Both the position numbers and the translations under genes were made by a program. Below, in pieces: positions 1 to 41,395 of a DNA stretch of 41,395 nt (the first letter of the stretch is position 1; each line of letters opens with the position of its first letter). The notes under the pieces were generated by a model, which ran no database searches, was not told the origin of the DNA, and saw only the letters and a program-made list of their open reading frames with translations. Source of the stretch: Rhodospirillaceae bacterium (GTDB taxonomy: Bacteria > Pseudomonadota > Alphaproteobacteria > Rhodospirillales > JABHCV01); the NCBI GenBank assembly GCA_014382375.1, contig JACNJU010000041.1, forward strand, positions 1 through 41,395, in the 5' to 3' direction.

Positions 1-91
1 ACTCCTTGAAAATACCGTCTTCGCCAAGCAGGTCTTCAGGGTTCTTATAATCAGTTAGAAGTTCGTCGATAATATCTTGCTTGATAGCCAT
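1..91 (-). CDS. IS256-family transposase, N-terminal fragment
   Basis: The 30 visible codons read MAIKQDIIDELLTDYKNPED and continue with LLGEDGIFKE. The pattern of an acidic helix followed by DYKNPEDLLGE-G is the usual start of Mutator-type (IS256) DDE transposases. The ATG at 91-89 is preceded by a purine-rich GGGAGAG. The catalytic DDE domain lies beyond the window edge, so it cannot be told whether the gene is intact. The truncation is caused by the window end and not by a visible mutation. Confidence 0.8.
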   Translation of the reverse strand, partial: MAIKQDIIDELLTDYKNPEDLLGEDGIFKE

Positions 92-154
92 GTGTTTGCT
101 CTCCCTAAATGGAGGTTACATCATGGCCGCTTACACAGTTAATAGGACAGGCTC
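1..154 (-). mobile_element. IS256-family insertion sequence, 5' end only
   Basis: This is the transposase-start end of an IS256-family element, cut by the left edge of the window. The transposase reads leftwards from 91. The sequence at 131-154 (starting TTACACAG and ending GGCTC) has the character of an IS256-family terminal inverted repeat, so the outer boundary is placed near 154. The partner repeat lies outside the window, so neither the boundary nor a target duplication can be confirmed. The element sits next to an integrase remnant and a tRNA attachment site, which fits an IS collected by an integrated island. Confidence 0.7.
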
Positions 155-223
155 GTATTCATCGGGCTAGGTGACGATGATTTTCAGCCTATCTGGAAAC
201 AAGCTGTGTGATTATATAAAACT

Positions 224-256
224 GCCCCTGGCTATTATGTCAGGGGCGTTTTTTTT
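224..256. terminator. Rho-independent terminator, possibly bidirectional
   Basis: A 7-bp perfect stem GCCCCTG (224-230) pairs with CAGGGGC (241-247) across a 10-nt loop. A run of eight T follows at 249-256 on the plus strand. Read on the minus strand the same stem is followed by AGTTTTATAT, so it could also end the integrase transcript, whose stop codon is only 28 nt away. The plus-strand side is the stronger terminator, but no plus-strand gene is visible upstream. It may have belonged to a gene displaced by the IS256 insertion. Confidence 0.7.
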
Positions 257-283
257 GTGCCTTTTTTGCTACAATCATAACCT

Positions 284-560
284 TCAAACTAATCCCACAG
301 CATTTCGAAGCGTTTCATCACTCACATCGCAATACAAAGCAGTTGTGCCGATGTGTTTGTGCCCCATAAGCATCTGGATCGTCCGCATGCCGACGCCTTT
401 CGCATTTAATTTTGTGGCAAACGTCCTGCGCCCAGCGTGAGAGCTGTTCCTCATACCTGCGTCATCGTAAATTTTGGAAAACAGCATGCAGAGGGTCGTG
501 TTCGAGAAATGCTTGTATCCCTGCTGGGAGTAGATCAATGGGAAGTCCTTTGTTGTTCTG
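284..560 (-). pseudogene. Tyrosine recombinase (phage-type integrase), C-terminal remnant
   Basis: The last ~90 codons match the end of a tyrosine recombinase catalytic domain. They contain HAGRR (the HxxR box), then LMGHKHIGTTALY with the third conserved His and the nucleophilic Tyr, ending in DETLRNAVGLV. The core-binding domain, the first catalytic Arg and everything before PLIYSQQG are absent. The frame stays open to 820, but the residues upstream of about 560 no longer look like an integrase, and the longest open frame only begins inside the tRNA fragment. It is therefore read as a truncated relic and not a working enzyme. It lies about 200 nt from the tRNA fragment, where an island integrase is expected. 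The 561-763 stretch between them is AT-rich, and no gene is recognised there. Confidence 0.75.
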
Positions 561-763
561 GGTATAGATGATGATGAATCAGAAATTGATCCTGTTGAGG
601 ATGCTCTTACAGGAAATGAGAGCGTGTCCCATATGTTTGCTTGTGTTTTTTGGTGTCCAAAATCTCTGTAATTGCCTGAACAACAATACACATTTTCGTA
701 CACACCTTTTCTAATTAGGTCGTAATCCATTGATATAAAATGGTAAAATTTCACACGCTCTAA

Positions 764-819
764 ATTCAAAATCCAGTTCCCGCAAGGGAGTGGGAGTTCG
801 ATTCTCCCCGGGGGCACCA
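764..819 (+). other. Attachment-site remnant: 3' part of tRNA-Leu(CAA)
   Basis: The sequence contains the tRNA-Leu anticodon loop TTCAAAA (765-771, anticodon CAA at 767-769) and the 3' anticodon strand TCCAG. A long class II variable arm follows (TCCC at 778-781, GGGA at 786-789, loop GCAA). The T-arm has stem GGGAG/CTCCC around TTCGATT (797-803). The acceptor strand CGGGGGC (809-815), discriminator A and CCA (817-819) complete the 3' end. No matching acceptor or D-arm exists upstream, and the 5' anticodon strand reads CTAAA instead of the expected CTGGA. The gene is cut at the anticodon arm, a common crossover point for tyrosine integrases. This is what an att site opposite the reconstituted tRNA looks like, so the island should extend leftwards out of the window. 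Confidence 0.8.
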
Positions 820-927
820 TTTTCTCTTATCGTTCCCATCAATCGTCGGGCGTTGCCTCCGGCCCCGTTGCGGTCATTCAAAATACTGCTATTCTGGGGG
901 CTTGGAAACTTTTTGGACACAGTCCCG

Positions 928-1359
928 ATGACATTGCGCGCCCATGGTAAGTCCTGGAATGAATTCGCCCGCTGGTGTCAGGCGCGTCGCCTCAAGCCAT
1001 TACCGGCCCACCCCTGGACCCTTGCCACCTTTGTGCGTTGGTGCGAGCCGCGCTATGACTATGGGGAAATTGTCGCCATCACCAAGGCAATAGCGCGCCG
1101 TCACCTGATTACCGGTCATTCCGACCCTGAACGCCATCCCATGGTCAGACGCACACTTGCCATGATCGAGCGTCGCATTTCAAACAAGCATCAGCGCTCG
1201 GCCCTGTTCGATGATGATGCTTTCAGTAAAATGGAAGATGAACCAGAAAGTGTGGAGGATGAGCAAAGCCTGAGCGAAAAACCGAAACGCCGTGGTCCCG
1301 CCAAACGGGTAATGAAGTCCATGCGCTCAACACCGAAACTGGTTCGTCGTCGCCGTTAG
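928..1359 (+). CDS. Orphan integrase core-binding-like (SAM-like) domain protein
   Basis: The 143-residue product begins MTLRAHGKSWNEFARWCQAR. Residues 1-85 follow the pattern of the N-terminal core-binding domain of tyrosine recombinases: W-x2-F-x-x-WC, then PLPAHPWTLATFVRW, a helix with IVAITKAIARRHLITGH, and HPMVRRTLAMIERR. No catalytic domain follows. The protein instead ends in an acidic patch and a strongly basic tail (KPKRRGPAKR to RRRR). The frame is open upstream to 790, but that start lies inside the tRNA fragment, so the ATG at 928 is preferred. Base composition matches the chromosome, not the AT-rich island. It could be a DNA-binding host protein or a domesticated integrase fragment. 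The function is unknown. Confidence 0.65.
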   Translation: MTLRAHGKSWNEFARWCQARRLKPLPAHPWTLATFVRWCEPRYDYGEIVAITKAIARRHLITGHSDPERHPMVRRTLAMIERRISNKHQRSALFDDDAFSKMEDEPESVEDEQSLSEKPKRRGPAKRVMKSMRSTPKLVRRRR

Positions 1360-2420
1360 TTAACGTTAATCACCTTGATGACGCTGTATTCTTCATCCGA
1401 TCCGGGGCGGATCAGGCGGATTTCGCCTGTGTATGTGCCCTTCTGCCAGGGTTCTTCGTTCCTGTTGATACCGGCATAGGCAAAACGGCGGGCCTGTTTC
1501 TTTTTCAGGGTGGTGGTGTGGGCCAGCATGATCTGGCCCTCCGGGCCGGTGATGATAAATTGCAATTTGTCGCCCTGGTTAACCCAGAACATGTCCGTCC
1601 ACAGGGCGATGACCGGGGATTTTTCGAACAACACCTCGCCCCCATACAAACCTTCGCGGGCGATGCGGGCGTTGGGCGTGGTAGAGGAAAAACCAACGTT
1701 ATAGAGCGCTGTTGGTTCGTATAGCATGGATAACAAGGCGCTTGTTTTCCATAGCGGAGCCTTGCCAATACCGCATTCTTTGGTTCTTCCAAGACCGGCA
1801 AAGGGATCGACCACCTGTTCATTGTGTTTGACCTGAATATGAATATGCGGGAATTCGGTTAGTCCGGACAGGCCAACAAGTCCGATTGTCTGTCCAACTT
1901 CGACTTTGTCATCCTTGGCGACGATGACGCTACCGCGAAGCATGTGGCAGTATTGGGTTGTCCATCCGTTGCCATGATCAAGCAAGACGCCATTGCCGCA
2001 TTCCTTTCCTTCGACCGATGTGGCCCCGCCGCCCTGGTTGAAGTCGATGTCGCGCATGTCGTTTCGGACTCCCCGCACAATACCCGTCGCCGAGGCATAA
2101 ACCTCGACCCCTTCGCGCATGACGCTGGCATCCATGACCGCGATGTCGGTTCCTTTGTGGGTATCATAGGAAGCATCACGGCACATATAGTCGCGGACCC
2201 CCTGTGTCGGGTCCATGTCGACGTAATTGACGATCCAGCAATCAATGCCCGGCGAACAGCGAAGAGGCATCTCCATCCTGAAGGATTCCTGGGCTGTGGC
2301 GGGCAGGGCGTTTAAGGCAATAAGAAAAAGCAGAACAGTCAATACCTTGCGTGAGAAGGCACTGTATACAGGATTGTTTTTTTTCCTCCCCGCGCGGGGT
2401 TTGTTTTTTATCGCTCGCAT
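1356..2420 (-). CDS. Secreted M23-family metallopeptidase
   Basis: This 354-residue protein has a basic N-terminus and a hydrophobic stretch (about residues 25-43, ending ATAQ) that reads as a signal peptide. The M23 (LytM-like) zinc site is present as HKGTD (H88, D92), with H159 in QYCHM and HIH (H192, H194). These are the residues needed for endopeptidase activity on cell-wall or other glycyl peptides. After the peptidase domain, about 130 residues form a beta-rich C-terminal region of no recognised family, with conserved-looking Cys at 80, 141 and 158. It starts after a GAGGAG ribosome site just upstream of 2420 and converges on the preceding gene with overlapping stop codons. The substrate is not known. 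Confidence 0.85.
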   Translation of the reverse strand: MRAIKNKPRAGRKKNNPVYSAFSRKVLTVLLFLIALNALPATAQESFRMEMPLRCSPGIDCWIVNYVDMDPTQGVRDYMCRDASYDTHKGTDIAVMDASVMREGVEVYASATGIVRGVRNDMRDIDFNQGGGATSVEGKECGNGVLLDHGNGWTTQYCHMLRGSVIVAKDDKVEVGQTIGLVGLSGLTEFPHIHIQVKHNEQVVDPFAGLGRTKECGIGKAPLWKTSALLSMLYEPTALYNVGFSSTTPNARIAREGLYGGEVLFEKSPVIALWTDMFWVNQGDKLQFIITGPEGQIMLAHTTTLKKKQARRFAYAGINRNEEPWQKGTYTGEIRLIRPGSDEEYSVIKVINVN

Positions 2421-2581
2421 AGCTCCTCAATAGCAATTTTTTTGAGCCATGGGAATATTCTGATAGCTCCAACAGCTTCTTGTTTGCAAAACACTTACGC
2501 AGTATATTGCCGGGCATGTCGATGCTGCACTGCAACATGGCGGCTGATTTTAACCATCATAAAGAGCGAACGGACCAGGAA

Positions 2582-3016
2582 ATGACCTATCTCGAATTGC
2601 ACGGTTATTATTTTGAAGATCTAGAAGAAGGCATGACCGACGTCTACGGCAAGACCATGACCGACGCCGATATCGTTATGTTTTCCGGAATTTCCGGGGA
2701 TATCAATCCGGTTCACCTGAACCATGAGTTCGCCAACGAAACCATCTTTGAAGGTCGTATCGCCCATGGCATGTTAACGGCCAGCCTGATTTCGACTGTT
2801 GTTGGAACCAAGCTGCCGGGACCGGGTTGCATTTACGTTAACCAGTCGCTTCGTTTCAAGGCGCCGGTCCGCGCCGGGGAGACGGTTACGGCCCGTGTCA
2901 CCGTCACAAAACTGCTGCCTGAAAAGAGATTCGTCGAGTTGAAGACGGTTTGTCTGGTCGCAAACAAGGTGGTCATTGACGGTGAAGCGACAGTAATGGT
3001 GCCTACCAAGGGCTGA
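2582..3016 (+). CDS. MaoC-like (R)-specific enoyl-CoA hydratase
   Basis: The 144-residue hot-dog-fold protein carries the hydratase-2 motif FSGISGDINPVHLNHEFA, with the catalytic pair D40 and H45, followed by GRIAHGMLTASLIS. Family members hydrate trans-2-enoyl-CoA to (R)-3-hydroxyacyl-CoA, linking beta-oxidation to polyhydroxyalkanoate synthesis or other acyl-CoA pathways. The ATG at 2582 is preferred because an AGGA element lies just upstream and the domain begins within the next residues. An upstream in-frame start at 2480 would add 34 unrelated residues. No PHA genes are nearby, so the acyl chain it serves cannot be stated. Confidence 0.85.
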   Translation: MTYLELHGYYFEDLEEGMTDVYGKTMTDADIVMFSGISGDINPVHLNHEFANETIFEGRIAHGMLTASLISTVVGTKLPGPGCIYVNQSLRFKAPVRAGETVTARVTVTKLLPEKRFVELKTVCLVANKVVIDGEATVMVPTKG

Positions 3017-3060
3017 TTCCGCTTGACCCATCAAGGACCTACGGACATCTTCTTGGCGCA

Positions 3061-4005
3061 ATGCAAATATTCAGACATTTCGAAAATTTACCAACTGAGG
3101 TCCGGGGCGCATCTGTCGCCATCGGTAACTTCGATGGTGTCCACTTAGGGCACCGGGCGGTTATCGGCGAGGCCGGGCGTATCGCCCACGATCAGGGAAT
3201 TCCCTGGGCTGTGCTCAGTTTTGAGCCGCATCCGCGTTCCCTTTTCATGCCAGAGGGTGAGCCTTTCCGACTGACACCTTTTCGAACCAAGGCCCATCAC
3301 ATTGGCGATTTGGGGGTAGATAACCTGATTGTCCTGCATTTCGATGAGGCTTTTACCAACCTCAGTGCCGATGATTTTATCAGACAGGTGCTGGTTGAAG
3401 GTTTGGGTGCCCGCCATGTGGTCTCAGGCTATGACTTTGTTTTTGGCCATAAACGGGCCGGAAACTGTGAATTGCTTCTTCAAAAAGGACAGCAAGAAGG
3501 TTTTGACTTTACCTGTGTCAGCGCCGTCGATGATGGGCAGGCGGTCTATTCATCAACCCGCATCAGGGAATGTCTGAGAGCAGGCGATCCCCGCGCGGCG
3601 GCTCTTTTGCTGGGTCGGGAATTTGAAATTGATGGCCGGGTTGAACATGGCGACGCTCGCGGGCGAACGATTGGTTTTCCCACGGCGAACCTGCATCTGG
3701 GGGAATACTTGCGCCCGGCCCGCGGTGTTTATGCGATCCGCGCCGGAATTGATGAAGGAAGCACGACCCGCTGGTATGACGGTGTCGCCAACTATGGAAG
3801 CCGCCCCACCTTTGATGAAAAAGACACTATTTTCGAGGCCCATCTGTTTGATTTCGATAGCGACCTGTATGGTCAGCACCTGCGCATTGGGCTGGTAGAT
3901 TATTTGCGTCCGGAAAAGAAATTTGACGGCATTGATGATTTAAAGGCACAAATCGCCATAGACAGCGATAATGCACGGCGGATTCTGGCCCAGGATACAA
4001 AATGA
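3061..4005 (+). CDS. ribF: Bifunctional riboflavin kinase / FAD synthetase RibF
   Basis: The 314-residue protein converts riboflavin to FMN and FMN to FAD in the cytoplasm. The N-terminal nucleotidyltransferase half has GNFDGVHLGH (residues 22-31) and the later SSTRIRE segment. The C-terminal riboflavin kinase half has GRTIGFPTAN near residue 200 and a DGVANYGSRPTFDE core. Length and domain order are normal. The gene overlaps ileS by 4 nt (ATGA) and so is the first visible gene of a ribF-ileS-lspA run. No FMN-riboswitch-like sequence is visible in the 44 nt upstream, and no convincing Shine-Dalgarno precedes the ATG at 3061. Confidence 0.96.
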   Translation: MQIFRHFENLPTEVRGASVAIGNFDGVHLGHRAVIGEAGRIAHDQGIPWAVLSFEPHPRSLFMPEGEPFRLTPFRTKAHHIGDLGVDNLIVLHFDEAFTNLSADDFIRQVLVEGLGARHVVSGYDFVFGHKRAGNCELLLQKGQQEGFDFTCVSAVDDGQAVYSSTRIRECLRAGDPRAAALLLGREFEIDGRVEHGDARGRTIGFPTANLHLGEYLRPARGVYAIRAGIDEGSTTRWYDGVANYGSRPTFDEKDTIFEAHLFDFDSDLYGQHLRIGLVDYLRPEKKFDGIDDLKAQIAIDSDNARRILAQDTK

Positions 4006-6866
4006 GTATTGATTATAAACCAACGATTTTCCTACCGCGAACCGACTTCAAGATGAAGGCCGGGCTGGCCCAGCGCGAGCCGGAAATGCTCAAACGCTGG
4101 CTTAAGATGGACCTTTATCGCCGCCAGCGGAAAGCTGGTGCCGGGCGGACAAAGTTTATTCTTCACGATGGCCCGCCCTACGCCAACGGCCACCTTCACA
4201 TCGGCCATGCTTTAAACAAGATTCTGAAGGACGTGATTTCACGCTCCCAGCAGATGATGGGCAAGGATTCCAACTACGTTCCCGGTTGGGATTGCCACGG
4301 CCTGCCGATCGAATGGAAGATCGAGGAAAAATACCGTGAGGCCGGTGAAGACAAGGACGATGTGCCGATCGTCAAGTTTCGCCAGGAATGTCGCGATTTT
4401 GCCGATAAGTGGATCGATATCCAGCGCGAGGAATTCAAGCGTCTGGGCGTCATTGGTGACTGGGACAATCCCTATACCACCATGGCCTACGCCGCAGAGG
4501 CGCAGATCGTGCGCGAGCTTGGCAAGTTTCTGATGGATGGCTCCCTGTACAAGGGAGCAAAGCCGGTGATGTGGTCGATTGTTGAAAAAACCGCCCTGGC
4601 CGAAGCCGAGGTCGAATACCACGATCATACATCGACGACAATCTTTGTGCGCTTCCCTGTTGCCCAGTCAAATATCCCCGAACTTTCCGGGGCCGATATC
4701 GTGATCTGGACGACGACGCCCTGGACCATCCCCGGCAACCGTGCCATCGCCTACGGTGACGATGTCGATTATGTCGCCCTGAAGGTCACCGGTGTCGGCG
4801 AGGAAAGCCTGGCTCGGGTTGGCGAGACCCTTGTTGTCGCCAAGGCCCTGATCGCCGACGTTTGCAGCGCTGCAGGCATTTCCACCCATGACGTCGTTCA
4901 TTCGCTTAAGGGCGCTGATCTGGCCGGAACGGTCTGCCGTCACGGGCTGCACAAACTCGATGACTATTACAGCTTCGATGTGCCCATGCTGGCTGCCGGG
5001 TTTGTTGAAATCGACACCGGTTCCGGGTTCGTACACATTGCCCCGGGTCATGGTGCAGATGACTGGGAGTTGGGCATCGCCAATGGCATCGCGGTTCCCG
5101 ATACGGTGGACGCTGATGGTACGTTCTTTGACCATGTCGGCCTTTTCGCCGGTACCCCCGTGATGGCAATTGGCAAAAAAAACAAACCCTATTATCCCGG
5201 CAACAAGGCGGTCATTGAAAAACTGACTGAGGCTGGCGGTTTGCTGGCTTCCGGTAAACTGAGCCACAGCTATCCCCATTCCTGGCGTTCCAAGGCACCG
5301 CTGATTTTCCGCAACACGCCGCAATGGTTTATCTCCATGGATAAAAACGGCCTGCGTGAAACCGCCCTGAAAGCCATAAGTGAAACCCGTTTTGTCCCCG
5401 AAGCCGGGCGCAATCGCTTAAACGGCATGATCGAAACCCGCCCGGACTGGTGCGTCTCACGACAACGGGCCTGGGGCGTGCCGATTACGGTCTTTGTCAA
5501 TAAGGTGACTGGCGAACCGCTCAGGGATGAAAAAGTGCTGGAACGTATTGTTGAGGCGATCAGTGAAGAAGGCGCTGATGCCTGGTTCGCCTCCGACCCG
5601 TCGCGCTTTCTGGGCGATGATCACAATATTGATGATTTCGATCAGGTCACTGACATCCTTGATGTCTGGTTTGATTCGGGATCGACTCACAGTTTCGTAC
5701 TGGAAGCCCGTGACGATCTTCAGTGGCCCGCGTCACTGTATCTTGAAGGCTCCGACCAGCATCGCGGCTGGTTCCATTCGTCCTTGCTTGAATCCTGCGG
5801 AACCCGTGGACGGGCCCCTTACGACGCTGTCCTGACCCATGGTTTCGTGATGGGCGGGGACGGTTATAAAATGTCCAAGTCCCTGGGCAATATCGTCTCC
5901 CCCCAGGATGTGGTCAACGTCAACGGCGCCGATATTCTGCGTCTGTGGGTGGTTGGTTCGGATTATTCCGAAGATCTGAAAATTGGCCCTGAAATCATCA
6001 AGAGCCATACGGATGTCTATCGTCGCCTGCGCAACACGTTGCGTTTCCTGCTGGGCAATCTGAACGATTTTGAGGACAGTGAACGCCTGCCGGTCGCCCA
6101 AATGCCGGAATTGGAACGTTGGGCCTTGCACCGGTTGTGGGAAATGGACGCGATGATTCGCAAGTCGTGCGATGACTTCCACTTCCATCCGCTGTTTACC
6201 GAATTGCATAACTTCTGCGCCATTGATCTGTCGGCCTTCTATTTTGATGTTCGCAAGGACAGCCTGTACTGTGATCGCGCAACATCGACCAATCGCCGGG
6301 CTGCCAGAACCGTGCTGAACGAAGTCTTTAACTGCCTGACCGCCTGGCTGGCGCCGTTTATCTGTTTCACCGCAGAGGAAGCGTGGCTGGAGCGCAATCC
6401 GGGTGAAGAGGAAAGCGTTCACCTGCGCCTGTTCCCGGAAATTCCTGATGAATGGCGCGACGATGCGCTTGCCGCCAAATGGTCAAAAATCCGTCGGTTG
6501 AGAAGGGTCGTGACCGGTGCGCTGGAGGTCGAACGCGCCGAAAAAAGGATTGGCTCAAGCCTGCTGGCTGCCCCTGTCATTTATGCTGACGAGGAATATA
6601 CTGATGCCTTGTCGTCGCTGGCGGCAGACGAACGGGGTGATTTGTTCATCACATCAGGCGTTCATTTTGCCAGCGACGAGGCCCCGGCGGACGCCTTTAC
6701 CCTTGAAGATGTCGCCGGAGTCGCCGTGGTGCCGGAAATTGCCAAAGGCGAAAAGTGCGAACGCTGCTGGAAAGTTCTTGAAGATGTCGGCTCCAACCCG
6801 GCCCACCCTGAAGCTTGCGGGCGTTGCGCCGATGCCGCCGAACACAATCCGGGTCAGACTGAATGA
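4002..6866 (+). CDS. ileS: Isoleucyl-tRNA synthetase
   Basis: This class I aminoacyl-tRNA synthetase of 954 residues charges tRNA-Ile. The ATP-site motifs are present as HIGH (H66-H69) and KMSKS (623-627). The editing (CP1) domain lies between them, with the expected WTTTPWTIPGN segment. The C-terminal zinc finger of the bacterial type is complete (C919, C922, C939, C942), so this is the zinc-containing, mupirocin-sensitive-type architecture and not the eukaryote-like one. It overlaps ribF and lspA by 4 nt on each side, which implies translational coupling. Confidence 0.98.
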   Translation: MSIDYKPTIFLPRTDFKMKAGLAQREPEMLKRWLKMDLYRRQRKAGAGRTKFILHDGPPYANGHLHIGHALNKILKDVISRSQQMMGKDSNYVPGWDCHGLPIEWKIEEKYREAGEDKDDVPIVKFRQECRDFADKWIDIQREEFKRLGVIGDWDNPYTTMAYAAEAQIVRELGKFLMDGSLYKGAKPVMWSIVEKTALAEAEVEYHDHTSTTIFVRFPVAQSNIPELSGADIVIWTTTPWTIPGNRAIAYGDDVDYVALKVTGVGEESLARVGETLVVAKALIADVCSAAGISTHDVVHSLKGADLAGTVCRHGLHKLDDYYSFDVPMLAAGFVEIDTGSGFVHIAPGHGADDWELGIANGIAVPDTVDADGTFFDHVGLFAGTPVMAIGKKNKPYYPGNKAVIEKLTEAGGLLASGKLSHSYPHSWRSKAPLIFRNTPQWFISMDKNGLRETALKAISETRFVPEAGRNRLNGMIETRPDWCVSRQRAWGVPITVFVNKVTGEPLRDEKVLERIVEAISEEGADAWFASDPSRFLGDDHNIDDFDQVTDILDVWFDSGSTHSFVLEARDDLQWPASLYLEGSDQHRGWFHSSLLESCGTRGRAPYDAVLTHGFVMGGDGYKMSKSLGNIVSPQDVVNVNGADILRLWVVGSDYSEDLKIGPEIIKSHTDVYRRLRNTLRFLLGNLNDFEDSERLPVAQMPELERWALHRLWEMDAMIRKSCDDFHFHPLFTELHNFCAIDLSAFYFDVRKDSLYCDRATSTNRRAARTVLNEVFNCLTAWLAPFICFTAEEAWLERNPGEEESVHLRLFPEIPDEWRDDALAAKWSKIRRLRRVVTGALEVERAEKRIGSSLLAAPVIYADEEYTDALSSLAADERGDLFITSGVHFASDEAPADAFTLEDVAGVAVVPEIAKGEKCERCWKVLEDVGSNPAHPEACGRCADAAEHNPGQTE

Positions 6867-7396
6867 GCGAGGACAGGGATGCCGGATTTTTAAGGTTGGG
6901 GCTTCTCGTGGCCCTTGCCATTGTCGTTATCGATCAACTGACAAAGTGGTGGATCGTTTTTGATGTGATGGCGTCTCCCAGAACCATTGCTGTTTTTCCA
7001 TCCTTTAATCTGGTAATGGGCTGGAACAGGGGCGTCAGTTTTGGCATGTTCGATGGGGACTCCCCTCTGAATAAGTGGTTGCTAATTGGTCTGGCGCTGA
7101 TTGTCGTGATGGTGTTGCTGGTGTGGTTAAAGCGCGCCGAGGACCGTCTTGTCGGTTATGCGCTTGGCTTGATTATTGGTGGTGCGCTTGGAAATGTTAT
7201 CGACCGTATCCATTATGGCGCGGTTGCCGACTTTCTTGATTTCTACATTGGTGCCTATCACTGGCCGGCATTCAATGTTGCCGATGCAGGGATTACTGTT
7301 GGTGCGGTGGTTTTAGTGCTAGACTCCTTGTTCAGAGGGCCTGAACAGAATAAAATAGGCACAGACGAAGAAAATGCGGAAAAAGATGACCAATAA
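6863..7396 (+). CDS. lspA: Prolipoprotein signal peptidase (signal peptidase II)
   Basis: The 177-residue inner-membrane aspartic peptidase removes signal peptides from diacylglyceryl-modified prolipoproteins. Four hydrophobic segments are visible (roughly 9-31, 70-90, 96-112, 137-156). The two catalytic aspartates sit in the family motifs GNVIDR (D114) and FNVADA (D141). The start overlaps the ileS stop as ATGA. The next gene encodes a lipoprotein that would be its substrate. The hydrophilic tail after residue 160 is slightly long but not unusual. Confidence 0.97.
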   Translation: MSEDRDAGFLRLGLLVALAIVVIDQLTKWWIVFDVMASPRTIAVFPSFNLVMGWNRGVSFGMFDGDSPLNKWLLIGLALIVVMVLLVWLKRAEDRLVGYALGLIIGGALGNVIDRIHYGAVADFLDFYIGAYHWPAFNVADAGITVGAVVLVLDSLFRGPEQNKIGTDEENAEKDDQ

Positions 7397-8009
7397 GACT
7401 TCTATTTTGCTGGCGCTGTTATTTACCGTGCCGGTGCTCGGTGGCTGCACAACCCAGGAAAGTAATGTCTTTGGCGAAGACAAACGTGCACCTGATGAAT
7501 TTGCCGTCTACTCCCGTGCGCCCTTAAGCCTGCCGCCTGATTTTGGTCTGCGTCCGCCCAAACCCGGTGCTGAGCGTCCGCAGACCCTGACGCCACGCAA
7601 CGATGCCAGAGAAGCTCTTCTGTCAAACGCCGGTGTGCCTCCTGCCACCGCCGCGCAAACTGCCGCCCAGGCAGAGTTAAACCAGAGCCCGGGAATTATT
7701 GCCCTTTTAACAAATGCCGGGGCTGACCAGGCCAATCCTGACATCCGTTCCCTCGTCAACAACGAAACAGCGGCTTTGTCCGGGGGCAACGACGAAAGTT
7801 TTGCCGATAATATTCTCTTTTGGAAGCAAACCACGGGCTTGAAGGGGGCGGTTATTGATCCGGCTGTCGAAGAACGCCGTATGCGCAGGAAGCAGGCTTC
7901 CGGCGACGTTATAGAGGAAACGCCGGCACCGTCAATCCAGCGCCAGGGTGGTGGTGGCTCATCCAGAGATGGAGAAGATAAAGGCTTCTGGGGGAGTTTG
8001 TTCGATTAA
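7374..8009 (+). CDS. DUF3035-type lipoprotein
   Basis: The 211-residue product starts with a short basic stretch, a hydrophobic segment and the lipobox VLGGC, with C25 as the lipidated residue. Next comes EFAVYSRAPLSLPPDFGLRPP, the hallmark of the DUF3035 family found downstream of lspA in alphaproteobacteria. The rest is low-complexity, rich in Pro, Ala and Gln. The signal predicts a lipid-anchored periplasmic or outer-membrane protein. The start at 7374 lies 23 nt inside lspA. An ATG at 7386 (MTNKTS) is equally possible. A role in outer-membrane assembly has been suggested for lipoproteins in this position, but nothing in the sequence proves it. Confidence 0.85.
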   Translation: MRKKMTNKTSILLALLFTVPVLGGCTTQESNVFGEDKRAPDEFAVYSRAPLSLPPDFGLRPPKPGAERPQTLTPRNDAREALLSNAGVPPATAAQTAAQAELNQSPGIIALLTNAGADQANPDIRSLVNNETAALSGGNDESFADNILFWKQTTGLKGAVIDPAVEERRMRRKQASGDVIEETPAPSIQRQGGGGSSRDGEDKGFWGSLFD

Positions 8010-9381
8010 TCCTGTTTCCCGCGGCCTGGCTTGGTTTCCCCTCATTCTGGCGGGTTTGAGTACTGTTCTTTCGCCCCTTGATGCCACGGCCGGGCATGGT
8101 GTTTTCAACCCGCAAACATTCACACTCACCAATGGAATGCAGGTGGTGGTTGTTTCCAACCACCGGATGCCTGTGGTCACCCACATGGTCTGGTACAAGG
8201 CCGGTGCCGCCGATGAGGCTCCGGGCAAGACAGGCTCTGCACACTTGCTTGAGCATTTGATGTTCAAGGGTACTAAAAGATTTCCCGCTGGCGCGTTTTC
8301 AAAAAGTGTCGCCCGTGTAGGCGGTTCGGAAAACGCATTCACGTCGCTGGATTATACGGGTTATTACCAGACTGTCGCCGTCCAGCATCTTGAAAAGATG
8401 ATGACCATGGAAGCCGACAGGATGCGAAATCTTATCCTCGACCCGGAGGAAGTCGATACAGAACGCCTTGTTGTGCTGGAAGAACGCCGCCAGCGCACCG
8501 ACAATGATCCCGGTGCTATTTTGCGTGAACATGTCAATGCGGCGTTGTTTCTAAATTACCCATACCGTCGTCCGATTGTCGGATGGGAGCACGAAATTCG
8601 CAACCTGAGCGTCGATGATCTGCGAACCTTTTATAGAAAGTGGTATAGTCCCGGGAATGCGGTTCTTGTTGTTGCTGGCGACATCAACATGGCGGAACTG
8701 AAGCCCTTGGCTGAAAGAACCTACGGGAAAGTTCCGGGCTCCCCCTTGCTGGATCGCGCTCGCCCGTCTGAACCGCCACAAAGCGCCTCCAGACGCATCA
8801 GCCTGAAAGATGCACGGGTTCGTCAGCCATCGTGGAGCCGTACCTATCTGGCGCCAAGTCGTCATACCTCCATTGCCGGTGGGCCCGAAAGTTTGCACAG
8901 CTACGCCCTTGAAGTTCTTGCCGGGATTATCGGTGGCGGTGCAACCAGCCAGATCTACAAGTCCCTGGTGGTTGATAAAAAGCTCGCCGTCTCTGCCGGC
9001 GCTGGTTATGGATCGGACTCTTTGGGGCCGAGCCTTTTTGCTTTTTATGCTTCCCCGGCCCCCGGCATCAGCATGGAAATTCTGGAAAAAGCGATGGAAG
9101 AAGAAGTCGCCAAACTGCTTGAGCAAGGGGTTCAGGACAAAGATGTCGAGCGAGTCAAAAAATCGATGATTGCAGAGGCCGTTTATGCCCGCGATTCCCT
9201 GTCTGACGGGGCAAGGGTTCTGGGTTCGGCGCTGGTTTCAGGCAGGACCATCGAAGATGTAGAACAGTGGCCTCACCGTATTGACGTGGTGACGCGGACC
9301 CAGGTCAATGCGGCGGCCCGCGCCGTCCTTGATGGCAGACCCTCGGTCACCGCCGTGCTCGAAGGGGAGGCGTCGCCATGA
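7969..9381 (+). CDS. M16-family zinc peptidase, catalytic subunit
   Basis: This pitrilysin-type peptidase has the inverted zinc motif HLLEH (H92, E95, H96 from this start) and the distal acidic region VVLEERRQRTDNDPG. It is therefore expected to be active. A hydrophobic segment near residues 19-41 ending in ATAG indicates export to the periplasm. The ATG at 7969 is chosen because the alternative GTG at 7948 lies even deeper inside the previous gene. Both overlap the lipoprotein gene. The stop overlaps the next M16 gene by 4 nt (ATGA). Such pairs form a heterodimer in which only one subunit binds zinc. Confidence 0.9.
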   Translation: MEKIKASGGVCSINPVSRGLAWFPLILAGLSTVLSPLDATAGHGVFNPQTFTLTNGMQVVVVSNHRMPVVTHMVWYKAGAADEAPGKTGSAHLLEHLMFKGTKRFPAGAFSKSVARVGGSENAFTSLDYTGYYQTVAVQHLEKMMTMEADRMRNLILDPEEVDTERLVVLEERRQRTDNDPGAILREHVNAALFLNYPYRRPIVGWEHEIRNLSVDDLRTFYRKWYSPGNAVLVVAGDINMAELKPLAERTYGKVPGSPLLDRARPSEPPQSASRRISLKDARVRQPSWSRTYLAPSRHTSIAGGPESLHSYALEVLAGIIGGGATSQIYKSLVVDKKLAVSAGAGYGSDSLGPSLFAFYASPAPGISMEILEKAMEEEVAKLLEQGVQDKDVERVKKSMIAEAVYARDSLSDGARVLGSALVSGRTIEDVEQWPHRIDVVTRTQVNAAARAVLDGRPSVTAVLEGEASP

Positions 9382-10721
9382 ACCTGAAGGGGATCGTTCT
9401 TATTGCCTTTGTCGTCTGGCTGGCCGTACCGGCCCCGTTGCGTGCAGGTCATGAAGCGGGCCATACGGTCAGTATCGAACGTGTGGTCAGCCCCGCCGGG
9501 GTTACCGCGTGGCTGGTCCGTGACACCATAAATCCGATCGTTAATGTGCGCTTTGCCTTTCGGGGTGGTGCAGCCCTCGACCCTGTCGGCAAGGATGGCC
9601 TCGCCAATATGGTTTCTGGCCTGCTGGATGAAGGGGCGGGCGATCTGGACAGCCAAACGTTTCAGCGTCGTCTGGAAGACTTGTCCATAGAACTTCGCTT
9701 TAACGCCGGGCGCGACGCCTTTAGTGGCCGTCTTAAGACCTTAAGCGAGAACAAGGATCAGGCCTTTCATTTATTGAAAGTTGCGCTTCTTGAGCCCCGC
9801 TTCGATGACACGCCGGTGAAACGCATTCGTGGGCAAATTCTGGCTGGTTTGCGTCGTGATCAGGAAGATCCTGACACCATTGCCGGGCAAACTCTTGCCC
9901 GGGAACTGTTCCCTGATCATCCATACGGCCGCCGCGTTGAAGGTTCAATGGCAACCGTCAAGGCGATCACAAGCGATGATCTTCGCGCCTTTACCCGCCA
10001 GCGCCTGGCCCGCGATAACCTGGTCATTGCGGTGGTCGGTGATATGGACGCCGCAGAACTGGGCCGTTTCCTTGATGAGGTCTTCGCTGGCTTACCGGCA
10101 AAGTCACAAGGTTTCAGCGTGAAGGACATTCAACCGCAAACGGCAGGTCGGACCAAGGTTGTTAAAATGGATATTCCCCAAAGCGCCATTGCCTTCGCGC
10201 AAAAGGGATTGAAACGCTCCGACCCTGATTTTTACGCCGCTTATGTCCTCAATCACATTCTCGGTGGCGGCGGTTTTACGTCCAGATTGTATGAGCAAAT
10301 CAGGGAAAAACGCGGCCTTGCCTATTCCATCGGTAGTTATCTTTATCCGCTTGATCATGCCGGGCTGGTTCAGGGCTACGGCGGAACCGCCAACGCCCGT
10401 GTCGGGGAAACCCTTGAAGTCTTGAAAGACCAGTGGCGGACTATGGCCGAAACCGGTGTTACACCTGAAGAACTTGCCGACGCCAAAACCTATCTGATCG
10501 GCTCCTATCCGCTACGCTTTACATCGACGGGCGGCATCGCCTCCATATTGGTTTCCATGCAGCTTGAAAAGCTGGGGATCGATTTCCTGGACAGGCGCAA
10601 TACACTGGTCGAAGCCGTCAACCTGAAGGATGTTAACCGGCTGGCAAAAAAGCTACTCGATCCCGATAATATGGTCGTTGTTGTTGTTGGCGCACCTGAA
10701 GGTGTGACCTCGACACCTTAA
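9378..10721 (+). CDS. M16-family peptidase-like protein, non-catalytic subunit
   Basis: The 447-residue M16 homologue has a signal peptide (MNLKGIVLIAFVVWLAVPAP, cleavage near LRAG). The zinc motif is lost: the position of HxxEH reads LANMVSGLLDEG. The Arg/Tyr substrate-binding signature of partner subunits is kept in the second domain (EKRGLAYSIGSYLYP). It directly follows and overlaps the catalytic subunit, so the two very likely form one periplasmic peptidase. The substrate is unknown. Association with lspA and a lipoprotein suggests envelope protein turnover, which is inference only. Confidence 0.9.
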   Translation: MNLKGIVLIAFVVWLAVPAPLRAGHEAGHTVSIERVVSPAGVTAWLVRDTINPIVNVRFAFRGGAALDPVGKDGLANMVSGLLDEGAGDLDSQTFQRRLEDLSIELRFNAGRDAFSGRLKTLSENKDQAFHLLKVALLEPRFDDTPVKRIRGQILAGLRRDQEDPDTIAGQTLARELFPDHPYGRRVEGSMATVKAITSDDLRAFTRQRLARDNLVIAVVGDMDAAELGRFLDEVFAGLPAKSQGFSVKDIQPQTAGRTKVVKMDIPQSAIAFAQKGLKRSDPDFYAAYVLNHILGGGGFTSRLYEQIREKRGLAYSIGSYLYPLDHAGLVQGYGGTANARVGETLEVLKDQWRTMAETGVTPEELADAKTYLIGSYPLRFTSTGGIASILVSMQLEKLGIDFLDRRNTLVEAVNLKDVNRLAKKLLDPDNMVVVVVGAPEGVTSTP

Positions 10722-10767
10722 AGCTCTAAAGTATAGGCTGCTGATTCCCTTTAGCGGGTTTTTATCG

Positions 10768-12072
10768 ATGCTCTACCGTCACGACATTAAAAATTGTTTT
10801 GCCAGCGCTATTGGCGGGCGCGGGCTGACAGACGATCAATACGCTGCCAGTCTTGCCCAAACGGGCGCGGCGCTGGAAGCTATTGCCCAGGCCTATGCGG
10901 ACAACAGTCTGCCGCTGTTGCGTCTGGCCGAAACGGACGCCGACTTGCAATCCTTAAAGCCTGTGGCAGAGCGTTGGCGGCAAGATTTTGATGATGTTGT
11001 CGTTCTTGGAACCGGCGGCTCCAGCCTTGGCGGACAAACCGTATGCGCGCTTGCCGATGTGGGCTTCGGGCCAGGGACGGGTGCGCCGCGTCTTCATTTT
11101 ATCGACAACATCGACCCCCATACCTTCGAAGCGCTGTTGCGGCAGGTTGGGCTTGAACGCACCGGTTTCATCGTTATATCAAAATCCGGCGGCACCGCTG
11201 AAACAATTACCCAGTTTTTGATTTGTCTGGGGGCACTGGATAAACAGGCCGGTGATGCCGCAGCTGCTGATAAATTCCTGATCATTACCGAGCCCGGTGA
11301 CAATCCGCTGCGCCAGATTGCCACGAGCCGGGGTATAAGCGTGCTCGATCATGACCCTGGCATCGGCGGCAGATTTTCAGTGCTGTCACTGGTTGGTATG
11401 TTACCGGCGATGATCGCAGGGCTCGACGCTGCGGCTATACGTTCTGGCGCGGATATGGTTTTAAAGGCGGCTCTTGATGCAAAGACAGCGGCGGATTGCC
11501 CGGCTGCGGTCGGTGCGGCAATTAACGTGTCGTTGTTTGAAAACAAGGGCGCAACGTCGACGGTATTGATGCCTTACGCCGACAGACTGGCCAGTTTTGG
11601 CTTGTGGTTTCAGCAATTGTGGGCCGAAAGCTTGGGCAAGGGCGGTAACGGCACGACCCCGATCGGGGCCCTTGGCACCCGCGACCAGCATAGTCAGTTG
11701 CAACTTTTTCTGGATGGACCGACGGACAAGATGTTCACCCTGTTAACCCTTGATATTGCCGGTGCTGGCGGGACTGTCAACACCAGCAGCGATGAGCGCC
11801 TGTCTTACCTGAATGGCCGTTCAATGGGTGATCTTCTGGACGCCGAACAGCGGGCGACGGCGACGGCTCTTATCGACAGGGGATGTCCAACCCGGGTGAT
11901 CAGCATCACCGCGCTTAACGAGGAGGCACTCGGTGGGTTGATGATGCATTTCATGCTCGAAACCATCATTGCCGCCCATCTTTTGGGGGTAAATCCTTTC
12001 GACCAACCGGCTGTGGAAGCCGGCAAGAAACTGGCGCGGCAATTTTTGTCGGAAATGGGCGAACCTGCATGA
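10768..12072 (+). CDS. pgi: Glucose-6-phosphate isomerase
   Basis: The 434-residue sugar isomerase interconverts glucose-6-phosphate and fructose-6-phosphate. Visible family features are the SIS-domain phosphate loop GTGGSSLGG, the segment [12 protein letters not shown], the catalytic-Glu region [21 protein letters not shown], and a final [11 protein letters not shown] with the late conserved Lys. It is shorter than the ~550-residue enterobacterial form and belongs to the compact bacterial class. It overlaps mutL by 4 nt (ATGA), an unrelated function sharing one transcript. A 46-nt gap separates it from the M16 genes. Confidence 0.95.
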
Positions 12073-13877
12073 CCTTACGCCGCTTACCGGAGAACCTGGT
12101 CAATCGCATCGCCGCTGGCGAAGTGGTCGAGCGGCCAGCCTCTGCGGTTAAGGAACTTGTCGAAAATGCCATTGATGCCGGTGCCAGCCATATCGACATT
12201 CTTGTTCGTGACGGTGGCCGCACCCAAATTACCGTCACCGATGATGGCAAGGGCATGTCGCGTGATGAACTGCCCCTGGCTATTGAGCGTCACGCGACGT
12301 CGAAACTCCCCGATGATGATCTGCAAAATATTGCCAGCCTTGGTTTTCGTGGTGAGGCTTTGGCGTCAATAGGTGCGGTCAGTCGCCTGCAACTGACCAG
12401 TCGTCGCCCTGTCGACGAAGAGGCCTGGATGTTGAGCGTTGAGGGCGGTGTCATTGGTACACCGTGCCCGGTCGCTCATCCCGTCGGCACCCGCATTGAC
12501 GTCCGCGACCTGTTTTATGCGACCCCGGCGCGGCTGAAGTTTCTGAAAACCCCCCGCGCCGAGCTTGGCCATGTTAGCGAAGCCGTGAAAAGGCTGGCCA
12601 TGGCCCATCCCGACATCGGCTTTACCCTGAATAACGGCGAGCGCGATATGTTGCGCCTGGCCCCGTCCCAGGGTGACCTGCTGGGTAGTCGTCTTGAGCG
12701 GCTGGGCGCGATCATGGGTCGGGATTTCGCTGATAACGCCCTTTCTATTGATGCCGAGCGTGAAGGCGTCTTTTTGAGCGGTCATGCCGGTTTGCCGACC
12801 CTGAATCGGGGCAACGCGCAAATGCAGTTCCTGTTCGTCAACGGCAGGCCGGTTCGCGACAAACTGTTCTATGGCGCGCTCAGGGGCGCATACCGGGATT
12901 TTCTGGCTGGCGACCGCTATCCCATGGTGGCGCTGTTCCTGGATGTTCCCAGCGACGCCCTGGACGTCAATGTCCATCCGGCCAAGACCGAGGTGCGCTT
13001 TCGCGACGCCGCCCTGGTCCGCGGACTGATTGTCGGGGCGGTCAAACATGCCCTGGCCGAAGCCGGACACCGGGCCTCAACCACCGTAGGCCATGGTGCC
13101 TTGGCCGCTGTGCAATCCGGTTCCCTGCCCATGGGCGGCGGTGGCGGCGGATACACTGGCGGAAGTTCATTTCCCGCGGGGCTGGCCGAACGGGCGGCCA
13201 GCTTTTTTGCACCGGGCAGTGGCCTTGAAGCACCACTGGCTGCCCCGGATGCCTTCAATGTTGGCGTCGCCGTAGATGAGGGTGAAGATCTGTCCGATTA
13301 CCCCCTTGGCGTGGCCAGGGCGCAGTTGCATGAAACTTATATCGTCGCCCAAACTGTCGACGGCATTGTCATCGTCGATCAACACGCCGCCCATGAACGA
13401 CTGGTTCATGAGCGCATTAAAAAATCCCTCGAACAGGGCGGGGTTAGCCGTCAGGGCCTGCTGATCCCGGAAGTCGTTGAAATGGATGAAACCGCCGTCG
13501 ATCGCCTGAATGGACGGGCCGATGAATTATTTGAGCTGGGCCTGACCATCGAAGCCTTCGGTCCCGGCGCCCTTGTTGTTCGCGAGGTTCCGGCTTTGCT
13601 GGGTGATTGTGATATTCAGGGTCTGTTGCGTGACCTGGCTGATGATCTGGCCGAACACGATGAGGCACTGGCGCTCAAAGACCGACTTGGCGATGTTGCC
13701 GCAAAAATGGCCTGTCATGGCTCGGTGCGGGCGGGCAGGCGTCTCAATGCGACAGAGATGAACGCCCTGCTGCGCGAGATGGAGGCAACACCCCATTCCG
13801 GCCAGTGCAGTCATGGCCGCCCGACCTATGTTGAGCTGAAACTTGCCGATATCGAGAAGCTGTTCGGCAGACGCTAA
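12069..13877 (+). CDS. mutL: DNA mismatch repair protein MutL
   Basis: The 602-residue protein has the GHKL ATPase motifs [19 protein letters not shown] and [10 protein letters not shown] near the N-terminus, then a Gly/Ser-rich linker (about 345-385). The C-terminal dimerisation domain contains [12 protein letters not shown] starting at D437, which fits the metal-dependent nicking-endonuclease motif DQHAx2Ex4E. Late motifs ACHGSVRAG and CSHGRP complete the metal site. It should therefore nick DNA itself, as in organisms that lack MutH, to direct mismatch repair after MutS binding. Its stop shares a base with the next gene (TAATG). Confidence 0.97.
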
Positions 13878-14623
13878 TGCTCTATGAGTTTTTCCAGCAC
13901 CTGACGACCCCGTGCCCGAGGCCGGTCAAGGATATGGGCTACCTTCGTGAACTGATTGGTATGCAGGCCCGCTACAAACGCTGTCAGGCCGCCTGGCAAC
14001 CACACTTGCACCAGTGCCGGAACTGGATTTGTCAGGCTATGCAAGGAAGCCGGGGCAGGGTCGTGGTGCTGGGCTCAGGGCTCCTTTATGACGTCCCGCT
14101 GCAAGAACTGTCGGATCATTTCGACGAGGTCGTTCTGGTCGATATCCTGCACATGCCGACGGTACGGAAAGCCATCCGGCCGTTCTCCAATGTCAGCTTG
14201 GAGACCCGCGATATCACGGGTTTTGTCGAAGCGCTCCATGACGGCACCTCGCGAACGCCGCCCGAGGCCCCGGATATTGCCCCGGGTGGGGCCGATCTTG
14301 TGATTTCCCTGAATGTGCTCAGCCAGCTTCCGATTCTGCCGATGGCCTTTGCCGGGCTTGAGGCGACAGTTGCCCCATCACTGATGCAAGCCCATCTAGA
14401 GGCGCTGCAACGATCAGCGGCGAAAATTTGCCTGATTTCAGAAGTCGAACAGCAACTCTGCCTTGATGGCGAGGTGGTCGAGAAAGATGACCCGCTGGCC
14501 GGTGTCAGTATTCCGCAAAATTTGAAAGTTCATACGGCGGACTGGCGTTGGGATTTTGCCCCCCACCCCGAACGCCATCGGCGTTACGACCTGGTCTACC
14601 GGGTCGAGGGATATTTACGATAG
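13877..14623 (+). CDS. Uncharacterised Rossmann-like (methyltransferase-like) protein
   Basis: No firm family assignment is possible for this 248-residue protein. After a ~55-residue helical start, it has a glycine-rich strand-loop RVVVLGSGLLYDVP followed by VVLVDILHMP, which resembles motifs I and II of SAM-dependent methyltransferases. A later strand, ADLVISLNVLSQLP, fits motif IV. Typical catalytic motifs (NPPY/DPPY) are absent. It starts at the mutL stop (TAATG) and is probably co-translated with it. Its 3' end overlaps the convergent rsmD by 9 nt. It could be a methyltransferase for an unknown small molecule or a degenerate SAM-binding protein. Confidence 0.7.
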   Translation: MLYEFFQHLTTPCPRPVKDMGYLRELIGMQARYKRCQAAWQPHLHQCRNWICQAMQGSRGRVVVLGSGLLYDVPLQELSDHFDEVVLVDILHMPTVRKAIRPFSNVSLETRDITGFVEALHDGTSRTPPEAPDIAPGGADLVISLNVLSQLPILPMAFAGLEATVAPSLMQAHLEALQRSAAKICLISEVEQQLCLDGEVVEKDDPLAGVSIPQNLKVHTADWRWDFAPHPERHRRYDLVYRVEGYLR

Positions 14624-15178
14624 CCGCAGGAACGTAACCTGCGCTGCACCGTAGGTGCGGGCATCCAGGGTTTCAAACTGACGCGGAATGGCAAGCTCAT
14701 CATCTTTACCGGTTTCAACGACGACAATTCCGCCGGCGGCAATCCAGCCTTTGTTACAAAGCCCCAACAAGGCCTGATCGGTCAGGTTAGAGCCATAAGG
14801 GGCATCGAGAAATGCCAGGCCGAGAGGAGCCCCTGTTATTCTGGGTGGTGGTGCCAGACGAGTGACATCGAGTTTAAGCGGGGTGATATTGCTGGCTTCG
14901 CCAAGGCTCGCTGCATTGGCGCGCAGGCACTTCAGGGAGACCGGATCATTGTCGATGAATACCCCGTGGTTGGCACCGCGGGACATCGCCTCAAGCCCTA
15001 ACGCACCGGTGCCGGAAAAAACGTCGAGTACGGTTTGGCCGTCGAAGCCATCCCAGTCGATGGAATGGGCGAGGATGTTGAAGATGCCCTCACGGGCCCT
15101 GTCCGATGTCGGGCGGACATCCCGTCCCGGTGGGGCGCTTAATGTACGCCCTTTAAATTTGCCACCGATGATTCTCAC
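14615..15178 (-). CDS. rsmD: 16S rRNA (guanine966-N2)-methyltransferase RsmD
   Basis: The 188-residue methyltransferase starts VRIIGGKFKGRTLSAPPG, the standard RsmD opening, and has the SAM motif VLDVFSGTGALGLEA. The catalytic motif reads FLDAPYG, a DAPY variant of DPPY. The GTG at 15178 is chosen because it overlaps the stop of the upstream gene as GTGA and puts RIIGGK at the N-terminus. A longer frame to 15241 only translates the tail of that gene. It methylates G966 of 16S rRNA during 30S assembly and is coupled to an rRNA pseudouridine synthase. Confidence 0.94.
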   Translation of the reverse strand: MRIIGGKFKGRTLSAPPGRDVRPTSDRAREGIFNILAHSIDWDGFDGQTVLDVFSGTGALGLEAMSRGANHGVFIDNDPVSLKCLRANAASLGEASNITPLKLDVTRLAPPPRITGAPLGLAFLDAPYGSNLTDQALLGLCNKGWIAAGGIVVVETGKDDELAIPRQFETLDARTYGAAQVTFLRLS

Positions 15179-15999
15179 TTGCGACTCTTGCTCAGGCTTA
15201 ATGTGCGTTTTTTCTTCGGTGCCTTTTTTGCCTTCGCCCAACCCTTGCCACGGGACTTGCCAGCCGTTTTTGCGTCATCGTCGCTTAACTGGTTGCGCAG
15301 CATTTTGGCGGAGACTTCCTGAACCGCTCCGCGGGTCATTTTGTCCAGATGGTAGGGGCCGTAGGAAAGCCGGATCAGGCGATTAACATTCAAATCCATG
15401 TGCTCCATGACTTTGCGGATTTCCCGGTTTTTGCCCTCGCTTAAAGAAACACTCAGCCAGGCGTTTGTTCGGGTCTTGCTGTCGAGGACCGCATCAATGG
15501 AGCCATAGTTGACACCGGCGATGGTGATGCCGTCCTTGAGTTTTTTTAGTTTTTCTTCGTCAACCGTGCCCCTGACCCTGACCCGATAGCGGCGAAGCCA
15601 GCCTGTTGCTGGCATTTCCATACGTCGGGCCAATTCCCCGTCATTGGTCAACAGCAGTAATCCTTCGGAATTCAGGTCGAGGCGACCGATGGAGATAACC
15701 CGGCCCAGTTCCTTGGGCAGGCGCTCGAACACCGTTGGTCGACCTTGCGGGTCCTTGTGGGTGGTTACCAGGCCGGTCGGCTTGTGATAGCGCCACAGCC
15801 TGGTTTCCTGGGGTTCGGCCAGAGGTTTGCCGTCGACCATGATGATGTTTTTTTTATCGACGGTAAAAGCCGGGCTGTCCAGGGTCCTGCCATCGACCTG
15901 AACACGGCCCGCCTCGATCCAGCGTTCGGCCTCGCGGCGTGAACACAAACCGGCCCGGGCCAGAACCTTGGCGATGCGTTCAGGTTTTTGTTCAGTCAT
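15175..15999 (-). CDS. rluB: RluB/RsuA-family pseudouridine synthase
   Basis: The protein has 274 residues. An S4 RNA-binding domain comes first (RIAKVLARAGLCSRREAERW). It is followed by the RsuA-type catalytic domain with GRLDLNSEGLLLLTND, where D108 is the catalytic aspartate, and a conserved KNREIRKVME segment. The C-terminal ~45 residues are Lys/Ser-rich and probably help bind rRNA. The arrangement fits 23S rRNA synthase RluB better than 16S RsuA, but the exact target base cannot be proved from sequence. It overlaps rsmD by 4 nt, forming a small rRNA-modification operon. Confidence 0.88.
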   Translation of the reverse strand: MTEQKPERIAKVLARAGLCSRREAERWIEAGRVQVDGRTLDSPAFTVDKKNIIMVDGKPLAEPQETRLWRYHKPTGLVTTHKDPQGRPTVFERLPKELGRVISIGRLDLNSEGLLLLTNDGELARRMEMPATGWLRRYRVRVRGTVDEEKLKKLKDGITIAGVNYGSIDAVLDSKTRTNAWLSVSLSEGKNREIRKVMEHMDLNVNRLIRLSYGPYHLDKMTRGAVQEVSAKMLRNQLSDDDAKTAGKSRGKGWAKAKKAPKKKRTLSLSKSRK

Positions 16000-16714
16000 T
16001 GCAGCTTTGGGCGGCGGCGATAAAAGCCTTGATAATCAACTCATCACCTTCACTGATATTAAATTCCGGGTGCCACTGGACGCCCATACAAAAAGCGTAG
16101 GCATCACATTCAATGCCTTCGATAACGCCATCCGGGGCGCGGGCATTGATGATAACCCCTTCAGGTTCATCGGCAGCCGCCTGATGATGGGCGCTGTTGA
16201 CTTCAAGGGTGTCGGTGCCGACGATACGGCGCAGCAAGGTTCCTTCCTTGATAAATGCCTGATGGCCGGCCTCATCGCGGGGATTTGGTTGTTCGTGGGC
16301 AAGCGCCTGCTCAATAGCATCGGGGATATGCTGAATCAGGGTGCCCCCCAAAATAACATGCAACAACTGCTGGCCCCCGCAAATACCAAGGACTGGCATG
16401 TTGCGCTCAAGCGCGCCTTTTGTTATCGCCATCTCGAAGCTGGTGCGGTGATCTTTGGTGACGACACTGTCATGACGATCACTGACCCCGAACAGGGCCG
16501 GGTCTACATCGAAATTACCGCCGGTAATCAGCAAACCATCAATCAGGTCCAGATACTGCTCAACCCTGTCTAGTTGATGGGGCAGGGCCAGCGGCAGACC
16601 ACCGGCACCAGAGACCGCACCAGCGTAATTTTCACGCAAGGCATACCAGGGGAAATTTGAGTACCCGCCGGCATCTTCCGAATCCAACGTTATGCCAATG
16701 ATCGGTGTTTTCAT
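15992..16714 (-). CDS. Class I glutamine amidotransferase-like hydrolase (peptidase C26)
   Basis: The 240-residue protein carries the C26 triad: C112 in LGICGGQQ, H215 and E217 in GVQWHPEF. Relatives include PuuD, which hydrolyses gamma-glutamyl-gamma-aminobutyrate in putrescine breakdown. The ATG at 16714 (MKTPIIGITL) is used because an upstream TTG at 16738 adds only eight residues of no family character. It overlaps rluB by 8 nt and probably shares its transcript. A PuuB-like oxidase lies 3 kb away, so a gamma-glutamyl polyamine substrate is possible, but the other puu genes are not in the window. Confidence 0.85.
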   Translation of the reverse strand: MKTPIIGITLDSEDAGGYSNFPWYALRENYAGAVSGAGGLPLALPHQLDRVEQYLDLIDGLLITGGNFDVDPALFGVSDRHDSVVTKDHRTSFEMAITKGALERNMPVLGICGGQQLLHVILGGTLIQHIPDAIEQALAHEQPNPRDEAGHQAFIKEGTLLRRIVGTDTLEVNSAHHQAAADEPEGVIINARAPDGVIEGIECDAYAFCMGVQWHPEFNISEGDELIIKAFIAAAQSCND

Positions 16715-16826
16715 AAGGGCAGAATGTAATGCATGCAAAGAATGATGGGAACCACTGTGTATAAGCTAACAAGTGCTGACGATTTAATAATTTATGAAAT
16801 TACACCTATAAGAAAGGAATATCCCA

Positions 16827-17171
16827 GTGTCTTCTTCTGCGATGATAACAAACGCCAGCCAAACGAGTGACAAACGGTCAATTTTTTATCTTGTTGCGAC
16901 GGTGCTGCTGATCTGGTTTTCGATAAGCCTTAATGCCGCCGTGTCGGGTTTTTTCAAACCGACCCCCGATGAGCCGCCGCTGGGGTTTCTCGTCGCCGTT
17001 GGCACTGGAACGTTAACTTCAGGAGCATTCGGAACAACTTTTCTTGGCGATGGCCCAACGAGCGCGTTGATGTCGACACTGCCGCTTTCGATGATTCCGG
17101 GATTTATCGTTCCGCTATATATTTTGTTGCATCTAAGCGCCCTGATCAGCGCCCACGCCAAAGCGTATTGA
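16827..17171 (+). CDS. Small hypothetical membrane protein
   Basis: This is a 114-residue protein with no recognised family. A GTG start is supported by AGAAAGGA at 16811-16818. A Ser/Thr-rich start is followed by a hydrophobic helix (about 20-40, with IFYLVATVLLIWFSISLNAA). A Gly/Thr-rich middle with moderate hydrophobicity comes next. A second long hydrophobic stretch (about 80-108, with LSMIPGFIVPLYILLHLSAL) leaves both ends probably on the same side of the membrane. It has its own 112-nt upstream region and lies 31 nt before tadA on the same strand, so the two may be co-transcribed. Confidence 0.65.
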   Translation: MSSSAMITNASQTSDKRSIFYLVATVLLIWFSISLNAAVSGFFKPTPDEPPLGFLVAVGTGTLTSGAFGTTFLGDGPTSALMSTLPLSMIPGFIVPLYILLHLSALISAHAKAY

Positions 17172-17202
17172 CGGCGCTTGATGCTGGGTTCACTGTTTGC
17201 CT

Positions 17203-17655
17203 ATGGATCAGTTTACCTACATGGCAATGGCCTTGAAAGAGGCCGAAAAAGCCGCCGACCGGGGCGAAGTGCCGGTCGGGGCGGTGGTTGTCGACGCGGT
17301 AAGCGGCGAGGTCCTTGCCTGGGCTGGAAACTGTACGGAAGAAAAGAACGACCCGACGGCTCACGCCGAGATGCTGGTGATCAGGGAAGCGGCGGCCAAA
17401 CTGCAAAACCCGCGGCTCGAAAACTGTGACCTGTATGTCACCCTTGAACCCTGTCCCATGTGTGCGACGGCGATTTCCTTCGCCCGCCTACGCAGGCTTT
17501 ATTTCGGTGCCTACGATGCCAAAGGCGGCGGCGTTGATCATGGCCCCAGGGTGTTCGAACAATCATCCTGCCACTACCGCCCCGAAGTGGTTGGCGGTAT
17601 GGAAGAAACATCGGCCAGTGCCTTGTTGAAGAAGTTTTTCAAGGATTTACGCTAA
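17203..17655 (+). CDS. tadA: tRNA-specific adenosine deaminase
   Basis: The 150-residue enzyme deaminates A34 to inosine in the tRNA-Arg(ACG) anticodon. Zinc-site motifs are HAE (H54, E56, the proton shuttle) and PCPMC (C84, C87). The phrase GEVPVGAVVVD near the start and YFGAYDAKGGGVDHG further on are typical of TadA. The ATG at 17203 is chosen over a TTG two codons upstream. Length matches bacterial TadA. Confidence 0.95.
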   Translation: MDQFTYMAMALKEAEKAADRGEVPVGAVVVDAVSGEVLAWAGNCTEEKNDPTAHAEMLVIREAAAKLQNPRLENCDLYVTLEPCPMCATAISFARLRRLYFGAYDAKGGGVDHGPRVFEQSSCHYRPEVVGGMEETSASALLKKFFKDLR

Positions 17656-17659
17656 AGCC

Positions 17660-18014
17660 CTAAACTTTAGGAAAGCACCCGCGCTTCTCAAGTTGATAGA
17701 TCAGCATGGTGTTGCGGACGTAATCGTGGGCGACGTCACGTGCCGTATCCATGCAACTGGTCGGGGCCGATGAAATGTATTTACCCGCCAAGACACGTCC
17801 GATACCCTTCGGCTGCCAAATAATGCGCAAAGGTCGGCACTTCCGACGAGAATTCTACAGCATTGTCCCAGGCGGCGGTTTTAGATGGCAACCGCCCACT
17901 CATCATCACGAAGCGCGAGGGCGCACATAGCTGGGCCAGTTGATCGGGAATAATCATAACGATGTTCGGACGCGATGATAATTCGGACAGGGGATGCTCC
18001 GTATGCCTGATCAA
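17660..18014 (-). pseudogene. Choline-sulfatase-like gene, decayed
   Basis: The frame starts with RPNIVMIIPDQLA, a sulfatase N-terminus with its metal-binding Asp. It then jumps directly to LCAPSRFVMMSGRLPS, which holds the formylglycine motif CxPxR. About 45 residues normally found between them are missing. It continues AVEFSSEVPTFAHYLAAEGYRTCLGG and meets TAA where sulfatases have the Lys of GKMHF. The same frame then reads IHFIGPDQLHGY, still sulfatase-like, before a second stop. After that, another frame (17752 to 17660) encodes VAHDYVRNTMLIYQLEKRGC, a C-terminal fragment of unrecognised origin. This is a relic of a choline-sulfatase (BetC-like) gene with an internal deletion, a nonsense change and 3' loss. 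The 18015-18141 stretch holds only the promoter region of the next gene. Confidence 0.8.
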
Positions 18015-18141
18015 ACTCTAAAAGACCTTTTCCCTTCTATTCTTAATTACAGAGATTTGGAAATATTAAAGCTGTTTCCGGTGGCGTTGATTTCACTGTA
18101 TTATTTTTAAATTCCAGTTTGCCAGAAAGTACCAACACGCT

Positions 18142-18915
18142 ATGAGCTTCGAGAAGACAGTTATTCGGTTTGAACGCAAGGGCCCCGCAGAAACAGGGTT
18201 GCAGCCAATGCAGCTTGATCAGGCTGATTTTCAATCCGAGTTGCCCGAGCAATATCTGCATGAATACTACGCAGATGAGGCCTTGGGCTTAAGCGTGGGC
18301 GTCTGGACGACGACCACCATGCAGGAACAATTTGGCCCGTACCCCGGTGATGAGTTCATGTGGGTTCTAGAAGGTCAGGTCGCCATTGTTGATGGCGATG
18401 GAAACGAAACGACGGTTAAAGCGGGGCAATCTTTCTGCATTCGCAACGCCATACCCGTTAGCTGGAAACAGGTCGGGTTTTTAAGAAAATTCTATATGAC
18501 CTACGCAGACCCGAATGCTGCTACCCCTGAAATCGCTTCAGCTGAGGGCGGCGTTATGATCCTTGATCAGGCAACCCTTGAGGCTGGTTTGATAAAGATG
18601 GATAGCACCGGCCCCCTGGTGATCGTTGGCGATGCGCCGCTGCAACGTGACAATGTTCTTTTCACTAACGATGCTGGAAACATGTTTGTCGGCATGTGGG
18701 ACAGCACGGCCTTTGATAGCGAGATGAGGCCATTTCCCTGGCATGAATTCGTACAACTGCTGGAAGGGGAACTGACGATCACCGAGGGGGACGGCAAGGC
18801 CCACCAGTTCACAGCCGGGGACGCCTTCTTCATTCCCATGGGCACGGTCTGTCGCTGGCAGACGAGCGGTACCATCAAGAAATATTATGCGATTGTTGAC
18901 CATGCCGCAGATTGA
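18142..18915 (+). CDS. Double-cupin (DUF861/cupin_3) protein
   Basis: The 257-residue protein has two similar cupin halves. The first (about 40-130) includes GPYPGDEFMWVLEGQVAIVDGDG and VKAGQSFCIRNAIPVSWK. The second (about 165-250) includes FPWHEFVQLLEGELTITEGDG and FTAGDAFFIPMGTVCRWQ. The E-F-x2-x-LEG-x3-I pattern is that of cupin_3 proteins. The first half lacks the usual metal-binding His pair and the second has a single His in PWHEF, so metal binding is uncertain. It converges on the PuuB-like oxidase with only 7 nt between stops. Cupins of this type often accompany amine or amino-acid oxidases, but no reaction can be assigned. Confidence 0.8.
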   Translation: MSFEKTVIRFERKGPAETGLQPMQLDQADFQSELPEQYLHEYYADEALGLSVGVWTTTTMQEQFGPYPGDEFMWVLEGQVAIVDGDGNETTVKAGQSFCIRNAIPVSWKQVGFLRKFYMTYADPNAATPEIASAEGGVMILDQATLEAGLIKMDSTGPLVIVGDAPLQRDNVLFTNDAGNMFVGMWDSTAFDSEMRPFPWHEFVQLLEGELTITEGDGKAHQFTAGDAFFIPMGTVCRWQTSGTIKKYYAIVDHAAD

Positions 18916-18922
18916 AGAATCT

Positions 18923-20329
18923 CTAGCAGGCAAATCCCATATTGAAGAAATCCAGAAACTTTAACCATAGCCCCCGTTTGCCTCCGTTGGCATCGGCTTT
19001 TGCAAGGGCGTGGCGGGTCAGGGTCACGCCAATCCAGCGAAAGGGTTCAGGGACCCAGTTCATGGCCCGCCTTTTGACAAACAGCGTGTCCAGAACATCG
19101 CTGGGCTGATAACCCAGTAATTCCAGGCCAATGCGGGCGCCAAACCGGGTAGCCCCGACACCCAGCCCCGTGTAACCCACGGCCCACGACACGCGCCCGT
19201 CAAAAGCAACGCCCGGGACCATGCAGAACCGTGTTGATGAGGCAATAATGCCGCTCCAGCGGTGGCTGAACCTGACTCCCTGCAACTGCGGAAAGGTTTC
19301 AAAGAATTCTTTAGACAGACGTTCAAATCGACCCCGGTCATCGGCGACACCCTGATCCGTGCGGCTGCCAAAATAATAGCAAACGGCACCGCCGCCGCCC
19401 CAGGTAATGCGGTTGTCCTTTGTCAATCGGTAATAATGAAACATGTTGGCTTCGTTTGAGAGGGCATGACGGGTTTTACCCCAGCCGATGGCTTCTAGCT
19501 GTTCGGGGGTTAAGGGTTCGGTGGCGATTTGATAATCCCAGACGGGTATCACTTGTTTGCGGATTTGCGGGAGCAGACTGCGAAAGGCATTGGTCGCCAT
19601 CAGAATTTTGTCGCTTCGGATGGCCCCACCGCCACAGGTCGTCATCATGCCATCACCATCAGGGGTGACATCAAGGACGGGTGTGTTCTCGAAAATGCGC
19701 ACGCCCAGCGACAGGATGGTTTCCTTCAACCCCCAGCAAAGCTTGCCAGGGTTGACCACGCCGTCTTGTCCCTCGCGATGCCATAACCCGGCCGTATAGG
19801 TGGGGGAGTTGACTTCGCGGCGCATGTCATCACCATCAAACCAGACGACATCCCGGCCCAGTGCTTTTTCGGCTTCAAATTGTGTCCGTAACTTGGTGGC
19901 CATGGGTTCGTTGGTGGCGACTGATAAATGGCCGACATGCTCGTACTCGGCGTCAATGTTGTAGCGTTCCAGAGTTTCGATAAATTCCTTCATGTTCTGT
20001 AGTCCCAGTTCCTCAAGGCGTTCCTTTTCACCGGGAAAATGGTAGTCGCTGTTGGTTTCGCCGTGGGTCAGGCTGGTGTTCAGGAAACCACCGTTGCGCC
20101 CGGAGGCCCCATCACCAACAAAGGTTTGCTCAACCAGCATAATATCAAGGTCAGGCAGTCGTTCCTTGGCCTGCAAGGCTGCCCAAAGGCCAGTGAAACC
20201 GCCACCGACTATCAGCAACTGACAACGGGCATTCCCCTCCAATGACGCCAAGATATCTGGCCTGCCCCCGGAATCGAGCCAGACGGGACGGTATGTTGAA
20301 TCACTTAACGCAGCCACATGTGGTTCCAT
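18923..20329 (-). CDS. FAD-dependent amine/amino-acid oxidase (DAO family, PuuB-like)
   Basis: The 468-residue flavoprotein has a dinucleotide-binding fold at LLIVGGGFTGLWAALQAKER. It also has SGRNGGF, the second FAD contact typical of the PuuB/DadA group, and a late SWAVGYTGLGVGATRFGA segment. This subgroup oxidises secondary or primary amines such as gamma-glutamylputrescine or glycine derivatives. A ribosome site GAAGG lies upstream of the ATG at 20329. It follows DUF1244 after 15 nt on the same strand. A C26 hydrolase nearby makes polyamine use conceivable, but the substrate cannot be read from sequence. Confidence 0.85.
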   Translation of the reverse strand: MEPHVAALSDSTYRPVWLDSGGRPDILASLEGNARCQLLIVGGGFTGLWAALQAKERLPDLDIMLVEQTFVGDGASGRNGGFLNTSLTHGETNSDYHFPGEKERLEELGLQNMKEFIETLERYNIDAEYEHVGHLSVATNEPMATKLRTQFEAEKALGRDVVWFDGDDMRREVNSPTYTAGLWHREGQDGVVNPGKLCWGLKETILSLGVRIFENTPVLDVTPDGDGMMTTCGGGAIRSDKILMATNAFRSLLPQIRKQVIPVWDYQIATEPLTPEQLEAIGWGKTRHALSNEANMFHYYRLTKDNRITWGGGGAVCYYFGSRTDQGVADDRGRFERLSKEFFETFPQLQGVRFSHRWSGIIASSTRFCMVPGVAFDGRVSWAVGYTGLGVGATRFGARIGLELLGYQPSDVLDTLFVKRRAMNWVPEPFRWIGVTLTRHALAKADANGGKRGLWLKFLDFFNMGFAC

Positions 20330-20344
20330 GTAACACCTTCAGGA

Positions 20345-20665
<321 letters not shown>

Positions 20666-20685
20666 TGGTCGTCTCTCTTGTTCCA

Positions 20686-21957
20686 TTAACGTTTGGCAGC
20701 GCGCCAGCCGATATCGGTACGGTAGAAGCCTTCCGGCCAGTCGATTTTGGCGACCGCCTTGTAAGCCAGTTTTTGTGCCTGGGCGACAGTTTTCGCTTTC
20801 GTCGTAATGCCCAGCACCCGCCCCCCATTGGCCAACAATGCGCCGTTTTCGGCTTTTGTCCCAGCGTGGAAGACAAAAACGCCGTCCATGGCGTTCGCTT
20901 CTTCTACACCTCTGATTTCGCTGCCAATTTCATATCGACCGGGATAACCATTGGCCGCCATAACAACAATCAGGGTGGCCTCGTCATGCCATTTCAGTTT
21001 GATTTTATCGAGCGTGCCATCGGCACTGGCAATCAGGGCTGTCAGGATGTCGGATTTCAACGCCAGCATCAGCGGCTGACATTCCGGGTCACCGAAGCGG
21101 ACGTTAAATTCGATCAATTTAGGTCCCGTACTGGTGATCATCAGGCCAGCGTACAAAACTCCTTTGTAGGGCTTGCCTTCTGCCGCCATCGCCTTGATCG
21201 TCGGGGTGATGATTTTATCCATGATCCGGGTGGCCATGGCGTCATCAACGATCGGGGCGGGGGTATAGGCACCCATGCCGCCGGTGTTGGGGCCTTCATC
21301 GCCATCGAAGGCGGCCTTGTGATCCTGCGCGGACCTGAGGGCAACGGCATTAACACCGTCGCAAAGGACAAAGAAGCTGGCTTCCTCACCCTCCATGAAT
21401 TCCTCGATGATAACTTCCTCGCCGGCCCCGCCGAAGGCTCGTTCGGTCATAATGTGGTCGACCGCAGCGTAGGCTTCATTCTTGTTCTGGCAGATGATAA
21501 CGCCCTTACCCGCAGCCAGCCCGTCCGCCTTGACGACAATGGGCGTTTTGTGGCGCAGGATGAATTCCTTGGCGGCTTCCGGTTCGTCGAAACGCCCGTA
21601 TTCGGCGCTTGGGATATTGTATTTGGCGGATAAATCCTTCATGAAGCCTTTTGAGCCTTCAAGGGCCGCTGCGGCGGCGCTTGGGCCAAAGGCCAGAATA
21701 TCGGCTTCTTCAAGTCTGTCGACCAAGCCATCAACCAGGGGCGCTTCGGGGCCGACGACGACAAAGTCGATGGCGTTATCGATTGCGAAACCGACAAGGG
21801 CATCAATATCATCGGCGCCGATATCAACACAGATGGCAATCCCATCAATACCGGCGTTACCGGGGGCGCAGAACAGTTCATCGCACTTTGGCGACTTGGC
21901 GATGGCCCAGCATAAGGAATGCTCACGACCACCTGAACCGACAACCAAAACCTTCAT
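20686..21957 (-). CDS. purD: Phosphoribosylamine-glycine ligase
   Basis: The 423-residue ATP-grasp enzyme makes glycinamide ribonucleotide in de novo purine synthesis. It opens with MKVLVVGSGGREHSLCWAIA and carries VVVGPEAPLVDGLVD, VVKADGLAAGKGV and FNVRFGDPECQPLM, all PurD hallmarks. The ATG at 21957 follows GAAGGATTTTAAG, a good ribosome site. The open frame to 22146 only runs antisense into xseA. It is transcribed divergently from xseA with 49 nt between starts. Length is normal. Confidence 0.97.
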   Translation of the reverse strand: MKVLVVGSGGREHSLCWAIAKSPKCDELFCAPGNAGIDGIAICVDIGADDIDALVGFAIDNAIDFVVVGPEAPLVDGLVDRLEEADILAFGPSAAAAALEGSKGFMKDLSAKYNIPSAEYGRFDEPEAAKEFILRHKTPIVVKADGLAAGKGVIICQNKNEAYAAVDHIMTERAFGGAGEEVIIEEFMEGEEASFFVLCDGVNAVALRSAQDHKAAFDGDEGPNTGGMGAYTPAPIVDDAMATRIMDKIITPTIKAMAAEGKPYKGVLYAGLMITSTGPKLIEFNVRFGDPECQPLMLALKSDILTALIASADGTLDKIKLKWHDEATLIVVMAANGYPGRYEIGSEIRGVEEANAMDGVFVFHAGTKAENGALLANGGRVLGITTKAKTVAQAQKLAYKAVAKIDWPEGFYRTDIGWRAAKR

Positions 21958-22006
21958 CTTAAAATCCTTCTTCATTTCCACAACACCACCATACATACTG
22001 TCGGCC

Positions 22007-23416
22007 ATGACTGAAAAGACATCCCTTGAAGAATCTGTACATAATCTTCCGGAACTTTCCGTGGGGGAACTGTCGCAGGCGCTGAAAAGTACCCTTGAGG
22101 ACCGTTTTCCAAGGGTTCGGGTGCGTGGCGAGATTACCGGCTTCAAACGTGCCGCATCGGGTCATTTGTACCTTCGCCTGAAAGATGACGACGCTGTGCT
22201 CGACGGGGTTTGCTGGCGCGGCGCTGCGGGTCGCCTGTCTATCGCCCCTGAAGATGGCATGGAAGTGGTGGCGACGGGACGGATTACCGCATACGGGGCA
22301 CGCTCAAGCTATCAGATCGTTATTGATTCCATTGAGCTTGCGGGTGAAGGCGCACTTCTTAAACTGCTGCAGGAACGAAAAAACCGGCTCACCGAAGAAG
22401 GGCTTTTTGATCCGGAGCGTAAAAAGGAACTGCCCTTCCTGCCGCAAGTCATCGGCGTTGTCAGTTCACCGACCGGGGCGGTCATCCGCGATATCCTGCA
22501 TCGCCTTTCGGACCGCTTCCCGGTTCGTGTCATCTTGTGGCCGGTGCTGGTTCAGGGCGACAAGGCGGCTGCGGAAATCAGCGCCGCCATCAACGGCTTC
22601 AGCGCCTTGACGGCAGGTGGCACGGTCCCCCGCCCTGATTTGTTGATTGTCGCGCGCGGTGGCGGCTCCCTTGAAGACCTTATGGCCTTTAACGAAGAAC
22701 AGGTCGTTCGTGCTGCAGCCAGCTGCACCGTGCCCCTGATATCGGCCGTCGGCCATGAAACCGACACAACCCTGATTGATTATGCCGCCGACATGCGGGC
22801 ACCGACGCCAACCGCCGCCGCAGAACTGGCGGTTCCGGTGCGCTCTGAATTACAGGCGCAGGTCATGGACAGCGGTTTGCGACTGGTCAATGTCATGAAT
22901 CGCACCCTGACTCAGCACAGGGCAATACTTGAAGGGCTAGCGCGGGGATTGCCGAATTTACGCCGGGTTGTCGAAGACTCCTCCCAGCGTCTTGATGACT
23001 GGGCCGAACGCTTAACGTTCAGTCTGCGTACGGGATTGGCAAGTCGTCGGGCTCGTCTCGCTGAAACGGCGGCGGCGATTGCCAAACCGGGTCAACGCAT
23101 TGAACATGCCCGGGTCAGGTTGAACGGCGTTGCGCGGGCTATAAAGCAGGGCGCTAAAGGACTCGTCAGTGAACGCCGGCAAAAGTTGGCGCAGGCGGCG
23201 GCGTTGCTGGAAAGTTTTTCCTATCAGCGGGTGCTGGAACGGGGTTTTGCGCTGGTTAGCGACAATGCCGATAATGCCCTTTCAGCGGTTGGCGAGGTCA
23301 AACCCGGTATGGGTCTTCAAATACGGTTCCATGATGGAAAAGTCGCGGCAAACGCTACCGGTAAGCCTGTGAAAAAACCCAAAAAAGATGACGGAAAGCA
23401 AGGAAACCTGTTGTGA
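22007..23416 (+). CDS. xseA: Exodeoxyribonuclease VII large subunit
   Basis: The 469-residue protein has an N-terminal OB-fold (LSVGELSQALKSTLEDRFPR, RVRGEITGFKRAASGHLY). The catalytic region follows with GVVSSPTGAVIRDI, VARGGGSLEDLMAFN and GHETDTTLIDYAADMRAPTPTAAAE. A long helical C-terminal half comes last. With XseB it degrades single-stranded DNA to oligonucleotides. The ATG at 22007 is chosen by the family start. The longer frame from 21482 is antisense to purD. The stop overlaps the M23 gene as GTGA. xseB is not in the window. Confidence 0.96.
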   Translation: MTEKTSLEESVHNLPELSVGELSQALKSTLEDRFPRVRVRGEITGFKRAASGHLYLRLKDDDAVLDGVCWRGAAGRLSIAPEDGMEVVATGRITAYGARSSYQIVIDSIELAGEGALLKLLQERKNRLTEEGLFDPERKKELPFLPQVIGVVSSPTGAVIRDILHRLSDRFPVRVILWPVLVQGDKAAAEISAAINGFSALTAGGTVPRPDLLIVARGGGSLEDLMAFNEEQVVRAAASCTVPLISAVGHETDTTLIDYAADMRAPTPTAAAELAVPVRSELQAQVMDSGLRLVNVMNRTLTQHRAILEGLARGLPNLRRVVEDSSQRLDDWAERLTFSLRTGLASRRARLAETAAAIAKPGQRIEHARVRLNGVARAIKQGAKGLVSERRQKLAQAAALLESFSYQRVLERGFALVSDNADNALSAVGEVKPGMGLQIRFHDGKVAANATGKPVKKPKKDDGKQGNLL

Positions 23417-24222
23417 GTAAGGGGTTTTTAGTTCTTGTCTTATTCCTGTTTTCCCCCCGTGCCGATGCTGGTGAAGTCAGCCTTGAGGGTAATTTCATCC
23501 AGGGGGGACTTGTTATCGGAAAAACAGAACCCGGTAACAGGGTCGAGCTCGATGGTAAACGACTGGCCCTTTCCACCGATGGCCGCTTCCTGATCGGGTT
23601 TGGCCGCGATGCGCCAGATCAGGCGGTTCTGAATATCACCGGCAGTGATGGAAAATCAGATCGTCGAACGCTGAACGTGGCGACCCGGCAATACAAGGTT
23701 CAGCGCATTGATGGTCTGCCCGCAGGAAAAGTAACGCCGAAACCTGAAGACGTGGCCCGCATCAAGGCTGACAATGCGGGAATTGGCCGGGTGCGGGGAC
23801 TCGATACGGCTGATGCCTATTTTGCCGGGGGTTTTATTTGGCCGGTGACAGGGCCGCTTTCAGGGGTTTTCGGATCCCAGCGGATTCTTAACGGCAAGCC
23901 GAAAAATCCCCACAACGGTACCGATATTGCGGCCCCGGAAGGAACCATCATCAAGGCCCCGTCCGATGCCAGGGTCGCCCTGGTCAATGATGACATGTTC
24001 TATACGGGTAAAACACTGATGCTCGATCACGGGCTCGGCTTGACCAGCGTCTACGCCCACATGAGCGCCATACTGGTCAAGCAGGGGGCAATGGTGAAAA
24101 AGGGAACGCCGATCGGCAAAGTCGGTAAAACCGGGCGGGTTACAGGTGCCCATCTGCATTGGGGCGTGACGTTGGGACGCACCCATCTCGACCCGGCCCT
24201 GATCGCCGGGAAAATGCCTTGA
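23413..24222 (+). CDS. Exported M23 (LytM-like) peptidase
   Basis: The 269-residue protein has a signal peptide (MSKGFLVLVLFLFSPRADAG) and a beta-rich region to about residue 110. A C-terminal M23 domain carries all zinc ligands: H167 and D171 in HNGTD, H216 in YAHMS, and H247/H249 in HLHW. It is expected to cut peptidoglycan cross-links in the periplasm, or to bind amidases. The GTG start at 23413 overlaps the xseA stop. The gene converges on uxaA 11 nt further on. This is the second M23 protein in the window, and the two resemble each other only at the zinc motifs. Confidence 0.92.
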   Translation: MSKGFLVLVLFLFSPRADAGEVSLEGNFIQGGLVIGKTEPGNRVELDGKRLALSTDGRFLIGFGRDAPDQAVLNITGSDGKSDRRTLNVATRQYKVQRIDGLPAGKVTPKPEDVARIKADNAGIGRVRGLDTADAYFAGGFIWPVTGPLSGVFGSQRILNGKPKNPHNGTDIAAPEGTIIKAPSDARVALVNDDMFYTGKTLMLDHGLGLTSVYAHMSAILVKQGAMVKKGTPIGKVGKTGRVTGAHLHWGVTLGRTHLDPALIAGKMP

Positions 24223-24232
24223 CGTCGCGGCG

Positions 24233-25759
24233 CTACATCTGGGCGCCAACCTGCCAGGGCACAAATTCGGCGTCCCCAAAGTCAAGCTCTTCGGATTTGG
24301 TTTTCTCACCCGAGGCCACGGCAAGCATCTTTTTGAAAATGCTCTCGCCGACCTCATCAAGGCTCTGGGTGCCATCAACGATGGTACCGCAGTTGATGTC
24401 CATATCTTCGCTCATATGATCGTACATGGGTGTGTTGGTTGCCAATTTCAGGGATGGCACCGGCTTGTTGCCGTAAACTGAACCACGACCGGTGGTGAAG
24501 GCGACAAGATTACAGCCCGAGGCGACTTCGCCGGTGATTGAGGCCGGGTCATAACCGGGGCTGTCCATAAAGGCGAAGCCTTTGGTGGTTATGGGTTCAG
24601 CATATTTATAGACGCCGACCAGATTGGTCGAACCTCCCTTGGCGACAGCGCCTAAGGATTTTTCAAGGATCGTCGTCAGTCCCCCGGCCTTGTTGCCCGG
24701 TGTCGGGTTGTTATTCATGCTGCCGCCGTTCCGGGCCGCGTAGTCTTCCCACCAGTGAATCCGTTCGATCAATTTTTCGCCGATGTCACGGGTACTGGCG
24801 CGACGGGTTAGCAGATGCTCGGCACCGTAAATTTCGGGTGTTTCGGCAAGCACGCCCGAGCCACCATGGCGGACCAGATGATCAATGGCGATGCCCAGCG
24901 CCGGATTCGCGGTGATTCCGGAATATCCGTCCGATCCACCGCATTGAAGGGCCACAGTCAGTTCCGATGCGGGCACGGTTTCCCGGTGGGCTTGGTTGGC
25001 GCGGGGCAGGATACTTTGAAACCACCTGACGGCTTCTTCGACGGTTTTTCGGGTCCCGCCCTCCTGCTGGATGGTGGTGTAGTGGAAGGTTTCCTCCGCT
25101 GGTTTACCCATGACATCCAGCATCAGGGGAATTTGATTGGCTTCGCAACCCAGGCCAAGCATTAGCATGGAAGCAAAATTAGCATGTCTGGCGTGACCCC
25201 ATATGGTCCGTTGCAGCATGTTGAAGCCCTCATCGTCGGTGGCCGTGCAGCAGCCGGCGCCGTGAACAATGGGAACAATGCCATCAACATTGGGATAGTC
25301 ATCCAGAATACCACGTTTTTCTATCTCTCGGGCGATATGCTTGGCTACGGTGGCGGAGCAATTCACCGACGTGACGATGCCGATATAGTTGCGGGTGCCG
25401 ACTTTTCCATCTTCGCGACGGTAGCCTTCAAAGGTGGCGCGCTCCGCATCGGGCACCATAGTGCTCTCAACGGTCGCTTTGCCGAAGGCATAATCACGTT
25501 CAAAATCACCCATGGAAAGATTGTGAACATGGACATGCTCCCCCGGTTCAATATGGGTCGAAGCAAACCCGATAATCTGACCGTATTTAAGGACCGCCTG
25601 TCCTTCCTCTATAGGGCGAAGCGCCAGCTTGTGGCCACGCGGGACCGGTTGACTGGCGATAATACCAGCGGGTTCCACACGTTCGCCCTTGGCAACTTCG
25701 ACGGGAACCACTGCGACATTGTCTTTTTCGCTTAGCTGGATTGATGTTTTGGGGGTCAT
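24233..25759 (-). CDS. uxaA: UxaA-family hydro-lyase (altronate/galactarate dehydratase type)
   Basis: The 508-residue single-chain UxaA-type dehydratase has an N-terminal SAF domain (about 10-85, with EPGEHVHVHNL). The large catalytic domain has GTRNYIGIVTSVNCS, GAGCC, LGLGCEANQI, QCGGSDGYSGITANPALG and SGCNLVAFTTGRGS. The many cysteines are the expected iron-site residues. Members dehydrate sugar acids such as altronate or galactarate. GGAGAGAAG precedes the ATG. No hexuronate transporter or other uxa genes are nearby, so the physiological sugar acid is open. It lies about 100 nt downstream of the hybrid kinase on the same strand. Confidence 0.88.
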   Translation of the reverse strand: MTPKTSIQLSEKDNVAVVPVEVAKGERVEPAGIIASQPVPRGHKLALRPIEEGQAVLKYGQIIGFASTHIEPGEHVHVHNLSMGDFERDYAFGKATVESTMVPDAERATFEGYRREDGKVGTRNYIGIVTSVNCSATVAKHIAREIEKRGILDDYPNVDGIVPIVHGAGCCTATDDEGFNMLQRTIWGHARHANFASMLMLGLGCEANQIPLMLDVMGKPAEETFHYTTIQQEGGTRKTVEEAVRWFQSILPRANQAHRETVPASELTVALQCGGSDGYSGITANPALGIAIDHLVRHGGSGVLAETPEIYGAEHLLTRRASTRDIGEKLIERIHWWEDYAARNGGSMNNNPTPGNKAGGLTTILEKSLGAVAKGGSTNLVGVYKYAEPITTKGFAFMDSPGYDPASITGEVASGCNLVAFTTGRGSVYGNKPVPSLKLATNTPMYDHMSEDMDINCGTIVDGTQSLDEVGESIFKKMLAVASGEKTKSEELDFGDAEFVPWQVGAQM

Positions 25760-25862
25760 CGGTTCTTCTCTCCAGGATCAAGTGTCATGGTATTTTCAGG
25801 GCATAATCATACGCCGGACAAGCAGAAGAATCCTTACAGTAAATATTTCTTTTTTTTGATTT

Positions 25863-28800
25863 TTAGACGGCTGTCTGACTTGTCTCAATCACAGAGCGAA
25901 TAGTGCTCAGGAGCTCGTCGTTGGATGTTTGAGATTTAACCAGTGCGGCGCTGATGCCTTTGGCAGTTTCGCGCGAAACGTCCCCTGCTGAAAAAACGAT
26001 TACCGGGATTGATGCCCTTCCTGGCTTGTTAAGTAGGGGCAGAAGTTCACCACCATCACCATCGGGCAGGGCGAGATCAAGGATGACAAGATCGAAGTTT
26101 TCCCGTTCAAGCAGGTCCCTGGCTTCTTTGACGCTCATTGCCGCGACCATATCTCCAGTGCCGTCAATCAGGGAGGATATGACCTTAATGATGCTCTCGT
26201 CGTCTTCCACATGTAAAATACGGGGTCTGATCCGTGAAGAATGCCGAAGTGCATCACCCACCCGTTTAATAAGTAGCTTCATATCAATCGGCTTTTGAAT
26301 CCAGTCAATGAGTCCGACAGCATCGCCGTTTAATTCCTGCTTTCCCTGGCCGGCTGTCGCCGAGACAACAATGATCGGCAAGTTTTGTGTTTTCGTGTCG
26401 TTTCTCAATTCCTGGATCAGGGAAACTCCATCCTGATCAGGCAAATTGAGATCAAGGGTCATGGCGTCAAAATTTTTCTGTTCAAGCATTTGTTTTGCCT
26501 GGGTTGCCGTTCTGGCGGTATGGGTTTTATAGCCTTCTTTTGCAAGCATCAATTCAAGCAGTGTTGCGATGTCGCTTTCGTCTTCACAGATCAGGATGCG
26601 ACGTTCCCCATAACCTTCAACGTCCGATTGCGTACCTTGATTTTCCAACTCGGGAAGATCGATGTAAAAGGTTGTCCCCTTGCCGGTTTCGGTGTCGAAA
26701 GAAATAGTCCCTTCATGACGTTCGATGATCGCCTTGGTGATGCTGAGGCCCAGGCCGGTTCCACCTTTCTGTCGGGTGTCAGAGGAGTCAGCCTGGGAAA
26801 ATTTATCAAAAATAGAATCCTTGAATTCTTCGGGAATACCCTGGCCGTAATCCTTCACAGCGATGCGAATGGTCTTGCCCAGGCGCTTAATCGAGAGCTC
26901 GACCTTCTCGCCGCCAGGCGAAAATTTTGCGGCATTTGACATGATGTTGGCCAGGGCCTGCATCAGGCGGTCCTTGTCACCCTGAACCAACACGTTTTCA
27001 TCACACTCCTGGACGGTAAATATGACGCCATGCTCGTCGCCATATCCCTTATTGGCTTCGATGGCTTCTTCAACCAGAGAGGTGATATCGGTTGGCTTCA
27101 TGTGGAAGTCCATCTTGCCGGCCTTGATTTTTTCCATATCAAGAATGTCGTTGATAAGCAGCACCAGTCGGTCAGAGTTGTTGTAGGCAATGTTCAACAT
27201 CGATTGCAGCTTTTCAGGCAGCTTGCCAACGGTACCGGACTTGATCAGTCCGAGAGCCCCCTTGATTGAAGTCAACGGCGTACGCAGTTCGTGACTGACA
27301 GTCGAGACGAACTCGTTTTTAGCCTTATCAAGCAAGGTTCGTTCGGTAATATCGTGAACAATGCCAAGCATCCGCACGGGCGTACCATCGTCATCCCGGT
27401 AAACCCTGCCCATTTCGTGGACAAAGCGAATGGTTCCGTCGGGTTGCACGACCCGGTGTTCGATATCGTAAAGGGCATCATTTTCAACGGCTTGATTAAC
27501 GGCGGATGTTACAAGGTCACGGTCATCGGGATGAACGCACTGGAGGAAATTTTCAGAGGTTGCCTCGTAGTTGTCACGCTCACGTCCAATAATATTGAAG
27601 ATTTCATCTGTCCAGGAACGGGTATCGTTTGTTATGTCCCAATCCCATGAGCCGACATGGGCGATTTGTTGCGAGCTTAAAAGGCGGTCGGTTGTTTCAT
27701 ACAGGGTATCTTCCGCCCTTTTGCGTTCGGTAATATCTGTGCGGATAGCGACATACTGGAAAGGCTTTCCCTGTTCGTTCAGGAAGGGAACAATAGTCGC
27801 CTTGATCCAGTAATATCCACCACCTTTTTTCAGGTTCTTTAATTCACCGTGCCAGATTTTGCCATTTGTTATGGATTGCCATAAATCCTTGTAAAATTCT
27901 GGCGAATGCTCATCGGATTTGACAATGCGGTGGTTTTCCCCCAACAACTCTGCGCGGGAATAACCACTGATTTCGCAAAACGCGTCGTTTGCGTAGGTAA
28001 TATCGCCCTTCACATCGGTGATGCTGACGATGGCGTGTTCATCAAGCGCCAGTTTTTGAAAATCCAGCTCGCGGGTACGTTCCCTTACCAGGGTTTCGGC
28101 GAATTCCCTGCGCCGCACAATCAGTTGTACGTAGAAACTGATCAGGGTCAGGATAAGCAGAACCACGGTTGCATTGAGCCAGGGAATCCAGGGTTGATCG
28201 ATTGGTAATACGCCGGTTTTCGGGGCAATGATCAGTCGCCACTGCCGACCACCAAACATGTGGGTTTGTTCGAAAAACTGTCCGTTGACCAGATCCGCCA
28301 TTTCTGGCCACTGCGCGTTATTGTCGATACCGATCAGGTGTAGAGGCTTGAGATTCTTCGTGTCGGAGACATCATAAAGGGCGACAATGAGCCCGCTTTG
28401 CCGGTCGGTTTTTAAAATCGAGGCATCCAAAAGATCGCCAATACGGAACACCCCAAGGGCGAAACCACTAACCGCGCTGCGTCTTTCATTGATGCTATGG
28501 GGTGGATCTCCTGCGTTATACATGGGCGCGAAAACAAGCACACCGGCTTGCTTGCTGGTTTCTTGAATCAGAGTGATTCGGGTGCTGGCGACAGTCATGC
28601 CAGTGTCGCGGGCTCGTTCCAGCGCCACCTTGCGAACCGGGTTGGAGGCGAGATCAAAACCCAACGCTTTTTGGTTGCCGATTAATGGTTCAACATAAAA
28701 GACAGGATAATATTCGGCACGTCTGGTCGCCGTGACCATACCGCCATCGCCAATTTGGCGAAAAGAGAAATCTTCAAACCCGTCCTGTTGCGCCGCTCGC

Positions 28801-29264
28801 TCGTATGTATTTCGGGCCATGCTTGAAACCCGCGGAATCCATTCGAGGGCTTGAACGCCAACGTAATCGGACATGGCTTTGGAGATGAACGTTCGAAACT
28901 GGCTACGCTTTACATTGTTGGACCCGGCGAAAAAGGCGACGATTGATGTCAGGGCGTCTTCGCTACGTCTTATTTGCCGTTCGAGGGATGTTGCCACCTG
29001 CAGACCCAGATATTCAAATTTTTCCTGAGCATGTAGCTGCTGCTCTTTAGCCGTCCAGTTAAAGACCAGCAGGGCACCGGTCAAGCCAATCAGAACGAGC
29101 AGGATTGTCGAAAAATTGGTTGAAAAATATGTTGTTCTGGATTGTTGAAATTTGGACAAATTGATCGACTTTTCAGGCCTTTTATCTATTAAGCATGATG
29201 CTTTCAGGCGGCAATCTTCCCCCTTTCTCCTTGCTGTTCGTATTAAATTGGAGTTGATGGGCAC
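25863..29264 (-). CDS. CHASE-PAS-PAS hybrid histidine kinase with two receiver domains
   Basis: This 1133-residue inner-membrane sensor has TM1 at 51-70, a periplasmic CHASE-type sensor region (about 100-330, with ALEWIPRVS) and TM2 near 361-385. Two PAS domains follow (about 410-520 and 530-650, each ending in a DITER PAC signature). The HisKA domain has H658 in SHELRTPL. The HATPase domain has N and G boxes (NIMSNAAKFS, DYGQGIPEEF, GGTGLGLSI). Two receivers have phospho-acceptors D938 (LDLNLPDQDG) and D1063 (LDLALPDGDG). There is no HPt or DNA-binding output domain and no adjacent response regulator, so phosphate must leave through a partner encoded elsewhere. The GTG start has no clear ribosome site, and a TTG near residue 36 is an alternative. 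Confidence 0.93.
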   Translation of the reverse strand: MPINSNLIRTARRKGEDCRLKASCLIDKRPEKSINLSKFQQSRTTYFSTNFSTILLVLIGLTGALLVFNWTAKEQQLHAQEKFEYLGLQVATSLERQIRRSEDALTSIVAFFAGSNNVKRSQFRTFISKAMSDYVGVQALEWIPRVSSMARNTYERAAQQDGFEDFSFRQIGDGGMVTATRRAEYYPVFYVEPLIGNQKALGFDLASNPVRKVALERARDTGMTVASTRITLIQETSKQAGVLVFAPMYNAGDPPHSINERRSAVSGFALGVFRIGDLLDASILKTDRQSGLIVALYDVSDTKNLKPLHLIGIDNNAQWPEMADLVNGQFFEQTHMFGGRQWRLIIAPKTGVLPIDQPWIPWLNATVVLLILTLISFYVQLIVRRREFAETLVRERTRELDFQKLALDEHAIVSITDVKGDITYANDAFCEISGYSRAELLGENHRIVKSDEHSPEFYKDLWQSITNGKIWHGELKNLKKGGGYYWIKATIVPFLNEQGKPFQYVAIRTDITERKRAEDTLYETTDRLLSSQQIAHVGSWDWDITNDTRSWTDEIFNIIGRERDNYEATSENFLQCVHPDDRDLVTSAVNQAVENDALYDIEHRVVQPDGTIRFVHEMGRVYRDDDGTPVRMLGIVHDITERTLLDKAKNEFVSTVSHELRTPLTSIKGALGLIKSGTVGKLPEKLQSMLNIAYNNSDRLVLLINDILDMEKIKAGKMDFHMKPTDITSLVEEAIEANKGYGDEHGVIFTVQECDENVLVQGDKDRLMQALANIMSNAAKFSPGGEKVELSIKRLGKTIRIAVKDYGQGIPEEFKDSIFDKFSQADSSDTRQKGGTGLGLSITKAIIERHEGTISFDTETGKGTTFYIDLPELENQGTQSDVEGYGERRILICEDESDIATLLELMLAKEGYKTHTARTATQAKQMLEQKNFDAMTLDLNLPDQDGVSLIQELRNDTKTQNLPIIVVSATAGQGKQELNGDAVGLIDWIQKPIDMKLLIKRVGDALRHSSRIRPRILHVEDDESIIKVISSLIDGTGDMVAAMSVKEARDLLERENFDLVILDLALPDGDGGELLPLLNKPGRASIPVIVFSAGDVSRETAKGISAALVKSQTSNDELLSTIRSVIETSQTAV

Positions 29265-29316
29265 GCGATCAAGTGCTTATTTGCGAATAGTGAAAGACAG
29301 GCTCTTGAGCCGAAAA

Positions 29317-30201
29317 TTAGCCGATATCGTCGGGCCAGCGGTTGTGTAACCAAAGCCACTGGGCGGGTTGCTCGCGGATCCAGCCTTCCAGAATATGATT
29401 GACTTCTGTTGTGATGGCCAGAATATCGGCGCTCTTGTCGTTTCCGGGTTTGATTTCAAGTGGCGGAAAACAGGTGACGCGGAAGCTCAAACCCTGCAAA
29501 CGCTCGACCCTGATTGGGATAACCGGGCAATCAAATTTGAGCGCTAATTGAGCCAGAGCGGGAGCGGTCATGGCATCATGGCCGAACAAGGGCACAGGGA
29601 TGCCGTCATTCATTTTCTGATCTACCAACATGCCAAGATGGCCCCCTTCCAACAAGGCTTTCAGAGCCATTTTGGCACCTTTCGATCCCTTCGGTATCAG
29701 GGTGCTATTTTTAAGGTGGCGCCTTTGAAACAATTTCTCGACGTAAGGATTGTTCGGCGAGCGGTAAATAAGATGTGGGGTCAGCCCCAGCTTCGCCACA
29801 CAAATGGCGGGGATCTCCCAATTTGCAAGATGGCCCGAAAAGAAAAGGCCGGGCTTGTTATCGTCCCTTAGCAAATCGAGGTATTGGGACCCGATCAGTT
29901 CGACATGGGCATTGTCTCCATCAACCCGAATTCGGTTTAGTAATGGGTATTCCATCACCGTGCGGCCAAGATTATCCCACATTTCAAGGACAAGATTTTC
30001 TGTTTCATCAGCCGTGATATGGGGGAAGGCGATGGCGAAATTTCGTCGCGCCCTCTTCGAGATGCTCATGGCCGGACCAATAGACCTGCCCAAAAAACCA
30101 CCCCACGCCGATGCCCATTTGATCGGAAGAAACTGAACCAGGGCGAAAAAAATCTGGGCTGCGAGGCCCTGCAGCGGATGGGACAGGTAGCGCTTAAGCA
30201 T
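29317..30201 (-). CDS. lpxL: Lipid A biosynthesis acyltransferase (LpxL/HtrB-like)
   Basis: The 294-residue member of the LABLAT acyltransferase family has an N-terminal membrane helix (about 10-27). The catalytic HX4E motif is HLANWE (H124, E129), and PLFGHDAMTAPALAQLAL and QWLWLHNRWP follow as usual. It adds a secondary acyl chain to Kdo2-lipid A precursor at the inner membrane. The ATG at 30201 overlaps the lpxK stop by 8 nt. Upstream starts would extend far into lpxK. Being last in the msbA-waaA-lpxK string supports a lipid A role. Whether it is LpxL or LpxM cannot be decided. Confidence 0.9.
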   Translation of the reverse strand: MLKRYLSHPLQGLAAQIFFALVQFLPIKWASAWGGFLGRSIGPAMSISKRARRNFAIAFPHITADETENLVLEMWDNLGRTVMEYPLLNRIRVDGDNAHVELIGSQYLDLLRDDNKPGLFFSGHLANWEIPAICVAKLGLTPHLIYRSPNNPYVEKLFQRRHLKNSTLIPKGSKGAKMALKALLEGGHLGMLVDQKMNDGIPVPLFGHDAMTAPALAQLALKFDCPVIPIRVERLQGLSFRVTCFPPLEIKPGNDKSADILAITTEVNHILEGWIREQPAQWLWLHNRWPDDIG

Positions 30202-31174
30202 TGCAGATTCCATTAAGCAAGGCATCAAGCGCACCCTCATCTGTCCATTCAAGGGAGACAGGGATAACCGTCACATCATCAATAAATGAAGCGGGTAGCC
30301 GCTGGGCATCTTTTTCGGTTGTTAGCAATTGGGCTCCGGCCTTCGTCGCAATTTGTCGCAAGGTATTGATATCGGCGTTGTTATAAGGGTGATGGTCGGG
30401 AAACGGAATGGTCGAAACGACGTTATGGCCCATCTGGGTTACGGTTTCGAAAAACTTCTCTGGCCGTCCAATACCGGTAAAGGCGACGACCGGTCCTGTT
30501 GGGGCGTCATCAGATAAAGCGTCTGCAATAAACCTTGCCCTGAGTGGAGAAAGTCCACAGCTTGAAGCAATATCCAGGGTGCCCGTTGTATCTTCGCCGA
30601 TCACAACGCAGGAATCGGCACGGGCCAACCCACTGGCGATGCTTTCGCGTAATGGCCCTGCCGGAATCATTTTGGCGTTGCCGAAGCCATAACCACCATC
30701 AATAACAATGACTGAAAAATTCTTATGGATATATGGATTTTGAAATCCGTCGTCCATGATGATCAAGTCGGCCCCGGCCCTCGCGGCAGCCTCGCATCCG
30801 CTCCTGCGCACCCTCGAAACCCAAGCAGGGGCATGGATTGACAGTAACAGCGGCTCGTCTCCGACGCTGGTATGATCATGGACATCAGGGTCGACCAGAA
30901 GTGGGCCTTTTTCACAGCCACCGTAGCCCCGTGACAGGAAGTGAACGGTTTTGCCTTTTGCAATCAACCGCTTGCCAAGGTCCAGGGCGACCGGGGTTTT
31001 TCCGGCACCTCCGGCTGTTAAATTACCGATGCAAAGGACTGGTACGGGAGATTTCCAGGGAATGGTCGTGGCCAGTTTTGCTTTTGTTGCAAAACCATAT
31101 ACCCAGCCTAGCGGGGACAGCAGTTGTGCCAGCACACCGCCTTTTCCATGCTGCCAAAAGCCGGGGGCCTGCAT
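30194..31174 (-). CDS. lpxK: Tetraacyldisaccharide 4'-kinase
   Basis: The 326-residue kinase phosphorylates the 4' position of the lipid A disaccharide. The P-loop is GNLTAGGAGKTP (G50-T60), followed by LSRGYGG and MDDGFQNP, the metal and substrate motifs of LpxK. The ATG at 31174 is supported by AAGGAG 12-17 nt upstream, inside the end of waaA, one base after whose stop it begins. The longer frame to 31225 is waaA sequence. It sits between waaA and an LpxL-like gene, so consecutive steps of Kdo2-lipid A assembly are co-transcribed. Confidence 0.96.
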   Translation of the reverse strand: MQAPGFWQHGKGGVLAQLLSPLGWVYGFATKAKLATTIPWKSPVPVLCIGNLTAGGAGKTPVALDLGKRLIAKGKTVHFLSRGYGGCEKGPLLVDPDVHDHTSVGDEPLLLSIHAPAWVSRVRRSGCEAAARAGADLIIMDDGFQNPYIHKNFSVIVIDGGYGFGNAKMIPAGPLRESIASGLARADSCVVIGEDTTGTLDIASSCGLSPLRARFIADALSDDAPTGPVVAFTGIGRPEKFFETVTQMGHNVVSTIPFPDHHPYNNADINTLRQIATKAGAQLLTTEKDAQRLPASFIDDVTVIPVSLEWTDEGALDALLNGICNA

Positions 31175-31175
31175 G

Positions 31176-32444
31176 TTAATTTTTCTCCTTAAGGTAGGGG
31201 CTGAGTTGTTCCATAACCGCATCAAGCACCCCAGCTTCGTTATCGGCGACCCGGGCTGCTGCTTGTCCCAATCTCAAGCATTCGTCAGGATGTTCCAGCA
31301 AGTGATCGATGGCATCTCTCAATCCTGCTTCATCGACGATTTCCAGGCCGGCCTTATTTTTTATAAAGGTATCGGTAATTTCAGCAAAGTTGGTCATGTT
31401 CGGACCAAAAACGATGGTACAGCCGAGACGGGCGGCTTCCAGGGGGTTTTGTCCACCCGAGGCGACCAGAGATTTGCCGATGAAAACAATAGGCGTCAGA
31501 CGATAAAATAATCCCAATTCGCCCATGGTGTCAGCGAGATAAATGTCTGTGTCGGCTGTGATTATCTCGCCGGCCGAACGAAGCGCGGTATTCAATCCCA
31601 TAGCCTGCAAACCTGCAGCGATTTCGATCCCGCGCCCAGGATGGCGCGGCACAATAATGCTCAGCAGGCCGGGGTGTTTTTCTTTCAGGGAAAGATGGAT
31701 TTTGCCAACGATTTCTTCCTCCCCCTTGTGAGTGCTCGATGCCAACCAGCAAGGGCGTCCGTCGATCTGGGCGGTAAAAATATCAATGGCAAGCGCGTCA
31801 GCGGGAAGGGGCGGGGCGGCAAATTTCAGGTTGCCGACGGATTTGGCATGTTCGGCACCAAGATCACTAAGTCGGGCGGCGTCTATATTTGTTTGTCCCA
31901 GACACAGTGAAAAAGCGCCCAGAAGCTTCTTGATCAATCCCGGGAAACGCCGCCAATTGGAGTAGGATTTATTGGACACCCGGCCATTCAACAGAACCAT
32001 CGGCAGGTTTTTTGCGGCAGAACGGATGATCAGGTTCGGCCAGAATTCAGATTCCGCCCACAACACAAGATCAGGACTCCAGTGGTTCAGGAACCGCGCG
32101 ACGTAAGCGGCCCGGTCGACCGGCACAAACTGGTGAATTGCCCCTTTTGGCAGGCGTTCCGCCATCAGTGCCGCCGAGGTCACCGTGCCGGTAGTCAGCA
32201 GAATATTCCAGTCAGAAAATTCAGCCTGCAAGCGTTCTATCAAGGGTAACAGAGACAATGATTCTCCAACGCTGGCGGCATGAACCCAGACCAGTTTTCC
32301 TTCAGGTCGTAGCACTCCTGCAATTCCCAGACGTTCATTAAACCGGACCCTGTCTTCCTTGCCACTGGCCAGTCGCCTTGACAGGTAAAAACGGATCAGC
32401 GGATGAGTAAGGGTGGTAATGCTCCGGTAAAGAAAAAACATCAT
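31176..32444 (-). CDS. waaA: Kdo transferase WaaA
   Basis: The 422-residue GT30 glycosyltransferase moves 3-deoxy-D-manno-octulosonic acid from CMP-Kdo to lipid IVA. It has an N-terminal membrane anchor (MMFFLYRSITTLTHPLIRFY). The family segments LVWVHAASVGESLSLLPLI, LLTTGTVTSAALM, WAESEFWPNLI and SLVASGGQNPLEAARLG are present. The ATG overlaps the stop of the upstream DUF374 gene as ATGA. Whether it adds one or two Kdo residues cannot be told. Confidence 0.96.
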   Translation of the reverse strand: MMFFLYRSITTLTHPLIRFYLSRRLASGKEDRVRFNERLGIAGVLRPEGKLVWVHAASVGESLSLLPLIERLQAEFSDWNILLTTGTVTSAALMAERLPKGAIHQFVPVDRAAYVARFLNHWSPDLVLWAESEFWPNLIIRSAAKNLPMVLLNGRVSNKSYSNWRRFPGLIKKLLGAFSLCLGQTNIDAARLSDLGAEHAKSVGNLKFAAPPLPADALAIDIFTAQIDGRPCWLASSTHKGEEEIVGKIHLSLKEKHPGLLSIIVPRHPGRGIEIAAGLQAMGLNTALRSAGEIITADTDIYLADTMGELGLFYRLTPIVFIGKSLVASGGQNPLEAARLGCTIVFGPNMTNFAEITDTFIKNKAGLEIVDEAGLRDAIDHLLEHPDECLRLGQAAARVADNEAGVLDAVMEQLSPYLKEKN

Positions 32445-33157
32445 GGCACCATCTCCCTTGTTGATGGGGCTGGCTCAATGACGTGAAGGCCGCACAAACG
32501 ATCAGCTTCGGCGGAAACCGCGTTGAGGCTGTCTTCGACTTCCTTGCGGGATTTTTCCAGTTCTGTTTTGTCTGCGGTGTGGGGAACGTGGATCGGTTCA
32601 CCCCAGACAAAAACGCCACGGCCAAAGGGAAGGGCGGCAACAAAACGATCCCAGGAGCCAAAGATTTTGGAGCGGGTGGAGGCATAGCTGACCGGAATAA
32701 TCGGAATGTTGGCTAACCTGGCAATCGTGATCATGCCTTCCTGGGCACGCATGCGTGGCCCGCGTGGACCGTCAGGAGTTATACCGACATACTCACCGGT
32801 CTTGACTGTTTTAACCATGTTGCGCAACGCCGCAGCGCCGCCCTTGGATGTCGAGCCAACGATGGTCTTGATGCCGAAGTGTGCAATGGTATCGGAAATG
32901 ATGCGCCCGTCGCGGTGCATGGAAATCATAATGTGGATCGGTTTGTTCTTGTTCCAGCAATGCGTCAACATCATCAGGCGTCCATGCCAAAAACAGAGGA
33001 GAAACATTTTGTTCTCATCCCAATAGCGCCTGGGAATATCCCCGCCGACGACACGCCAACGGGTTGTCAGGTACACAAATCGAATATAAGCGGCAGCCAG
33101 AATACACAGGCAGTTATGTACCACCTGGGAGCGCAGGATTCGTTTATCCAGCCTCAC
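32441..33157 (-). CDS. DUF374 lysophospholipid-acyltransferase-like protein
   Basis: The 238-residue protein has an N-terminal hydrophobic stretch and then FLLCFWHGRLMM. Next come GSTSKGGAAALRNMV and GITPDGPRGPRMRAQEG, which define the DUF374 group related to PlsC acyltransferases. The family is fixed in alphaproteobacterial lipid A clusters, so a role in lipid A or phospholipid acylation is likely but not shown by sequence. The GTG at 33157 is chosen because it overlaps the msbA stop (GTGA) and gives the usual family length. The frame open to 33253 is msbA sequence. Confidence 0.88.
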   Translation of the reverse strand: MRLDKRILRSQVVHNCLCILAAAYIRFVYLTTRWRVVGGDIPRRYWDENKMFLLCFWHGRLMMLTHCWNKNKPIHIMISMHRDGRIISDTIAHFGIKTIVGSTSKGGAAALRNMVKTVKTGEYVGITPDGPRGPRMRAQEGMITIARLANIPIIPVSYASTRSKIFGSWDRFVAALPFGRGVFVWGEPIHVPHTADKTELEKSRKEVEDSLNAVSAEADRLCGLHVIEPAPSTREMVP

Positions 33158-34941
33158 GGGACTACCGTGCCTTCGCCTGCGAATTGCAAGGCGTATAGTT
33201 TGGCATAGGGGCCACCTTCTTCGAGCAAGGCGGCGTGGTTCCCTGATTGGCAAATGCGACCGTTCTCGATGACATAGATGACATCGGCGTCAACGACAGT
33301 CGAAAGTCTGTGGGCGATGACCAGGGTGGTGCGTCCGCTCATCAGTTGATCAAGGGCCTTTTGCACTTGCCGTTCGGATTCCGTATCAAGCGCCGATGTG
33401 GCTTCATCGAGAAGCAGAATCGGCGCATTTTTCAGCATTGCCCGGGCAATCGCCAGTCGTTGGCGCTGGCCACCGGATAGTTTAATACCCTGTTCACCGA
33501 CCTGGGTGTCGTAGCCGTGGGGAAGGTCAATGATAAAGTCATGGGCGGCGGCATTGCGGGCCGCCTCCTCGATTTCCTGATCACTGGCCCCGGCTCGCCC
33601 ATAAGCAATATTGGCCCGCACCGTGTCATCAAAAAGGGTTATTTCCTGGCTAACCAGGGCGATATTTTCGTGCAGCGAAGACATTGTCACGTCGCGCACA
33701 TCAATGCCGTCGATGCTGACCGAGCCTTCATTGATGTCATAAAAACGCGGAATGAGGTTGAGGATCGTCGATTTCCCCGCCCCCGATGGTCCAACCAGGG
33801 CCACCCGCTTTCCGGCTGGAACATGTAGATTTACGCCGGAAAGTGCCGGAACGTCGGGGATATAGGAAAAATTGACATCCGTGAGTGCGATCTTTCCCTG
33901 AATGTCGCTTAAAGGGCGGGCATCGGGTTTGTCGAGAATTTCGGGTTCTGTATCAAGGACAGTAAACAGGCGTTGGGCACCGGCCAGCCCCTCCTGCATG
34001 TTGGCATTTAGATTGGCCAGCCGTTTCATGGGCTCATAAGCCATCAGCAAGGCGGTGATGAACGAGAAGAAGGCACCCGGGGAATTAACCCCGTCGATGA
34101 CCTGCTGGCCACCATAAATGATAACGACGGCGACGGCGACGCCGCCGAGGGATTCCATGATTGGACTGGCCAGAGCGCGAATACGGGCGGATTTAAAACT
34201 TAAAGAGAATAGTTTTGTGATGATTTCGTCCATGCGGCCTTTCTCGTAGGCTTCCATCCCGTAAGCCTTGACCACGCGAATGCCCTGGAAGGTTTGCTCA
34301 AGCAGGGTCATGAACAAACCAGTTTCAACCTGGGTGTTGGCAGTGACCTTGCGGATGCGTTTGCCGAGTTTTGATATCGGCAGGATGGCGATGGGAAAGA
34401 CGAAGATGGCGATGAAGGCGAGTTGCCAGTTCTGGTAAAACATCACGACGACGAGGGCAATCAGGCTCATCAGATCCTTGCCCAAACTGGTCAGAACATT
34501 GGAGACGATGGACCGCATTTGCCCGATATCGACGGTAAAGCGCGAAATCAGCGTACCCGTCGGATTGGAATGAAAAAAACCCAGGTCCATGCGTTCAAGG
34601 TGCGCGAACAGTCGGCTTTGTGCATCGGCGATAATTTTCAGCCCGACCCGGCTCATCAAGGCAGCCTGTGCATAATTGGCGACCCCTTTGATGGCGAAAG
34701 TGACAAACACTGCCATACCGACAAGCCATAAAGTGTCTTTGTCCTTGGCAATAAACACATCATCGACGATGGGTTCCATCAACCACGCGGATATGCCGGT
34801 GGCCGCCGAAACAACGATCATGAAAAATACCGCAGAAGAAATCCAACCCAGATAAGGCCGGATATATTCGCTCGCCAGCCTGCGCATCAGGCTGGCCGTT
34901 GATTGGTGTTGATATTCCTTCGTTAAGGAGCGGTCGTCCAC
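33154..34941 (-). CDS. msbA: Lipid A export ABC transporter MsbA-like (permease-ATPase)
   Basis: The 595-residue half-transporter has six predicted membrane helices in the first ~320 residues. The nucleotide-binding domain has Walker A GPSGAGKS (near 382), signature LSGGQRQR (near 487) and Walker B LLLDEATSALD. It acts as a homodimer to flip lipid A across the inner membrane. Its place directly before the DUF374-waaA-lpxK genes supports lipid A over a drug as substrate. The start is GTG, with GGGGAAA about nine bases upstream. A 56-nt gap separates it from pmbA. Confidence 0.92.
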   Translation of the reverse strand: MDDRSLTKEYQHQSTASLMRRLASEYIRPYLGWISSAVFFMIVVSAATGISAWLMEPIVDDVFIAKDKDTLWLVGMAVFVTFAIKGVANYAQAALMSRVGLKIIADAQSRLFAHLERMDLGFFHSNPTGTLISRFTVDIGQMRSIVSNVLTSLGKDLMSLIALVVVMFYQNWQLAFIAIFVFPIAILPISKLGKRIRKVTANTQVETGLFMTLLEQTFQGIRVVKAYGMEAYEKGRMDEIITKLFSLSFKSARIRALASPIMESLGGVAVAVVIIYGGQQVIDGVNSPGAFFSFITALLMAYEPMKRLANLNANMQEGLAGAQRLFTVLDTEPEILDKPDARPLSDIQGKIALTDVNFSYIPDVPALSGVNLHVPAGKRVALVGPSGAGKSTILNLIPRFYDINEGSVSIDGIDVRDVTMSSLHENIALVSQEITLFDDTVRANIAYGRAGASDQEIEEAARNAAAHDFIIDLPHGYDTQVGEQGIKLSGGQRQRLAIARAMLKNAPILLLDEATSALDTESERQVQKALDQLMSGRTTLVIAHRLSTVVDADVIYVIENGRICQSGNHAALLEEGGPYAKLYALQFAGEGTVVP

Positions 34942-34997
34942 GGCTGTAATTTCCCCGTTAAATACTGCCGGACATTAACATGCCAAGGCGCTGGTAA

Positions 34998-36356
34998 CTA
35001 GACCCCGGCCACCGTCATTCCATCAACACGAACGCTCGGCGCATCGATGCCGTAGCGGAACTCAAGATCGTCAGCAGCGCGCATATTGGCAAACATGTCG
35101 TTCAGGTTCCCGGCGATGGTGACTTCGCTGACCGGGAAGGCGATTTTGCCGTTTTCAATCCAGAAACCACTGGCCCCGCGTGAATAATCGCCAGTCACGC
35201 CATTGATGCCAAAGCCGATCAATTCGTTGACATAGAGACCCTGACCAATATCAGCCATTAACTCTTCCGGGGTCAGGTCGCCCGGTTCCAGATAAAGGTT
35301 GCTGGCCGAAGGGGACGGCGGCGAGGAAGTCCCCCTTGAAGCGTGGCCCGTCGTCTCAAGTCCTAGCTGACGGGCAGAGCGCAAATCCATAAACCATGTT
35401 TTGAGCTCGCCGTCCTTGATCAGATTTGAGCGTTTGGGTGCCACGCCTTCGCCGTCGAAGGGACGGGATTTCAAACCACGCTTACGATGTGGGTCGTCGA
35501 TGATGTTGATGTCTTCAGGGAAAATCCGCTGATCCATTTTATCCTTCAGGAACGAGGAACCACGCGCAATTGACGCGCCGTTTACGGCTGCTGACAGATG
35601 CCCGATCAGGCTTTTTGATACGCGCGGGTCATAAATGATCGGCACTGCAGCGGTTTTAACTTTTTTCGGGTGTAGGCGCTTGATGGCTTTTTCACCAGCA
35701 CTTTTACCAATGCTTTCGGGGCTTTCCATATCGGCTGCGTAAACGGCGGCGGTATAGTCGTAATCGCGCTCCATTTCGGTGCCTTCCCCGGCGATTACCG
35801 AGGCGCTGAGTGAGTGGCTGGAATTGGCGTAGGCCTGAGAAAATCCGTTTGAGGCCGCCATTGCCACCGTGTAGGTGCCCCAGCCCGCCGAACCGCCTTC
35901 CGAATTGGTGACGCCGGGAACCGCCAATGCCGCCTCTTCGGCTCGACTGGCCAGATTACTTAAATGTTCGGCGTCCGGCTCGAAGGAGTCGCAGGATTGA
36001 AGGTCGGGAATGTCTTTGGCTAACTGTTCCGCGTCAGCCAGTCCACAATAGGGGTCTTCGGGTACGGCCCGGGCCATGGCGACGGCGCGCTCTGAAAGCT
36101 CGGTCAGCGCTTCGGGCGCGGTATCAGAAGATGAGACGATGGCCTGACGCTTGCCGATAAAGACCCGCAAGCCGATATCACGGCTTTCGGAGCGTTCCAG
36201 ATGTTCTGGCTTGCCCAGTCGTACTGACTTTGACAAGGATACGCCTTTGATAAAGACCGCGTCACAGTCATCGGCACCAGCCTTTTTGGCCCGTCCGATC
36301 AAATCTTCCAACAAGCCGAGCGCCTCAGCCTGATCTTTGTGTTGAGAATCCGTCAT
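34998..36356 (-). CDS. pmbA: TldE/PmbA-family metalloprotease subunit
   Basis: The 452-residue protein matches PmbA (TldE). The N-terminal part has VRLGKPEHLERSESRDIGLRVF. The C-terminal half includes GRGTSSPPSPSASNLYLEPG-type and FGINGVTGDYSRGASGFWIENG segments, then a GNLNDMFANM region. It pairs with TldD to form a peptidase that trims unfolded peptides and matures some ribosomal peptides. TldD carries the HExxxH zinc site, which PmbA lacks, as here. tldD is not in the window. The start is 17 nt after the large flavoprotein gene, so the two are probably co-transcribed. Confidence 0.92.
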   Translation of the reverse strand: MTDSQHKDQAEALGLLEDLIGRAKKAGADDCDAVFIKGVSLSKSVRLGKPEHLERSESRDIGLRVFIGKRQAIVSSSDTAPEALTELSERAVAMARAVPEDPYCGLADAEQLAKDIPDLQSCDSFEPDAEHLSNLASRAEEAALAVPGVTNSEGGSAGWGTYTVAMAASNGFSQAYANSSHSLSASVIAGEGTEMERDYDYTAAVYAADMESPESIGKSAGEKAIKRLHPKKVKTAAVPIIYDPRVSKSLIGHLSAAVNGASIARGSSFLKDKMDQRIFPEDINIIDDPHRKRGLKSRPFDGEGVAPKRSNLIKDGELKTWFMDLRSARQLGLETTGHASRGTSSPPSPSASNLYLEPGDLTPEELMADIGQGLYVNELIGFGINGVTGDYSRGASGFWIENGKIAFPVSEVTIAGNLNDMFANMRAADDLEFRYGIDAPSVRVDGMTVAGV

Positions 36357-36373
36357 TGCTGGAAAATGGCCTT

Positions 36374-39300
36374 TTAACCCGCGTCATGCAAGTCCGACAT
36401 GCAATGCATGATCCATTTACGGGTCAGTTTCTCTTGCACGGCGTTTTGAAGCAACCGTTGTTTGAGGGCCGGGAAGACAACATGGTCCAAATTCTGGTCC
36501 TGATTGAAGCATGAGAAAATGATCGTTTCCTCGCCGGTTTCTGGGTCCCTGTGCAATTGCAGGCACTGGGCGCAGATTTCCTTCATCATGCATTGCATGG
36601 GCGAGTTTATGGAGCCGATGGCTGTATGGGCCGGGTCGAGGTGTTCCTTTAAAATACCGTGTCTGGCATCGGCGACGGCCTTCATCATAACGTCCGAACC
36701 AATGACCAGCATCCGCTCGGCGTCTTTCATGGAAATCGGGTTTTCGCCCAGGCCGCCATTGGCATACGCGGTCATCGCCTCGACCACATTTCCGACAAAG
36801 GCTTTGTCGCCTGGACGACCGGGTTCAAAGCCGGGTGCTTCATCGCAGCACCAGACGATGGTGTCGGCGGCGGCTTCGATGTTGTCAATGTGGTAACGGT
36901 CACCTGTGCCTTTGTAAGCGGCGAAATAGAGAACCTTTGATCCTGCCTCGCGAAGCGCCTGACCGATAGAAAACAGTACGGCGTTGCCAAGCCCGCCACC
37001 GACCAGGACGACGGTTTCGTCACCGGGGGTTTCTGTTGGTGCTCCCGTCGGCCCCATCAGGACGACGTGCTCGCCCGGTTGCAACAGTTCACACAGGCTG
37101 GATGAGCCGCCCATTTCAAGGACGATGGTTGCGACAAGTCCTTTTTCAACGTCGACCCAGGCCCCGGTCAGTGCTTGACCTTCCATGCCCAGAACTGTGC
37201 CGTCACAGCGTTTGGCGTTGGCCTCGAAGTTTTGCAGGCGGAAAAACTGCCCCGGCTTGAAAGCCCTGGCGGCCAGCGGTGCATGCAGGATGACCTCGAC
37301 GATGTTGGGGGTCAGGCGAATGACGTCGACAACCCGGGATCGAAGTCCGTGATCAAGTTGCTCCACCAGATTTATGGCACTGACGGCATTTGGTGGGTTC
37401 TTAACCAGTTGCCGGTTGATCACCGGATAGCCCCGTCTGGCGCTGGCCATTGCCTTGACCACATTGCCAGCAAAGGATGGATGGAGATCGCCAAAGAAGG
37501 TTATGGAATGACCATTTTCTGTGACCTTCATGGTCACCTGCGCTTCTTCGGGCTTGGCCGACCATTCAGGCGAAACAATATTGCCGTTTTCGTCTTCGGC
37601 CTGGAAGAATTTGCCGTCAAGTTCGGCGAAACCGGGATATTCACGGGCGATTACCGTATTGGGCTGGGTTCCTGCGGCGATCAGGATTGAACGCGCCGGT
37701 AAAGAAATAACATGGCCGGTCGCATTGGGGCGGTTGTGTTCATCCAGTTCCTGTACTTCAAGCTTGATCGCCTGGGCGTGGCCGTGGTCGTCGACATCAA
37801 TGGCGACGGGGGAGAGCATCTCGGCGAAGTTGATGCCCTGCTCAAAGGCTTTGGTGATTTCTTCGTGGTTCAGGGTGTAACTGGGCGCATCAATCAGGCG
37901 ACGGCGGTAGGCGATTGTCGCCCCGCCCCAGCTGTCGAGCAACGGTGCAAAGTTGGGTAGGCGATCTTCGTTTTCGGCTGCTTGCCGCTCAGCACGAATA
38001 GCCCGACCGTGTTCAAGAAATTCTTCGGCAAAGCCTTGTTCTTCCTTGCTCCAGCCAGCATCGACGCCGCCGTTAGCGGCCAGTTTCTCATGCCGGGCAA
38101 GAAATTTCTCAACCTGTTTAACGTAATAAGCCAGCGCCTCGGTTGCGGTGTCGATGGCGGTCAGCCCGCCACCAATGACGACCACTGGCAGGCGGATGTT
38201 GAGATTGGCCACGGAGTCGGATTTTGCCGCCCCGGTTAACTGCAACGCCATCAGGAAATCCGATGCCTGCCGAACGCCGCGAGCCAGCGCGTTGGGAATG
38301 CCAAGGACGGTCGGTTTGCCGGCACCGATACAAAGAGCGATATGATCAAAACCCATCTCGAAAGCGTTTTCAGCGGTAATGGCACCACCGAAGCGGACCC
38401 CGCCATACAGGGTGTAACGGGCACGCCGCTCGAGCATGATACGGATGGCTTTAAGAAAATTCTTGTTCCAGCGCACGGTAATACCATATTCGGCGACGCC
38501 GCCAAAACCGGCCATGGTCCGCTCGTCCAGCGGTTCTTCAATGTCGGTAAAGCTGTGGACTGGTTCGAATGGAGTCCGCTCACCACTTTGGCTGATGCCG
38601 CTTAAGGAGGGCTCCAGTGGCTCGATCTTGGCCCCGTCTATGGCAACGACGGTGTGGCCTTCATTCATCAGGTAATGGGCCAGGGTGAATCCGGCCGGTC
38701 CCTGGCCGACGACCAATACCTTGTAACCGCTGTCACTTGCCGGATGCGGACGCTTGAAATTCAAGGGGTTCCAGCGGGTCAGCAGGGAATAGATTTCAAA
38801 TCCCCAGGGCAGTTCCAGAACGTCTTTAAGTGTCCGGGTTTCGGCTTCGGGAATGTTGACCGGCTCCTGCTTCTGGTAGATGCAGGCTTTCATGCAGTCG
38901 TTGCAGATACGGTGGCCGGTGGCTGCTGTCATCGGGTTGTCGATGGTGATGATAGCCAGCGCCGCTATGGCATAGCCGTCAGCCTTGGCCTTGTGCATTT
39001 CAGAGATTTTTTCTTCCAGTGGGCAACCGGCCTGGGGAATCCCCAACTCGTTACTGGCGAAAGCGCCGCTTTGTTTATCGCGAATGCCACGCGAGCAAGA
39101 ATCTTTGCCCCGATCATGGCAAATGACGCAGTAATTGGCCTGATCGAGTGCACCGATAAGGTCACAGCCCTGATCGGTCAGGGCGAAGCCGTCGCGGGGA
39201 TGTTGGGATTCGGGCGGCAGGCGCATAATATCGGTGCCGTGGTCGTGAAAGGTTTCGGTCTCGACCAAATTCATAAAATCAACTTTTTCTGGCCCCTTGA

Positions 39301-39856
39301 ACAAAACATCGGCGCGATGGCGCTGCTGCCCGGCTTGCGTATGGAAGGCCCAGGCGGCGTAGCGTCTGGCAACATCAATGGCGTCGCTGTTGGCGTCTTC
39401 ATCATCGAGCCAGTTCATCACGGTTTTGGCGAACGTCAGCTGATCAAAAGCGCCACCCATTTGCGCCGTTAGTTGTTGTTCCAACGCCGGGCCCTCAATG
39501 GTCTCGGCCTCCTCTGCTTTTATTTTTTTAGCCGCCTGGCGTTGTACGAATAACCTTTTACAGGCGAACAAGGGGGCCAGATCATGGTGGCGCTCGGACA
39601 GTTCGCGGACCTGTCGCTCAATTCCAAACAAATGCCCGATGAAATCATCAACATGCGGGCCTATCGCTAAAATAAGATCGGACGACGCTTTCTCGTCAAG
39701 ACCGCCAGGATCTTTACGGGCATCGAGAAGGCGCTGGTAAAGATCGCCATCGGCTTCTTGCATGTGTTCAAGGAAAACCTTGTCGAGGCGGATCAATCCG
39801 TCATTGTCGTAAAGATCTTTGAATGATAATTGGTGGGCGAGAGCAAGGTCTGTCAT
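36374..39856 (-). CDS. Fused GltD/NfnB-like and PyrK/NfnA-like flavoprotein
   Basis: This 1160-residue single chain has three parts. Residues 1-230 are helical and match no family I recognise. Residues 240-860 are GltD/NfnB-like. They begin with Cys clusters (C243, C246, C254, C278, C318, C321, C325) that can hold Fe-S centres, then an FAD site VLVVGQGPAGFTLA (380-393) and a second dinucleotide fold VVVIGGGLTAIDTA near 560. Residues 870-1160 are PyrK/NfnA-like ferredoxin reductase with GQFFRLQNF (flavin) and VVLVGGGLGNAVL (NAD(P), near 945). A four-Cys cluster (C1089, C1095, C1098, C1116) fits a [2Fe-2S] site. The layout equals NADH-dependent ferredoxin:NADP+ oxidoreductase (Nfn) fused into one protein. 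The real electron partners are unknown. It leads a run with pmbA and the lipid A genes and is divergent from a rhodanese gene. Confidence 0.85.
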   Translation of the reverse strand: MTDLALAHQLSFKDLYDNDGLIRLDKVFLEHMQEADGDLYQRLLDARKDPGGLDEKASSDLILAIGPHVDDFIGHLFGIERQVRELSERHHDLAPLFACKRLFVQRQAAKKIKAEEAETIEGPALEQQLTAQMGGAFDQLTFAKTVMNWLDDEDANSDAIDVARRYAAWAFHTQAGQQRHRADVLFKGPEKVDFMNLVETETFHDHGTDIMRLPPESQHPRDGFALTDQGCDLIGALDQANYCVICHDRGKDSCSRGIRDKQSGAFASNELGIPQAGCPLEEKISEMHKAKADGYAIAALAIITIDNPMTAATGHRICNDCMKACIYQKQEPVNIPEAETRTLKDVLELPWGFEIYSLLTRWNPLNFKRPHPASDSGYKVLVVGQGPAGFTLAHYLMNEGHTVVAIDGAKIEPLEPSLSGISQSGERTPFEPVHSFTDIEEPLDERTMAGFGGVAEYGITVRWNKNFLKAIRIMLERRARYTLYGGVRFGGAITAENAFEMGFDHIALCIGAGKPTVLGIPNALARGVRQASDFLMALQLTGAAKSDSVANLNIRLPVVVIGGGLTAIDTATEALAYYVKQVEKFLARHEKLAANGGVDAGWSKEEQGFAEEFLEHGRAIRAERQAAENEDRLPNFAPLLDSWGGATIAYRRRLIDAPSYTLNHEEITKAFEQGINFAEMLSPVAIDVDDHGHAQAIKLEVQELDEHNRPNATGHVISLPARSILIAAGTQPNTVIAREYPGFAELDGKFFQAEDENGNIVSPEWSAKPEEAQVTMKVTENGHSITFFGDLHPSFAGNVVKAMASARRGYPVINRQLVKNPPNAVSAINLVEQLDHGLRSRVVDVIRLTPNIVEVILHAPLAARAFKPGQFFRLQNFEANAKRCDGTVLGMEGQALTGAWVDVEKGLVATIVLEMGGSSSLCELLQPGEHVVLMGPTGAPTETPGDETVVLVGGGLGNAVLFSIGQALREAGSKVLYFAAYKGTGDRYHIDNIEAAADTIVWCCDEAPGFEPGRPGDKAFVGNVVEAMTAYANGGLGENPISMKDAERMLVIGSDVMMKAVADARHGILKEHLDPAHTAIGSINSPMQCMMKEICAQCLQLHRDPETGEETIIFSCFNQDQNLDHVVFPALKQRLLQNAVQEKLTRKWIMHCMSDLHDAG

Positions 39857-39878
39857 GTTATTCTTTCCGTCGTCAAAT

Positions 39879-39904
39879 TAAATACGCATAGCTATGCGTA
39901 TTTA
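39879..39904. promoter_or_regulatory. Perfect 26-bp palindrome, probable operator
   Basis: The half-site TAAATACGCATAG is followed immediately by its exact reverse complement, giving 13 perfect base pairs of dyad symmetry centred at 39891/39892 with no spacer. It lies 22 nt upstream of the flavoprotein start and 78 nt upstream of the rhodanese start, between divergent genes. A possible minus-strand promoter (TTGCCA at 39941-39936 and TATGAC 17 nt further) would place the flavoprotein start site at its edge. No T-run follows, so it is not a terminator. A dimeric repressor or activator site is the likely reading, but no regulator gene is adjacent. Confidence 0.75.
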
Positions 39905-39941
39905 TTACAGTGGTCATATCCATTTGTGCGGCGATTGGCAA

Positions 39942-39959
39942 GAGAAACAAGGGTTTCTC
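39942..39959 (+). promoter_or_regulatory. Short perfect hairpin in rhodanese leader
   Basis: GAGAAAC (39942-39948) pairs perfectly with GTTTCTC (39953-39959) across AAGG. It sits 23 nt before the rhodanese GTG start. It may be an RNA hairpin in the leader or a second protein-binding dyad. No T-run follows directly, so termination is unlikely. It has no other visible function. Confidence 0.4.
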
Positions 39960-39982
39960 CCATTGTTTGAGGGGTTTTTACG

Positions 39983-40408
39983 GTGTACGAAGCAACATAT
40001 GCGGGCGATATAGGACCAAAACAGGCCTGGCAGGTGATGGCTGATAATGCCGGGGCGGCACTACTGGATGTGCGCACACCGGCGGAATGGGCTTACGTCG
40101 GCTTGCCGGATTTAAGTGCGCTGGCGCGCCAACCCCTGCTGGTTCCGTGGCTGATGTTCCCGTCCATGCAGGTTAATGCGGATTTCCTCACCCAGGTATC
40201 GGAGACCGGCGTTGACCCGACCCAGGACCTGGTCATTCTCTGTCGCTCTGGCCAGCGCTCGAAAGCCGCCGCCATTGCATTGACGGCGGCTGGTTTTTCC
40301 ACCTGTTACAACATCGCTTACGGTTTTGAAGGCGACAAAGATCACAGCGGCCACCGTGGCACAATCAACGGCTGGAAAGTCGATTTATTGCCCTGGGCGC
40401 AGGGATGA
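39983..40408 (+). CDS. Rhodanese-like sulfurtransferase
   Basis: The 141-residue single rhodanese domain has ALLDVRTPAEW near the start. The active-site loop CRSGQRS, with C87 as persulfide carrier, follows, then an FEGDKDHSGHRGTINGWK tail. The six-residue loop is of the sulfurtransferase and not the Cdc25 phosphatase type. The GTG start at 39983 has GAGGGG about nine bases upstream. It overlaps ppc (ATGATGA) and is divergent from the Nfn-like gene across the 26-bp palindrome. Likely cytoplasmic, since there is no signal peptide. The sulfur donor and acceptor are unknown. Confidence 0.9.
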   Translation: MYEATYAGDIGPKQAWQVMADNAGAALLDVRTPAEWAYVGLPDLSALARQPLLVPWLMFPSMQVNADFLTQVSETGVDPTQDLVILCRSGQRSKAAAIALTAAGFSTCYNIAYGFEGDKDHSGHRGTINGWKVDLLPWAQG

Positions 40409-41286
40409 TGACGGAAGATTCCCACAGCCCTGATAAAGACGCGCCCCTGCGCGACGATATCCACCTGTTGGGTCGTCTGCTGGGAAATACGGTGCGCGAA
40501 CAAAACGGTGAGGACGCCTTCGAGATCGTTGAAATGATTCGGCAGATTTCGGTGCGCTACCACCGGGATGACGATGAGCCAGCGAAAAAAGAATTGGAAG
40601 AAATCTTAAAACGGCTTGATCCGAAGGAAGCCGTTGACGTGATAAGGGCCTTTAGCCTGTTCTCTCATTTGGCCAACATCGCCGAAGACCTGCACCATGT
40701 GCGCAGAACCCGCAGTCATGACCGTGCCGGAGACCCGCCCCGGCGGGGTTCTATGGCTAACGTTCTGACGCGGGCCGCAGAAGCCGGGATCAACACGGCG
40801 GAACTGTACGCCTTTTTCGCCGATGCCCACGTCCAACCCGTCCTGACGGCGCACCCGACAGAAGTTCGCCGCAAAAGCACCATGGGCCACGAGTTGGCCA
40901 TCACAGGCCTGTTGGCGCGGCGCGAACAATCGGATTTAACCCCGGTTGAAAGCGATGAAATCGAGGTGCAAATCCGGCGTGCGGTGCTCGCACTCTGGCA
41001 AACCGGCATGTTGCGCAACAGCCGGCTGAACGTTCTCGACGAAGTCTCCAACGGTTTGACTTATTACGATTACACGTTCCTTGATCAGTTGCCTAAAATT
41101 TATCGGGCGATTGAGGACCAGCTTGCTGAAAAATCAACTGACCACCTGGCCAAACCGATTGCCTCATTTTTGCAGATTGGTAGCTGGATCGGCGGTGGTC
41201 GGGGCGGGAAACCTTTTTTTTCCGCCGGTGGTTTTGGCAAGACCTTGCAACGCCCGGGGGCCAAGGGTTTTAGTTTCTATTTTTAG
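40405..41286 (+). CDS. ppc: Phosphoenolpyruvate carboxylase, N-terminal part (disrupted at window end)
   Basis: The first ~255 residues are a normal PEP carboxylase N-terminus: LLGRLLGNTVREQNG, then VQPVLTAHPTEVRRKS containing the catalytic His. RAVLALWQTGMLRNSRLNVLDEVSNGL follows, then FLQIGSWIGG. The enzyme adds bicarbonate to PEP to form oxaloacetate. From about 41190 the expected GGDRDGNPFV motif reads GGGRGGKPFF, and a TAG appears at 41284-41286. The same frame then continues ELHLLGAGMSMSA to the end at 41395, again resembling PEPC (which has FYLEELHLLGA there). The changes are substitutions with no frame loss, and the gene is also cut by the window edge. Confidence 0.88.
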   Translation: MMTEDSHSPDKDAPLRDDIHLLGRLLGNTVREQNGEDAFEIVEMIRQISVRYHRDDDEPAKKELEEILKRLDPKEAVDVIRAFSLFSHLANIAEDLHHVRRTRSHDRAGDPPRRGSMANVLTRAAEAGINTAELYAFFADAHVQPVLTAHPTEVRRKSTMGHELAITGLLARREQSDLTPVESDEIEVQIRRAVLALWQTGMLRNSRLNVLDEVSNGLTYYDYTFLDQLPKIYRAIEDQLAEKSTDHLAKPIASFLQIGSWIGGGRGGKPFFSAGGFGKTLQRPGAKGFSFYF

Positions 41287-41395
41287 GAATTGCATCTTCT
41301 GGGGGCCGGGATGTCCATGTCGGCGGGGCTGGGGGACGTTTTGTGTGCGCTTTCCAGGCTGGGTAAAAAAACGCCCGACAAAAACACCCACCGTG

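Follow-up and report, generated by a model that had tools for sequence, protein, structure and literature searches.

The window, by which we mean the whole stretch of 41,395 nucleotides that was analysed, carries a rhodanese gene and, on the opposite strand, a gene for a large Nfn-type flavoprotein (Table 1); the Pfam match of the former and the similarity of the latter to NfnI bear out the divergent pair named in a preliminary description made from the sequence alone. Against the equivalog profile NF005128 (PRK06567) the flavoprotein scores 810.7 bits, below the curated cut-off of 1072 bits, and both subunits of NfnI from Pyrococcus furiosus find weak matches within its single chain (5jca_L at residues 452-576, E 5.2e-17; 5jca_S at residues 845-1005, E 1.7e-10). 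Seven N-terminal cysteines (243, 246, 254, 278, 318, 321 and 325) and four C-terminal ones (1089, 1095, 1098 and 1116) are shared by all 28 sequences of the alignment, among them that of the window; these sets would be compatible with two [4Fe-4S] clusters and one [2Fe-2S] cluster. Among 70 flavoprotein loci, the fetched upstream stretches of 33 hold a rhodanese match on the opposite strand, and the divergent arrangement is an old one. The neighbouring phosphoenolpyruvate carboxylase gene (40405-41286) stops after 293 residues near the contig end and spans just the first 261 of 919 profile positions; this early stop may be a sequence error at the contig end.

Table 1. Features of the flavoprotein-rhodanese locus, in positions of the window.
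Feature	Position	Strand	Basis
Nfn-type flavoprotein, 1160 aa: N-terminal part, NfnL-like middle, NfnS-like C-terminal part	36374..39856	-	NF005128; 5jca L and S chains; alignment
Divergent control region	39857..39982		Alignment with congener G001
Palindrome, putative operator of a BadM-like Rrf2 regulator	39879..39904		Shuffles; identity in G001; related sites at bcr promoters
Predicted -10 element TATGAC	39913..39918	-	Consensus; family alignment
Predicted -35 element TTGCCA	39936..39941	-	Family alignment
Single-domain rhodanese, CRSGQRS loop, divergent neighbour	39983..40408	+	Pfam PF00581

Within the 126-bp intergenic region that separates the two genes lies a perfect palindrome of 26 bp, composed of the 13-bp arms TAAATACGCATAG and CTATGCGTATTTA with a spacer of 0 and 0 mismatches. 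The second-longest zero-spacer arm across the whole window measures 7 bp. An arm of 13 bp was reached by none of 200 dinucleotide shuffles of the window (maximum 12) and by none of 20,000 shuffles of the 126-bp region (maximum 11), and both tests thereby confirm the earlier claim of a perfect dyad without spacer that exceeds chance. Another inverted repeat, GAGAAACAAGGGTTTCTC at 39942-39959, lies between the flavoprotein -35 element and the rhodanese start and is unchanged in the congener G001.

The family alignment points to a flavoprotein promoter of the type TTGC...TATAAG, of which the window's version reads TTGCCA-N17-TATGAC; TATAAG occupies the aligned -10 place in the relatives G003, G005 and G004. 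As a strict sigma-70 promoter scan found no promoter, we infer this one from its conservation. With the transcript start assumed 7 nt past the -10 element, the palindrome would come to lie at about +3 to +28, which is where a repressor would block the flavoprotein promoter; a regulatory dyad in such a place, as proposed in the preliminary description, is supported, and it has sister sites elsewhere. A different dyad, AGTCAGAC-N3-GTCTGACT, is found about 85-110 bp upstream of the flavoprotein gene in the genus g23, where it overlaps the -10 element and the start of the flavoprotein gene: It is clear in L060 and L013 and weaker in L015, L012 and L065, its further copies are at about control level, and the bcrB search gave no match in these five genomes.

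The conservation of the palindrome was followed in six genomes of the family, namely the window's own (G000) and G001 to G005, of which G001 and G002 are congeners and G003 is an assembly 67% complete. The expectation that relatives would share the dyad was borne out in part: Among the five relatives it is perfect in G001 and degenerate in G003 (19 of 26 letters at the corresponding flavoprotein place), and it is absent from G002, G004 and G005. Between G000 and G001, 0 of the 26 palindrome bases are changed, 4 of the 22 bases downstream of it are, and the intergenic region as a whole shows six substitutions and one gap in 125 aligned bases; the fourfold sites of the flavoprotein gene diverge by 29%. 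The three relatives without the dyad also gave no match to bcrB, a marker of anaerobic benzoyl-CoA reductase, which was found in G000, G001 and G003, so that the distributions of dyad and bcrB coincide across the six genomes. This co-occurrence (3 of 3 vs 0 of 3, p about 0.05) amounts to few independent events, because the dyad-bearing species share ancestry. In the 2.1-Mb genome of G002, which has neither bcrB match nor dyad, the divergent rhodanese (locus L006) looks decayed, its match (31.7%) being of part length and interrupted by stops.

The exact 18-bp core of the palindrome is present as a single copy in G000. With 3 mismatches allowed, G000 holds one other place (control 1), and a spaced version of the core finds four (control 4); with up to 2 mismatches, the core occurs in 2 of 60 genomes, which are G000 and its congener G001, and 5 of 385 genomes of a class sample, G000 included, carry it against 14 with a reversed control in a count by eye. 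On these counts, a wide regulon of exact or near-exact core copies was rejected. The genome_contigs collection (84,980 species by its description) yielded one exact core match, in an uncultured Ruegeria, where it forms part of a 30-bp perfect palindrome (L034:3914-3943, NZ_CANNGO010000013.1). This palindrome lies between the gene of what we take, from the sequence, to be a SulP-like permease and a divergent gene for a sulfotransferase-like protein, and its core is absent, at up to 2 mismatches, from the other 53 of the 54 genomes of the genus. A core match in a viral contig lies inside a gene and was taken as chance. Neither an Rfam search nor a search of literature text for the operator string gave a match.

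A pattern derived from the site arms in G000 and G003, AWTRCGYA-N6-TRCGYAWT with at most 1 mismatch, gave two sites each in G000 and G001, all of them mismatch-free (controls 0). In G003 it met just the flavoprotein site itself (control 1), in G002 and G004 one one-mismatch site each, located elsewhere (controls 1 and 0), and in G005 none. The genome scan suggested beforehand left the exact core single and, through the arm pattern, led to a sister site at had and an SDR gene. This second G000 site (G000:C127:11796-11821) shares 20 of 26 letters with the palindrome and is letter-identical in G001; it lies 64 bp upstream of had, between the operon had-oah-dch-bcrC-bcrB-bcrA-bcrD, all seven genes of which exceed their NCBIfam equivalog cut-offs, and the divergent SDR gene, which is followed by a gene whose product resembles 4-hydroxybenzoyl-CoA reductase gamma (250.1 bits, slightly short of the cut-off of 257.8).

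The same contig carries a GNAT gene followed by the gene of an Rrf2 regulator (TIGR00738, 106.4 bits; cut-off 73.3), with a related dyad upstream of the pair. In G526 and G527, which belong to another family, the dyad is located between bcrC and a divergent GNAT-Rrf2 pair similar to BadL-BadM in Rhodopseudomonas palustris; among the bcr loci examined, such a pair stands beside bcr in G000, G001, G526 and G527 only. In G565, had and a korA homologue (33% identity) flank the dyad, and in G003 a further site has SDR on one side and a korA homologue (33%) on the other. On C127 itself (L116:3496-9092), korA-like, korB-like, pyridine-nucleotide reductase and GltD-like genes are present, and the korAB-like and GltD-like ones could constitute an alternative ferredoxin supply. 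None of the sister sites found is shared with sulfur-metabolism genes: They occupy bcr, SDR/4-hydroxybenzoyl-CoA-reductase-like and GNAT-Rrf2 promoters, and a palindrome-type dyad is present at only 3 of the 33 rhodanese-bearing flavoprotein loci. The sulfur-responsive regulon, and with it the rhodanese-linked sulfur control, that had been read into the shared intergenic region are thus unsupported.

We examined the relation between the flavoprotein and bcr sites with matrices. A seed matrix was built from the two flavoprotein sites only (G000/G001 and G003) and applied to bcr promoters: 20 stretches were fetched from the 52 bcrB genomes, 11 of these reached the operon start, and G000 was added as the twelfth locus; of the nine left out, seven end before the operon start and two show not one of had, oah, dch and bcrC. 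The best match fell within 250 bp upstream of the bcr operon at 11 of the 12 loci, and at 9 of 10 outside the window's genus, while 300 column-permuted dyadic matrices attained this at a mean of 1.6 and a maximum of 7 of the 12 loci, none of them equalling the seed matrix. One of the 11 matches, in G731, is probably a different sequence and was omitted from a nine-site matrix made of bcr promoters from other families; with the seed matrix, the promoter site of G017 ranks second.

With the nine-site matrix, the palindrome is the top of the window, but its score of 10.6 is ordinary: The best scores in 50 shuffles of the window have a median of 10.1. The reason is that the palindrome has CGCA in its arms, where other families mostly have SGTA; the proposed link between palindrome and bcr leans on the genus's own had sites. 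On the 61-kb bcr contig C127, the GNAT-Rrf2 promoter comes first and the had promoter second. Among the 70 flavoprotein upstream regions (one of which, L074, has less than 300 bp upstream), G003 ranks first with 16.9, G001 second and G000 third. At 15 of the 18 bcrB-positive loci of this set there is no such site before the flavoprotein gene (scores no higher than 0.6). The median best score is lower in the bcrB-positive loci (-5.2) than in the rest (-3.15). Since these other bcrB-positive loci score low, recruitment of the flavoprotein, if real, is confined to the window's clade.

Across the order, bcrB is found in 52 of 317 genomes and the flavoprotein in 119, counts that come from draft genomes, in which absence is not certain. 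The flavoprotein is commoner in genomes with bcrB (37 of 52) than in the others (82 of 265; Fisher p 9e-8, kinship ignored). As 82 of the 119 flavoprotein genomes are without a bcrB match, the flavoprotein cannot generally serve to supply benzoyl-CoA reductase with ferredoxin; its role is wider.

From the site, its sister sites, its conservation and its co-occurrence with bcrB, which can be read directly in the genomes, we infer, with a probability of roughly 70%, that the palindrome serves a BadM-like Rrf2 repressor as operator, by which the Nfn-like flavoprotein joins the benzoyl-CoA regulon. The binding protein would be the dimeric Rrf2 repressor encoded beside the BadL-like GNAT gene on the bcr contig. 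Bound just downstream of the flavoprotein promoter, it would block transcription, and an aromatic-derived signal would bring about its release. Control by the same regulator would extend to had-oah-dch-bcrCBAD, to the SDR/4-hydroxybenzoyl-CoA-reductase-like genes divergent from it and to the operon of the regulator itself. With the palindrome under Rrf2 control, the flavoprotein would be made during anaerobic benzoyl-CoA degradation and probably contributes there to the supply of benzoyl-CoA reductase with low-potential electrons in the form of reduced ferredoxin, as proposed for AadN.

The dyad next to the assumed transcript start could also be accounted for by a hairpin at the 5' end of the mRNA (about +3 to +28) that protects or tunes the flavoprotein transcript without a DNA-binding protein. 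The leader does form a stem of 11 bp capped by an AGCU loop (z -3.1), z falls to -4.5 in G000 and -5.4 in G001 in sliding windows, and in G003 the homologous stem gives the lowest-energy fold and contains one two-sided compensatory pair. We nevertheless regard this explanation as improbable: The symmetry continues through the loop, the dyad recurs at the bcr and GNAT-Rrf2 promoters, and the G003 leader attains a z of just -0.45 in a test of 29 loci. Leaders in general are unstructured, with a median z of 0.13 over these 29 loci and a genus-averaged z of about -0.3 at the start over 20 loci picked, out of 33 scored, for a convincing promoter; a general structured 5' leader thus finds no support in either set.

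Little probability also attaches to the idea that the palindrome is an operator of this very regulon bound not by Rrf2 but by another regulator of aromatic pathways, for example a BadR-like one. Rrf2 is itself a putative binder, R. palustris uses AadR as well according to passages of PMC6191541, and BadR is named in the title of a cited reference; it is Rrf2, however, that stands beside bcr in four genomes and has a related dyad upstream of its operon. Very improbable, in our view, is a by-product of template switching, in which an imperfect dyad became perfect without acquiring a function of its own. Perfect stems are reported to arise and become fixed through template switching (passages of PMC8794818), and G003 has an imperfect homologous dyad, but all 26 bases were kept despite the fourfold divergence and the changes immediately downstream, and matching sites occur at other promoters. 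Such an event may nonetheless account for the perfection of the symmetry.

The sites found here yield a candidate operator consensus of about TAAWTNSGYA-N6-TRCSNAWTTA for Rrf2 control of anaerobic benzoate degradation across one bacterial order. The proposed regulon links an uncharacterised family of Nfn-type flavoproteins to benzoyl-CoA reductase, and it opens to direct test, in these bacteria, which enzyme provides the low-potential electrons that reduce the aromatic ring. More tentatively, and with the odds somewhat against it, a widespread flavoprotein with fused large-then-small Nfn parts might have been drafted in one genus, by gain of a BadM-type operator, as ferredoxin reductase for the ATP-dependent benzoyl-CoA reductase; it would then represent a second, independent Nfn solution beside AadN and would act jointly with KorAB and possibly with the rhodanese as partner.

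The closest known counterpart of the regulatory arrangement is found in R. palustris, where, according to passages of PMC6191541, the Rrf2 regulator BadM represses the benzoyl-CoA reductase operon and the N-acetyltransferase BadL makes acetamidobenzoates that release BadM. As in that control of badDEFGAB, Rrf2 and GNAT genes here accompany benzoyl-CoA reductase genes, and dyad sites precede both the reductase operon, at its promoter, and GNAT-Rrf2. The literature searched, including the passages of PMC6191541, gave no BadM operator sequence, and the likeness is drawn from gene content and the placement of the sites. The operon here is of the had-oah-dch-bcrCBAD type, unlike badDEFGAB, and the set is extended by a flavoprotein gene that lies on another contig.

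For the flavoprotein, the nearest parallel is AadN, a fused Nfn homologue of R. palustris that, as passages of PMC9973337 describe, is required for growth on benzoate and 4-hydroxybenzoate, dispensable on cyclohexane carboxylate and proposed as electron donor route to benzoyl-CoA reductase; R. palustris strains have AadN or KorAB, never both. Judged from this description, both proteins combine in a single chain an NfnL-like and an NfnS-like part, have conserved sets of cysteines and are linked to the anaerobic degradation of aromatics. They differ in that the window's protein of 1160 aa has a long N-terminal part and the order large-like then small-like, that its link is a shared operator instead of gene neighbourhood, and that it also occurs in genomes without bcrB. 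With NfnI of P. furiosus (PDB 5jca, 5jfc), finally, the window's flavoprotein shares sequence similarity across both subunits; this similarity is weak, and the window's protein, known here from its sequence, is fused and far longer.
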